50,854 bases of DNA from an uncultured Bacteroidota bacterium (GTDB lineage: Bacteria > Bacteroidota > Bacteroidia > AKYH767-A > JABDAW01), in assembly GCA_903844645.1 (NCBI GenBank), contig CAIMUP010000067.1, positions 1 through 50,854 of the forward strand, read 5' to 3'. Position numbers and translations under genes: made by a program. Of this stretch, positions 1 through 50,854 are shown piece by piece; within the stretch, counting starts at the first letter, position 1; each line of letters begins with the position of its first letter. Below the pieces are notes generated by a model. That model was not told the DNA's origin. It made no database searches and was given only the letters and a program-made list of their open reading frames with translations.

Positions 1-222
1 GGGCATAAACTAACCTTGGGAATGACATCCTCCGAAAAACGAGGGCACAAACTAACCTTGGGAATGGCATCCCCCGAAAAACGAGGGCATAAACTAACCT
101 TGGGAATGGCATCCTCCGAAAAACGAGGGCACAAACTAACCTTGGGAATGGCATCCCCCGAAAAACGAGGGCATAAACTAACCTTGGGAATGGCATCCTC
201 CGAAAAACGAGGGCATAAAATA
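1..222. repeat. Tandem array 1, 42-bp unit, at least 5 copies (cut by window edge)
   Basis: Copies start at 1, 43, 85, 127 and 169, with a decaying sixth from 211. The unit begins GGGCATAAACTAACCTTGGG and ends CCGAAAAACGA. Two alternating variants (CAT/CAC near the start, TCC/CCC in the middle) suggest amplification by 84-bp steps. The array gives an open 14-residue repeat in one frame, which I regard as incidental. The gap from 223 to 429 otherwise holds only an AT-rich stretch and the terminator at 365-399. Confidence 0.97.
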
Positions 223-364
223 ACGTTATTTCGCTCCTTGATTTTCATAGCTTTACCGTTGAAGAATTATGAAGAAAAAAATGCCTCTTTATAGCCCTAT
301 TATTCTAAAACAGAATTCACCAAAAATACTTTTTTGAGTGCTAATTAGGAAAGAGGACTAATGC

Positions 365-399
365 AAAAAGCCTTCCGATTCTTCATCGAAAGGCTTTTT
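365..399. terminator. Hairpin terminator 3' of the giant PKD gene
   Basis: AAAAAGCCTT at 365-374 pairs with AAGGCTTTTT at 390-399, and the stem continues inward over CGAT/ATCG. Read on the minus strand the stem ends in a T run. It lies about 30 bp beyond the stop codon of the minus-strand gene ending at 430. It would work in both directions. Confidence 0.8.
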
Positions 400-429
400 A
401 TTAATGGGATATTGACCCTGAATCTTGTG

Positions 430-3400
430 TTATCGCAGCAGCGTTACCCTGCCGGTATATTGATGCTTGTTTCCATCGCGATCGGTACTTTCTATCCAAT
501 AAACATAGACATTTTCAGGAGCTTTTTCCCCACTCCCGACAGTGCCGTCCCAAGGAATGCTCAAATCAGTAGTCTGGAAGATTTCATTGCCAAACCGATC
601 ATAAATAACCATGATATAATCGGTAACATTGATACCGGTCGGGGTAAAATAATCATTCACGCCATCGGCATCAGGAGAGAAGGCACTGGGAATAAAGAAC
701 GAGAAGTCGTCCTTGATGTGGATGTTGACGTATGCCGTATCGGTGCATCCAAAAAGATTGGTAACAACGAGGTTGGCAGTGAACATTCCGGTATCGAGGT
801 ACGTGAATGATGGGTCTTTAATGGTGGATGTGTGGTTTCTTAAATCGCCGAAATTCCAATCCCAATAATCGGCACCTACCGAGTTATTGTAGAAGTTGAT
901 ATAGGCATTCGATTTAGTGGCGATGGTAGGGTCGGCAACGATAATGGCAATCGGTTTCGGGAATACATCAATGCCATTGGTATCCGTCATCGTAGTCGTA
1001 CATCCTTCGGGAGTAATGATGGTCAAGGTAATATCGAATAAGCCAGATGCGCGGAAGGTGAACTGTGGATTCTTGGCGGTATCAGTTCCTAATCCCCCGA
1101 AATCCCAAGAATAAGTAGAACCGGTTCGGACATTCAGCGAAAGATTGGCAAAAGTAACGGTCAAAGGATCGCACCCAACCACGTTCGATCCATGGAAATT
1201 AACCAATGGAACAGGAATTACCTCTACCGCGATTACGGTAGTTCCCGGAACCATCGTGCAGCCATCATTCACAGAGCAAGTATAAGTAGTCGTAATAGTT
1301 GGGGATACGGTAACGGGGTTTCCACTCATTCCTCCCGGAGTCCAGGTGTATGAGAATGGACCGTTATTACCCCCACTGGCAGTTGCTGTAAGGGATACAT
1401 GTTTTCCGGCACAAACGGTATCGGTAGGACCAAAAGCCGTAACAGTAATAGGAGGAAGTACCGCAATGGTAATGGATTCAGCAGGGCTGTTGCATCCGTT
1501 AAGGTCGGTAGCGGTGCAGGTATAAGTAGTAGTAACCAATGGTGCAACAGATAGCGGAGAACCCGTGCCTCCATTGCTCCAAGTGTAAATATATCCTCCT
1601 ACGCCACCAGCAGCAGTTGCAGTGATAACAGCAATTTGACCTACACATTCCGTTGTAGCACCACCCACCACCAAGGTAACTGCTGTTGGAGATATTAAAG
1701 TAACGGTATCTGTTGAGGTACATCCTGTGGCATCAGTAGCAATCATAGTATAAAATCCAACAGGGAGATTGATGGCAGTATCAGCAACTTGAACAGGGGC
1801 AGAATTCCAGGTGTATGTATAAGGACCTGTACCTCCAACGGCAGTTCCGATAGCAGTTCCATCAGCACCACCAAAACAAGATACATCAGTATGTGCGGTA
1901 ATGGTCGCGGTAGGTCCTCCCAAAGAACCGATGGAAGTGGAATCGGTAATGGTACATCCGTTTACATCGGTAACTGTTACATGATAAGTTCCTTGAACCA
2001 AGTTAGAGGCGGTATCATTTGTTTGAACAGGATTAGTGCCCCAATGGTATGAGTACGGACCTGTTCCGCTATCAGGAATTGCTATTGCAGAGCCATTTGG
2101 TTGTCCGCAGGTGGATGAAATATTATTCATTGAAATGTACAGTGGTGGAGGCTCGGTAATAGTTACATACCCTATTGCCGTACAGCCACCGGATTGTGAG
2201 AATGTAACAGTATAATTTCCTGCATTAAGATTACTCGCAGTTGCACTGTTGCCACCGGTTGGAGTCCAGGTGTAGGTGTATCCTGTATTATTCCCGTTGC
2301 CAATGGTTTCCCACGCAGTCCCCGATGAGCCTCCATGACAGAGGACATTCGTAGAGTGCATAGTGATGGTAAGATTACTCGTTAGTGTAAGAACATAAGT
2401 GCTTATGATCTGGCAGCCAGAGGTGGTATTGGTTATCGTATCGGAATAAGTTCCCGCAGCGAGATTAGTTATTAAAAAACTGGCACTACCCGTTGACCAG
2501 TGATGCGTGAAAGTACCTGTGCACCCACTTGGGAACGCTTCACAAAAGCCGGCAGTGCTACACGAGGGATTATTCATCACTTGCGTATTGGTCATATTTC
2601 CGGTTACTTGCGGCGTTACGGAAGCGGTTGAAGTACACCCGTTGGTATCGGTAACGGTAACATTGTAATTTGTTACAGTAAGATTAGAAACGGTGGCGGT
2701 ACTCGCATTACTTGGAGACCAATGGTATAAATAAGGATAACCCGCCGGATTCCCCGTTACTACCGTCCAGACGACGGCATTATGTGCTGTGGCGCAACAC
2801 ACCCCGCTCGAAAAGGCGGTATCGTGCATGACAGTAATAATGTTGATGGTGCAAGTAGCGGTAGCGGTACATCCCGTTGCGCTATCGGTAACGGTAACAG
2901 TATAGATATTCGGACCAAGATGAAGCACATGACCAGTCGTGGCATTGGAGGGCGACCAAAGATAAGTATAAACTCCATTCCCGACGACCAGAGAATTCAC
3001 CGAACCATTCAAAGCATTCTGGCAATTAACATTCGTGGCGGAGGCAGTTACCGAAAATCCTCCTCCCGAACTGACGACAATGGAAGCCGTGGCAGTACAG
3101 CCCGTTCCGGCATCGGTAACGGTAACCAAATACGTTCCGGAAGCTAAGTTGAAGGCAGTATCACTGGTGCTTACGTTGGGAGACCAGACAAAGGAATAGG
3201 GTCCTACGCCATTGGTGGGGCTGGCGACGGCTTGTCCGGTAGGGTTAGTGCAACCGCTGGGCAAACTTGAGGTTGTTAAAACAAAGGTAGAACCCGAAGG
3301 AATAGTATCTATAACAATACCCGGACAGCCTGATGCGCCATGCACAGTACAGGTACAAATATCTCCGGCACATAAACCTGAAATAGTAGCAGAGGTACTC

Positions 3401-4416
3401 GCAGAGCATGACCAAGTATAAGTAAAAGGTCCTAAGCCCGTATTGACATGAATCCAATCTGTCCCTACACAAGTACAGCCTGCAGCAGTATGATGAGCAA
3501 CAACGGTAACCCCTGCAACATTAAACGGAAGTGTACCTGCTGCTGCGATGTTACCGCATAAGTCGGTAACGCAATTTGCATTCATGTGTAGAACATAAGT
3601 TCCAGCATGAGAAAGCCCCGGTGTAAAATTAAATGTGAAAAAATTATCGTAAGGTGCATTTAATGTACAATTGGTACTCGTTATTGATGTTATCGGGATA
3701 TCCAGATTTGCTTGGTTATCGTGAATAAAAAAACAAGCAGGAGTGACAGAAGAACATAAAACCATTTCCGAGAAACGAACTTTAATCAATGTTGCAAGGC
3801 AATTTACAGGAGCTGAAATCGAGGACATGTGTGGAGGAACATTATCATTGATTTGGGATGTTGAACAGGTGAAATCGAGAGTATAACCTCCTCCTGTTGC
3901 ATTCCAATCACTGATACAAATTACATACGTATCTCCCGCTGCTGCATTCACCATTGAGCCAAATTGAGGACCTACCCCGCCACACATTCCCGTTTGTCCG
4001 GCTGTGGCATCTGTATTACAGGCTACCTCTACAGCTCCACCAGATTGTGTATAAATTTGCGTACAAGTCGAGGTCCCTGATTGTTTAAAAACGGCATAAT
4101 TAAAATCTGCGGTAGGATTTGCCGGAGTTAAAAGAAATCCAAACGGACCTGGTGTTTGGCAGGTGAAAATATACCATGCCGAGTTTTGTTCAATAAATTG
4201 GGGAGTTGTACACGCCGAAAGTGCTCCATTTATTTCATTGGGATAAAACCCGGTACCAATGTAGCTATTCGTTTCGGTGTAGGTCAGCCCGCAGATAGGG
4301 ATAGCATCCTTACAATCCTGATGCGTGGGTTGCGCAACGATTTTTAAAGTTCCCAGTGCCAGTAGGATCATCACGATGGAAAAACGGATGGCGGCGGATA
4401 GTTTTACTTTGTTCAT
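430..4416 (-). CDS. Giant T9SS-secreted SprB/PKD repeat protein with type-B C-terminal domain
   Basis: The 1328-residue product starts with a signal peptide (hydrophobic stretch about 10-27, ending VAQ). Residues about 35-180 form a Cys-containing N-terminal domain common in Bacteroidota surface proteins. Then come many SprB-type repeats of about 70-85 residues, each with a TYxVTVTDxxGCTxT-like core, and two PKD domains near 1120-1250 (cores SWDFGG and DWNFGD). The last 85 residues are a gliding-motility-associated C-terminal domain (AFSPDADGVNDYF, then YDRFGNEIF and WDG), the type-B signal recognised by T9SS. By family it should be a cell-surface adhesin or structural protein; no enzymatic domain is visible. 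A TAACTTTG box at 4468-4475 reads toward it. It stands alone, with array 2 upstream. Confidence 0.93.
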   Translation of the reverse strand: MNKVKLSAAIRFSIVMILLALGTLKIVAQPTHQDCKDAIPICGLTYTETNSYIGTGFYPNEINGALSACTTPQFIEQNSAWYIFTCQTPGPFGFLLTPANPTADFNYAVFKQSGTSTCTQIYTQSGGAVEVACNTDATAGQTGMCGGVGPQFGSMVNAAAGDTYVICISDWNATGGGYTLDFTCSTSQINDNVPPHMSSISAPVNCLATLIKVRFSEMVLCSSVTPACFFIHDNQANLDIPITSITSTNCTLNAPYDNFFTFNFTPGLSHAGTYVLHMNANCVTDLCGNIAAAGTLPFNVAGVTVVAHHTAAGCTCVGTDWIHVNTGLGPFTYTWSCSASTSATISGLCAGDICTCTVHGASGCPGIVIDTIPSGSTFVLTTSSLPSGCTNPTGQAVASPTNGVGPYSFVWSPNVSTSDTAFNLASGTYLVTVTDAGTGCTATASIVVSSGGGFSVTASATNVNCQNALNGSVNSLVVGNGVYTYLWSPSNATTGHVLHLGPNIYTVTVTDSATGCTATATCTINIITVMHDTAFSSGVCCATAHNAVVWTVVTGNPAGYPYLYHWSPSNASTATVSNLTVTNYNVTVTDTNGCTSTASVTPQVTGNMTNTQVMNNPSCSTAGFCEAFPSGCTGTFTHHWSTGSASFLITNLAAGTYSDTITNTTSGCQIISTYVLTLTSNLTITMHSTNVLCHGGSSGTAWETIGNGNNTGYTYTWTPTGGNSATASNLNAGNYTVTFSQSGGCTAIGYVTITEPPPLYISMNNISSTCGQPNGSAIAIPDSGTGPYSYHWGTNPVQTNDTASNLVQGTYHVTVTDVNGCTITDSTSIGSLGGPTATITAHTDVSCFGGADGTAIGTAVGGTGPYTYTWNSAPVQVADTAINLPVGFYTMIATDATGCTSTDTVTLISPTAVTLVVGGATTECVGQIAVITATAAGGVGGYIYTWSNGGTGSPLSVAPLVTTTYTCTATDLNGCNSPAESITIAVLPPITVTAFGPTDTVCAGKHVSLTATASGGNNGPFSYTWTPGGMSGNPVTVSPTITTTYTCSVNDGCTMVPGTTVIAVEVIPVPLVNFHGSNVVGCDPLTVTFANLSLNVRTGSTYSWDFGGLGTDTAKNPQFTFRASGLFDITLTIITPEGCTTTMTDTNGIDVFPKPIAIIVADPTIATKSNAYINFYNNSVGADYWDWNFGDLRNHTSTIKDPSFTYLDTGMFTANLVVTNLFGCTDTAYVNIHIKDDFSFFIPSAFSPDADGVNDYFTPTGINVTDYIMVIYDRFGNEIFQTTDLSIPWDGTVGSGEKAPENVYVYWIESTDRDGNKHQYTGRVTLLR

Positions 4417-4467
4417 GTTTGATTTTTTTATTTCGTTTTATGAATGTACATTTTCTGTTTCAAGGCA

Positions 4468-4475
4468 CAAAGTTA
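4468..4475 (-). promoter_or_regulatory. Bacteroidota -7 box for the giant PKD gene
   Basis: TAACTTTG on the minus strand fits the TAnnTTTG consensus and lies about 50 bp upstream of the start codon at 4416. No clear -33 element was identified. Confidence 0.6.
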
Positions 4476-4493
4476 CAAAAAATTTTTCATATC

Positions 4494-4567
4494 AAACAAG
4501 GGTTTTTCAAATTTTCTTCCAAAATTCCCTTCTTCCCTCCTTTTATAAAACCTTAAAACCCTTGTTT
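4494..4567. repeat. 13-bp inverted repeat around a pyrimidine-rich tract
   Basis: AAACAAGGGTTTT at 4494-4506 is the exact reverse complement of AAAACCCTTGTTT at 4555-4567. The 48 bp between are pyrimidine-rich on the plus strand. Similar purine/pyrimidine-biased stretches flank arrays 7, 10 and 11. It may be the outer boundary of the array 2 region; a role is inferred only. Confidence 0.6.
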
Positions 4568-4632
4568 TATACGGGAGAGCCTTCGTTTTCCATGGCGGAT
4601 TGTTGAAAACTTTTTTTATCAAATAAAATTAA

Positions 4633-4665
4633 AAAAGGGCAGCCGAGAGAATTTATTGCCCTTTT
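4633..4665. terminator. Terminator-like hairpin in a divergent gap
   Basis: AAAAGGGCA at 4633-4641 pairs with TGCCCTTTT at 4657-4665, giving a 9-bp stem with a 15-nt loop and T/A tails on both strands. It lies between two divergently oriented genes, where a terminator is not needed for either, so it may serve an unannotated transcript across array 2. Confidence 0.55.
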
Positions 4666-4826
4666 ACGGACCTTTATCGGCTTCCGGCTTTCGTGTTTCA
4701 TTTTTCCTTTATGTATCAAATTATTTCATTAAATTTTATTAGCACCCCCTTTTCGGGGAATGAGATTTCATTAATAATAGAATTTCCGATCCCCGAAAAC
4801 GCCTTTTTGGGATAAAAATTCAGTTC

Positions 4827-5030
4827 CTTTCTATCAGAAAGCACCAGCAGGCTGACAGAAAGGAACAGCTTTCTACCAGAAAGCAACAGCAGGCTGCCGG
4901 AAAGGAACAGCTTTCTACCAGAAAGGAACAGCGGGCTGACAGAAAGGAACAGCTTTCTACCGGAAAGGAACAGCTTTCTATCAGAAAGGAACAGCTTTCT
5001 GACAGAAAGCTGTTCCTTTCTGATAGAAAG
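4827..5030. repeat. Tandem array 2, 21-bp unit, about 9 copies, ending in an inverted copy
   Basis: The core AGAAAG or GGAAAG recurs at 4836, 4857, 4878, 4899, 4920, 4941, 4962 and 4983, exactly 21 bp apart. The unit reads AGAAAGGAACAGCTTTCTAC plus one base; AGAAAG and CTTTCT inside it are complementary. The last copy is inverted, which makes a perfect 28-bp inverted repeat (4974-5001 with 5003-5030). The array sits between the divergent PKD gene and ugd. From 5031 to 5243 I see no further structure. Confidence 0.97.
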
Positions 5031-5243
5031 TAAGCCCTCATTGAGCTTCAAAACTTGGTTTTCAAGTATAAAACCAGCTATATATATAGGAGTGCCGTTC
5101 AGATTCTTCCCCAAGTATCGGAATAGAGGGGCTTCGCCTTTTGGATGAATGCAATGAAACGAATGTTTCGAGAAGATCAACCTCTGGAATACGATTTCAT
5201 TTCCCTAAACCTTAAACTCAAAACTTTAAATCTTAAACTTTTA

Positions 5244-5251
5244 TACATTTG
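5244..5251 (+). promoter_or_regulatory. -7 box for the ugd operon
   Basis: TACATTTG fits TAnnTTTG and lies only 8 bp before the ATG at 5259, so the transcript would be leaderless or nearly so. The closeness supports the start at 5259 rather than the ATG at 5145. Confidence 0.6.
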
Positions 5252-5258
5252 CGCCCTT

Positions 5259-6575
5259 ATGAATATAACAGTTGTAGGTACAGGATACGTCGGTTTGGTA
5301 ACCGGAACATGTTTCGCCGAGATGGGCAATCATGTAATATGTGTGGACATAGACGCCGCCAAAGTAGAGAAGATGCGTAACGGAATCATCCCGATTTATG
5401 AGCCGCATCTCGATGTTATTTTTGAAAGGAATATCAAACAAGGGCGGTTGTCATTCACTACCGACCTTGCCGCTGCCGTTCAGGATGCGAAGATTATTTT
5501 CTTAGCCCTCCCGACCCCTCCGGGTGATGATGGGAGTGCCGATTTGTCGTATGTTTTGGGCGTAGCCAATCAGTTGGGCAGTTTGATAAAAGATTATAAG
5601 ATTATAATTAATAAAAGTACCGTCCCCGTCGGTACTGCCGAGAAAGTTCGTGCCGCTATTTTGAAGAATGTTGGCGTTGAATTTGATGTCGTATCGAATC
5701 CTGAATTTCTTCGCGAGGGCTTCGCCGTAGATGATTTCATGAAGCCCGACAGAGTCGTGATAGGGAGCCGATCTGAACGGGCAAATAAGATAATGAGCGA
5801 ACTGTATGCCCCCTTTGTCCGCCAAGGAAACCCTATTTACTTTATGGATGAACGCTCCGCAGAACTTACGAAGTATGCCGCGAATTCTTTCTTGGCGATG
5901 AAGATTACTTTTATGAATGAAATAGCCAATCTCTGCGAGCAAGTAGGCGCCAATGTAGATTCTATCCGCAAAGGCATCGGCTCTGACGAACGAATTGGCA
6001 AGCGGTTTCTCTTTGCAGGCATCGGCTATGGGGGTAGCTGCTTTCCGAAAGATGTTCAAGCCTTGGCGAAGACCAGTGAAGAATATAATTACGACTTTAA
6101 GACCCTCAAGTCGGTCATTGCCGCCAATGAAAATCAGAAAACGGTCATCGTAACCAAGCTGCGGGAATATTATAAAGGCGATTTGAAGAATAAAAAGATA
6201 GCCATCTGGGGCTTGGCATTCAAACCCGATACCGATGATATCAGGGAAGCCTCCGCATTGTATATTATCAATGAACTCCTGAAGGAAGGCGTTCAGATTG
6301 CAGCCTTCGACCCCGAGGCAATGAATAATGTGCGGAATATCTTTGGGGATAAAATCACCTTAGCAGAGAATCAATACGATTGTCTGAAGGATGCCGATGC
6401 CTTATTAATAGCAACCGAATGGTCGGTGTTCCGTACGCCCGAGTTTGAGAAGATTACATCGCTGTTAAAATCTAAAGTAATCTTCGACGGGCGGAATCTA
6501 TACGATTTGAATCAGATGAAAGAAATGGGCTATTATTACAATAGCATCGGTAGAGAAGTAATTCAGAATAATTAA
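5259..6575 (+). CDS. ugd: UDP-glucose 6-dehydrogenase
   Basis: This 438-residue enzyme oxidises UDP-glucose to UDP-glucuronate with two NAD+ in the cytoplasm. The NAD-binding motif GTGYVG is at residues 7-12. The middle domain carries NPEFLREG (147-154). The catalytic cysteine is C261 in [10 protein letters not shown]. The C-terminal UDP-binding domain has the [12 protein letters not shown] signature. The frame is open from an ATG at 5145, but homology begins with [12 protein letters not shown], so I chose 5259. The next gene begins 2 bp after the stop and uses this enzyme's product, so the two form one pathway and very likely one transcript. Confidence 0.97.
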
Positions 6576-6577
6576 AT

Positions 6578-7525
6578 ATGAAGAAAAGAATTTTAATAAC
6601 CGGAGCGGCAGGGTTCCTTGGCTCGCACCTCTCTGACAGGTTTATAAAGGAAGGTTATCATGTAATAGGCATGGATAATTTGATAACAGGGGCTTTGAAG
6701 AACATAGAACATCTTTTTCCTTTGAAAGAATTTGAGTTTTATCATCACGATGTATCTCGGTTTGTATATGTTCCCGGGGAATTAGATTATATTCTTCATT
6801 TTGCATCCCCAGCCAGCCCAATTGATTATTTAAAGATGCCTATTCAGACCTTGAAAGTGGGTTCATTGGGTACGCATAATCTATTAGGTTTGGCGAAGTC
6901 GAAGGGAGCGAGAATGTTGATTGCTTCTACCTCTGAAGTTTATGGAGATCCTGATGTACATCCGCAAAACGAGGATTATTGGGGACATGTAAACCCAGTA
7001 GGACCACGAGGAGTGTATGATGAAGCAAAGCGTTTTCAGGAAGCTATCACCATGGCATATCATACCTTTCATAATTTGGAAACACGGATTGTGAGGATAT
7101 TTAATACTTATGGACCCAGAATGCGATTGTATGATGGACGTGCATTGCCAGCTTTTATGGGACAGGCATTGAGAGGAGAGGATATTACCGTTTTCGGTGA
7201 TGGTAGCCAGACGCGTTCTTTCTGTTATGTAGATGATTTGATAGAGGGAATTTATCGTTTATTGTTAAGTGATTATTCCTCACCTGTTAATGTTGGAAAC
7301 CCTAATGAAATCACAATAAAGCAATTTGCAGAAGAAATTATTGCGCTTACAGGTACCAATCAAAAGATTGTCTATAAACCACTGCCTACTGATGACCCAA
7401 AGCAACGCCAACCGGATATTACGCGAGCGAAAAGTATTCTCGGATGGGAACCGAAAGTTGATAGAGCAGAAGGTTTGAAGATAACCTACGACTACTTCAA
7501 GAACCTCCCTGAATTTAAAAAGTAA
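6578..7525 (+). CDS. UDP-glucuronate decarboxylase (UDP-xylose synthase)
   Basis: The 315-residue extended short-chain dehydrogenase has the NAD motif GAAGFLG at 9-15 and the catalytic pair Y147/K151 (YDEAK), with TSE at 118-120 supplying the Ser/Thr and Glu typical of UXS enzymes. NTYGPRM and [16 protein letters not shown] are UXS-family signatures. It converts UDP-glucuronate, made by the gene just upstream, to UDP-xylose through a 4-keto intermediate. A dTDP-glucose 4,6-dehydratase is less likely given these signatures and the upstream ugd. Its base composition is more AT-rich than ugd, which may mean a separate origin. Confidence 0.93.
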
Positions 7526-7528
7526 ACG

Positions 7529-8104
7529 ATGACCCAAGAATATTTCGCTCACGAATCATCCTATATTGACGAAGGATGTAGTATAGGCAAAGGAACTAAG
7601 ATATGGCATTTCTCTCACATCATGTCCGGTTGCACACTAGGTGAACGATGTAATATTGGGCAGAATGTTGTTATCTCCCCGGATGTCGTTCTGGGTAATA
7701 ATGTAAAGGTTCAGAATAATGTTTCTATCTATTCAGGAGTCATTTGCGAGGACGATGTTTTCTTAGGTCCTTCGATGGTATTTACAAATGTCATTAATCC
7801 TCGTAGTGCTGTTAATCGTAAGGATCAATATCTCAAGACCATTGTCGGAAAAGGTGCAAGTATCGGTGCAAACGCGACGATTGTATGCGGGCATAACATT
7901 GGTAAGTATGCCTTCATTGGGGCAGGAGCGGTTGTTACAAAACATATTCCTGAATATGCTTTGGTAATTGGTAATCCCGCCAAACAAATTGGTTGGATGA
8001 GTGAGTACGGACATAAATTAATCTTCGATAAAGAAGGTCATGCCATCTGCCCTGAAGGTAATGATGAATACTTATTGATGAACGGCGTAGTTTCAAAATT
8101 ATGA
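7529..8104 (+). CDS. Left-handed beta-helix sugar N-acetyltransferase (WlbB/WbpD-like)
   Basis: The 191-residue protein is made of hexapeptide repeats from about 12 to 155 (for example IGKGTKIWHFSHI, LGERCNIGQNV, VGKGASIGANATIVCG). This layout and length match the WlbB/WbpD family, which acetylates the 3-amino group of UDP-2-acetamido-3-amino-2,3-dideoxyglucuronate for surface polysaccharides. It starts 3 bp after the decarboxylase stop. No 3-aminotransferase or 3-dehydrogenase of that pathway is in the window, so the true acceptor could be a different nucleotide sugar made elsewhere. Family call is firm, substrate is inference. Confidence 0.88.
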   Translation: MTQEYFAHESSYIDEGCSIGKGTKIWHFSHIMSGCTLGERCNIGQNVVISPDVVLGNNVKVQNNVSIYSGVICEDDVFLGPSMVFTNVINPRSAVNRKDQYLKTIVGKGASIGANATIVCGHNIGKYAFIGAGAVVTKHIPEYALVIGNPAKQIGWMSEYGHKLIFDKEGHAICPEGNDEYLLMNGVVSKL

Positions 8105-8135
8105 ACACGGCTTTTTTTAGAAGATAATTTATGAA

Positions 8136-10067
8136 ATGCTATCTACACTTTTCCTTTATTTCTTAGTTGCTGTTATTGCAACGTTTTTCTTTTACCTTTT
8201 AGGGGGAGTCGTTATATATTTCTTAAAAATCTCTGTTGAAACATCCTTCCTAAAAGTATTTACTTTCATTCTTTGCGGAATAATTGTAACCGTTTTCTTT
8301 TATTCTATTGTTGTTGCTCATTTTAAAACCGTTAATTTGGGGCTTACAATTCCTTTTGTTTTCCTTTTGTCCTTTCTTTTTAAAGATAGTAAACTTAGAA
8401 AAACTTTTGCAAATACATTACACTTAAATTATAATATAATCTCTCTTACCGCTACCGTTTTGTTCTTGATTTGTGGGTACAGTTTTTATTTCATATACGA
8501 CTTCCACCATCATATTCTTATTGCTCCTGAAAGAGATAAGGTTTTTTATGCTCGTGTGGCTGATTACCTCAATAATAAAGGGATTGAGAGTAACTACTTA
8601 AATTATTTCGAAGCAAATCAACCTACTCCTTTTCATTATTTTGAAATTTGGATAACATCTTTTATTCAATTGCTTTCAGTGTTAAATACCTTGATGATTC
8701 AACAACTTGTTGTCAATAGCATTTTGTCTTTAACTTTGTTTTTTGGAGTAGTATCTTTTGTAAATTGCATCAAAAGGGTAACCATATTTGATATTATTAT
8801 TTGTCTTTTTATTCCTTTCTTTATTGGTATTAAATTCTCTTTTTTTCCTCATCAACTGTTCCATCATATTGATGGTTTCTTTTTCCTTAATCCGATGATT
8901 AGACAAAAATATTTTATCATTGACATCCTTTTTATTGCTGTTTCTATCTTGTTTTTTAGAAAGAAAAATGATTATGCTTTAATGATTTTATTAATGGGGT
9001 GTGTTGCCAACTTCTCTCTGATAGCAAGCATTCCGATCACTGTTATCTTGTTGTGTTTCGTGATAAAGATCGAGAATAAACTTCAAATTATTGTAGCTTC
9101 AATATTAACTCTGATATTTATTTCCTTCTTTTATTATTTTAACAAAAATTCTTCTACGATGTTTAATAATCCTTCATTATGGTTTTTAATTAACGATACT
9201 TTTTCATCCATAATAAACATGAAAATTGCCCTCAATAATATTGCAAAAAGCGTAACTGAAACCTTTTTTATTTACCTTCCTTTTCTCATCATTATAGTAT
9301 TTTATATTCATTATAATAAAATAATTGATGAGGCTATAAAGCATGTAACTATCACGGTATTGATACTCTTCTTTGTATCTGTTTTCGAGTGGTCTGTGAT
9401 GAATAAAAAATTAGATTCGATTCAAATTTTTGATAATATCAGTGTTCCAATAACAGGTATTTTCTTTTTTATGATTGCGTTGTTGTTTATCAGCAAAGCC
9501 AGTGGATACAGGCTTTGTGCGGCTTATTTTTTCATCAGTATTTGGGGTATGATCTGTTTTATCAATACTACTATTAAATTAAACAATACCAAAAAATATG
9601 AACTTAGTGGGTATTCTCCTGAGTATTTAAGGGAAGTAAACGGCACTCTGAATTTATTAAACAGCAATGGGGGTGCTCTCACTAAAATTGATGGTCAATA
9701 TACTTTTGTAAGTTCTCTTTTTATGGCTTATTCTTATAAAAATTATCTTGCAACCATGAAGAATAAAATCAACATTACCTTGCTCGAAAACACCATGGAT
9801 ATTAGGCTTCCGGATGATTCCATTTATCGTGAGCAAATTATGGAACGCCAGAAAATGGAGTTGTTTAATGTCTTTATTCATAGGAAGAAAAAGAATGCTA
9901 AATTTGTTTCTGAAGGACAGTGCAGAGTAGATTTTATTAAAGAGAACAATCTTGAATTTATCATTGCTGAAAGAGATGCAGAGGTAGATTCCTCCATTCA
10001 ATTACTTACTGAAAAAACGATTATAGATAAGGTTTCGGGTGAACGGTTTATGATACTCAAGAAGTAA
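8136..10067 (+). CDS. Polytopic membrane protein, possible GT-C-type polysaccharide enzyme
   Basis: The 643-residue protein has about 12 hydrophobic segments from residue 5 to about 475, then a soluble C-terminal domain of about 150 residues. A short loop after the third or fourth helix (PERDKVFYARVADYLNNKG, then PTPFHYFEIW) resembles the first extracytoplasmic loop of GT-C-type glycosyltransferases, which use an acidic residue there. I do not recognise a named family. It lies 31 bp after the acetyltransferase and is probably the last gene of the surface-sugar operon. Its composition is much more AT-rich than ugd or nuoF, suggesting acquisition from elsewhere. The 196 bp after it hold only the nuoF promoter. 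Confidence 0.8.
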   Translation: MLSTLFLYFLVAVIATFFFYLLGGVVIYFLKISVETSFLKVFTFILCGIIVTVFFYSIVVAHFKTVNLGLTIPFVFLLSFLFKDSKLRKTFANTLHLNYNIISLTATVLFLICGYSFYFIYDFHHHILIAPERDKVFYARVADYLNNKGIESNYLNYFEANQPTPFHYFEIWITSFIQLLSVLNTLMIQQLVVNSILSLTLFFGVVSFVNCIKRVTIFDIIICLFIPFFIGIKFSFFPHQLFHHIDGFFFLNPMIRQKYFIIDILFIAVSILFFRKKNDYALMILLMGCVANFSLIASIPITVILLCFVIKIENKLQIIVASILTLIFISFFYYFNKNSSTMFNNPSLWFLINDTFSSIINMKIALNNIAKSVTETFFIYLPFLIIIVFYIHYNKIIDEAIKHVTITVLILFFVSVFEWSVMNKKLDSIQIFDNISVPITGIFFFMIALLFISKASGYRLCAAYFFISIWGMICFINTTIKLNNTKKYELSGYSPEYLREVNGTLNLLNSNGGALTKIDGQYTFVSSLFMAYSYKNYLATMKNKINITLLENTMDIRLPDDSIYREQIMERQKMELFNVFIHRKKKNAKFVSEGQCRVDFIKENNLEFIIAERDAEVDSSIQLLTEKTIIDKVSGERFMILKK

Positions 10068-10230
10068 ATTTTCCTTAGTAGGTGTATAGTAATGCAGCAA
10101 TGCGACTAATCTGCTGACTGACACGCTTTTTCGTGTTCTTGTTTGGTAGTACATTAATCATCGCATAAAGGTTCTCATAGATTAATAATAAGAAGATGGT
10201 AATTGTTATTACTGCGCCAGAAAAGTTTCT

Positions 10231-10238
10231 TATATTTG
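10231..10238 (+). promoter_or_regulatory. -7 box for nuoF
   Basis: TATATTTG fits TAnnTTTG, 25 bp before the ATG of nuoF. It shows that nuoF has its own promoter rather than being an internal operon gene. Confidence 0.65.
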
Positions 10239-10263
10239 CGGCGGAAATAATAAGGAAAATATT

Positions 10264-11604
10264 ATGAGCAAAAAAATATTATTAGAACACATCGCCACCC
10301 CAAATCTCACGAACATTGATGTTTACATGGGTACTGGCGGTTATAAATCAGTAGAGAAGGCGGTGAAGACGATGACTCCCGATGAGGTGACGGAAGAAGT
10401 CAAGAAGTCAGGCTTACGTGGTCGTGGTGGTGCCGGATTTCCTACCGGAATGAAGTGGAGTTTCCTTGCTAAGAATACCGGCAAGCCGAGTTATTTGGTC
10501 TGCAATGCCGATGAAAGCGAGCCTGGCACTTTCAAGGACAGGTACTTGATGGAACATAATCCTCATAGTTTGATTGAAGGAATGATTACATCGAGTTATG
10601 CTTTGGGCGCGAATACTTCCTATATCTACATGCGTGGCGAATTCACCTGGATATTTCCGATTTTGGAGAAGGCAATTGACGAAGCATACAGCAAAGGATT
10701 TCTTGGGAAGAACATTTTAGGCTCTGATTATTCTCTGGATTTATACATGCATCCGGGTGGTGGGGCTTACATTTGCGGTGAGGAAACTGCGCTCCTCGAA
10801 TCCTTGGAAGGCAAGCGTGGAAACCCGCGTATCAAGCCGCCTTTCCCTGCTGTTTGGGGATTGTATGGATGCCCTACTGTCGTGAATAATGTCGAGACGA
10901 TTGCCGATGTTCCCTGGATTGTAAATCATGGTGGCGATGAATTTGCAAAGATTGGAATAGGCAGGAGTACCGGCACTAAATTGATCTCTGCCTGTGGAAA
11001 TATCAACAAGCCCGGTGTTTACGAAATCGAGTTGGGATTGCCCGTCGAAGAGTTTATTTTCTCTGATGAATATTGTGGTGGCATTGCTGGTGGCAAGAAG
11101 ATGAAAGCCGTTGTTGCGGGCGGTTCTTCTGTCCCTATTTTGCCTGCCGAATTAATTCTTAAAACTGCCAAAGGCGAGCCTCGCCTGATGACTTATGAAT
11201 CCTTATCCGATGGTGGTTTTGCCACTGGCACTATGCTTGGTTCGGGCGGGTTTATTGTCTTTGATGAGAATGCTTGCATTGTGCGGAATACCTGGAACTT
11301 CACGCAGTTTTATCATCATGAAAGTTGTGGACAATGCAGTCCTTGCCGCGAGGGCACCGGCTGGATGGAAAAGGTTTTGCATCGCATAGAAAACGGTCAT
11401 GGAAACATGCGAGATATTGACCTCCTCGTTGATGTTGCTCGCAAGATAGAAGGCAATACGATTTGTCCCCTTGGCGATGCTGCAGCGTGGCCCGTTGCCA
11501 GTGCTATCCGTCATTTCCGTCATGAATTTGAATATCATATCCTCCATCCCGACAAGGTAAAAGACAGGAATCACGCACCGGTTCCAACCCTGCAAGAAGC
11601 ATAA
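10264..11604 (+). CDS. nuoF: NADH-quinone oxidoreductase subunit F
   Basis: This 446-residue subunit of complex I oxidises NADH and passes electrons through FMN to a 4Fe-4S centre on the cytoplasmic arm. The NADH/FMN-binding loops are GLRGRGGAGFPTG (about 50-62) and CNADESEPGTFKDR (about 79-92). The N3 cluster ligands are C355, C358 and C361 (CGQCSPC) plus C401 (CPLGD). Length and motifs are complete. It stands alone: nuoE and nuoG, its usual neighbours, are not next to it, and the other nuo genes of the window are 36 kb away. A bipartite hairpin lies just 3' of it. Confidence 0.97.
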   Translation: MSKKILLEHIATPNLTNIDVYMGTGGYKSVEKAVKTMTPDEVTEEVKKSGLRGRGGAGFPTGMKWSFLAKNTGKPSYLVCNADESEPGTFKDRYLMEHNPHSLIEGMITSSYALGANTSYIYMRGEFTWIFPILEKAIDEAYSKGFLGKNILGSDYSLDLYMHPGGGAYICGEETALLESLEGKRGNPRIKPPFPAVWGLYGCPTVVNNVETIADVPWIVNHGGDEFAKIGIGRSTGTKLISACGNINKPGVYEIELGLPVEEFIFSDEYCGGIAGGKKMKAVVAGGSSVPILPAELILKTAKGEPRLMTYESLSDGGFATGTMLGSGGFIVFDENACIVRNTWNFTQFYHHESCGQCSPCREGTGWMEKVLHRIENGHGNMRDIDLLVDVARKIEGNTICPLGDAAAWPVASAIRHFRHEFEYHILHPDKVKDRNHAPVPTLQEA

Positions 11605-11620
11605 GTTTTATACTAATAAT

Positions 11621-11670
11621 CATCATCGTGTTGCAGCCCGCCAAAGCGGAGCTATCACACGACGATGATG
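11621..11670. repeat. Bipartite hairpin a, 3' of nuoF
   Basis: The outer stem pairs CATCATCGTGT (11621-11631) with ACACGACGATGATG (11657-11670), allowing a 3-nt bulge. An inner stem CCGC/GCGG (loop CAAA) sits near 11638-11649, followed by GGAG. The layout matches hairpins at 12633, 20383, 21032 and 42173. It may act as a terminator for nuoF. Confidence 0.75.
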
Positions 11671-11769
11671 ATAAAAATTAAACCATAAAGCAGATGAAAC
11701 GCAAAGGTCCGGTTGGTTATTCACCATGTTTGTTCAAGGCAATAAACTTATCTTGTTTGTCTGTGTAAT

Positions 11770-12300
11770 TCATACGTTACAGAGTTTTAAGTCCTTTACT
11801 TTCCTTCCGTCACCTTTGCTTGCGAACTGATTTAATAATTGTTCTGCTCTGTCTAAACTTTCTGCTGTGCAGTAACCATGTTTCCATTCAGTAGAACTAC
11901 CAACTGATGTCCAAGGAAAATGCACTCTTAGCTTTTCTCCTTTAACTTTAAATTCGTCTTGAAGATGAAAGTAATCTTTAGAAAGGGGTAGTATTGCGCT
12001 AAAACTAAATGTCGGACAGTTGGACTTTTTATGAACTCCCACAACTTTATATTCTGAAATATCTTCGTCTCTAAAAAGCTGTTTACCTGTTGGTCCAATG
12101 ACACGAACAACATCTTTGTAAAAATAACCCGTCTCTGGTTTGGGAATTCCATCAAGCAGAGCAAGATTGCCTTTAACTTCACCGTAAACTTGGTCGCCTC
12201 CGTCAAAAAGTAATGCAGCAAGATACACATCAGGTCTTCTCCAGAACCTCCTTTCTCGTTTTGCATTCAGGTAGGTTTTTATTTTGTTTATTACTTGCAC
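11770..12300 (-). CDS. Hypothetical protein
   Basis: The 176-residue product has no signal peptide or membrane segment and I do not recognise a family. A basic N-terminus (NKIKTYLNAKRERRFWRRPD) is followed by a mixed alpha/beta region with several aromatic residues and isolated cysteines. It is convergent with nuoF. A TAATTTTG box at 12348-12355 reads toward it, which supports a real gene. Smaller overlapping frames here are shadows. Confidence 0.7.
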   Translation of the reverse strand: MQVINKIKTYLNAKRERRFWRRPDVYLAALLFDGGDQVYGEVKGNLALLDGIPKPETGYFYKDVVRVIGPTGKQLFRDEDISEYKVVGVHKKSNCPTFSFSAILPLSKDYFHLQDEFKVKGEKLRVHFPWTSVGSSTEWKHGYCTAESLDRAEQLLNQFASKGDGRKVKDLKLCNV

Positions 12301-12347
12301 AATGTTTTAAGTTTGCAATACTGCATAATTACTCTTTTTCATCCCGC

Positions 12348-12355
12348 CAAAATTA
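12348..12355 (-). promoter_or_regulatory. -7 box for the hypothetical gene at 11770-12300
   Basis: TAATTTTG on the minus strand fits TAnnTTTG, 47 bp upstream of the start codon at 12300. Confidence 0.55.
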
Positions 12356-12480
12356 CAAAAAAAACTATCAAATCAAACAAAACAAACATTTGACGGTTTA
12401 AAAATGTCCCCATATATAATGGAGTAGCTTCCTGCCGGACAAGATTACCTATCGGGTCTTAGTTAATAAAAACAGAAACG

Positions 12481-12560
12481 AGACTCCGTTTTACGAAACG
12501 AGATCCCGTTTTATGAAATGAGATCCCGTTTTAAGAAATGAGATCCCGTTTTACGAAATG
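12481..12560. repeat. Tandem array 3, 20-bp unit, 4 copies
   Basis: Four exact-length copies of AGATCCCGTTTTACGAAATG start at 12481, 12501, 12521 and 12541, with one or two changes each. This is the only array of the window with a period of 20 rather than 21 or 42. It lies between two minus-strand genes. The rest of the gap (12356-12480 and 12561-12632) shows nothing clear. Confidence 0.95.
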
Positions 12561-12632
12561 AAAGGTTTTTCTCCTTTCAGGTTTAATATAATAGCTGTCA
12601 AAACCTAAGGATGCGTTCGATAATTTTTTCTT

Positions 12633-12682
12633 TCATCGTTTTATGATTGCGACCTTCTTGGGGAGCAACAATAAAACGATGA
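12633..12682. repeat. Bipartite hairpin b, 3' of the kelch/PKD gene
   Basis: TCATCGTTTTAT at 12633-12644 is the exact reverse complement of ATAAAACGATGA at 12671-12682. Inside it TTGC pairs with GCAA around a C/G-rich loop that ends in GGGGAGC. It lies 28 bp beyond the stop of the minus-strand gene ending at 12710 and probably ends its transcript. Confidence 0.85.
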
Positions 12683-12709
12683 GGAATTACTAATTAATTG
12701 GCTTTCGGA

Positions 12710-15358
12710 TTAGCGCAACAGTAAAATATAGCCTGCCTTGCTGAAGTCTTTGCCGGATTCTCCGGTTGCTTTCAGGGTGTAATAATAGGTGCCATCGGGG
12801 CATTGAATGCCGGCTTGGTCGTAGCCATCCCAGAGGATGTGATTGCCCGTAGTCTGGAATTTTATCATGCCCCAGCGATTGAAAATTTCGAGGTGATAGA
12901 CCTCCATTCCGCTGGCTCGTATCTCGAAGAAATCATTGTAGCCATCGTTGTTCGGAGTGAAGGTATTTGGGATGTCCACCAAGCCTTCGATGACTTCGAT
13001 GTATTTATAAAATGTCGAATCGCGGCAGCCCTTGTAATCGGTAACGGTTAATTCTACTTTGTATAATCCAGGGACATCCCAGGAGTGAATGGGATTCATA
13101 AAATTAGAATTGGAAGTGTCGCCAAAGGTCCAATGCCAGGCGGAAATTACGGAATACGCATCCGTACTTTCATCGCGGAAGCGAATGGAATCGCCAGCAT
13201 AAATAGGGATACTATAATTACTCGTGAAGGCAGCCACGGGGTTGTTGATGTTCAGCCAAATTAAATTATTCTGAAACGATGTATCCCTGAAGACCCCGCA
13301 AGGACCGGTATTTATCGCCACGAGATAGACAGTGTAGATATTAGAATCAGTGGAGGTATAGGTATGATACGGATTCCTCGCAGTGTCAATGCTGCCATCG
13401 CCAAAGTGCCAGATATAGGAGGTCGCGTTGCTGCTGTGATTAACAAATTTGGAAGTCAAAGGAGCACAACCGAAGGAGGCGGAATCGCAGGTAAAACTGC
13501 TGATCGGCGTAGGCATCGGTATCACATAAACAGAGCGGGTAGCGATGTTCGTACAACCATTTGCATTGGTTACGGTAACGGCATAGATGCCTGAATTTCT
13601 GACGGTAAGCGTTTGAGTAGTCGCTCCGCCTGTCCAGTTATAAAAGGAATAGACCCCTGCATTAAAAGTTACCGAATCATAAAAGCAAATGGTATCTGCC
13701 GTAGGGGCAATGACGGGTGTAGGCAGGGCATAAACGATGATGGTATCCCTTGCGGTATCTGGGTTTCCACCACAACTGGGCATGGCGACTAACGTAACAT
13801 AATAAGTTCCGGGGGCGTTGTACACATGGTTCGGATTGACGATGGAAGTACCGTTGCCATCCCCGAAATTCCAATAAAAGTATGACGCATTATTCGAGGT
13901 GTTGCTGAAATACACATGGATGCTGTCGCAAGCCGTCTTTGGGGTATCCACAAAGGAACTCACAACATTCGTACTCGGAATAAAAGGGCACAGGGTATCA
14001 GGCACGAACCGCCACATATTGTTCCAAAGGGCTATTGGAGATTGCTCCCCACCAAACATCCAGAGGTAGCCCGATGTATCCTTCCAACTGATGGCTCCAT
14101 AGCGGCGCGGCGGGAGATTCCCTGACGACGAAACGCCTTTAGTTCCGTAAGCCCCGGGCAATCCGGAATGCAGGTTGCCATTGATTAAAGTCCAGCGGTC
14201 GTTGGTAACGCTGTAGTTCCACAAATCGTTGTAGCTACCGGAGGCTCCACCGGTATCAATGCCTCCAAAAAGTTCAAAGTTATCACAAGGTCTTATCCAA
14301 CATGCACGGCTTTCGTAACGAGCGGCAGGGGCATCGGTAGGGGAGGTGAGGCATTGTCCGCTGCTCTTGGATGTATCATTTGCGACATTCGCACCGCTGA
14401 TCCAAGTCCATTCATTGGCTAAGGAATTGTACCGCCAAAGGTCGTTGAGATACACATTCAACCCCTTGGCTCCTCCATAGAAATAAAAGTTACCTGAATG
14501 ATCCTTCCACTTCGTCCAAACCATCCGTGCAGAGGGATGATTGGCACTGTCGGGAAGCCCGCGAACACCGTAGTTAGCACTCTGATTGTACCCGTTTGAT
14601 CCCTTCATCCAAGTCCAGATATTGTTCCCTATATCGTACCGCCAAAGATCGGAATAATTGTTCGGCGAATTCGAGATGGCTCCTCCGAAAAGATATAAAT
14701 ACGTATCATCTGCCCATGCGGCATTCGTGTTGCTGCGTTTTGGCGGCAGGTTGGTGGTGGCAGGAATCAAGCGGGTTCCGTAACTGCCCGGGTCGTTCGC
14801 GGTGTCGGCTCCACCCATCCAGGTCCACTCGAGCGTAGCGATATGAAATCGCCATAAATCATTCATATTGCCCCATGTCGAGCTCGATCTTCCATCGCCG
14901 CCAAAGAGCCATAAATCGCCAGCGGTATCCACCCAAGTGGCAGCACCAAAACTGCGGCAGCCGGGAATATTGGAGGGTGAGGGAACGCCTGAAATTCCGT
15001 AATTACCTACTTGGTTCGTGATGCCCGGACCCTTTATCCATGCCCATTGTGCGGTGTAGGGATCGAATTCCCAGAGGTCTTGCAGCATCTCTCCATTTTG
15101 ATCTAAGCCGCCGAACATCCAGAATTTCCCCGTTTTATCGGTCCATTCGCAAGCCTCGAAAAGGGCTTGGGGCGTATTCGTGGGGGCAAAAATTCCTTGT
15201 GTACCGTAATTTGCGGCTCCGTTGGGGAAGTTATTTCCCGCCATCCAGGTCCATTCGCCTTGCTGGGCATGCGAGTTTTTATTAATTAATAAAAAGAGAA
15301 AAGTGAGGACGAGGGCAACGGTGAATCGGAGGGCGTTTCGGGGGATTAAATTCTTCAT
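12710..15358 (-). CDS. T9SS-secreted kelch-like propeller with three PKD domains
   Basis: The 882-residue protein has a signal peptide (cleavage after about residue 31, SHAQ). Residues about 35-440 hold seven or so kelch-like modules, each with WTWMxG, YGxxG, R...AAW.D and LWLFGG...NDLWRY elements, which should fold as a beta-propeller. Three PKD domains follow (cores YWNFGDG, YIWHFGDG, HWTFGDT, about 480-780). The end is a type-B gliding-motility C-terminal domain (IPNTFTPNNDGYNDFFEI, FNRWG, WDG). It should be exported by T9SS to the cell surface; ligand unknown. No partner genes are adjacent. Confidence 0.93.
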   Translation of the reverse strand: MKNLIPRNALRFTVALVLTFLFLLINKNSHAQQGEWTWMAGNNFPNGAANYGTQGIFAPTNTPQALFEACEWTDKTGKFWMFGGLDQNGEMLQDLWEFDPYTAQWAWIKGPGITNQVGNYGISGVPSPSNIPGCRSFGAATWVDTAGDLWLFGGDGRSSSTWGNMNDLWRFHIATLEWTWMGGADTANDPGSYGTRLIPATTNLPPKRSNTNAAWADDTYLYLFGGAISNSPNNYSDLWRYDIGNNIWTWMKGSNGYNQSANYGVRGLPDSANHPSARMVWTKWKDHSGNFYFYGGAKGLNVYLNDLWRYNSLANEWTWISGANVANDTSKSSGQCLTSPTDAPAARYESRACWIRPCDNFELFGGIDTGGASGSYNDLWNYSVTNDRWTLINGNLHSGLPGAYGTKGVSSSGNLPPRRYGAISWKDTSGYLWMFGGEQSPIALWNNMWRFVPDTLCPFIPSTNVVSSFVDTPKTACDSIHVYFSNTSNNASYFYWNFGDGNGTSIVNPNHVYNAPGTYYVTLVAMPSCGGNPDTARDTIIVYALPTPVIAPTADTICFYDSVTFNAGVYSFYNWTGGATTQTLTVRNSGIYAVTVTNANGCTNIATRSVYVIPMPTPISSFTCDSASFGCAPLTSKFVNHSSNATSYIWHFGDGSIDTARNPYHTYTSTDSNIYTVYLVAINTGPCGVFRDTSFQNNLIWLNINNPVAAFTSNYSIPIYAGDSIRFRDESTDAYSVISAWHWTFGDTSNSNFMNPIHSWDVPGLYKVELTVTDYKGCRDSTFYKYIEVIEGLVDIPNTFTPNNDGYNDFFEIRASGMEVYHLEIFNRWGMIKFQTTGNHILWDGYDQAGIQCPDGTYYYTLKATGESGKDFSKAGYILLLR

Positions 15359-15563
15359 GAGATTAAAAATTTCGGTGTATTATGAAGGCGTAAAATTACA
15401 AAATTTTTGTCAAATTATTCATCATGAATTGAAGGGCGGTATGGAAGAAAAATTTTATTCGCGGGGTTATGGAATGGGTTCGGTATTTTAATAAAATGGC
15501 TGTGAGGGATAATTAATGATGCGACGACCCCACAAAAAGTTACCACATCGCAAACTACCGAAG

Positions 15564-15731
15564 GCTCGAAAATCCTGTTTTTATGTCGAACGTTAGTTCA
15601 GGTTAGCTCGAAAATCCTGTTTTTGTGTCGAACGTTAGTTCAGGTTAGCTCCAAAAAGCCGTTTTTGTGTCGAGCGTTAGTCCAAGGTATGCCGAAAAAC
15701 GCGTTTTTGTGTCAAACCTAAGTCCCTTTTG
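15564..15731. repeat. Tandem array 4, 42-bp unit, about 4 copies
   Basis: Copies start at 15564, 15606, 15648 and 15691 (the third is 43 bp). The unit begins GCTCGAAAATCCTGTTTTTG and ends GTTAGTTCAGGTTA. TCGAA recurs in both halves, so it may be a diverged 21-bp dimer. The last copies carry CCAAGGTATGCC and CGAAAAACG, words also present in array 1. The rest of the gap (15359-15563 and 15732-15920) is AT-rich without clear features. Confidence 0.95.
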
Positions 15732-15920
15732 GGTGCTTTTTTAGGATTTTGGAATATTCCGTAGTTATCGGTATTACCGGTATTGGTATTTTATTATTAA
15801 TAATAGTTACCGAAAACTTGTGTTTTCTTATTTTGGAATCAATGATATGAAGCGAAGTATTAACTTTTAATAAAATCGTCCATTCCGAATATCCCGAAAC
15901 GAGTACCTATTTAATTCCTC

Positions 15921-16901
15921 TCAATTCCGAATGCCCTCCATGCCCACCATCCGGTTTTTTTCGGCATCGTAAAACTTCAACCGGAAGCAGTTGAGAACAT
16001 CCCGAAGGGCAAAAGAAGTCGTTTTAGCCGCTTGTAATTCCGGAATGGCAGCCATTGTTTCGGGCAGGCGGTAGAACGGAATTTTGGCGTTGATATGGTG
16101 GATATGATGGTAGCCGATATTGGCGGTAAACCACCTCATCACCACTCCCATTTTCATATAACTCGATGACTCGAGAGCCGCATATTCGTAAGTCCATTCA
16201 TTCCGAACGCGGAAGGTTACCGAGGGGAAGTTGTGCTGCACATAAAACAAATAAGCTCCCATTCCGCAAGCAATAAAAAAGGGAATAAAAAACGTTAGAA
16301 CGAAGGCAGACCATCCCCAAAAATAAATAATGCAAAACGCGGCGGAATAATGCACCAGCAGCGCAATGCCGCAATCTATATGCTTCCGCGGGCTGTTGCG
16401 GAAGGAATAAATGGTGAGCGAATACATGAAAATAGTAAGGTATCCGAAGATAATCGTGAGCGGATGACGGCTCGCGAGGTACGCGAATTGTTGCATTTTA
16501 GAATATTCGAGGAACTTCGTTTTCGTTAAGGTTGGGAACGCCCCGACTTCGCTCACCGGCATCTTGGAATTGTGCTTGTGATGAAAATCGTGAGACCGCT
16601 TCCAGATACTTGGCGGAGCTAAAATGTATATCCCGAAGATAGTGAAGATCAGCTCGGCGGCTTTTGATTTATTCAGAATCGTCGCATGTTGCTGATCGTG
16701 GTATATTACGAACAACCGAACGATCGTCAATCCCGCAAGGATGCTGCATAGTAGCTTCGCGATGAAGTGAATGTTCCAATGTGTTCCTATGAGAAAAATG
16801 ATTAATAAAAAGAGAGTAGAAAGGGTATAATACCAACTTTTCCGTCGGTCCTCTTTAGCGAATGGTTTGGTGGCGATGATTAATTCTTTACCCGATAACA
16901 T
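15921..16901 (-). CDS. Membrane fatty acid desaturase
   Basis: The 326-residue integral membrane di-iron protein has the three histidine boxes of the fatty acid desaturase family: HDQQH (68-72), HDFHHKH (104-110) and HHIHH (265-269). Hydrophobic segments lie near 25-65, 85-98, 150-172 and 180-225. It should introduce a double bond into a membrane acyl chain using oxygen. Position specificity cannot be read here. The start is 3 bp after the stop of the VWA gene, so the two are very likely cotranscribed. Confidence 0.9.
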   Translation of the reverse strand: MLSGKELIIATKPFAKEDRRKSWYYTLSTLFLLIIFLIGTHWNIHFIAKLLCSILAGLTIVRLFVIYHDQQHATILNKSKAAELIFTIFGIYILAPPSIWKRSHDFHHKHNSKMPVSEVGAFPTLTKTKFLEYSKMQQFAYLASRHPLTIIFGYLTIFMYSLTIYSFRNSPRKHIDCGIALLVHYSAAFCIIYFWGWSAFVLTFFIPFFIACGMGAYLFYVQHNFPSVTFRVRNEWTYEYAALESSSYMKMGVVMRWFTANIGYHHIHHINAKIPFYRLPETMAAIPELQAAKTTSFALRDVLNCFRLKFYDAEKNRMVGMEGIRN

Positions 16902-16904
16902 GCA

Positions 16905-18323
16905 TCAAAATAAATTGACAATAATGGACGTGCCAGACACTATCTTGAAGGTTTTTTCTACGGTGTATATCGCCTCCCTCGACCCCCGAGACCTATAGAC
17001 GACTTTGTATGTGCCGGGCAGTAATACCAGCATTTCCTTCAACGAATTTTCATTAAAGTTGTAGATAAGTTGCAGGTCATTTTTTTCTATCGAATAAAGG
17101 GTTGTGTATCCCGTAGCATTCGCGATGATGGTCGCCAAACCCGATTGGGGTATCTGCACCGTGGTCGTGTGGCTCTGCGAGATGTCCACATCCTTGATAT
17201 TCATCCTCGGCAACGACAATACTTCGAGGTCGTACTTGCCTACCAAGTATTTGATGCTCGTATTGAAATCCTGTACATTCAGCGTGTTCATTTCTTTGGA
17301 TTTCCGAACGATACATTTAAGATTATTGTACTCGCTCGCCGCCTGAAACTTCAACAAGAGGTTGCCTTGTGGTGCATCTATTCCGATGATGGTATGCTTG
17401 CCCGCTGTCAGCACGATACTGTCCTTTTCTACAGGCGGAATGGTATGCACTTTTATATTATAAGTAACCAATGGGTCAATCCTCAAGGTATCAGGGTTGC
17501 CTCTTGCGTTCATCGTGTGGACGTAGTTGTATTTCTCCATCCCCGAAGTGCGATTCATGAAGGTCATGTTCACATTGGTTTCAGTCGGTTTACCATAAGT
17601 GTCAAGAAGGTTCACCTGGCAGGTCGTTGTATTTAATACTTGAGATATCACCACCTTCAAAACATTCTTGAAATCGGTTTCATTAGAGGCATCGTAGAAC
17701 GTACCCACGCACTCGAAGCTTTTCCTGAAGTTCTCATCCAAACCAATGCCTATCACAAACGGTTTTAGGGTAATCCCTTTCTTCTGTAATGAATAAGAAA
17801 CGGCACAGGGGTCGCCCTTGCATTCCTCAATGCCGTCCGTAATTAGGATAATGATGTTCCTTGCATTAAGATCAGGAAAATCCTTTTCACAGGCTTGCAA
17901 CGATTGGGCTATGGGCGTCGTTCCTTTAGCTTCTATACTGGTCAGTCTGTTCTTAATAACATCTGAATTGCTTCTTGCGAAGGGTACTTCAAGGCGAGTG
18001 TCGTTGCAATCTCCCGGAGGCCACGGCACCTGATGACCAAAGCATCGCAATGCCAATTCGAGGTTCGTAACTTTCTTCAGGCTATCTAATAATTCACCAA
18101 GCAGTTTCTTCGCTATCTCCATCTTGGGAGCAGTTTGGAATTTTGCATTCATACTCCCCGAACAATCGTAAAGAAAAAGAATACGGGTGAGTTCTTTAGG
18201 GGCTTTAGCAGGCGGTTGCTGTGCAAAAGAAGAATAGGGGAGAAGGAAGAAAATAAGCAGGATAAAATTTATCGCCAAGGCATGAACACCACGAAGAAAC
18301 ACTACACTATTCACCTGCTTCAA
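16905..18323 (-). CDS. Secreted von Willebrand factor A domain protein
   Basis: The 472-residue protein has a long hydrophobic signal (about 15-35, ending SFAQ). The VWA domain follows at about 45-215, with the metal-binding MIDAS motif DCSGS at 53-57 and later TPIAQS and ITDGIEECKGD. The rest (about 220-472) looks like several beta-sandwich modules. VWA domains bind protein partners through a divalent metal; the partner is unknown. It lies 12 bp after the half-transketolase gene and 3 bp before the desaturase gene, forming a three-gene run without an obvious shared pathway. Confidence 0.88.
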   Translation of the reverse strand: MKQVNSVVFLRGVHALAINFILLIFFLLPYSSFAQQPPAKAPKELTRILFLYDCSGSMNAKFQTAPKMEIAKKLLGELLDSLKKVTNLELALRCFGHQVPWPPGDCNDTRLEVPFARSNSDVIKNRLTSIEAKGTTPIAQSLQACEKDFPDLNARNIIILITDGIEECKGDPCAVSYSLQKKGITLKPFVIGIGLDENFRKSFECVGTFYDASNETDFKNVLKVVISQVLNTTTCQVNLLDTYGKPTETNVNMTFMNRTSGMEKYNYVHTMNARGNPDTLRIDPLVTYNIKVHTIPPVEKDSIVLTAGKHTIIGIDAPQGNLLLKFQAASEYNNLKCIVRKSKEMNTLNVQDFNTSIKYLVGKYDLEVLSLPRMNIKDVDISQSHTTTVQIPQSGLATIIANATGYTTLYSIEKNDLQLIYNFNENSLKEMLVLLPGTYKVVYRSRGSREAIYTVEKTFKIVSGTSIIVNLF

Positions 18324-18335
18324 TACCTGTTGGGT

Positions 18336-19184
18336 TTAGTAATCGCCAAGAGTTTCGGGCAATTGCGAAAGGGCATTGGCAAGTTGTTCATCATTAGGAG
18401 CAATGCCATGCCACTTGTGGCTTCCCATCATGAAGTCCACGCCTTGCCCCATATTGGTTGTCATTAATATCATAATCGGTTGTCCTTTCCCAGTGAATGA
18501 TTGAGCTACTTTCATAGTATCCAGAATCTCTTGTATGTTGCGACCATCCATGGTCAAAGTTTTCCATCCAAAGGCATCCCACTTAGCTTTCAAATCGCCC
18601 ATTGGCAGGACTTTATCTGTTGCGCCATCTATCTGCTGTCCGTTATAATCAATAGTCGAAATAAGATTATCAACCTTATTCGCAGAAGCATACATGGCAG
18701 CTTCCCATATCTGTCCTTCTTGCATCTCTCCGTCGCCATGAAGGCTATATATAAGATGGGTATCTTTATTTAATTTCTTCGCCAATGCAGCACCAATTGC
18801 TACTGATAAACCTTGCCCTAAAGAGCCAGATGCAACCCTTATCCCTGGCAGTTTTTCATGGGTAGCAGGATGTCCTTGCAAACGAGAGTTTAATTTACGA
18901 AAGGTAGCCAGTTCCTTAACTTCAAAGTAACCACTACGAGCAAGAACACTATACCAAACAGGGGATATATGCCCATTTGATAAGAAGAAAATATCCTCAT
19001 TGATTCCATCCATTGAGAAGTGTTTTGGGTCGTGCCTCAAGACTTCAAAATACATTGCTGTAAAGTAATCGGCACATCCCAGAGATCCACCAGGATGCCC
19101 TGATTGCACCGCATGAACCATCCGTACTATATCTCTCCTCACTTGTGAGGCAATGCTATTTAGCTCTTCTATCTTAGGTGTCAT
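18336..19184 (-). CDS. Transketolase, N-terminal (thiamine diphosphate-binding) subunit
   Basis: The 282-residue protein corresponds to the first half of transketolase. GHPGGSLGCADYFTAMYF (about 29-46) and HGDGEMQEGQIWEAAMYA (about 149-166) carry the residues that bind thiamine diphosphate and magnesium. Split transketolases need a C-terminal partner subunit, normally the next gene. Here the next gene encodes a VWA protein, and no partner is in the window, so it must lie elsewhere or the protein has changed role. The frame is intact, not a truncated pseudogene. Confidence 0.93.
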   Translation of the reverse strand: MTPKIEELNSIASQVRRDIVRMVHAVQSGHPGGSLGCADYFTAMYFEVLRHDPKHFSMDGINEDIFFLSNGHISPVWYSVLARSGYFEVKELATFRKLNSRLQGHPATHEKLPGIRVASGSLGQGLSVAIGAALAKKLNKDTHLIYSLHGDGEMQEGQIWEAAMYASANKVDNLISTIDYNGQQIDGATDKVLPMGDLKAKWDAFGWKTLTMDGRNIQEILDTMKVAQSFTGKGQPIMILMTTNMGQGVDFMMGSHKWHGIAPNDEQLANALSQLPETLGDY

Positions 19185-19205
19185 ATTTCCTTATTATTTG
19201 AGCGG

Positions 19206-19213
19206 CAAAAGTA
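19206..19213 (-). promoter_or_regulatory. -7 box for the tkt-VWA-desaturase run
   Basis: TACTTTTG on the minus strand fits TAnnTTTG, 21 bp upstream of the transketolase start at 19184. Confidence 0.6.
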
Positions 19214-19285
19214 GGAAAAGTTTGTTAATAAAATTGGAGAAGGTATTAATTAATTCAAGTAGTATATCTCAACTATATCATCAAA

Positions 19286-20314
19286 CTAAAACAGCGTGCC
19301 CCCTTTAGTTCCATAAGCCTTGCCGAGGTGCTTGTAAGCTAACTCCGTAGCCTCCCTTCCTCGTGGTGTACGCATTAAATAGCCTTCTTGAATTAAGAAT
19401 GGTTCATAAACTTCTTCAATGGTTTCTGCTTCTTCGCCTACTGCTGTTGCGATGGTGGTGATGCCTACCGGTCCTCCTTTGAATTTATCAATGATGGTGG
19501 AGAGAATGCGTGTATCCATTTCATCCAAGCCATGCACATCTACATTCAATGCAGCGAGTGCATACTTAGATATTTTCATGTCTATAGAACCATTACCTTT
19601 TATCTGGGCAAAGTCGCGAACACGACGAAGTAAGGCATTCGCAATTCGGGGTGTACCGCGGCTTCTGCGTGCTATCTCGAAAGCGGCTTCATCTTCAATG
19701 GTTACCTTTAATATAGCTGCCGAACGTACTAAAATAGTCTTGATTAAATCGGCATTATAATATTCCAAACGGGCATTGATACCGAACCGTGCTCGTAAAG
19801 GCGATGTTAATAAACCAGAACGTGTTGTGGCTCCTATCAAAGTGAAAGGGTTTATCGTAATCTGAACAGACCGTGCATTGGGTCCTGTTTCTATCATAAT
19901 ATCTATCTTGTAATCTTCCATGGCAGAGTACAGATATTCCTCTACTATCGGGCTTAGACGGTGTATTTCATCAATAAAAAGAACATCATTAGGTTCCAGA
20001 TTCGTGAGCAAGCCGGCAAGGTCTCCGGGTTTATCTAACACTGGTCCTGATGTGATCCTGATGCCAACATTCAATTCATTCGCGATGATATTGGCAAGCG
20101 TTGTTTTACCTAAACCTGGGGGACCGTGCAGCAACACATGATCCAACGATTCTAACCGTTGTTTGGCTGCCTGAACAAAGACTTTCAGATTATCCACCAC
20201 CTTGAATTGCCCAGTGAAATCAAGGAAAGTGGCGGGTCGTAATACCTGCTCTATCATCTTTTCTTCGGGTGTCAGGTTCTCATCCGAGGCATCTAAATTT
20301 ATATTCTTCATCAA
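19286..20314 (-). CDS. ruvB: Holliday junction branch migration helicase RuvB
   Basis: The 342-residue AAA+ motor works with RuvA to drive branch migration of Holliday junctions. Walker A is GPPGLGKT (64-71) and Walker B is LFIDEIH (112-118). Later family signatures are [19 protein letters not shown] and the winged-helix C-terminus ending YKHLGKAYG. Length is typical. It is monocistronic as far as can be seen: ruvA and ruvC are not adjacent. Two Met codons lie at the start; either could be used. Confidence 0.98.
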
Positions 20315-20339
20315 TAATTGTGGTTACATACTAACGCTG

Positions 20340-20347
20340 CAAAACTA
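20340..20347 (-). promoter_or_regulatory. -7 box for ruvB
   Basis: TAGTTTTG on the minus strand fits TAnnTTTG, 25 bp upstream of the ruvB start. Confidence 0.6.
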
Positions 20348-20382
20348 TCAATAAGAAAGGATAACGCGGATAAACCTATTCA

Positions 20383-20431
20383 TCATCCTTTTATTGCACC
20401 TCCCGAAAAGGTCGGTATCATAAAAGGATGA
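20383..20431. repeat. Bipartite hairpin c
   Basis: TCATCCTTTTAT at 20383-20394 is the exact reverse complement of ATAAAAGGATGA at 20420-20431, with a smaller inner hairpin in the 25-nt loop. It lies upstream of ruvB, at the left edge of the region holding arrays 5 and 6. Hairpin d closes that region on the right. Confidence 0.85.
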
Positions 20432-20492
20432 AAGGAACGTGGACAGCATCACCTTTCAGGTGTAATGGTCATTCGCTTCTTCCTGCCCTTTC

Positions 20493-20555
20493 CATCCTTT
20501 CTTACAGGTAAAAAGAGGGTCCGAAACTGGAAAGGGTGGTGTTTGGGCAAAACTC
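20493..20555. repeat. Leader copy A1 before array 5
   Basis: A 63-bp segment beginning CATCCTTTCTTACAGGTAAA is 50/63 identical and gap-free to the segment at 20724-20786 before array 6. Both end in AAAACTC, the first bases of the following array. The arrays they precede have different words. Confidence 0.85.
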
Positions 20556-20668
20556 CTAGGAGTTTGAAGAATTTTCCTAGTAGTTTTTGGTTTTCTACTA
20601 GGAGTCCGAGGAGTTTTCCTAGTAGTTTTTGGTTTTCTACTAGGAGTTTTCGGTTTTCTTCAAGGGAT
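20549..20668. repeat. Tandem array 5, 42-bp unit with internal hairpin
   Basis: The palindromic block CCTAGTAG-(11 nt)-CTACTAGG occurs at 20576-20602 and again at 20618-20644, 42 bp apart. Half blocks with CTCCTAGGAG, GAGGAG and GGTTTTC lie on both sides. Another AAAACTCCTAGG is at 20675-20686. Confidence 0.85.
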
Positions 20669-20723
20669 TTCATGAAAACTCCTAGGTTTCCAAAAATGAA
20701 GAGCACCTCGTTCGGTTTTCATA

Positions 20724-20786
20724 CATCCTTTCTTCAATGTAAAAAGGGGGCTGAAAACTGGAAACGATGATGTTTTGGTAAAACTC
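20724..20786. repeat. Leader copy A2 before array 6
   Basis: This is the second copy of the 63-bp leader at 20493-20555, beginning CATCCTTTCTTCAATGTAAA. Its last 26 bp are also part of the left arm of the inverted repeat that bounds array 6. Confidence 0.85.
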
Positions 20787-20984
20787 GTTGATGTTTTGAT
20801 CAAACACGTATGAGTTTGACCAAAACTCTTACGTGTTTGATCAAAACTCATACGTGTTTGATCAAAACTCATACGTGTTTGACCCAAACTCATACGTGTT
20901 TGATCAAAACTCATACGTGTTTGATGAAAACTCGTATGTGTTTGATGAAAACATCAACGAGTTTTATGAAAACATCACTGTTTC
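20761..20984. repeat. Tandem array 6, 21-bp unit, inside a 40-bp inverted repeat
   Basis: The word AAAACTCATACGTGTTTGAT plus one base repeats at a 21-bp step; GTGTTTGA recurs at 20833, 20854, 20875, 20896, 20917 and 20938. One copy at 20799-20818 is inverted. The array is enclosed by an imperfect inverted repeat, 20761-20800 against 20945-20984 (35 of 40 positions pair). A further 8-bp hairpin (CTTTACCA/TGGTAAAG) lies at 20994-21021. Confidence 0.95.
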
Positions 20985-21031
20985 GAGAAAGGGCTTTACC
21001 AGGTTTTGAACTTTGGTAAAGTTTATTCCCG

Positions 21032-21076
21032 CATCCTTTTATGACATTCCCTTTTTGGGGATGCAATAAAAGGATG
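21032..21076. repeat. Bipartite hairpin d, 3' of the YdeI-family gene
   Basis: CATCCTTTTAT at 21032-21042 is the exact reverse complement of ATAAAAGGATG at 21066-21076. Inside, CATTCCC pairs with GGGGATG around a T5 loop. It lies 17 bp beyond the stop of the minus-strand gene ending at 21093 and may terminate it. Confidence 0.85.
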
Positions 21077-21092
21077 AAGAGGATAATTCTGA

Positions 21093-21671
21093 TTAATCAT
21101 CAAATCCTTTTCCGTCAAGGATTTTTGGGATGTATTTCGCCACTCTTGCCTCCCGCGTTTTGGATTGTTTGGGTTGAGAGAATTGGAACAAATAACCTCG
21201 TTGCCGACCTGGTGTTAAGGCTTCAAAAGCTGCTTTAAGGTCGGCATCGGCATCTAATTTCTTTTGGAATTCTTCGGGAACGGCGTATTCAGAGGTTGGT
21301 TTTAATGCCACTTTTACGCCTGCCTTTTCTAATTTGATAGCTTCCTTAATATAAGCCTTCACAACGGTTTTCAAATCTTTAATTTCCTCGAGAGTAGTGA
21401 ACCGAATCTGCCGCGCTGCCTGCACATTCTTCGTTTGTTGGATAAGAATTCCATCGCTATCGCCCAGCAAAGCACCCTGGAAAAACAAAAGTGCGCAATA
21501 GTGCTTAAACACATGTATCAAAACGACATTGCCTCCGGCTAAAGTGTAGCAAGGACAGCCCCATTTCAGCTCCTCCGTGAGCTTACAATCCAGAACTATT
21601 TCGCGTAACAACGCTACCTCTTCGTGCCACTTCTTTTCTTTGATAAAATACCAATCTACCTTCGGATTCAT
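21093..21671 (-). CDS. YdeI/OmpD-associated family protein (DUF1801)
   Basis: The 192-residue cytoplasmic protein has the DUF1801 fold in its first 120 residues (LKWGCPCYTLAGGNVVLIHVFKHYCALLFF and a following FTTLEEI) and the short C-terminal region of YdeI-like proteins (PEEFQKKLDADADLKAAFEALTPGRQRGY) ending in a basic stretch. Molecular function of the family is not established. It is divergent from gpmI, with both promoters in the 115-bp gap. Confidence 0.88.
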   Translation of the reverse strand: MNPKVDWYFIKEKKWHEEVALLREIVLDCKLTEELKWGCPCYTLAGGNVVLIHVFKHYCALLFFQGALLGDSDGILIQQTKNVQAARQIRFTTLEEIKDLKTVVKAYIKEAIKLEKAGVKVALKPTSEYAVPEEFQKKLDADADLKAAFEALTPGRQRGYLFQFSQPKQSKTREARVAKYIPKILDGKGFDD

Positions 21672-21695
21672 GCAATAAGTTTATTTATTTGGCGG

Positions 21696-21703
21696 CAAAG
21701 ATA
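21696..21703 (-). promoter_or_regulatory. -7 box for the YdeI-family gene
   Basis: TATCTTTG on the minus strand fits TAnnTTTG, 24 bp upstream of the start at 21671. Confidence 0.6.
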
Positions 21704-21759
21704 GGAAACAATTTGTGCATACTAATGAGGATACTCCTTATGAAGCCCGCGAGGTTTGC

Positions 21760-21767
21760 TATCTTTG
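21760..21767 (+). promoter_or_regulatory. -7 box for gpmI
   Basis: TATCTTTG on the plus strand lies 19 bp before the ATG at 21787, which supports that start over the upstream in-frame ATG at 21715. Confidence 0.65.
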
Positions 21768-21786
21768 CAGCGCAATAAAAACAAAG

Positions 21787-23313
21787 ATGAATAACAATAA
21801 AAAAGTAGTCCTCATTATCATGGATGGTTGGGGAATAGCCCCTGAAAGCCCCGCCAATGCCATCACTAAAGCCGATACTCCCTTCTTTGATTCGATGATG
21901 AAGCAGTATCCTCATTCGCAATTACTCGCTTCGGGAGAGGATGTCGGCTTGCCTGATGGGCAGATGGGAAATTCGGAAGTAGGACACTTGAATATCGGTG
22001 CAGGTCGCATTGTTTATCAAGATTTAGTGAAGATAAATAAAGCTATAAAGACCCAGACCATTGATACTAATCCCGTGCTTCTTGAGGCATTCAAGTATGC
22101 TAAAGAGAATAAGAAAGCAGTTCACTTTATAGGCTTGGTTTCTGATGGAGGAGTGCATTCTCATGTCGATCATTTGATAGGGCTTTGCAAACTTGCGAAA
22201 GCGAATGGTTTGGATGAAAACGTATTCATCCATGCCTTCACCGATGGTCGTGATACAGACCCGAAAGGGGGTATTCATTACATTAAATACTTAGAGGATA
22301 ACATCAAGAATAGTGTTGGTAAGATTGCATCTGTTGTCGGTAGGTATTATGCTATGGATAGAGATAAAAGATGGGAGCGGATTAAGATTGCTTATGATTT
22401 AATGGTGCATGGAAAGGGTGATGAATACAGGGATGCCGCATCTGCCATCCAAAATTCTTACGATAATAATATCACAGATGAATTCATTAAACCGATGGTT
22501 ATTGTGGATGAACATTATGTTCCCTTAACAACCATTAAAGAGGGCGATGTGGTCCTCTGTTTTAACTTCAGAACAGACCGTTGCAGAGAGATTACGATGG
22601 CATTAACACAGCAAGATTTTCCTGATCAAGACATGCAAGCCATTCCTTTAAATTATATCACGATGACTCCTTATGATCATTCCTTTCAGGGCATCAAAAT
22701 TCTCTTTGAAAAGGATGATTTGAAGAAGACTCTCGGCGAGGTTCTTTCATTAAATAACAAGAAGCAAATAAGGATTTCGGAGACCGAAAAATACCCGCAT
22801 GTTACCTTCTTTTTCTCTGGCGGAAGGGAGCAGCCTTTCGAGGGTGAGCAAAGGATTATGATACCTTCTCCAAAAGTTGCGACATATGATTTGAAGCCCT
22901 CGATGAGTGCCGCAGAGGTTACCGATGCTATCGTGAAAGAGTTGCTGAAAGGTGAGGTAGATTTCGTTTGTCTGAACTTTGCGAATGCCGATATGGTGGG
23001 GCATACCGGCAGCTTTGAGGCGGTTGTGGAAGCTGTCGAGACGGTTGATCAATGTACCCAAAAAGTTGTCGAAGCCGGGCTTCGGAACGGCTATTCTTTC
23101 CTCATAACTTCGGATCATGGCAATGCAGATTTTAAGATTAATGACGATGGTTCGCCGAATACCGCGCATACCACGAATCCTGTGCCTTTGATATTGATTG
23201 ATACCGATTATTCCTCTATTAAAGACGGCAAACTCTGCGATCTTGCCCCAACGATCCTTAAATTAATGGGCATTAAACAGCCTGATGAGATGACAGGCAA
23301 GGAGTTGGTTTAA
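21787..23313 (+). CDS. gpmI: 2,3-bisphosphoglycerate-independent phosphoglycerate mutase
   Basis: The 508-residue enzyme interconverts 3- and 2-phosphoglycerate in glycolysis without a bisphosphoglycerate cofactor. Metal-binding D13 is in LIIMDGWG. The phosphorylated serine is S63 in GNSEVGHLNIGAGR. DGRDTDPKGG and the C-terminal TSDHGNAD and AHTTNPVP motifs provide further metal and substrate ligands. The frame is open from 21715, but the -7 box at 21760 and family length point to MNNNKK at 21787. Single gene, followed by array 7. Confidence 0.97.
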   Translation: MNNNKKVVLIIMDGWGIAPESPANAITKADTPFFDSMMKQYPHSQLLASGEDVGLPDGQMGNSEVGHLNIGAGRIVYQDLVKINKAIKTQTIDTNPVLLEAFKYAKENKKAVHFIGLVSDGGVHSHVDHLIGLCKLAKANGLDENVFIHAFTDGRDTDPKGGIHYIKYLEDNIKNSVGKIASVVGRYYAMDRDKRWERIKIAYDLMVHGKGDEYRDAASAIQNSYDNNITDEFIKPMVIVDEHYVPLTTIKEGDVVLCFNFRTDRCREITMALTQQDFPDQDMQAIPLNYITMTPYDHSFQGIKILFEKDDLKKTLGEVLSLNNKKQIRISETEKYPHVTFFFSGGREQPFEGEQRIMIPSPKVATYDLKPSMSAAEVTDAIVKELLKGEVDFVCLNFANADMVGHTGSFEAVVEAVETVDQCTQKVVEAGLRNGYSFLITSDHGNADFKINDDGSPNTAHTTNPVPLILIDTDYSSIKDGKLCDLAPTILKLMGIKQPDEMTGKELV

Positions 23314-23346
23314 CATTCATTAAACCTTTTTCTCCATTTTTCATAT

Positions 23347-23385
23347 CCCAACAACACTCCTTTTATTCTTTCTTTTCCTTATAAT
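23347..23385. repeat. Left flank of array 7 (inverted partner at 23767-23807)
   Basis: The plus strand here (CCCAACAACACTCC..., ending CTTTTCCTTATAAT) matches the reverse complement of 23767-23807 (CCCAACAATACTCC..., ending CTTTTCCTTCATAAT) with a few changes and gaps. Array 7 is therefore enclosed by an imperfect inverted repeat of about 40 bp. Confidence 0.75.
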
Positions 23386-23432
23386 TTATCTTTTATAAGT
23401 TAAAATCATAGGAAAAGGGGAAATACTAAGGA

Positions 23433-23714
23433 AGTCTTTACATTTACTAAGTAAGTCTTTACATTCGTTTAGTAAGTCTTTACATTCGTATGTTAAGTCG
23501 TTAAATTCGTATATCGAGTCTTTACATTCGTATATCGAGTCTTTACATTCGTATATCGAGTCGTTACATTCGTGTATCGAGTCTTTACATTCGTATATCT
23601 AGTCGTTTCATTCGTATATCGAGTCGTTACATTCGTATATCGAGTCTTTACATTCGTGTATCGAGTCGTTACATTCGTATATCGAGTCTTTACATTCACT
23701 AAGTATATCTGTAC
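23433..23714. repeat. Tandem array 7, 21-bp unit, 13 copies
   Basis: AGTC at the unit start recurs every 21 bp from 23433 to 23685; the unit is AGTCTTTACATTCGTATATC plus one base. Small variants (CTTT or CGTT, TATATC or TGTATC) are mixed within the array. The first and last units both carry ACTAAGTA in place of the TATATCGA of the interior. It lies between convergent gpmI and the cytochrome gene. Confidence 0.97.
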
Positions 23715-23766
23715 ATCCTGTTACAATATCCCCTTTTCCCGTTATAAACCTCTTAAATCGGTCAAT

Positions 23767-23807
23767 ATTATGAAGGAAAAGGCTTTGGAAAAGGGAGTAT
23801 TGTTGGG
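23767..23807. repeat. Right flank of array 7
   Basis: This is the inverted counterpart of 23347-23385. The purine-rich plus strand (GAAGGAAAAGG...GGAAAAGGG) resembles the purine-rich leaders around arrays 10 and 11 in composition only. Confidence 0.7.
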
Positions 23808-23850
23808 CGGCTTCCTTCCTTTTTAATTTAATAATTGGAATCTCGCTTCC

Positions 23851-24201
23851 TTATTTACCCTTAATCTTGGTCAGATAATCGACTATTTTCTTAGCATTAT
23901 CCGGTTCGATGGGGGCATGGAACTTTTCAATCATCTTTGTTACCTCTGCCTGCCACGTTTTTCGCGGAAAGTCGGGCTGCATGAAGATGTATCGCGAGGT
24001 ATGGCAGGAAGTACAGTTTTGGAGGAATAAATCCCTCCCCTCCTGCTCGAGGAAGTAAGGTTCCATTCGCTGTAATGTTATGGAATGAACGGAATTTAAG
24101 GTATCGCTTTTGGTATTAATCGGGGTCTGTTCCTTCTTTGTATTACAAGAAAAGGAAAGAAGAATCAGGAGTCCGTTGATGAGGATTAAGATCTTTTTCA
24201 T
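23851..24201 (-). CDS. Lipoprotein c-type cytochrome (SorB-like)
   Basis: The 116-residue protein has a lipoprotein signal with the lipid-modified Cys at residue 19 (LSFSC), and one haem-binding motif CTSCH (63-67). A Met-containing stretch (IFMQPDFPRKTW) follows and could give the second axial ligand. It lies 10 bp after the molybdopterin oxidoreductase gene, matching the SorA/SorB arrangement in which a monohaem cytochrome takes electrons from a periplasmic sulfite dehydrogenase. The electron-acceptor role is inferred from this context. Confidence 0.88.
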   Translation of the reverse strand: MKKILILINGLLILLSFSCNTKKEQTPINTKSDTLNSVHSITLQRMEPYFLEQEGRDLFLQNCTSCHTSRYIFMQPDFPRKTWQAEVTKMIEKFHAPIEPDNAKKIVDYLTKIKGK

Positions 24202-24211
24202 CGCCTATATT

Positions 24212-25390
24212 TTAATCAACTGTAACATCCAATTCTTCAATAACATTCCGCTGATAGCCGCTCCGATTCCACTGTGCGGTGCTTTGCGTAATACCATCGT
24301 TGTTCGTCGCCTTCACTTTAAGATGATAAACGCCTTTCTTTTCGGGAGTCCAATCGTACCGCCACCGTCGCCAGGAATACTTGCCGAGATCAGCATCTAA
24401 TTTCACCTCAAACCAAGTCTTTCCGCTATCAAGCGAAAGCTCTACGCTCTTAATCCCCGCACCATAATCCAAAGCAAGTCCTTCTATCAAAGCCTTCTTT
24501 CCATGCTGAAGAATGGTATCCGGTTCCGGCTCCACAAAGATAGACCGAAGGCTTAATTTATTAATCGGAACCATGTCTTTAGAAAGGTCTTTCGGGGATT
24601 CGTTCGCGGTAGGATTATTGGGGATAAGATACGCTTTCTTCATCCAAAAACCTTCGTACGGATGATCGAGAACCTCTATCTTATGCAGCGAGCCAACCCA
24701 GTAAGTGGCATACCATCCGGGTACTACCAGCTTCAGTGGGAAGCCATTGAGCATAGGAATATCCTGACCGTTCATCTGATAGGCAATCATCACTTCACCA
24801 TCCATCGCATGGGCAACATCAAGGGACTTAATAAAGTCGGGAACGCCTGGAAACGGGGCATCATCCAAGCCATCGAAAGTAATATCTACGGCTTCCTTTT
24901 TAATCCCCGCAATCTCCAAAATATCGTTGACCTTAACGCCTTTCCATAGGGCATTACCCATGGCACCATTGGTAAATTGCCCACCGGGAACTTTAGGATT
25001 AAATAGCTTTCGTGAATTACCGGAACACTGACAGACCGCGGCAATAGAGTATGGTTTGAACTTCGTTTTAAGATCATTCATGGATAATTTAAGAGTAGTA
25101 TTTACCTCACCCGCAACCTCCAGCCGAAAGGTATCCATGTCAATCTGGGTAAGGATACCAGAGAGATGCCACCGAACAAAAAAGGATTCGTTGGGAGTAA
25201 AGTCCTGACGAAAAACATGTAGCGGCGTTTCCAATTGCGGAGGGCGGTCAGTGAGTAAAATCATCTTCTCCTTTTCAGGGAACTTAGCCATGGTTCTATT
25301 ATCCGTATTGGTTTTCTTCTCGGCATTATTGCAAGAGAACAGAACCGCAACGAAACTACTCAACACTGTCAACTTAATCAAACTTTTCAT
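24212..25390 (-). CDS. Molybdopterin-dependent sulfite oxidase-family lipoprotein (SorA-like)
   Basis: The 392-residue protein has a lipobox (LFSC, C20), so it should be anchored in the membrane facing the periplasm. A sulfite-oxidase-type Mo-cofactor domain spans about 55-270; C122 in CQCSGNSR aligns with the molybdenum-ligating cysteine of the family. PLKLVVPGWYATYWVGSLHKIEV is a second family signature. A C-terminal Mo-co dimerisation (Ig-like) domain spans about 280-390. The substrate could be sulfite, but related enzymes act on other substrates. The cytochrome gene follows directly. Confidence 0.9.
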   Translation of the reverse strand: MKSLIKLTVLSSFVAVLFSCNNAEKKTNTDNRTMAKFPEKEKMILLTDRPPQLETPLHVFRQDFTPNESFFVRWHLSGILTQIDMDTFRLEVAGEVNTTLKLSMNDLKTKFKPYSIAAVCQCSGNSRKLFNPKVPGGQFTNGAMGNALWKGVKVNDILEIAGIKKEAVDITFDGLDDAPFPGVPDFIKSLDVAHAMDGEVMIAYQMNGQDIPMLNGFPLKLVVPGWYATYWVGSLHKIEVLDHPYEGFWMKKAYLIPNNPTANESPKDLSKDMVPINKLSLRSIFVEPEPDTILQHGKKALIEGLALDYGAGIKSVELSLDSGKTWFEVKLDADLGKYSWRRWRYDWTPEKKGVYHLKVKATNNDGITQSTAQWNRSGYQRNVIEELDVTVD

Positions 25391-25394
25391 GGGG

Positions 25395-25402
25395 CAAAAA
25401 TA
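25395..25402 (-). promoter_or_regulatory. -7 box for the SorAB-like operon
   Basis: TATTTTTG on the minus strand fits TAnnTTTG, only 4 bp upstream of the ATG at 25390, implying a leaderless transcript or an in-frame start slightly downstream. Confidence 0.45.
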
Positions 25403-25443
25403 ATAATTCTTTAATAAGCCCTAAAAAGAAATCGGAAAGATGT

Positions 25444-25451
25444 TACTTTTG
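25444..25451 (+). promoter_or_regulatory. -7 box for the PqqB-like gene
   Basis: TACTTTTG fits TAnnTTTG, 19 bp before the ATG at 25471. The GCCGCC just after it recurs after several -7 boxes here. Confidence 0.65.
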
Positions 25452-25470
25452 CCGCCTTAATACTTATCTT

Positions 25471-26400
25471 ATGACTAAGCGATTTCTGATTCTGATTCTT
25501 TTGATTTCCTTTTCTTTACTCTCCAATGGGCAAGACTCCAATGCCCCGTACATAGTGGTTCTTGGCACTGTTCAGGATGGCGGATACCCACACCCTGGCT
25601 GCGAAAAGGAGTGTTGTCAGAAGTATTATAAAGGGAAGGAAAAGAAGCATTATGTGTCTTCCCTTGGATTAATAGACCCTGTGTCCAAGCAGCGTTATGT
25701 GTTCGATTGTACTCCTGATTTTACCGCGCAGTTGCATGACCTTAACAACTTATATCCTCCACAAGACACCACTCTCTTGGATGGAATTCTCTTGACTGAT
25801 GCCCATATCGGGCATTATGCGGGCTTGATGTATCTTGGCAAAGAGGCTATGAATACTAAGAATATTCAAGTGTATCTTTCTCTTGATTTTTATGAATATC
25901 TTGAGCAAAATGGTCCCTGGTCGCAATTGCAAAAGCTGCATAACATAGGGCTTATGTCGCTTACTACCGGAGAACCTTTTGCTTTGAATGACAGAATATC
26001 CGTTACTCCTTTTTTTGTGCCGCATCGCGATGAATTTAGTAGGACAGTGGGTTATAAAATCTCTTATTCCGGAAAGAATATCATCTTTATTCCTGATATT
26101 AATAAATGGCAGAAGTGGGATAAAGACATTATCCAATTGGTTAAGGACAATGACCTTCTTTTTCTGGATGGAACCTTTTATAAGAATGGAGAAATAGAAG
26201 GAAGGGACATGAGCCAGATTCCGCATCCTTTCATTGAAGAAAGCATGACCCTGTTTAAAGACCTTTCTTCTGCTGATAAAGGGAAGATTCATTTCATCCA
26301 TCTTAACCATACGAACCCTGCTTTGATCAAAGGGAGCAAGGAACAAAAGGAGGTTGAGAAAAATGGTTTTCACATTGCGCAAGAGGGCGAAGTATTTTAA
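25471..26400 (+). CDS. Secreted PqqB-like metallo-beta-lactamase-fold hydrolase
   Basis: The 309-residue protein has a signal peptide (about 1-20, SNGQ). It has the PqqB-like start VVLGTVQDGGYPHPGCEKECC, a metal site variant TDAHIGHYAGL (about 109-119), FVPHRDE and later FLDGTF and HLNHTNP motifs. The usual HxHxDH motif is changed to DAHIGH, as is common in the PqqB-like branch. No pqq genes are near, so it is unlikely to serve PQQ synthesis. Export and the CxxECC cysteines are notable. Substrate unknown. Confidence 0.87.
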   Translation: MTKRFLILILLISFSLLSNGQDSNAPYIVVLGTVQDGGYPHPGCEKECCQKYYKGKEKKHYVSSLGLIDPVSKQRYVFDCTPDFTAQLHDLNNLYPPQDTTLLDGILLTDAHIGHYAGLMYLGKEAMNTKNIQVYLSLDFYEYLEQNGPWSQLQKLHNIGLMSLTTGEPFALNDRISVTPFFVPHRDEFSRTVGYKISYSGKNIIFIPDINKWQKWDKDIIQLVKDNDLLFLDGTFYKNGEIEGRDMSQIPHPFIEESMTLFKDLSSADKGKIHFIHLNHTNPALIKGSKEQKEVEKNGFHIAQEGEVF

Positions 26401-27163
26401 TAAAGAAGCTGAATTAATAGTAGTGAAGGAATTAAATAACAGCCTCTCCGCGAAAACAAATTTTAGTTGGTTTTTCATTCCCATTATTCTCTTCTGGATA
26501 CTCGGAATTGTGCTGCTATGCCTCAAGGGATACAAAGGAAGTTTCCTGATGTTGAACGGTCATTTCATTACTTCTCTTGATTTCCCGATCTATCTCATCA
26601 CCCATATAGGCAATGGGTTGATGGTGCTTTCTATCCTTGCCATTTTATGGACGAAAGACAAAATAGACCTGCTTATTTGCGCTATTATTTCGGTCATCAC
26701 CTCCGGCTTGATGGTGCAAATACTGAAAAACTATTTCTTCAGCAATTGGAGCCGCCCAATCATTGTTTTAGAACCCTTGCATTTGCCTATCCACATGTTT
26801 CGCAGCTATGTTTTATTAGATAATACGTTCCCGTCCGGGCATAGTACCACGATTGCTTGCGTCTTTACGATTGTCGCGTTTGCGTACCGGAACAAAAGTA
26901 AAATCTTTCTCCTCGCATTAGGTATCTTTTCGGTCATGATTATCTACACTCGGGTATATCTTGGGGTACATTTCCTTGGCGACATCCTTGCTGGCAGCTT
27001 ACTTGGCGTTTGTTGTTCGCTTGTCATCATCCAAAAATTAAATATCCCGATCAAAGCCAAAATTTCCAAGCTGTATCTCTATCCGAAAACAAGTTTATAC
27101 CTCCGGATAATCGGTGTGGTGATGTTCCTGATTTCGATTTTTGTGGTCTATAAAAACTTTTAG
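26354..27163 (+). CDS. PAP2-family membrane phosphatase
   Basis: This is a membrane protein with about six hydrophobic segments and the three-part PAP2 signature: KNYFFSNWSRP, then PSGHSTT, then TRVYLGVHFLGD. Enzymes of this family remove phosphate from lipid phosphates such as phosphatidate or undecaprenyl diphosphate. The start is uncertain: the ATG at 26354 overlaps the end of the PqqB-like gene by 47 bp, whereas a GTG at 26423 would begin VKELNN and give 246 residues. The family call does not depend on that choice. Confidence 0.9.
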   Translation: MRKMVFTLRKRAKYFNKEAELIVVKELNNSLSAKTNFSWFFIPIILFWILGIVLLCLKGYKGSFLMLNGHFITSLDFPIYLITHIGNGLMVLSILAILWTKDKIDLLICAIISVITSGLMVQILKNYFFSNWSRPIIVLEPLHLPIHMFRSYVLLDNTFPSGHSTTIACVFTIVAFAYRNKSKIFLLALGIFSVMIIYTRVYLGVHFLGDILAGSLLGVCCSLVIIQKLNIPIKAKISKLYLYPKTSLYLRIIGVVMFLISIFVVYKNF

Positions 27164-27169
27164 AGGATA

Positions 27170-28237
27170 TTAATCCTTCCGTCCTAAATTAATCTCCCCT
27201 TTCAAGATTAATTCCCGAAGATTGGGACGCAGACGGCTTTTATAAACGGCATGAGCATTCTCTTTTCGCTGTCCTTTTCGGCGCAAGCGTTGTTCTTCGA
27301 GGGGGAGATGAATTATTTCTTGACATTCGGGCGTGCAGCAGCCTTCTAATTTCTCGCCGCAGGCTTCGCATTGGATAAAAAGAAGGTGGCAATCGTCGTT
27401 GGCGCAGTTCACATTCCTGTCTGATTTGTTGCCGCACTGATGGCAAACGCTGATGACTTCTTCACTGATCCGTTCGCCCATTCGGGAATCGAAAACAAAG
27501 TTCTTGCCCACGAATTTCGTCTCCAAACCCTCTGCTTTTACCTGCCGGACATAGTCAATAATGCCGCCATAAAGCTGGTTGACATCCTGAAAACCGTGAT
27601 GCTTGAAATAAGCACTCGCCTTTTCGCAGCGGATGCCGCCGGTACAATAAAGCACCAGCTTTTTATCCTTTTTATCCTGAATTAAATCCAAAACCATCGG
27701 CAGTTCTTCCTTGAAAGTATCGGCATCGGGGCAGATGGCTCCCTCGAATTTGCCGACTTCGCTTTCGTAATGATTCCGCATGTCCACCAAAACGGTGTCG
27801 GGGTCGGCGATGGCTTCATTGAATTCTTTGGCGGTGAGGTGTTTGCCGACATTGGTTACATCGAAGGCGGCGTCGTTCAAACCATCGGCAACGATTTTGC
27901 TTTTCTCCCGAACAATCAATTTATAAAACGATTTACCATCGTCTTCGACAGCGATTTTGAAGGGGACATTATTAAATAATGCGATTTCATAAAGCTGCTT
28001 TTTGAATGCCTCAAAATTAAATTCAGGCACACTTAGTTGCGCATTAATTCCTTCATGGGCAAGATAAATCCGCCCCAACACCTTCAATTCTGCCCATGCC
28101 TGATACAACAAATCGCGAAACGCATTCGGATTTTCGATCATTACATACCGATAAAACGACAGCGTAATGCGTTTGAAATCCTCCTCCGCGAGCTTCTTTT
28201 TTAATTCCTCTTTACTTAATTTATTATGCAAAACCAT
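27170..28237 (-). CDS. trhO: tRNA uridine(34) hydroxylase, rhodanese family
   Basis: The 355-residue protein matches the TrhO/YceA family, which hydroxylates uridine 34 of tRNAs using oxygen. An N-terminal acylphosphatase-like domain (about 20-115, [16 protein letters not shown]) is followed by a rhodanese domain with C198 in [13 protein letters not shown]. The C-terminal part has many cysteines ([30 protein letters not shown]) likely to bind zinc. Length is normal. It is convergent with the PAP2 gene, only 6 bp apart. Confidence 0.94.
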
Positions 28238-28287
28238 CTTTAATTCCTTTTATAATCCCAAAATGGACTTTCTGCGGTCTGGAGTAG

Positions 28288-28498
28288 TTCTACTGTGGAA
28301 CTTAGGAAGTTTATTATGGAGCATATTAATGTTTCTGGGGAGCTTATGAAGTTTATTATGGAGCATATTAATGTTTCTGGGGAGCTTATGAAGTTTATTA
28401 TAGAGTATAATAAAGTTCCTGGGGAGCGTAGGAAGTTTATTTTGGAGCATATTAGAGTTATTATGGAGCATAATAAAGTTATTATGGAGCATAATAAT
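28288..28498. repeat. Tandem array 8, 21/42-bp unit, about 9 half-units
   Basis: Two 21-bp words alternate, TTTATTATGGAGCATATTAA (from 28310, 28352, 28394, 28436) and GTTTCTGGGGAGCTTATGAA (from 28331, 28373, 28415), then a hybrid word GTTATTATGGAGCATAATAA occurs at 28457 and 28478. The two words share GGAGC and flanking bases, so the 42-bp unit is a diverged dimer. The array fills the gap between trhO and the wzc-like gene. Confidence 0.95.
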
Positions 28499-28573
28499 TG
28501 GAGAAATTTCAGTTTGAAATTGGGAGAACTGGTATTTGATAAGAGAAAATTCATCGTAGAAGGACAAAAAATC

Positions 28574-31039
28574 TTAATCGTCGCTCTTCTTTTTCTTCTT
28601 CTTCCCGAATCCGAAAATACGGCGAAGGAGCGGCTTCTTGCGCTTCGTTTCCTCTTCGTAATAACCATATCCGTAGCCATATCCGTAGCCGTATCCGTAG
28701 CCATAACCGTAGCCGCCGCCGTAGGTATAGCCATATTTATAGCCATAACCGTACTTGGCATTGATGCCGGTATCGTTTAATAAAACGCTGACATTTTTAA
28801 TTTTTCCTTCGCGGTATAATTCGTTGATCGTGCCCAAATATTCCTTGCGGGTATAGCCCTCGCGAACGATGTAAACATTAATATCCGAAATTTTCATGAG
28901 GATAAGGGCATCCGCCACGATGCCGAGCGGCGGGGTATCTATCACGATGTAGTCGTAGCTCTTTTTTAATTCATCAATCAAGGCGAGTAGCTCGGGCTTC
29001 GAGATTAATTCGGAAGGATTGGGCGGAATCGGACCGGCAGAAATAATATCGAGGCTGTCGAGGAAGGTCTTTTGAATAATTTGTTCCATCGTACTTTGCC
29101 CTATAAGATAGGAGCTGATGCCGAACGAATTATCCAACTCGAAATCTTGGAATAATTTCGGCTTACGCAAGTCCATCCCGAGGAGAATGACCTTGTTATT
29201 TTGTATCGCGAGGGAGGACGCGAGGTTCAGCGAACAGAATGATTTTCCCTCGCCCCCGACCGAAGAGGTGATGAGGATAACTTTCTTTTTTTCGTTGTTA
29301 GCAAAGAATTGGAGATTGGTCCGAACGGAGCGGAACGCCTCGGAAATGGAGGACTTGGGCTTCTGAAGGACGACGAGATTGTTCGCTTTGTCGAGATGCC
29401 CGATAACGCCTATCAACGGAATTTTGGTCGCGTTCGCGAGTTCATCTCTGTTGTGGATGGTCGTCGTGAAAAAGGTTTTCAGAATAATAATCATCAACGG
29501 AACCAACACCGAAAAAAGCAGGGTAAGTACTGCGACAATCGTTTTCTTGGGAGCTACCGGGCGATTAATATCCGATGTTGCTGAATCCAAGACTTTATTA
29601 TCCGAAATAACGGTCGCCTTGGCGATAGAAGTCTCGGCTTTCTTTTGGAGCAGGAAGACGTAAATGTTTTGGTTCACGTCGAACTTTCTTTGAATCGTAA
29701 CCAATTGCTTTTCGATGGCAGGGATTTTCTTGAAACTGTTCTCGTATTCCCCAATCTGCGAAACTTGTTCGCTGATGGCGACCTTCAGTTTATTCCTGAT
29801 GATTTTTAAATTTTCTATGAGCGAATTTTTGGTGTCTTCAATCTGGCTGTCTATATTCTCGATGAGCGGGGTTTTTATCTTCGTCCCGAACGAAAGGCTT
29901 TTTTTCTTAGACTGCAGTTCCTGCAACTTCTCGATCAAGGTAATCAGCAAGGCATCATCGGTTCCATAGACTGCGGGAGCCAAGTTGACGAGGTTTTTAT
30001 TTTTGGTAACGTAGTCGTAGATGTAATCGAGCGATTTCAATTCGATCGTAAGTTTGGCTTTATCTTCATCCAACGCGGTTATTCTGTCCAAGCCCGACTG
30101 CTCTTCCGAATTAATATCCACAATTCCTTTTTGCTCTTTGAATGCTTGCAGTTCGTTCTCTACATCGCTTAATGTCTGGCTGGTATTTTTCAATTGGTCT
30201 TCCACAAATTGAATAGTAAGGTTGGCGGTTTGGGTTTTGTCTCTCACATCAGCATTCAGATACGCATGACTCATCGCATTCAGGAAATCAATAGCTCTTT
30301 CCGGAATGTTATCATCCATCGTCAGGATGGCAATGTTCGCATCCTTGTTGAGTGAAGCCACCGTAATCTCCATTAAATAATTTGAAATAATGGTGTTGGT
30401 ATCGTTGATGACGAATTTAAATTTTTCTTCTACCATTTTCACCGTATCAACCCTGTTTATCGTAATTGAAAATTGTGGACAAACTATCCTCTCACCGAAT
30501 TTATGAATCTTATTGTATTCAAAGTTCGGAAGATTGGGTTTATCAATGTTCACACCAAGTTCAAAGGTGTTCTCATCAATCAATTCCAAACTAAATTTGC
30601 TATCCCGAACTGGTTGCTTAATGGAATTCACAGTAACTCGGAAAGGAATATTCTCTTTGTAGAGAGGGTATGAAATAAAATTCCTTGCCGCGAAATACGA
30701 AACGCCTAAGTTAAGTTGTTTGATAGCTTCGCCAATGATAGTTCTTGAATTTATAATCCCTATTTCAGTAGAGATGGTACTTGGGCTGCCAAAGAAATCC
30801 CCGGAAACGACATTTTGTAAGCCCTGCTGCGTAGGATCTACCTGCGGAGCCTTGATTAAGATACTCGAGGATGCTTCATAAACCGGCAAGGTAATTTTCA
30901 TATAGATGAAAGCCGCAAGAATAAAGAACACAAAGGATATTAAAAAGTAATGCCACTTCTGTTTAAACTGCCCAATGAGCGATTTAATATCTATCTCCTC
31001 AACACCAGAAGGCTTTGCCTGAATAAGATTATCCTCCAT
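28574..31039 (-). CDS. Wzc-like polysaccharide co-polymerase and tyrosine autokinase
   Basis: The 821-residue inner-membrane protein has a Wzz-type chain-length domain between membrane segments near residues 30-50 and 505-530, with a long coiled-coil middle (about 270-480). The cytoplasmic BY-kinase domain has Walker A SSVGGEGKS (about 590-600), Walker A' LLGMDLRKP and Walker B YIVIDTPPLG (about 695-705). The C-terminus is an extreme tyrosine cluster: an uninterrupted run of GY dipeptides, then EEE and a poly-lysine end. Autophosphorylation of this tail controls chain length in the family. The wza-like gene is 9 bp upstream. Confidence 0.95.
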   Translation of the reverse strand: MEDNLIQAKPSGVEEIDIKSLIGQFKQKWHYFLISFVFFILAAFIYMKITLPVYEASSSILIKAPQVDPTQQGLQNVVSGDFFGSPSTISTEIGIINSRTIIGEAIKQLNLGVSYFAARNFISYPLYKENIPFRVTVNSIKQPVRDSKFSLELIDENTFELGVNIDKPNLPNFEYNKIHKFGERIVCPQFSITINRVDTVKMVEEKFKFVINDTNTIISNYLMEITVASLNKDANIAILTMDDNIPERAIDFLNAMSHAYLNADVRDKTQTANLTIQFVEDQLKNTSQTLSDVENELQAFKEQKGIVDINSEEQSGLDRITALDEDKAKLTIELKSLDYIYDYVTKNKNLVNLAPAVYGTDDALLITLIEKLQELQSKKKSLSFGTKIKTPLIENIDSQIEDTKNSLIENLKIIRNKLKVAISEQVSQIGEYENSFKKIPAIEKQLVTIQRKFDVNQNIYVFLLQKKAETSIAKATVISDNKVLDSATSDINRPVAPKKTIVAVLTLLFSVLVPLMIIILKTFFTTTIHNRDELANATKIPLIGVIGHLDKANNLVVLQKPKSSISEAFRSVRTNLQFFANNEKKKVILITSSVGGEGKSFCSLNLASSLAIQNNKVILLGMDLRKPKLFQDFELDNSFGISSYLIGQSTMEQIIQKTFLDSLDIISAGPIPPNPSELISKPELLALIDELKKSYDYIVIDTPPLGIVADALILMKISDINVYIVREGYTRKEYLGTINELYREGKIKNVSVLLNDTGINAKYGYGYKYGYTYGGGYGYGYGYGYGYGYGYGYYEEETKRKKPLLRRIFGFGKKKKKKSDD

Positions 31040-31048
31040 AGAAATTAA

Positions 31049-31858
31049 TTACCTTTTAGTCAGTAAAAAGCTCAATAAAACAATGCCTGCCGACACCACA
31101 GATGTAAATATCGAAATAACTGGAGCCTCTGTCAGGAAGTTTTTCCGCTTTACCGGCTCGATATATAGAACATCATCCGGGTATAGGTAAGCATATTCCG
31201 GCGAAAGGGCTTGCATGGTCGTTAAATCAATATTAATTATAACCGGATTCGTACCTATCCTCCTGATTAATTTAATATTCGTTCTGCGACCATAAGCCGT
31301 CAGGTCGCCAGCAACACCTAATGCCTCTGGTATCGTGATTTTCTCCTGATTTACGAAGTATTGTCCGGGCTTATTTACTTCTCCCAGTACAACAAATTTA
31401 AAACTTAATATCTTTACCGAAACTATCGCCTCCTGAATGTAATTTTTTAAGCGTTCCTTCAGGGTATCTTGCGCCTGAATAAGGGTCATATCCGATAATT
31501 TAACAGATCCTATCAGTGGAACATTGACATATCCATTCACATCTACTACAAAGCCCCGCTCATAGCCTGATCGTGGGTCTGCGGGGATAGGTCCTATCGG
31601 CGTAAAGTAAGCCACAGCCTCCGAGTTAACCGTAAATACCGTAATAGCAAGGATAGCACTCGGATAAATCTTCAATTCAAAAAGATTCTTCGCCGTATCG
31701 CCAAACGATTTGATCTTAGCACTATCTAAGGCTACTTTATTCTTCACCGAATCTTTGCCATGCAGCTTATTTTCCTGAAAATAAACCACCTTACGGCTCG
31801 GAGTACAGGCATATAAACCCAAAATAACTACTAAAATTGAAATTGCAACCTTGTTCAT
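31049..31858 (-). CDS. Wza-like polysaccharide export lipoprotein
   Basis: The 269-residue product begins with a lipoprotein signal (LGLYACTPSRK). A poly-export (PES) domain near 60-140 includes a conserved YERGFVVDVNGYVNVPLIGSV stretch, followed by a SLBB domain (about 145-215: VVLGEVNKPGQYF...GDLTAYGRR). The C-terminus is hydrophobic. It should form the outer-membrane exit for a capsule or exopolysaccharide with the Wzc-like protein encoded next. The frame is open to a TTG at 31888, but the ATG at 31858 places the signal peptide correctly. Confidence 0.92.
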   Translation of the reverse strand: MNKVAISILVVILGLYACTPSRKVVYFQENKLHGKDSVKNKVALDSAKIKSFGDTAKNLFELKIYPSAILAITVFTVNSEAVAYFTPIGPIPADPRSGYERGFVVDVNGYVNVPLIGSVKLSDMTLIQAQDTLKERLKNYIQEAIVSVKILSFKFVVLGEVNKPGQYFVNQEKITIPEALGVAGDLTAYGRRTNIKLIRRIGTNPVIINIDLTTMQALSPEYAYLYPDDVLYIEPVKRKNFLTEAPVISIFTSVVSAGIVLLSFLLTKR

Positions 31859-31888
31859 GGAAGAAAATCTTATTAAATAGCTAATCAA

Positions 31889-33031
31889 TTACCCCTTCAG
31901 GATGAATCGTGAAATCACAATCTTCTGAATCTCCGACGTACCTTCATAAAGCTGCGTTATCTTTGCATCGCGCATCAGCCGTTCGACATGAAACTCCTTT
32001 ACATACCCATATCCGCCATGCACCTGTACGGCTTCTATCGTGGTATCCATCGCTACTTTCGATGAAAAGAGTTTCGCCATAGAGCTTGCAAGATCATAAT
32101 CCAGATGTTGGTCCTTTAACCACGCCGCTTTGAGGCATAACAGCCGTGCCGCTTCTATTTCCGTAGCCATATCTGCGAGTTTAAACTGTATTGCCTGATG
32201 ATTCGCAATCTCTGTTCCGAATGCCTTCCGTTGTTTTGCATATTTCACTGCCAATTCATACGCTCCTGAAGCAATACCAAGGGCTTGCGAAGCAATACCA
32301 ATCCTTCCGCCAGACAAAGTTTTCATTGCGAACTTAAAACCGAAACCATCTTCCCCAATCCTGTTTTCTTTTGGCACTTTCACATCGGTAAACATCAGCG
32401 AATGCGTGTCCGACCCGCGTATCCCCATTTTATTTTCCTTCGGTCCGACAACGAAGCCCTCCATTCCTTTCTCTACTATCAGGGCATTGATGCCTTTATG
32501 CCCTTTACTAACATCGGTTTGTGCCATGACGAGATAAACAGATGCCGTATTACCATTCGTTATCCAATTCTTCGTGCCATTCAGCAGATAATAATCCCCC
32601 ATATCCACAGCAGTGGTGCGTTGCGAAGTCGCATCTGAACCGGCTTCTGGCTCCGACAAACAAAATGCCCCGATAATCTCTCCTTTAGCCAGCGGAATCA
32701 AATATTTCTGCTTCTGCGCTTCATTAGCAAACGTCTCCAAGCCCCAGCATACCAGTGAATTATTGACCGACATCACTACCGATGCAGATGCATCCACCTT
32801 CGATATTTCTTCCATCGCCAAGACATACGAAATGCAGTCCATCCCGCCACCGCCATACTCGGGAGCGACCATCATCCCTAAGAAACCAAGCTCACCTAAC
32901 TTCTTAATTTGTTCGGCAGGGAATTTTTGATGTTCATCGCGCTCGATAACGCCAGGCAACAGCTCGGTTTGAGCAAAATCCCGCGCTGCTTTTTGTATCA
33001 TCAGGTGCTCTTCGTTTAATTCAAAGTTCAT
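31889..33031 (-). CDS. Acyl-CoA dehydrogenase
   Basis: The 380-residue flavoenzyme oxidises acyl-CoA to trans-2-enoyl-CoA, passing electrons to ETF. FAD-site signature CLSEPEAGSDATS and C-terminal QVHGGYGY...ITQLYEGTSEIQK are present; E363 in YEGTSE is the catalytic base. Length suits the short/medium-chain class. The reading frame extends upstream, but MNFELNEEHL at 33031 is the family start and a -7 box lies right before it. It is 30 bp from the wza-like gene and may be cotranscribed with it, though the functions are unrelated. Confidence 0.94.
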   Translation of the reverse strand: MNFELNEEHLMIQKAARDFAQTELLPGVIERDEHQKFPAEQIKKLGELGFLGMMVAPEYGGGGMDCISYVLAMEEISKVDASASVVMSVNNSLVCWGLETFANEAQKQKYLIPLAKGEIIGAFCLSEPEAGSDATSQRTTAVDMGDYYLLNGTKNWITNGNTASVYLVMAQTDVSKGHKGINALIVEKGMEGFVVGPKENKMGIRGSDTHSLMFTDVKVPKENRIGEDGFGFKFAMKTLSGGRIGIASQALGIASGAYELAVKYAKQRKAFGTEIANHQAIQFKLADMATEIEAARLLCLKAAWLKDQHLDYDLASSMAKLFSSKVAMDTTIEAVQVHGGYGYVKEFHVERLMRDAKITQLYEGTSEIQKIVISRFILKG

Positions 33032-33058
33032 AGTCTTTATTTTTATCTTATAAGGCTG

Positions 33059-33066
33059 CAAATATA
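33059..33066 (-). promoter_or_regulatory. -7 box for the acyl-CoA dehydrogenase gene
   Basis: TATATTTG on the minus strand fits TAnnTTTG, 27 bp upstream of the start at 33031. Confidence 0.65.
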
Positions 33067-33181
33067 GCAAACGAATCGGTATTATATTCGGCAGCATTCG
33101 GAATGCCTTCTTTGGTATCTTTAATAACATCCCCAAATCTTAAAAAAGCATCTCTAAACCTCCAAAATTCCTCCGCAAAGT

Positions 33182-33344
33182 ATGACTTTTCCTCCTTAAA
33201 GTAAGACTAAACACTCCCTGAATAAGACTTTTCACTCCCTGAATAAGACTAAACGCTCCCTAAATAAGACTTTTCACTCCCTAAATGAGACAAAACTCAT
33301 CCTAAATGAGACAAAACACACCCTAAATGAGACTTTGCAACGCG
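33182..33344. repeat. Tandem array 9, 21-bp unit, 7 copies plus a partial
   Basis: AAGACTTTTCACTCCCTGAA plus one base recurs at 33182, 33203, 33224, 33245, 33266, 33287 and 33308, with a partial copy at 33329. Units alternate GACTAAAC and GACTTTTC in the middle, hinting at 42-bp amplification. It lies between divergent genes. A hairpin GGCATCCTTT...GAGGAATGCC is at about 33407-33437; the rest of the gap is unremarkable. Confidence 0.96.
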
Positions 33345-33487
33345 ATTTTTTGTCGCTTCGCGGAGGTCATAAGAGGCTTAAAGGCTGATAATATCCTTGT
33401 AGCAGGCATCCTTTCTATTTGATAAGAGGAATGCCGCGGATTGCCGGCAGAAATTTCGTGGTCTGCTTTGATTTATCAAAAAAAAGC

Positions 33488-33495
33488 TACTTTTG
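33488..33495 (+). promoter_or_regulatory. -7 box for the TolB-like gene
   Basis: TACTTTTG fits TAnnTTTG, 36 bp before the ATG at 33532. Confidence 0.6.
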
Positions 33496-33531
33496 CCACA
33501 TCCAAAATAAACAAAAACCAATACTAAAACG

Positions 33532-34431
33532 ATGAAAAGAATTTACCTGATTGTATTACTCGCCACAACGCTGATGAATGGCGTGAGTGCGCAGACAAAA
33601 TTGCCGGATACGGATATTTATTTGATGAATATCCGTGCTAATAAAGACGGTTTCACGGCATCCGATGCCATTAACATTACAGACCGAGTCGGGTATGATA
33701 ACCAACCCGAGTTTTTGCCGGACGGATCGGGGGTTTTATACACTTCGATTCATGATGACGGGCAGGCAGATATTTATGAATATATAATTTTTACGAAGGC
33801 TACGGCACGCCTTACTAAAACGGCTACGAGCGAGTATTCTCCGCAGATAATTCCGGGAGGAAAAGGGTATTCCGTAGTGATGGTCGAGAAGGATTCGGTG
33901 CAACGGTTGTGGCGATATAATTTTAGTACGAAAGATTCCACGCCGCAACTGTTATTACCTAAGGTTGATTCGATAGGATATTATTGTTGGGAGAATAAAA
34001 ATACCCTCGCCCTGCTGAAATTAACCGAGCCGCCGTCGTTAGAAATTGCTGACCTGCGAACCGGTCGGGCAGATGTGATGGCAAAGAATGTAGGGCGGTG
34101 TATTCATCGTATTCCGGATAAGAATTCAATCAGTTTTGTGGATAAAGATTCCGTAAAAGGATGGAAAATAATGGAGCTGGATTTGAAAACGAATGCTATC
34201 AGTGTTATCGTCAATACGCTGGTGGGCAGCGAAGATTATGTATGGACACCGGACGGTGTTTTGCTGATGGGAAAGAACAATAAGTTGTATCGTTACGAGC
34301 CTTATGTGGATACCGAATGGGAACAGATTGCGGATTTTACTTCTTTAGGGATAAAAGATTTTTATCGCCTGGCAATAAGCCATGATGGGAATATGCTTGC
34401 AGTCGTTTCGTATAAGGATAAAAAGCCTTGA
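33532..34431 (+). CDS. Secreted TolB-like beta-propeller protein
   Basis: The 299-residue protein has a signal peptide (cleavage after about residue 20, VSAQ). Repeating blade-like elements follow, such as DNQPEFLPDGSGVLYTS, SEYSPQIIPGGKGYSVVMV, GSEDYVWTPDGVLLMG and RLAISHDGNMLAVVSY, which match TolB/WD40-like PD40 repeats. It should fold as a periplasmic propeller with a binding role. No catalytic motif is visible. It begins the plus-strand run that continues through the MBL hydrolase. Confidence 0.85.
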   Translation: MKRIYLIVLLATTLMNGVSAQTKLPDTDIYLMNIRANKDGFTASDAINITDRVGYDNQPEFLPDGSGVLYTSIHDDGQADIYEYIIFTKATARLTKTATSEYSPQIIPGGKGYSVVMVEKDSVQRLWRYNFSTKDSTPQLLLPKVDSIGYYCWENKNTLALLKLTEPPSLEIADLRTGRADVMAKNVGRCIHRIPDKNSISFVDKDSVKGWKIMELDLKTNAISVIVNTLVGSEDYVWTPDGVLLMGKNNKLYRYEPYVDTEWEQIADFTSLGIKDFYRLAISHDGNMLAVVSYKDKKP

Positions 34432-34456
34432 GAGCACCTTTTTAATACTTCATAGC

Positions 34457-34732
34457 ATGACATTAAGTTATACCAAGCAATTCCTGACCAAAGTGGAGAA
34501 CCTTTACGAACAAGGGGGCTTCCGGCTGCGGTATGAGAAAGGGAATTTCAAATCCGGCTACTGTATTTTGGAACAATCGAAGGTAATAGTGGTGAACAAA
34601 TTCGCATCGGTAGATACCAAGATAAATATTCTGGTTGAAATCGTGGCGCAACTGGAATTCAACGAGCAATTATTGGATGATAAGAACACCGAATTCTTGC
34701 ATCAACTCCAACAACAGGAAATCAAACTGTGA
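34457..34732 (+). CDS. Small conserved hypothetical protein
   Basis: The 91-residue cytoplasmic protein starts MTLSYTKQFLTKVENLYEQGG and is rich in charged residues, with a compact alpha/beta pattern and no signal peptide. It overlaps the next gene by 4 bp (GTGA), so the two are translationally coupled. I know similar small proteins beside PhnP-like hydrolases in Bacteroidota but no function. The ATG at 34382 inside the preceding gene is unlikely to be used. Confidence 0.8.
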   Translation: MTLSYTKQFLTKVENLYEQGGFRLRYEKGNFKSGYCILEQSKVIVVNKFASVDTKINILVEIVAQLEFNEQLLDDKNTEFLHQLQQQEIKL

Positions 34733-35499
34733 AGGTTACGATTCTTGGAAGCGGAACTTCGCAAGGAGTGCCTGTCATTGCCTGTGACTGTGCGGTTTGC
34801 CAATCTTCAAACCCAAAAGATAAACGACTGCGGACATCGGTTCTTATCGAGCATGAAGGTAAGGTTATTGTTATTGATGCTGGTCCAGATTTTCGCTATC
34901 AAATGCTTCGTGCAAACGTGCAAAGCCTCGATGCCCTGATATTAACCCACGAACATAAAGATCATATCGCAGGGCTGGATGATATTCGTGCCTTTAATTA
35001 TAAGATGGGCATGAAGATACCGATCTATTCTACCTTGCATGTGCAATCGGCTTTGAAACGAGAGTATGAATACGTCTTTTCAGGCATTAAATATCCAGGT
35101 ATTCCGGAGGTGGAGCTTCATACCATTGCGAATGATAAGCCCTTTACGATAGTGGGTTTGGAATTTATTCCGATAGAGGTGATGCACTATAAACTTCCTG
35201 TTCTCGGCTTTCGGATTAAGGACTTTACGTACATCACTGATGCCAATTTTATTGCTCCGAAAGAAAAGGAAAAGGTGATAGGTACCAAAACCCTTATCTT
35301 GAACGCGTTGAGAAAGGAAAAACATATCTCCCACTTTACGATGGAGGAAGCGATAACCCTTATCCAAGAATTAAAACCGAAGATGGCATACCTTACTCAC
35401 ATCTCGCATCAGTTGGGGCTGCACGATGCGATCAATGAAGAATTGCCACCCGATATTTTTTGCGCTTTCGATGGATTGGAAATGGAGTTTTTGGATTAA
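34729..35499 (+). CDS. PhnP-like metallo-beta-lactamase-fold hydrolase
   Basis: The 256-residue protein uses a GTG start overlapping the previous stop. It has the family opening MKVTILGSGTSQGVPVIACDCAVC, the metal site THEHKDH (HxHxDH form) near 75-81, and the late motifs YITDANF and LTHISHQLG. The CxCxVC cysteines near 19-25 match the PhnP branch, whose founding member opens cyclic phosphoribosyl phosphates. In Bacteroidota without a phn operon, as here, the substrate is unknown. Confidence 0.9.
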   Translation: MKVTILGSGTSQGVPVIACDCAVCQSSNPKDKRLRTSVLIEHEGKVIVIDAGPDFRYQMLRANVQSLDALILTHEHKDHIAGLDDIRAFNYKMGMKIPIYSTLHVQSALKREYEYVFSGIKYPGIPEVELHTIANDKPFTIVGLEFIPIEVMHYKLPVLGFRIKDFTYITDANFIAPKEKEKVIGTKTLILNALRKEKHISHFTMEEAITLIQELKPKMAYLTHISHQLGLHDAINEELPPDIFCAFDGLEMEFLD

Positions 35500-35607
35500 A
35501 ATATCATTAAACTTTATCCACGTTCCATTGTTCATAAATAATTCCCGATGCCTGTTTTCCATCCACTCCGTTTCTATAATTTTACATCCAATAAAAATAT
35601 ATTAAAT

Positions 35608-36189
35608 ATGAAAAATAATACCCTTGTAATGGTCGCCTTGATTCTCGCGCTGGGCTTGACTTCTTGTAAATCGAAAATGAGTGAGAAAATGAAGGAAGAA
35701 TTTAATCAGGTGAAGAACGACTGGGCTTTGTTTTCCTCTGATCTGACCAGCTTTGGTGACTCGGTGAAGTTCAATAAAGAACGAATTATGAAAGCCGATG
35801 CCAAGATCATGAAGAAGATTGGAAAATCGAAAGATGAGAAATTCAATACCTTCAAAAGTAATTCCACGACGAACGAAACGAACCTCGCCAATGTCTGGAA
35901 AAGCTACGATGATTTCCAAAAATCATTCGCCGACAGTACCACAGCATTCAACGCCTGGGTCTCGAAGATTGATACCCTGAAAACATCCGACAAGGAGGTG
36001 AAAGCCCCAATCGAAAATTATAAGACCTTCCTCACCAATTCCAAAGCGAGCCTCCAACAATGGACTGCGGACATGACTAACGCCACCGATGCCGCTCAAA
36101 AGGATTTGGAAGAAGCAACGAAACTTGTCGGGACGGCGAACCAAAAGGCTGCCAAGGCGGTTGCACCAAAGAAGAAAAAGAAGGCTTAA
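35608..36189 (+). CDS. Helical lipoprotein of unknown function
   Basis: The 193-residue protein has a lipoprotein signal with the lipid-modified Cys in LGLTSC (about residue 19), then long charged helices with coiled-coil character from about 25 to 180, and a very basic tail ending KKKKKA. No known domain is recognised. The ATG at 35608 fits the signal peptide better than the one at 35548. A strong terminator follows. Confidence 0.82.
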   Translation: MKNNTLVMVALILALGLTSCKSKMSEKMKEEFNQVKNDWALFSSDLTSFGDSVKFNKERIMKADAKIMKKIGKSKDEKFNTFKSNSTTNETNLANVWKSYDDFQKSFADSTTAFNAWVSKIDTLKTSDKEVKAPIENYKTFLTNSKASLQQWTADMTNATDAAQKDLEEATKLVGTANQKAAKAVAPKKKKKA

Positions 36190-36231
36190 TACCCTATGCC
36201 AAATCCCTTTTTGAAGGGGAAGAAGGGTGCA

Positions 36232-36265
36232 TAAAAAAAAGGGGAACTATTAGTTCCCCTTTTTC
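36232..36265 (+). terminator. Rho-independent terminator
   Basis: AAAAGGGGAACT pairs with AGTTCCCCTTTT around a short TATT-type loop, preceded by A8 and followed by a T5 run. It lies about 45 bp after the stop of the lipoprotein gene and can also serve the convergent ankyrin gene. Confidence 0.88.
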
Positions 36266-36328
36266 ATTGAGATTCCGAAATAATCCCATTAAGTTTCCAA
36301 AGTTCAAAGGTTATTAGGCCCCATTCGC

Positions 36329-37501
36329 TTATTTCTTCTTGACATCTTTGGCGAACTGTCCGCCATATTTTTTAAGCAATGTAACTGTGTCTGGATGTTT
36401 ATTAGCATCTGCCAAAGAAAGAGCCGTCTCTTTATACGTTGTTTTTACCCAATACTTAGTTTCTCCTTCCATTTCGCTGGTGTGTTCCACTTTTACCGAA
36501 ACATAATTAATATCTGCACCTGCTTTACAAAGTATTTCAACACAATCATTATATCCAAACATAGATGCCATCATCACAGGTGTTATTTTAATCCAAATCT
36601 TATCTATGTGAATTTCGGTTAGGGCGTTCATATTTGCTTTAGCATCCACCAATAGTTGCACAATATCTGCGTGTCCTTTCGAGCAAGCCATATATAATGG
36701 TGTTCTTTTAAAATATTCGGCAGTCATATTTACGTTCGCTTTTCCTTCTATCAAAGCTTTCACTACTCCTGTCTTGCCAAACTCACATGCCTGGTTCAGG
36801 ATGCATCCCCAGGTTCCTTTAACCGCCAAATTAGGATCTGCTCCATGCTCCAAAATAAATTTCGTAAGGTCTTCCAAAGTGCTATAATCATTTTCCTTGG
36901 CATCGGCTAATCGGGGAGGAAAAGTAACACCTAATTTTGAGAGACCAGTAGCCACTGTCTTTAGATAAACGAGTTTTTCTTGAGGTGTTTTAGTTCCCAA
37001 CAAGGTATTGAGCGGCTTTAAATCTATCTTATTAACCTGGTAGGATTCGTTGGCATCGGCACCCGCATCCACCAATAGTTTTATGATTTCTAATTTCGCA
37101 CTCGTCATGGCATTTGCCAATACAGGTTGTCCTAATTTGTCCTTCTTTTTGATATCTGCACCCGCTGCCAATAACAGTTTCACAGCTTCAGTATTTCCCC
37201 ATAATGAAGCATTCATCAAAGGGGTAAAGCCATTGGCTGCTGCAACAAAATCAATTTCCGACTTGGCATCAATCAATGCTTTCACCACATTGGCATCTGC
37301 CCAGCAGGAGGCAAGATTCAACGGAGTGCCAAAGGCAGGGTCCAAATTTTTTACATCCGCTCCCATAGCAATCGCAGTAAGCGCGTTCGGGTAATTAGCT
37401 TCTTTAAGAGCCTTCCATAAATCTTCCGTTGCTCCTGCAAAGGAAAGATGAGAGACGAATAGCATGGCGGCTATGGTCAATAAATTTTTGATTTGTTTCA
37501 T
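36329..37501 (-). CDS. Exported ankyrin-repeat protein
   Basis: The 390-residue protein has a signal peptide (cleavage after about residue 22, SFA). Nine or so ankyrin repeats follow (for example GFTPLMNASLWGNTEAVKLLLAAGADI, RTPLYMACSKGHADIVQLLVDAKA), with an irregular insert at about 155-215. The tail is basic (KDVKKK). Ankyrin repeats mediate protein binding, and export suggests a periplasmic or outer-membrane role. It is monocistronic with its own -7 box. Confidence 0.9.
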   Translation of the reverse strand: MKQIKNLLTIAAMLFVSHLSFAGATEDLWKALKEANYPNALTAIAMGADVKNLDPAFGTPLNLASCWADANVVKALIDAKSEIDFVAAANGFTPLMNASLWGNTEAVKLLLAAGADIKKKDKLGQPVLANAMTSAKLEIIKLLVDAGADANESYQVNKIDLKPLNTLLGTKTPQEKLVYLKTVATGLSKLGVTFPPRLADAKENDYSTLEDLTKFILEHGADPNLAVKGTWGCILNQACEFGKTGVVKALIEGKANVNMTAEYFKRTPLYMACSKGHADIVQLLVDAKANMNALTEIHIDKIWIKITPVMMASMFGYNDCVEILCKAGADINYVSVKVEHTSEMEGETKYWVKTTYKETALSLADANKHPDTVTLLKKYGGQFAKDVKKK

Positions 37502-37534
37502 GGTATTATAATTTTATTTGTTATTGTTAGGGGG

Positions 37535-37542
37535 CAAAATTA
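37535..37542 (-). promoter_or_regulatory. -7 box for the ankyrin gene
   Basis: TAATTTTG on the minus strand fits TAnnTTTG, 33 bp upstream of the start at 37501. Confidence 0.6.
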
Positions 37543-37603
37543 GGAAACTTTCTTTTATAAAAACAAACCCATCGCTTATATCCTTCCAATGCTTTTTGAA
37601 GGG

Positions 37604-37665
37604 TTTTTGAAGGGAAAGGAGCGGATTGGGAAGGAGGAGGAAGGTATAAAATGGGATTCGGTTAG
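37604..37665. repeat. Leader copy B1 before array 10
   Basis: The purine-rich segment TTTTTGAAGGGAAAGGAGCG... continuing through GGGAAGGAGGAGGAAGGTAT to GGTTA matches 38122-38185 closely. An extra TTTTTGAAGGG lies directly before it at 37593. TTTTTGAAGGGGAAG also occurs at 36208. Confidence 0.88.
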
Positions 37666-37998
37666 GTAAGTCTGTGTAGAGAATGGACGTTTGTGTGTAA
37701 GGATGATGTAAGTCTGTGTAAGAATGATGTAAGTCTGTGTAGAGAACAGACGTTTGTGTGTAAAGAATAGACGTTCATGTGTAGAGAATGGATGTTCGTG
37801 TGTAGAGAATAGACGTTCGTGTGTAGAGAATAGACGTTCATGTGTAGAGAATAGACGTTCGTGTGTAGAGAATGGACGTTCGTGTGTAGAGAATGGACGT
37901 TCGTGTGTAGAGAATGGACATTCGTGTGTAAGAATGAGGTAAGTCTGTGTAAGAATGAGGTAAGTCTGTGTAGAGAACAGACGTTTGTATATAAAGAT
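37666..37998. repeat. Tandem array 10, 21-bp unit, about 16 copies with duplicated edges
   Basis: The interior word is ACGTTCGTGTGTAGAGAATG plus one base. Both ends instead carry the word GTAAGTCTGTGTAAGAATGA. A 58-bp edge cassette at 37708-37765 recurs at 37939-37996 with three changes, 231 bp (11 x 21) away. Within the cassette GTCTGT and ACAGAC are complementary. The stretch 37999-38121 has no evident structure. Confidence 0.96.
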
Positions 37999-38121
37999 TA
38001 CCTAATCCAATGATAGATTTAGGAAAGTCAGGGGGAATCCTTCAAAGATCGGGAGCAGACCTAAAATAATCAACCCCATTACCCGAAATAACTACGGGTG
38101 TGCTTTATGCGATTTGAAGTG

Positions 38122-38180
38122 TTTTTGAAGGGGAAGGCGGAAATTGGGAAGGAGGAGGATGGTATGAAATGCGATTTGGC
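38122..38180. repeat. Leader copy B2 before array 11
   Basis: TTTTTGAAGGGGAAGGCGGA... with GGGAAGGAGGAGGATGGTAT matches leader B1 at 37604. The arrays after B1 and B2 have unrelated words. The fragment B3 at 38394 repeats the first 30 or so bases after the array. Confidence 0.88.
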
Positions 38181-38390
38181 GGTTAGAGAATGTGATTCAG
38201 TGGTTAGAGAATGTGATTCGGCGGTTAGAAAATGTGATTCGGCGGTTAGAGAATGCGATTCGGCAGTTAGAAAATTGGATTCGGCGGTTACAGAATGTGA
38301 TTCAACGGTTAGAAAATTGGATTCAGCGGTTAGAAAATGCGATTCGGCGGTTAGAAAATTGGATTCGGCGGTTAGAAAATGCGATTCAGC
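38181..38390. repeat. Tandem array 11, 21-bp unit, exactly 10 copies
   Basis: GGTTAGAAAATGTGATTCGG plus one base starts at 38181 and recurs every 21 bp to 38370 without any length change. Interior variants alternate AAATGTGATT, AAATGCGATT and AAATTGGATT. A half unit precedes it. Confidence 0.97.
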
Positions 38391-38393
38391 GGG

Positions 38394-38426
38394 TTTTTGA
38401 AGGGAAAGGAAGGGATTAGGAAGCCT
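38394..38426. repeat. Boundary fragment B3 after array 11
   Basis: TTTTTGAAGGGAAAGGAAGG followed by GATTAGGAAG matches the first 30 or so bases of leader B1. It overlaps the last codons and stop (TAA, plus-strand TTA at 38416-38418) of the next minus-strand gene. Confidence 0.8.
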
Positions 38427-38730
38427 CATCTGTATCGGGAAATTGATTTTCTGACAACATTGATTCAATAGCAACTTTTAATTCTGCACTTCCTTTGCCC
38501 CAATACTTTATTTTATCATTTTGTTTTTTACTCTTCTTCATATCCTCAAAGAAGGATTTGATAATCCCTATATCCTCTAGCACATATTGATTCAAATAAT
38601 CAGAATGTTTATCAACAAAACTTTCAAACTCGTTTATGACTTTTATTGCACCATAATAATCATCAAACGGAATATCATTTGACTTTTTCACCAAATCATT
38701 TATAGATTGTAAAAACTCTTCTTTATTCAT
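38416..38730 (-). CDS. Small acidic hypothetical protein
   Basis: The 104-residue helical protein has no signal peptide and no recognised family. It is AT-rich, with many Asp, Glu and Lys codons ending in A or T, unlike its larger neighbours. Its last residues (PDTDEAS) and stop codon come from boundary fragment B3 of the repeat system, so the original C-terminus may have been replaced. It follows two other AT-rich unknown genes on the same strand. Confidence 0.75.
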   Translation of the reverse strand: MNKEEFLQSINDLVKKSNDIPFDDYYGAIKVINEFESFVDKHSDYLNQYVLEDIGIIKSFFEDMKKSKKQNDKIKYWGKGSAELKVAIESMLSENQFPDTDEAS

Positions 38731-38757
38731 AATTTTACTTTATTTTTTAATTTCGAC

Positions 38758-39339
38758 TCACTCCAAACATCTATACATATTAATAAAATAGTCTTGTTGG
38801 TTTGTGGGTACATCAATATCAATAATACCACTAACTCCAAAAAATCTAATTGCACTTATTTTGATGTTTCTAATATGTTGCTTAAAATTTTCTTCATTTT
38901 CTTTAAAAGTTGACCATTCATCAGTTTTACAACAGGGATTAGGCATAAAACAGCAATACAATGTACTGCTAGTTGAACCACCACCTTTCGACAAGGTGAT
39001 TGGAAAAGGCTGGGTAGTTCCATCAATATTCATTGTAAAATTATCATCAAATAAAATTGTAACTGAAACTCTCTTTGCAAAGTTATTTGCAATTCCAAAA
39101 GAAAGATACGGAGAGTTATTTACAATATTGAACCCTATTCCCAAATAGGCTCCGTTTAAATATGGTTCTACTTTAAAAGTAATACTTCCCTTATCCAAGG
39201 TTAACTTTTTAAGGAAAGTTATGCTTGTAAATTTGGAAAATTTATCATATGATTTATAAATCAAATCATCACATTGGGCTTGAGAATTCAATCCAATTAA
39301 CAAAAAAGAAAGACTCAAAAAAAAGTTAGATAGTTTCAT
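38758..39339 (-). CDS. Secreted hypothetical protein
   Basis: The 193-residue protein has a signal peptide (about 1-21, NSQAQ). The rest is beta-rich, with several cysteines (a CCFMPNPCCK cluster around 130-140) that could form disulphides in the periplasm. No family is recognised. It lies 12 bp from the gene upstream and 27 bp from the gene downstream, so the three AT-rich genes are probably one transcript. Confidence 0.75.
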   Translation of the reverse strand: MKLSNFFLSLSFLLIGLNSQAQCDDLIYKSYDKFSKFTSITFLKKLTLDKGSITFKVEPYLNGAYLGIGFNIVNNSPYLSFGIANNFAKRVSVTILFDDNFTMNIDGTTQPFPITLSKGGGSTSSTLYCCFMPNPCCKTDEWSTFKENEENFKQHIRNIKISAIRFFGVSGIIDIDVPTNQQDYFINMYRCLE

Positions 39340-39351
39340 AATTAAGGGTAG

Positions 39352-39789
39352 TTATAATTTATGATATTTAGTAAGTATATCTTGTGTATCAAAACCATTT
39401 TTACTAAAATTGCTAATCTCTTCTTCTGTATAATCTTCTTGGTTTAGCAAGTCTGTTTTGATAATTCCGAAAGATTCATTCACAGGTTTTGTTGCATAAT
39501 TTTTTTTAATGTCAATAAGTTCATCACAAGCAATAATATTTCTAATTGTGATGGATTTGCCATTAATTCTTTTGAATGATTCGGAAGTAGGTATAAATTC
39601 AATTGTCATAACAAGACCTTTAACATTACAAACTTCATAAATAAACTCTCTTGAAACATTTTTATTAATAGAAATTCTATATTGTATTTCTTCCTTAACC
39701 AAGTCATTAAAAGTAATATCAACCTTTGTGGTATGTAATAAGACTATTAAAGAGTTTAAGTCCTTATCTCTTAAGTATGGATTATTCAT
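39352..39789 (-). CDS. Hypothetical protein
   Basis: The 145-residue cytoplasmic protein shows no signal peptide or membrane segment, and no recognised domain. It has a short helical N-terminus (NPYLRDKDLNSLIVLLHTTK) and a mixed C-terminal part. It is strongly AT-rich. It starts 46 bp after the aconitase stop on the same strand. Confidence 0.72.
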   Translation of the reverse strand: MNNPYLRDKDLNSLIVLLHTTKVDITFNDLVKEEIQYRISINKNVSREFIYEVCNVKGLVMTIEFIPTSESFKRINGKSITIRNIIACDELIDIKKNYATKPVNESFGIIKTDLLNQEDYTEEEISNFSKNGFDTQDILTKYHKL

Positions 39790-39835
39790 TATAATTAATT
39801 AGTTCTAAATTTTCAACTTTATTCCAAAAATCCCC

Positions 39836-42103
39836 TTACGCCGATATCCTCCCCCGAATAATATTCAAAGCACCTCCTGCCTTAAACCATTCTATCTGCC
39901 AGGCATTATAAGAATGATTAACTTTAATCTCCTCCTTACTTCCGTCTTTATGATTCAAAACTAAAGTCAGTGGAGTATTTGGGGCGAAAGTTGTCAAGCC
40001 GGTAATATCTATAGTATCATCTTCTTGAATCTTTTCGTAATCTTCCTTATTGGCGAATGTAAGAGCGAGCATTCCTTGTTTCTTGAGATTGGTCTCATGG
40101 ATGCGAGCAAATGATTTCACCAAAACAGCTCGAACACCTAAGAAACGTGGCTCCATAGCTGCATGTTCACGAGAAGAACCTTCGCCATAATTTTCATCGC
40201 CTACCACAATACTTCCTATCTTGGCAGCTTTGTATGCACGTTGCACCGCAGGAACCGAACCATACTCACCAGTCAATTGATTCTTCACAGAATCGGTCTT
40301 TTCATTGAAAGCATTTGTAGCTCCGATGAGCATATTGTTGGAGATATTATCCAAATGCCCACGATATTTCAACCAAGGACCAGCCATCGAAATATGATCG
40401 GTAGTACACTTGCCTTTTGCTTTAATCAATAATTTCAAACCATATAAATCAGTACCCTCCCAAGCCTTGAAAGGATCTAACAATTGCAAACGATCAGAGT
40501 CAGGAGAAACAGCGATATTCACCCCACTACCATCTTCGGCTGGTGCCTGAAAACCGGCATCCTCAACCGCAAAACCTTTCAATGGCAACTCAATTCCTTG
40601 TGGTTCAGATAACTTAATTTCTTTGCCATCCGCATTCGTCAAAGTATCGGTCATTGGATTAAAAGAAAGTCTGCCAGCAAGTGCCAAAGCCGTAACGATT
40701 TCGGGGGAAGCCACAAAAGCATGTGTATTCGGATTGCCATCATTACGCTTCGCAAAATTCCTATTGAAGGAAGTGATAATGCTGTTCTTTTCCTTGTTCT
40801 CTGCACCATGTCGCGCCCACTGCCCGATGCAAGGACCACAAGCATTCGCCAATAATTCACCACCCATCTTTTCAAAAGTTCCCAAATATCCATCGCGCTC
40901 CACAGTATATCGAACCTGCTCCGAGCCAGGCGTAATGGTGTATTCCGACTTCGCCTTGATATTATTATCAACCGCCTGTTTAGCAATCGAAGCAGCACGG
41001 GTAATATCCTCATAAGAAGAATTGGTGCAAGAACCAATCAAGCCAACATCCAACTTATCGGGCCAATTATTTTCCTTTACAGCAGCAGCAAATTTTGAAA
41101 GAGGCCACGCCAAATCTGGAGTAAAAGGACCATTGATATGCGGCTCCAATTCAGAAAGATTTATCTCAATAACCTGGTCAAAATACTTTTCAGGATTAGC
41201 ATAAACTTCAGGGTCGCCAGTCAGATGAGCAGCCACGCCATCAGCCAATTGCGCAATGTCAGTTCTGTCAGTTGATTTCAAATAATCAGCCATCTTCGCA
41301 TCATATCCGAAGATGGAAGTGGTAGCTCCAATCTCCGCACCCATATTACAAATAGTTCCCTTTCCAGTACAACTCAAAGACTGTGCTCCTTCACCGAAAT
41401 ATTCAAGTATAGCACCAGTTCCACCCTTCACAGTAAGGATTCCGGCAACTTTCAAGATAACATCTTTTGCAGATGTCCAGCCTGATATTTTGCCTGTTAA
41501 TTTTACACCAATCAACTTCGGAAACTTCAATTCCCAAGGCAAACCAGCCATCACATCGCAAGCGTCGGCACCGCCAACACCAATAGCAATCATGCCCAAA
41601 CCACCCGCATTCACAGTGTGAGAATCCGTACCAATCATCATCCCACCAGGAAAAGCATATTGCTCCAAAATAACTTGGTGAATAATCCCCGCACCCGGTT
41701 TCCAAAAGCCGATTCCATACTTATTCGACACCGAAGAAAGGAAATCATAAACCTCCTTATTTACATCCTTAGCCGTCGCCAAATCATCCTTCGCACCCAC
41801 CTTTGCCTGAATCAAATGGTCGCAATGAACGGTAGAAGGCACAGCCACTTTCGCCCGCCCCGCCTGCATAAACTGCAACAAAGCCATCTGCGCCGTAGCA
41901 TCCTGCATAGCCACGCGGTCAGGATTAAATTCCACATAACTACCACCGCGTTTATACTCCTCGGTCGGTTTTCCGGAGGTCAGATGAGAATACAAAATCT
42001 TCTCGGTCAAAGTCAGTGGCTTACCCACTACCTTGCGTGCTTCGGAAATGTTATTACCCATTTCGGAATACACTTTTTTGATCATTTCAATGTCGAATGC
42101 CAT
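39836..42103 (-). CDS. Aconitate hydratase
   Basis: The 755-residue enzyme isomerises citrate to isocitrate in the TCA cycle using a labile 4Fe-4S cluster. Cluster ligands are C359 (GSCTNSS), C422 and C425 (CGPCIG). The swivelling C-terminal domain has [21 protein letters not shown], including the active-site serine and arginine. Length and sequence style match the mitochondrial-type aconitase found in Bacteroidota rather than AcnA or AcnB. Citrate synthase and isocitrate dehydrogenase genes are not adjacent. Confidence 0.96.
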
Positions 42104-42132
42104 AGCTATATAATTATAATTTTATCAGGCTG

Positions 42133-42140
42133 CAAATTTA
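42133..42140 (-). promoter_or_regulatory. -7 box for aconitase
   Basis: TAAATTTG on the minus strand fits TAnnTTTG, 29 bp upstream of the start at 42103. Confidence 0.65.
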
Positions 42141-42172
42141 CAAAATTATTTGGCGTCATGTTCATGATGTTC

Positions 42173-42225
42173 TTCATCCTTTTATTGCACCACCGCCAGA
42201 GCGGATGGTAGCATAATAGGATGAA
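42173..42225. repeat. Bipartite hairpin e, 3' of the GldM_C-like gene
   Basis: TTCATCCTTTTAT at 42173-42185 pairs with ATAATAGGATGAA at 42213-42225 (one mismatch). Inner stems ACC/GGT and CCGC/GCGG follow, then GGTAGC. It lies 8 bp beyond the stop of the minus-strand gene ending at 42234 and is probably its terminator. Confidence 0.85.
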
Positions 42226-42233
42226 GGAAAAAA

Positions 42234-42896
42234 CTACATTACCTTTAAGCTTATTCCAGTTATATAGCGAATAGTCTGGTCTGGTCCCTTAACTTTAATA
42301 TTACTAAAATACACTCGCGATGAAGGTGGTAATTGTTTTATTGCTTCTACCATTTCAGATGTAAATTGACCACTTGAGGGATTAGTAATTGTTCGATATT
42401 CTCCATTAATATCATATTCAAAATCGAAAGATAATACGGGGAACTTAGCACATACTTTGTCAATTATCGTAATTACACCCCATTGAACTAATAGTTTCGT
42501 TTTATCAATATTTCCTTTTTTTTGCCCTCCAACCATTGCATAAGGTCCGGGAATCTCTTTCACTTTATATCTTATTGCACCTATATATATGCTATCCGTT
42601 TCATTTACCTTTTTATAAATATCAAGCGTAATGTTACCAAATGTAATTGGCCAGACTCCAAATTTATCTTTATACCTGATAATCTCATCACATTTTGAGC
42701 AATGAACAATTATGTTTTCAAATGTAATTCCAGAAACAGAAATTGATACTTCATTCGGTATCCCTCTATAAATATAGCTTAATGAATCTGGTGAACAAGA
42801 AATTGTTGATGTTATTGATTCTTTAATTATGCCATTTGATTGCCCAAAACAAACTTGCATTAGGCAAATTGAAACAAAAGTAAGTATGCTTTTCAT
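42234..42896 (-). CDS. Secreted stand-alone GldM C-terminal-like protein
   Basis: The 220-residue protein has a signal peptide (about 1-18, CFGQ). The remainder resembles the C-terminal half of GldM/PorM, the T9SS inner-membrane motor protein: SLSYIYRGIPNEVSISVSG, then YKVKEIPGPYAMVGGQKKG, and SGQFTSEMVEAIKQLPPSSRVYFSNIKVKGPD near the end. True GldM begins with a membrane helix and is about 500 residues, so this is not GldM itself. A CSKC pair at about 68-71 is unusual. It may bind the GldM/GldN ring or be an independent adhesin-like domain. Confidence 0.8.
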   Translation of the reverse strand: MKSILTFVSICLMQVCFGQSNGIIKESITSTISCSPDSLSYIYRGIPNEVSISVSGITFENIIVHCSKCDEIIRYKDKFGVWPITFGNITLDIYKKVNETDSIYIGAIRYKVKEIPGPYAMVGGQKKGNIDKTKLLVQWGVITIIDKVCAKFPVLSFDFEYDINGEYRTITNPSSGQFTSEMVEAIKQLPPSSRVYFSNIKVKGPDQTIRYITGISLKVM

Positions 42897-42900
42897 CCCG

Positions 42901-42908
42901 CAAAACTA
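42901..42908 (-). promoter_or_regulatory. -7 box for the GldM_C-like gene
   Basis: TAGTTTTG on the minus strand fits TAnnTTTG, 4 bp upstream of the ATG at 42896, so the transcript would be leaderless or nearly so. Confidence 0.5.
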
Positions 42909-42939
42909 TAAAAAACCCTCATGTGTAGGATTTCTTGGT

Positions 42940-42980
42940 CTAATAAAATTTTCTTCCCCAAGGATTCTACACTTAAAAAC
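42940..42980. repeat. Leader copy C1 before array 12
   Basis: This 41-bp segment ending GGATTCTACACTTAAAAAC is identical at 37 of 41 positions to 43211-43251. The array starts at the very next base. Confidence 0.93.
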
Positions 42981-43166
42981 AGCGATTCTCCCATCCCTTA
43001 CCGCGATTCTCCCATCCCTTACAGCGATTCTCCCATCCCTTACCGCGATTCTCCCATCCCTTACAGCGATTCTCCCATCCCTTACCGCGATTCTCCCATC
43101 CCTTACCGCGATTCTCACATCCTCAACCGCGATTCTCACATCCTCAACCGCGATTCTCACTTTGCA
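42981..43166. repeat. Tandem array 12, 21-bp unit, 8 copies plus a partial
   Basis: CGCGATTCTCCCATCCCTTA plus one base recurs at 42981, 43002, 43023, 43044, 43065, 43086, 43107 and 43128. The first base alternates A and C, giving a 42-bp super-repeat. The last units change to CACATCCTCAAC. Confidence 0.97.
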
Positions 43167-43210
43167 GTTGATTTTTCTTTTGAATAAGTATAGAGATTCC
43201 CCTTTTTGGG

Positions 43211-43251
43211 CAAATAAAATTCCCTTCCACAAGGATTCTACACTTAAAAAC
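43211..43251. repeat. Leader copy C2 before array 12b
   Basis: Second copy of the 41-bp leader at 42940-42980. CCCTTTTTGGGCAAATAAAA at its left edge resembles GCCTTTTTGGGATAAAAATT before array 2 (4801). Confidence 0.93.
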
Positions 43252-43257
43252 CCGCCG

Positions 43258-43362
43258 GACTCACTCAATCGTCCATCGGAGACACTTAATCGTCCATAAT
43301 ACTCATGCGACCGACCGAAATACTCACACGACCGTCCGAAGAACTCACACGACCGTCCAAAA
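43258..43362. repeat. Tandem array 12b, 21-bp unit, 5 diverged copies
   Basis: Units start at 43258, 43279, 43300, 43321 and 43342; the clearest word is ACTCACACGACCGTCCGAAG plus one base. The early copies are diverged. The array ends 9 bp before the porU stop codon. Confidence 0.9.
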
Positions 43363-43371
43363 TGGACTAAA

Positions 43372-46300
43372 TTAATGGAGGAGGACCAATTTCTCGACCT
43401 TGCTGGCTATTTCGCCATCGGGTTTCCGTACTTTCAGGCGATAAATATACACTCCGCGACCCACATGATCGTTGTAATCGTCCTTGCCGTCCCATTCAAT
43501 TCCGGTCGAACGATAGCCCTCCGTGTGCATGTCGGTATTGATGGTCTTGATTAATTTCCCGGTAACGGTGAATATCTGAACCATGACATTCAAATCCTCG
43601 CAAGGGCAGTTATGCTCGAAGAAAAAGGAGGTGTGCGTCGTGAACGGATTGGGATAATTCAACACATGGTCCAGCTTGAAGGTGCTCGATTCCTCGACCA
43701 CAAATTCGAGGTACGCCGAGGAGGAATTGTTATACACATCCCATGCCTTGAAGGTCAGTGTATGCCTGCCAGGAGCCAGTTTCGTCAAGGGATAAAAAAC
43801 GGTTCCGCTTTGGTAATTATCGAGGGTCGCCTGGTAATAATCGTTGAGGATATATATCTTGGAATTGTCACCATCTAACTGCGCTGTAATGTCATGCCCA
43901 ATGCCATTACCTACGGTGTTGATGCCGCTTGAATCATTCAGAATGGCATAGATAATCGGGTTGGCATCGGTCGCTCCGCCGAAGATAAATTTGTTGTCGT
44001 TGATGTATAATTTAATGGACGGACCGACGGTATCTTTTTTATTGTTGAGGTTATAACCCCCCACCACGATCTTGTTGTTGTATCCATTGGCATCGGTACT
44101 ATTGTTGAAGCCGTAGTAGCTCAATTTTCCGAAGCCATATTGGAATGAAATATCCTTAGGGACGATGAAGGTATAGGAGAATTCACCATTCGTTACCTTC
44201 GATTTGCCTTTGTATATCACGTTTTGCTGCAATTCAAAACTCGTAACCGGACTTTGAACGTCATTGCCGAGGGTGAATACTTTTGCGAATTTATCATACA
44301 CCGTAGGGTACATGTATCCGTTGAAATCGGTCAGTTTGTTATTGTTATTATCGGTAATGTATGCCGTAACGGTAATCTTTTCCAAAGCCTTCAAGGTATC
44401 AGAAGTGGTATTGATGTCAACGCCGTTAATGGTACTTGTTACCACGTTGTAATTCGGATAAGCGAGGGTAAGCGCAGGGTCGCCAATGAGGGAGAAATTC
44501 CTGTCGTTGGTGTTGGTGGCTCCTCCTAATTTAATAAACTCCATGACCTGCCCCGTGGAAGGCATTTTTCCATTCGGCAGCCTTTCGAATACACAGTTCC
44601 AAAACTTTTTGTTGATGTCTTGATTGGCTGCCTCAAATACCAACCGAACAGTAGAGAATAAACAGATGGCAGCCCCATTAGGATTCATCAAAGCAAACTC
44701 ACCTGCCGATACCAAGCCGGGATCATCCCACTCGCTGATTTGGCAGGAAGCAGTGAAGAAGCAAGCAAGATTATTGTAATTATCCCAAGAGTTGATCATG
44801 ACATCATCCAAACATCTTTCAAATCCCCAGCCCGACTGACCACCGTGTCCGGTATAATTCATAATCAAACATCCCTTTTCAATTTGGTTGGTAATGGCAA
44901 TATTCACATCAGGATAGCGCTGCCCACCAGGGGTATTTATTTCGTGGTAAGCATCGAAATAGATTTTGTTGACATTATAAACAGGATATTTTCTCTTGAC
45001 AATATCGGTATCCATAAGTTCAGCATCATTAACGAATGTATTTGATTCTTTATCGCCAGCCACAAAGCATACATTGTTTCTCCAATTGCCAAATACAGAA
45101 GTGCTGGAGATACTACAAGTAGAAATATCATTCAGGGTACTTGGGGCACTTTCGTAATGGATTACTTTATTGACGCAGGCGGCAGCATCCGTTGAATTAT
45201 CTGCGGTAAAACGACCGATGCCAATATCTGCCACACCTGCATCGGAGCCATCATCATATTCTCCCTCGGCATCATCGAGCAATCCGAAAAAGTCATCGGA
45301 AACATAAGAGCCGGTTGGTAACAACGAGTTTGCATTCTCAAATGCGGGAACAAAATTAGTGTTGTTGGTAGTTCTGTTTTTAGGATCATAAGATCCATCA
45401 CCGAAAAGCAAAAGATACTTAGGGAGCTTGCTGGAATCTGTTCCGGCGCGGTCATAAAACATTTTCATAAAACTACGTATGGCGGTAACATCTTGCTTAC
45501 CGGAAGAGAACTCGTTGTAAATTTCTTGGGGCGTAACTACAAAGCAATTCAAATTATCGTGGGACTTATGAAAACTTGCTAATCGTAAGGCTTCATCGGT
45601 AAATTGGGGGTGTGTTACGATAATCATATCCTTTGCTGTGGTGGCATGAATATTTTGATTGGAAATTAAACCATCGGCAACAGGATTCGGATAGGTTTTG
45701 GTAATATCATAAGCCATAAATTCATGGAGATTATCCGTGGCTACAACAAAATTCAAAGAGTTTCCATTCAACGATGAACCTTGAATAAAAACATTGGTCG
45801 GGTCTGTAACATCCAATATTTCTAGGTTGGTATCAACTCCCGAAAGATTGAATTGGGTAGTATTTCCTACACCGATGGTAGCGCGATCTCTGAACAACAT
45901 TTGTTGTCCATACATTTTCATTTGTCTTCTCACATTCAGTTCAAAATAAGTAAGCCATGCCGATGCATTTCCGGGATTGGCATAGGAAACAGTAATACCC
46001 AGAGATGGATTAGTATTGCTAAAAGTATTACATCCAGAAGCCTCACTGGCAACAGGTCCATCAGGACCAGAATTGTTTTGGGGAACTGTTGCGGAAAGAA
46101 TAGTAGAACCATTATTCGTGAAGGTAAATACCGTTCCTGAACTGGCATAATTAGCGGCTACGGCAGCATAAATGGAGGTTAAAGAAGCACCATCAATGTT
46201 CGGAAAATTATAATTGAAACTATACGAATTCAAAATATTGAAACTCTCACCATACCATTGCCTGCCAGACTTCAATAAATTCACTAAATCGCCTTCGTGA

Positions 46301-47286
46301 TACACATAATCGTTGAAGGTGGTAACTGTGGCAGTCGGGGTGGTAGCTAAGCTGGGATTCGTAATTAACCTTTTCCCTGAAGCAGAGTTATCAACCGTGA
46401 TAAAATAATAACTGGTGTCGGAATAAACATTAACAACATGCACAAAAGGACGACAAACAGAATCCGCACCTGTATTGCGAAGCCAGCGATTCGGTCCTTG
46501 CCCGAAGAAGAGAAAATAATCGTTTGGTTTGAGAACAGTATCTGATAAATTACCCATAAATTTTATCGGATTTTCGACCAGATCATCATGCCGGAAGGTA
46601 GTATTCGCAAACGGAAGCATCGCACCGCCATTACCATAAACCCGAAGATTGGAAGGAGAAATATGATCCATATCCATCCCTAATGATTTCAAAAAAGAAT
46701 ACGATAACTGATACATTCCATCGCCGGTAACGGCAACTCTATACCATTTTCCATTCGCTAAAACCGAATTCGCGGCGAAGGTTTGGGCAGTTGTCTTCAA
46801 TGATTTTTGATTGCCAGCTGGCTTCGAGGAAATAGATACATCGTAAGAAACCAATCGTTCGTAAGCCCCTGTACTTGCGTTCCTTCGGATGGGAATAAAC
46901 GAAAACGCAACATAAGATGACTTCTTAAAATACACCAATCGGCTATTGACCTTCACTTCATTCGAGATTAAATTTTTATCCACTATCAAATTAGTTTCTG
47001 CAAGTGGCGCAAACTTTTGATTCACCAGTTCTACCACCGCTTCCGATCCGTTTTTATTAAAATAATAAGTCTCGGAGTAGGAGGGAAGCCCCTTGTTTTC
47101 GACACTATAATCGGCTCCGGCAAAGGAAAGAAGATTCACTTTATTCCCGCCGAAGGTGGTGCTGGTTTGGGGCGATTTCCATTTGATTTCTTTGTGAATC
47201 GGGGTGCTTGTGCCCGCCGCTATCATCAAATTATTCAATGAAAAAAGAAAAAGAACAGCGATTAGTACTTTTGATTTTTGATACAT
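43372..47286 (-). CDS. porU: Type IX secretion system sortase PorU
   Basis: The 1304-residue outer-membrane-associated protease removes C-terminal signals from T9SS cargo and attaches the cargo to the surface. After a signal peptide (about 1-23) and beta-rich N-terminal domains, a gingipain-type C25 peptidase domain spans about 550-960. The catalytic pair is H814 in NYTGHGG and C848 in TASCQISEWDDP. The C-terminus (FTVTGKLI...GIEWDGKDDYNDHVGRGVYIYRL) is a FlgD-like/type-A CTD, as in PorU of other species. porV, often adjacent, is not here. Two likely substrates lie at 430-4416 and 12710-15358, though these have type-B signals. Confidence 0.95.
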   Translation of the reverse strand: MYQKSKVLIAVLFLFSLNNLMIAAGTSTPIHKEIKWKSPQTSTTFGGNKVNLLSFAGADYSVENKGLPSYSETYYFNKNGSEAVVELVNQKFAPLAETNLIVDKNLISNEVKVNSRLVYFKKSSYVAFSFIPIRRNASTGAYERLVSYDVSISSKPAGNQKSLKTTAQTFAANSVLANGKWYRVAVTGDGMYQLSYSFLKSLGMDMDHISPSNLRVYGNGGAMLPFANTTFRHDDLVENPIKFMGNLSDTVLKPNDYFLFFGQGPNRWLRNTGADSVCRPFVHVVNVYSDTSYYFITVDNSASGKRLITNPSLATTPTATVTTFNDYVYHEGDLVNLLKSGRQWYGESFNILNSYSFNYNFPNIDGASLTSIYAAVAANYASSGTVFTFTNNGSTILSATVPQNNSGPDGPVASEASGCNTFSNTNPSLGITVSYANPGNASAWLTYFELNVRRQMKMYGQQMLFRDRATIGVGNTTQFNLSGVDTNLEILDVTDPTNVFIQGSSLNGNSLNFVVATDNLHEFMAYDITKTYPNPVADGLISNQNIHATTAKDMIIVTHPQFTDEALRLASFHKSHDNLNCFVVTPQEIYNEFSSGKQDVTAIRSFMKMFYDRAGTDSSKLPKYLLLFGDGSYDPKNRTTNNTNFVPAFENANSLLPTGSYVSDDFFGLLDDAEGEYDDGSDAGVADIGIGRFTADNSTDAAACVNKVIHYESAPSTLNDISTCSISSTSVFGNWRNNVCFVAGDKESNTFVNDAELMDTDIVKRKYPVYNVNKIYFDAYHEINTPGGQRYPDVNIAITNQIEKGCLIMNYTGHGGQSGWGFERCLDDVMINSWDNYNNLACFFTASCQISEWDDPGLVSAGEFALMNPNGAAICLFSTVRLVFEAANQDINKKFWNCVFERLPNGKMPSTGQVMEFIKLGGATNTNDRNFSLIGDPALTLAYPNYNVVTSTINGVDINTTSDTLKALEKITVTAYITDNNNNKLTDFNGYMYPTVYDKFAKVFTLGNDVQSPVTSFELQQNVIYKGKSKVTNGEFSYTFIVPKDISFQYGFGKLSYYGFNNSTDANGYNNKIVVGGYNLNNKKDTVGPSIKLYINDNKFIFGGATDANPIIYAILNDSSGINTVGNGIGHDITAQLDGDNSKIYILNDYYQATLDNYQSGTVFYPLTKLAPGRHTLTFKAWDVYNNSSSAYLEFVVEESSTFKLDHVLNYPNPFTTHTSFFFEHNCPCEDLNVMVQIFTVTGKLIKTINTDMHTEGYRSTGIEWDGKDDYNDHVGRGVYIYRLKVRKPDGEIASKVEKLVLLH

Positions 47287-47452
47287 GTTATCGTTTTTAG
47301 AGAATCAAAACGAATTAGAAAACTAAATATTGCATCCCCTGCTCTTGAATACTTAAATTCATCTTTAATATTAAAAAAATGAACTGTAATACAACGGAAT
47401 ATTTCATTCAAAACCTTCCTGCGGGGGCTGATTCGAGAAAAAAATTTGATTG

Positions 47453-47486
47453 AAATAAAAAAAATCTAATTAGATTTTTTTTATTT
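47453..47486. promoter_or_regulatory. 34-bp perfect AT-rich palindrome
   Basis: The 17 bases 47453-47469 (AAATAAAAAAAATCTAA) are the exact reverse complement of 47470-47486. It lies between divergent porU and nuoA, just left of array 13. A cruciform, a bidirectional terminator or an operator are all possible; nothing in the sequence decides. Confidence 0.7.
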
Positions 47487-47530
47487 GATATAGATTTTTT
47501 TAAATTTGATACCAAATAAATTTTCTATGA

Positions 47531-47695
47531 TATCATAGAAAATTTTCTAACGTATCATAGAAATTTTCTAACGTATCATAGAAATTTTCTAACGTATCAT
47601 AGAAAGTTTCTAACGTATCATAGAAAGTTTCTAACGTATTATAGAAAGTTTCTAATGTATCATAGAAAGTTTCTAACGTATCAAATTTTCCTTTC
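47531..47695. repeat. Tandem array 13, 21-bp unit, about 8 copies
   Basis: TATCATAGAAATTTTCTAAC plus one base recurs at 47531 (22 bp), 47553, 47574, 47595, 47616, 47637 and 47658, with a partial at 47679. AGAAAATTTTCT in the first unit is a perfect palindrome. It ends about 75 bp before nuoA and could affect its promoter. Confidence 0.96.
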
Positions 47696-47769
47696 TGCGA
47701 AACATTTTGCGGGATGTATCGGGTTTACGATTATTTTTCTAATTTCGCCCCATAAATAATTACTGAAAA

Positions 47770-48120
47770 ATGGGCAGCGGAGCATTAATTTTATTGTTGA
47801 TATGCGGAGTTTTATTCTCTGCGGGAGGCATCTTAGTATCGAAGGCGGTGGCGAGAACATCGAAGAATGCGCAGAAAGGGCAGCCCTACGAATGCGGCGT
47901 GCCTACGGAGGGCAATACCTGGATCCAATTCAATGTGGGATACTATTTATTTGCCCTCATATTTTTGGTATTTGATGTCGAATTAGTCTTCATGTACCCC
48001 TGGGCAGTCGCAGCAAAGGCGACAGGAATTTTTGCATTGATCGAAATAATAATATTCATGTTCATATTGTTTTTAGGACTGCTGTATGCATGGAAAAAAG
48101 GAGCTTTAAAATGGATGTAA
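47770..48120 (+). CDS. nuoA: NADH-quinone oxidoreductase subunit A
   Basis: The 116-residue complex I membrane subunit has three transmembrane helices (about 5-25, 58-80, 88-108) and the conserved loop [34 protein letters not shown] with its Cys and acidic residues near the quinone site. TAATTTCG at 47742-47749 is a one-off match to the -7 box. nuoB overlaps its last codons. Confidence 0.95.
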
Positions 48121-48665
48121 ACGAAGTAAAGAGTACGAAACCCGATGCCTTTCCGGGAAGTGTCGAACATACCCCCGATGGCGGGATATTGGTGACCAAA
48201 TTAGACGATGTCATTAACTGGGCACGGGCTAATTCCCTCTGGCCCCTGGTATTTGGCACCAGTTGCTGCGCCATCGAGATGATGTCAGCCGCATCAGCGA
48301 AGTACGATTGGTCTCGCTTCGGATTTGAGGTCGCAAGAGCCACCCCTCGCCAAGCCGATTTGATTATTATTGCCGGCACCATTGTCGTTAAAATGGCACC
48401 TGTTTTAAAACGCTTGTATGATCAGATGGCAGAGCCTAAATATGTTATTGCGATGGGGGCTTGCGCCATCTCCGGCGGACCATTTTATTATAATACCTAC
48501 TCCGTCGTGAAGGGTGCCGACCATATAATTCCTGTGGATGTGTATATACCCGGATGTCCGCCTCGTCCAGAGGCTTTGCTGCATGCCATGATTACTTTGC
48601 AGGAGAAAATAAAGACCACCTCGAACCGCAAACCAGAGAAATATATCGCCTTACCTAATCCTTAA
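48111..48665 (+). CDS. nuoB: NADH-quinone oxidoreductase subunit B
   Basis: The 184-residue subunit carries the terminal 4Fe-4S cluster N2 that reduces quinone. Its ligands are C52 and C53 ([10 protein letters not shown]), C119 (MGACAISGG) and C150 (IPGCPPRPE). I chose the ATG at 48111 because GGAG lies about 8 bp before it; an in-frame ATG at 48090 would add seven residues. It overlaps nuoA by 10 bp. Confidence 0.95.
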
Positions 48666-48671
48666 ACCGTC

Positions 48672-49130
48672 ATGACTAATGAAGAATTAAAAGCCGCCAT
48701 TCCCGCCATCGTTACTAATGTTGTATTCGATGAAAGCGGCGAGTTTCTGAATGTACTAATTGACTCCAACGACCTGCTCCCGACTATCACGGAGTTGAGA
48801 AATAATAAAGACTTTGACTTTGATTATCTTTTCTGCGAAACATGTATTGATTGGAAGGATCATTTGATGATGGTGTATCACCTTACCTCCAAAACTTTGA
48901 AGCATACTATTGTCCTGAAAGCAAAGATTACGAACCGCGAGAATGCCCAAATAGAATCCGTTCAACCCCTATACAAAACCGCTGAATTCCTGGAGCGAGA
49001 GGTGTATGAATTGTTTGGCGTTACCTTTCTGCATCATCCTGATTTGAGGAAATTGATTCTCGATGATTATTGGACGGGGTATCCGTTGCGCAAGGATTAT
49101 GTGGATGATGTGAACATGATTGTTTATTAA
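48672..49130 (+). CDS. nuoC: NADH-quinone oxidoreductase subunit C
   Basis: The 152-residue subunit of the complex I connecting module has the family signature AEFLEREVYELFGVTFLHHPDLRKLILDDYWTGYPLRKDY. It is a separate NuoC, not a NuoCD fusion, and starts 6 bp after nuoB. Normally nuoD follows; here the next gene is nuoH. Confidence 0.94.
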   Translation: MTNEELKAAIPAIVTNVVFDESGEFLNVLIDSNDLLPTITELRNNKDFDFDYLFCETCIDWKDHLMMVYHLTSKTLKHTIVLKAKITNRENAQIESVQPLYKTAEFLEREVYELFGVTFLHHPDLRKLILDDYWTGYPLRKDYVDDVNMIVY

Positions 49131-49166
49131 TAAAATCTTGGCTCATTAACTCAATTAAATAAAAGA

Positions 49167-50255
49167 ATGCTCCTCACCATTTACGATTTCACAAGATTAA
49201 CCACCGCCATCCACACCTGGTTAACTTCTAAGATGGGCGATACCTTGGTGATGCTTTCCGAAATGGTCATGGTAGGTTTGTGTACCCTCACCTTCTTCGT
49301 GGTTCTTTGTTTGATATTGGTTTATATGGAACGGAAAGTTTCTGCCTTCATGCAAATCCGCATGGGTCCAAACAGGGTAGGTCCTTGGGGCACTGTCCAA
49401 GCTATTGCAGATACCGTAAAACTCTTATTAAAAGAAGGACTCACTCCCGACGGTGCCGACAAACTCCTCTTCAACTTCGCTCCGATATTAGTGGTAGCGA
49501 TTTGTTTCGCGGCGATGGCTCCGATAGCCTTCGGGAAAGGCTTGGCGATATGGGATATTAACATCGGGGTGCTGTATATTTCTGCCATATCCTCGGTAGG
49601 AGTTATTGGGATATTGATGGCAGGCTGGTCATCGAACAATAAATATTCTTTGCTTGGCGCGATGCGTAGCGGAGCACAGATTGTGAGTTACGAATTATCT
49701 ATCGGGATGGCGGTTTTATCCATCGTGGTGCTTTCGGGGAGCTTAAAATTATCTGATATTATCATGGCGCAAGAAAGTGGTTGGTGGATATTCCGAGGGC
49801 ACATTCCGGCGATCATTGCTTTCATCATTTTCATTATCGCCAGCACAGCAGAGATCAACCGAGCACCCTTCGATATGGCGGAAGCCGAATCGGAACTGAC
49901 GGCGGGGTTCCATGCCGAATATTCAGGGATGAAATTCGCGATGTTTTTCCTTGCTGAATATGTCAATATGTTCATCGTTTGCGCTATCGGGGCGACCCTC
50001 TTCTTTGGGGGCTGGATGCCGTTCCATATTGGGGGTTTGGTGGCATTTAATAACGTGATGGATTTTATTCCCTCTCCAATCTGGTTCTTCGGGAAGACCT
50101 TCGGACTTATTTTCCTCATCATGTGGTTCCGCTGGACGTTTCCGCGGTTAAGAATTGATCAATTGCTGACCCTCGAATGGAAGTTTTTATTACCTATCAG
50201 CATGATAAATCTGCTGCTGGTAACCTTAATTGCCATTATGGGATGGTATTTTTAA
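49167..50255 (+). CDS. nuoH: NADH-quinone oxidoreductase subunit H
   Basis: The 362-residue membrane subunit links the peripheral arm of complex I to the proton pumps. About eight transmembrane helices are visible. Signatures are MERKVSAFMQIRMGPNRVGPWG, the acidic loop EINRAPFDMAEAESELTAGFHAEYSGM, and RWTFPRLRIDQLL. It follows nuoC by 36 bp, with nuoD, E, F and G missing between. nuoI does not follow it either. Confidence 0.96.
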   Translation: MLLTIYDFTRLTTAIHTWLTSKMGDTLVMLSEMVMVGLCTLTFFVVLCLILVYMERKVSAFMQIRMGPNRVGPWGTVQAIADTVKLLLKEGLTPDGADKLLFNFAPILVVAICFAAMAPIAFGKGLAIWDINIGVLYISAISSVGVIGILMAGWSSNNKYSLLGAMRSGAQIVSYELSIGMAVLSIVVLSGSLKLSDIIMAQESGWWIFRGHIPAIIAFIIFIIASTAEINRAPFDMAEAESELTAGFHAEYSGMKFAMFFLAEYVNMFIVCAIGATLFFGGWMPFHIGGLVAFNNVMDFIPSPIWFFGKTFGLIFLIMWFRWTFPRLRIDQLLTLEWKFLLPISMINLLLVTLIAIMGWYF

Positions 50256-50350
50256 TCAATTAAAGCCCTCCTTCCAAAAGTTTGGGAAGAAGAATCGGTT
50301 TGGAATAATAAAATATTTCTTCAAAAAATAGTTTGTTATTAAGAAAAGAT

Positions 50351-50358
50351 TAAATTTG
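50351..50358 (+). promoter_or_regulatory. -7 box for the small gene at 50383
   Basis: TAAATTTG fits TAnnTTTG, with TTTG at 50332-50335 as a possible -33 element. The ATG of the small gene is 24 bp further on. Confidence 0.6.
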
Positions 50359-50382
50359 CAGCGTTAAATAATTACAAAAAAG

Positions 50383-50601
50383 ATGCAATACACCATTCCG
50401 AATTTTTATCCGATCAATGCCAAAAACGGCATGGACGGCGGCAATGCGTCTTTGATACTTCAAGATACTAACCTCATTTTGACTAAAAGTTCTGCCTATA
50501 GGACAGCACTGAAGATTCAGGAAAACCCAACTTTTTCGGTTTTTCCTGAAGATCCCCAACAAAGGGAAACCAAAGTCAAGATGGTGATTCATAAACAATA
50601 G
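50383..50601 (+). CDS. Small hypothetical protein
   Basis: The 72-residue product has no signal peptide, membrane helix or recognised domain; the composition is ordinary (MQYTIPNFYPINAKNG...). A good promoter box just upstream and the position in an otherwise empty gap support a real gene. It follows nuoH on the same strand, 127 bp away, but with its own promoter. Confidence 0.6.
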   Translation: MQYTIPNFYPINAKNGMDGGNASLILQDTNLILTKSSAYRTALKIQENPTFSVFPEDPQQRETKVKMVIHKQ

Positions 50602-50680
50602 CCGCCACTCCTTATATATAAGTGTTCCAAAAACCGCGAAAAGTGTCTGTTTGCTTTTCAAAGGTCTGATTTCACCGATT

Positions 50681-50848
50681 GCTCAAGGTCTTCCACTGTT
50701 AGCTCAAGGTCTTCCACCGTTAGCTCAAGGTCTTCCACTGTTAGCTCAAGGTCTTCCACTGTTAGCTCAAGGTCTTCCACTGTTAGCTCAAGGTCTTCCA
50801 CTGTTAGCTCAAGGTCTTCCACTGTTAGCTCAAGGTCTTCCACCGTAC
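50681..50848. repeat. Tandem array 14, 21-bp unit, 8 copies
   Basis: GCTCAAGGTCTTCCACTGTT plus one base starts at 50681, 50702, 50723, 50744, 50765, 50786, 50807 and 50828. The copies are nearly identical (ACTG or ACCG), so this array is young or well homogenised. The last copy ends in GTACGG near the window edge. Confidence 0.97.
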
Positions 50849-50854
50849 GGTAAA

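What the first reader, a model, noticed from the sequence alone, without database searches (positions are those of the whole stretch)
20761..20984. Array 6 is enclosed by a 40-bp inverted repeat and contains an inverted unit
20761-20800 pairs with 20945-20984 at 35 of 40 positions, and the unit at 20799-20818 is inverted relative to the rest. A transcript could fold the entire array into one long hairpin; a DNA element could use the arms as ends. The arm overlaps leader A2, so leader and boundary are the same object here.
Basis: seen in the sequence. Interest (0 to 1): 0.7.

Follow-up and report, generated by a model that had tools for sequence, protein, structure and literature searches.

The report
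Foldback 21-bp repeat element between genes
The repeat cluster really is closed at both ends by a long inverted repeat, and it is one of hundreds of small folded-back repeat elements, all built on the same 21-base ruler but with different sequences, that fill the spaces between genes in one uncultured genus of Bacteroidetes; what they do and why the ruler is so strict is unknown.

Summary
Observation confirmed: 20761-20800 pairs with 20945-20984 at 35/40, pairing runs inward to about 57 bp, and 20798-20817 is an inverted unit; 0 of 1000 unit-scrambled arrays match it. Array 6 is the core of a dispersed element: 38-bp leader, 224-bp array in one 21-bp register, downstream hairpin. Related copies: C141 (89%), C20 (shorter), C140 (same leader and span, mostly different units); all close on their own arms. 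Arm identity is 64/66 in C141, 54/66 here, 50/66 in C20, with words copied from the opposite arm: the signature of template switching in a quasi-palindrome. The feature is general: 44 of 112 sampled arrays are closed end to end by locus-specific inverted repeats (2.2 expected). Such arrays occur at about 24 per 100 kb here and 11-12 in two congeners, none in 364 kb of more distant relatives. Nearest known kind: the BrickBuilt minisatellite MITE of Porphyromonas gingivalis. Shared ends, a consistent target duplication and an autonomous partner were not found. The strict 21-bp ruler is unexplained.

The parts
20384..20430 (-). Outer hairpin (hairpin B, tail-type), CATCCTTTTATGATACC...GGTGCAATAAAAGGATG; left end of the composite, pointing away from the arrays
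   Evidence: Pattern and nhmmer copies; compensated stem changes in 20 aligned copies
20493..20530 (+). Leader copy in front of array 5
   Evidence: Exact pattern, one of six copies in the genome
20531..20690 (+). Array 5: 21-bp units in the same register as array 6, weakly closed
   Evidence: TRF; register
20724..20761 (+). Leader copy in front of array 6 (CATCCTTTCTTCAATGTAAAAAGGGGGCTGAAAACTGG)
20761..20817 (+). Left arm of the enclosing inverted repeat; first two and a half units
20763..20972 (+). Array 6: ten 21-bp units in one register (a TRF call gives 20795-20973)
20798..20817 (-). Inverted unit, reverse complement of the main unit
20928..20984 (+). Right arm of the enclosing inverted repeat, ending CATCACTGTTTC
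21032..21076 (+). Outer hairpin (hairpin B), right end of the composite, opposite orientation to 20384-20430
20384..21076 (.). Composite: hairpin B (inverted) - leader - array 5 - leader - array 6 - hairpin B, between ruvB and a DUF1801/OmdA gene
   Evidence: same outward hairpin pair around arrays in L082, C14 (L065) and C141 (L083)

Best explanation
Array 6 is one copy of a small non-coding dispersed element: a 38-bp leader, a foldback minisatellite of ten 21-bp units (224 bp), and a downstream hairpin. It belongs to a genus-specific class of roughly 190-290-bp intergenic elements whose ends are inverted repeats private to each locus or small family. Shown: repeated leader, common register and span, closure by arms, genus restriction, presence/absence between species, rarity of register-shifting indels. 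Inferred: the arms arise and stay matched because the strand folds back during replication and one arm is copied onto the other (quasi-palindrome template switching), while the middle units are homogenised by unequal exchange or slippage, so unit sequence turns over but the 21-bp register and the closure persist. Spread to new sites is inferred from copies with unrelated flanks; the enzyme is unknown.
For: Copies: C141 89% over 270 bp, C20 87% over 157 bp, six leaders in the genome, all followed by an array. Arm conversion: at arm positions where array 6 and C20 carry the mismatched right-arm words, the right arm of C141 carries the left-arm sequence, making 64/66 identical; in array 6 the left arm has instead taken part of the right-arm word at positions 38-40. 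C140 has different bases in arm positions 10-14 and still pairs 14/14. General closure: 44/112 arrays vs 2.2 expected by cross-pairing ends of different arrays; 15 vs 0.2 at score >=16; arms up to 97/97 perfect, spans mostly 190-285 bp. Literature: template switching makes quasi-palindromes more perfect (PMC7202029) and can create or maintain stems (PMC8794818). Genus restriction: 23.5, 12.1 and 10.6 arrays per 100 kb in three congeners; 0 in 152 kb of a same-family genome and 0 in 212 kb of order-level relatives. Gain or loss: an array between two conserved adjacent genes (read as atpE and atpF by eye from the DNA) is absent in G001. Not coding: no open frame across array 6, C141 or C20, no 3-base periodicity in unit differences, stop-free frames as expected.
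Against: No common terminal sequence and no consistent target-site duplication across elements, so ordinary transposition is not shown. Only two to three full copies carry the conversion inference. Neutral minisatellite drift does not explain why 95 of 104 arrays keep a base period of exactly 21 or 42 with register shifts detected in only 1 of 112. Direction of each arm change is inferred from three copies without an outgroup.
Confidence: 0.6

Rival explanations
1. The element encodes a structured RNA: the whole array is transcribed and folds into one long hairpin, perhaps cut by RNase III, with selection keeping the arms paired.
For: Very stable predicted fold on both strands; closure kept in four leader copies with compensated differences; 40 of 95 arrays self-complementary beyond the column-permuted null.
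Against: Pairing in C20 has decayed to 50/66 and array 6 to 54/66; changes come as blocks identical to the other arm; about 60% of arrays show no end-to-end closure; no Rfam match in the window; no expression data.
Confidence: 0.13
2. A selected DNA architecture: 21 bp is two helical turns, and the arrays act as phased binding or looping sites for a genus-specific nucleoid or replication protein; inverted arms are part of the site.
For: Invariant 21-bp register across unrelated units (mean identity 0.74 at lag 21, about 0.25 elsewhere), near absence of 1-2 bp indels, intergenic placement in 76 gaps.
Against: Unit sequences are mostly unrelated between loci, so no common binding motif; no 10-11 bp sub-period; orthologous gaps can lack the array.
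Confidence: 0.12
3. A classical MITE or REP-type element moved by a transposase, with hairpin B as its end.
For: Hairpin B occurs as outward-pointing pairs around arrays and is always oriented with the array on its 5' side (18/18); stem changes are compensated; 24 copies here, 20 and 3 in congeners.
Against: Hairpin B also occurs alone or in tandem; Y1 (RAYT-type) transposase matches in the three congeners are short and mostly interrupted, with no hairpin B next to them; no consistent target duplication.
Confidence: 0.12
4. An invertible switch (inverton) whose arms recombine to flip the interior.
For: Inverted arms around an intergenic segment in a Bacteroidetes genome.
Against: The three full copies have their units in the same orientation relative to the leader; no recombinase gene noticed next to it.
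Confidence: 0.03

Closest known systems
BrickBuilt MITE of Porphyromonas gingivalis (PMC4596501)
   Same: Leader - short tandem array (23-nt units, no spacers) - tail, always intergenic, confined to few species, no transposase, Bacteroidetes host
   Different: BrickBuilt has one unit sequence in 19 copies and TIRs like those of IS5-family elements; here the unit and the enclosing arms differ from locus to locus, the period is 21, the array itself is closed by long private arms, and estimated numbers are some hundreds to about 900 per genome
Quasi-palindrome template-switch mutation hotspots (PMC7202029; PMC8794818)
   Same: Imperfect inverted repeat whose arms become more alike by copying one from the other
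   Different: Known as a mutation mechanism at single sites; here it would act on many tandem arrays with arms of about 15-97 bp
Tandem repeats of archaeal Borg elements (PMC9879509)
   Same: Pervasive, locus-specific tandem arrays, fast turnover, nearly absent from relatives (there, the host)
   Different: Borg units vary in length, are near-perfect, about half lie in genes; no enclosing inverted repeats mentioned in the passages read
REP / REPIN elements (PMC3116915, abstract start only)
   Same: Hairpin B resembles a dispersed palindromic element found singly and as inverted pairs
   Different: No intact RAYT gene found in the three congeners
Foldback (FB) elements of Drosophila (own knowledge)
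   Same: Long inverted termini made of short tandem repeats
   Different: Here bacterial, about 230 bp, private termini; no homology tested

Membership tests
MITE | Short (50-1000 bp), non-coding, multiple dispersed copies | tested here: met
   224-270 bp core, no open frame; copies at C141, C20 and related C140, C14
MITE | Terminal inverted repeats shared among copies | tested here: inconclusive
   Shared between array 6, C141 and C20 and partly C140; not shared between different elements of the class
MITE | Target-site duplication | tested here: inconclusive
   Flanks of 18 closed arrays inspected by eye, no consistent duplication; one AT-rich imperfect direct repeat at the filled atpE-atpF site
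MITE | Ends matching an autonomous transposon | not tested
   Only Y1 transposases were searched
BrickBuilt | Leader, minisatellite, tail | tested here: met
   Leader 6/6 followed by arrays; hairpin B downstream with fixed orientation
BrickBuilt | 23-nt unit of one sequence | tested here: not met
   21-bp units differing by locus
REP/RAYT system | Intact REP-associated Y1 transposase flanked by the hairpin | tested here: not met
   Only short or interrupted Y1 matches in the three congeners, no hairpin B beside them
CRISPR | Repeats separated by unique spacers | tested here: not met
   Head-to-tail units without spacers
Known structured RNA (Rfam) | Match at gathering score | tested here: not met
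   0 matches in the window
Inverton | Both orientations of the interior | not testable with these tools
   No reads; copies show one orientation

The most novel reading that the evidence does not exclude
A so far undescribed class of chromosomal elements: hundreds of intergenic foldback arrays per genome, all measured by one 21-bp ruler although their sequences are unrelated, created or rewritten in place by a genus-specific enzyme or constrained by a two-helical-turn DNA structure, with ends that are private inverted repeats.
Probability: 0.35. Interest if true: 0.85.

Novelty: new variant of a known kind. Interest (0 to 1): 0.58.

Why it matters
If the class is what it looks like, a bacterial genus has rebuilt much of its intergenic DNA out of folded-back minisatellites whose unit length is fixed while sequence is free. 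That would be a natural test bed for arm conversion by template switching, and asks what measures 21 bp. It also warns that long paired arms with compensated changes need not mean a functional RNA.

Tried and rejected
Y1/RAYT mobilisation: only short or interrupted matches, not next to hairpin B. Coding of 7-residue repeats (21 bp = 7 codons, and one antisense ORF over array 5 looks heptad-like): rejected, no frame open across array 6 or its copies, no 3-base periodicity, no excess of stop-free frames against dinucleotide shuffles; a first count suggesting an excess used a null that ignored dinucleotides. Viral origin of hairpin B: no match in IMG/VR. Orthologous empty site for array 6: not obtained; neighbours of ruvB differ in G001 and G003, no array directly upstream of ruvB in G001, and the loci around the OmdA-type gene in relatives hold no 21-bp array. 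Leader in congeners: none in G001 or G002. Rfam: none. Association of hairpin B with foldback arrays: only suggestive (10/16 vs 30/79, p 0.10). Literature searches turned up no description of such a 21-bp system; that is a search of open-licence papers only.

Full report
What was claimed and whether it is there. The arms continue inward, 50 of 57 over 20761-20817 / 20928-20984, and the stretch 20798-20817 is the reverse complement of the array unit. A null that permutes the 21 columns of all units alike, keeping tandem structure and diversity, never reached the observed arm score in 1000 trials. Both strands fold far better than dinucleotide shuffles, but much of that comes from repetition; against the column-permuted null the array alone has z -4.8.

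It is a repeated element. A search of the window's own genome with 20700-21000 found a 270-bp copy at C141 (89%), a shorter one at C20, and leader-only matches at C14, C140 and in front of array 5. The leader pattern occurs exactly six times in the genome, always followed by an array, and not in the two congeners. All six arrays run in one 21-bp register from the leader. In the window, C141 and C140 the closing arm ends at the same distance (leader base 261, a 224-bp core), although C140 has mostly different units; C20 is four units shorter. Array 5 and C14 are at best weakly closed.

How the arms evolve. Comparing 66 arm positions: C141 arms agree at 64, array 6 at 54, C20 at 50. Where array 6 and C20 share mismatched right-arm words, C141's right arm carries the left-arm sequence. 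In array 6, the left arm at positions 38 and 40 carries the right-arm bases, while C20 and C141 keep the other word. Blocks copied from the opposite arm, in both directions, are the signature of quasi-palindrome template switching (PMC7202029, PMC8794818). C140 differs from array 6 at arm positions 10-14 and pairs 14 of 14. This is enough to keep arms paired without selection for an RNA. The direction of change is inferred from three copies only.

It is general. In 416 kb of the genome, 98 arrays of at least 80 bp have a base period of 20-22, 42 or 63 bp (23.5 per 100 kb), with mostly unrelated units; 95 of 104 arrays have a base period of exactly 21 or 42. Extrapolated, that is several hundred to about 900 per genome; part of the sample was chosen around hairpins, but two stretches picked without a hairpin match give 20 per 100 kb. 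Only 2 arrays fell inside predicted genes. Two congeners have 12.1 and 10.6 per 100 kb; 152 kb of a same-family genome and 212 kb of order-level relatives have none. Of 112 arrays from the three congeners, 44 are closed end to end by an inverted repeat at score 10 or more against 2.2 expected from pairing ends of different arrays, and 15 against 0.2 at score 16. Arms are private to the locus, up to 97 of 97, and several extend beyond the array into unique flank; spans are mostly 190-285 bp. No shared termini or constant target duplication were seen.

Context. A separate hairpin (hairpin B) flanks the composite on both sides, at 20384-20430 (-) and 21032-21076 (+). It has compensated stem changes, 24 exact-pattern copies here, 20 and 3 in the congeners and none in G003. 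Among one genome for each of 84,980 species the stricter pattern hit only the two congeners, records CAIWCG01 and JABDAW01 (the window's own genome may be left out of that scan). Whenever it lies within 250 bp of an array, the array is on its 5' side (18 of 18). Outward-facing pairs enclose arrays in four places. Its mover is unknown: Y1 transposase matches in the congeners are short or interrupted.

Turnover. At one pair of adjacent genes conserved between G000 and G001 (read by eye as atpE-atpF) G000 has an array and G001 has none. At the locus orthologous to C14, G001 has a closed array of different sequence without the leader, and the upstream hairpin B is conserved in place.

What remains strange. 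Units differ by about a quarter between neighbours, yet only 1 of 112 arrays shows a 1-2 bp register shift by the test used. Coding does not explain it. Either length is constrained (two helical turns) or arrays are made by something that measures 21 bp. I could not test this.

Verdict. Filed as a new variant of the minisatellite-in-a-MITE kind (BrickBuilt, PMC4596501), without claiming membership, because the private unit and arm sequences, and the lack of shared ends or target duplications, do not fit.

Noticed in passing
window, whole; loci L064-L083: About 24 tandem arrays per 100 kb with base period 21 or 42 bp and mostly locus-specific units, in most intergenic gaps longer than 150 bp; register-shifting indels almost absent. 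The strict 21-bp ruler is unexplained.
   Followed up: partly
12634-12681, 20384-20430, 21032-21076, 42175-42223; 40 sites in the 416-kb sample: Hairpin B, a genus-specific dispersed hairpin with compensated stem changes, oriented with neighbouring arrays always on its 5' side.
   Followed up: partly
L075 18499-18762: Perfect 97-bp inverted repeat around a 21/42-bp array, arms mostly outside the array.
   Followed up: no
L075 1187-1370 vs L087 about 8934: Array between two conserved genes that look like atpE and atpF, absent in congener G001; flanks show an imperfect AT-rich direct repeat.
   Followed up: partly
L065 9588-10564 and L083 10994-12105: Two composites of outward hairpins around a small gene region, the leader and an array; the stretch from the gene start through the leader is 95% alike over 173 bp, while the arrays differ.
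   Followed up: no
L066 3918-7111: Four hairpin B copies in tandem orientation within 3.2 kb, some next to related small genes.
   Followed up: no
ends of contigs C40, C58, C117, C138, C140: Several contigs end within a few hundred bases of hairpins or inside arrays, so these elements probably break the assembly and are undercounted.
   Followed up: no
20449-20706 (-): Antisense frame over array 5 reads as a leucine-rich heptad-like peptide; probably chance, since 21 bp is seven codons.
   Followed up: partly
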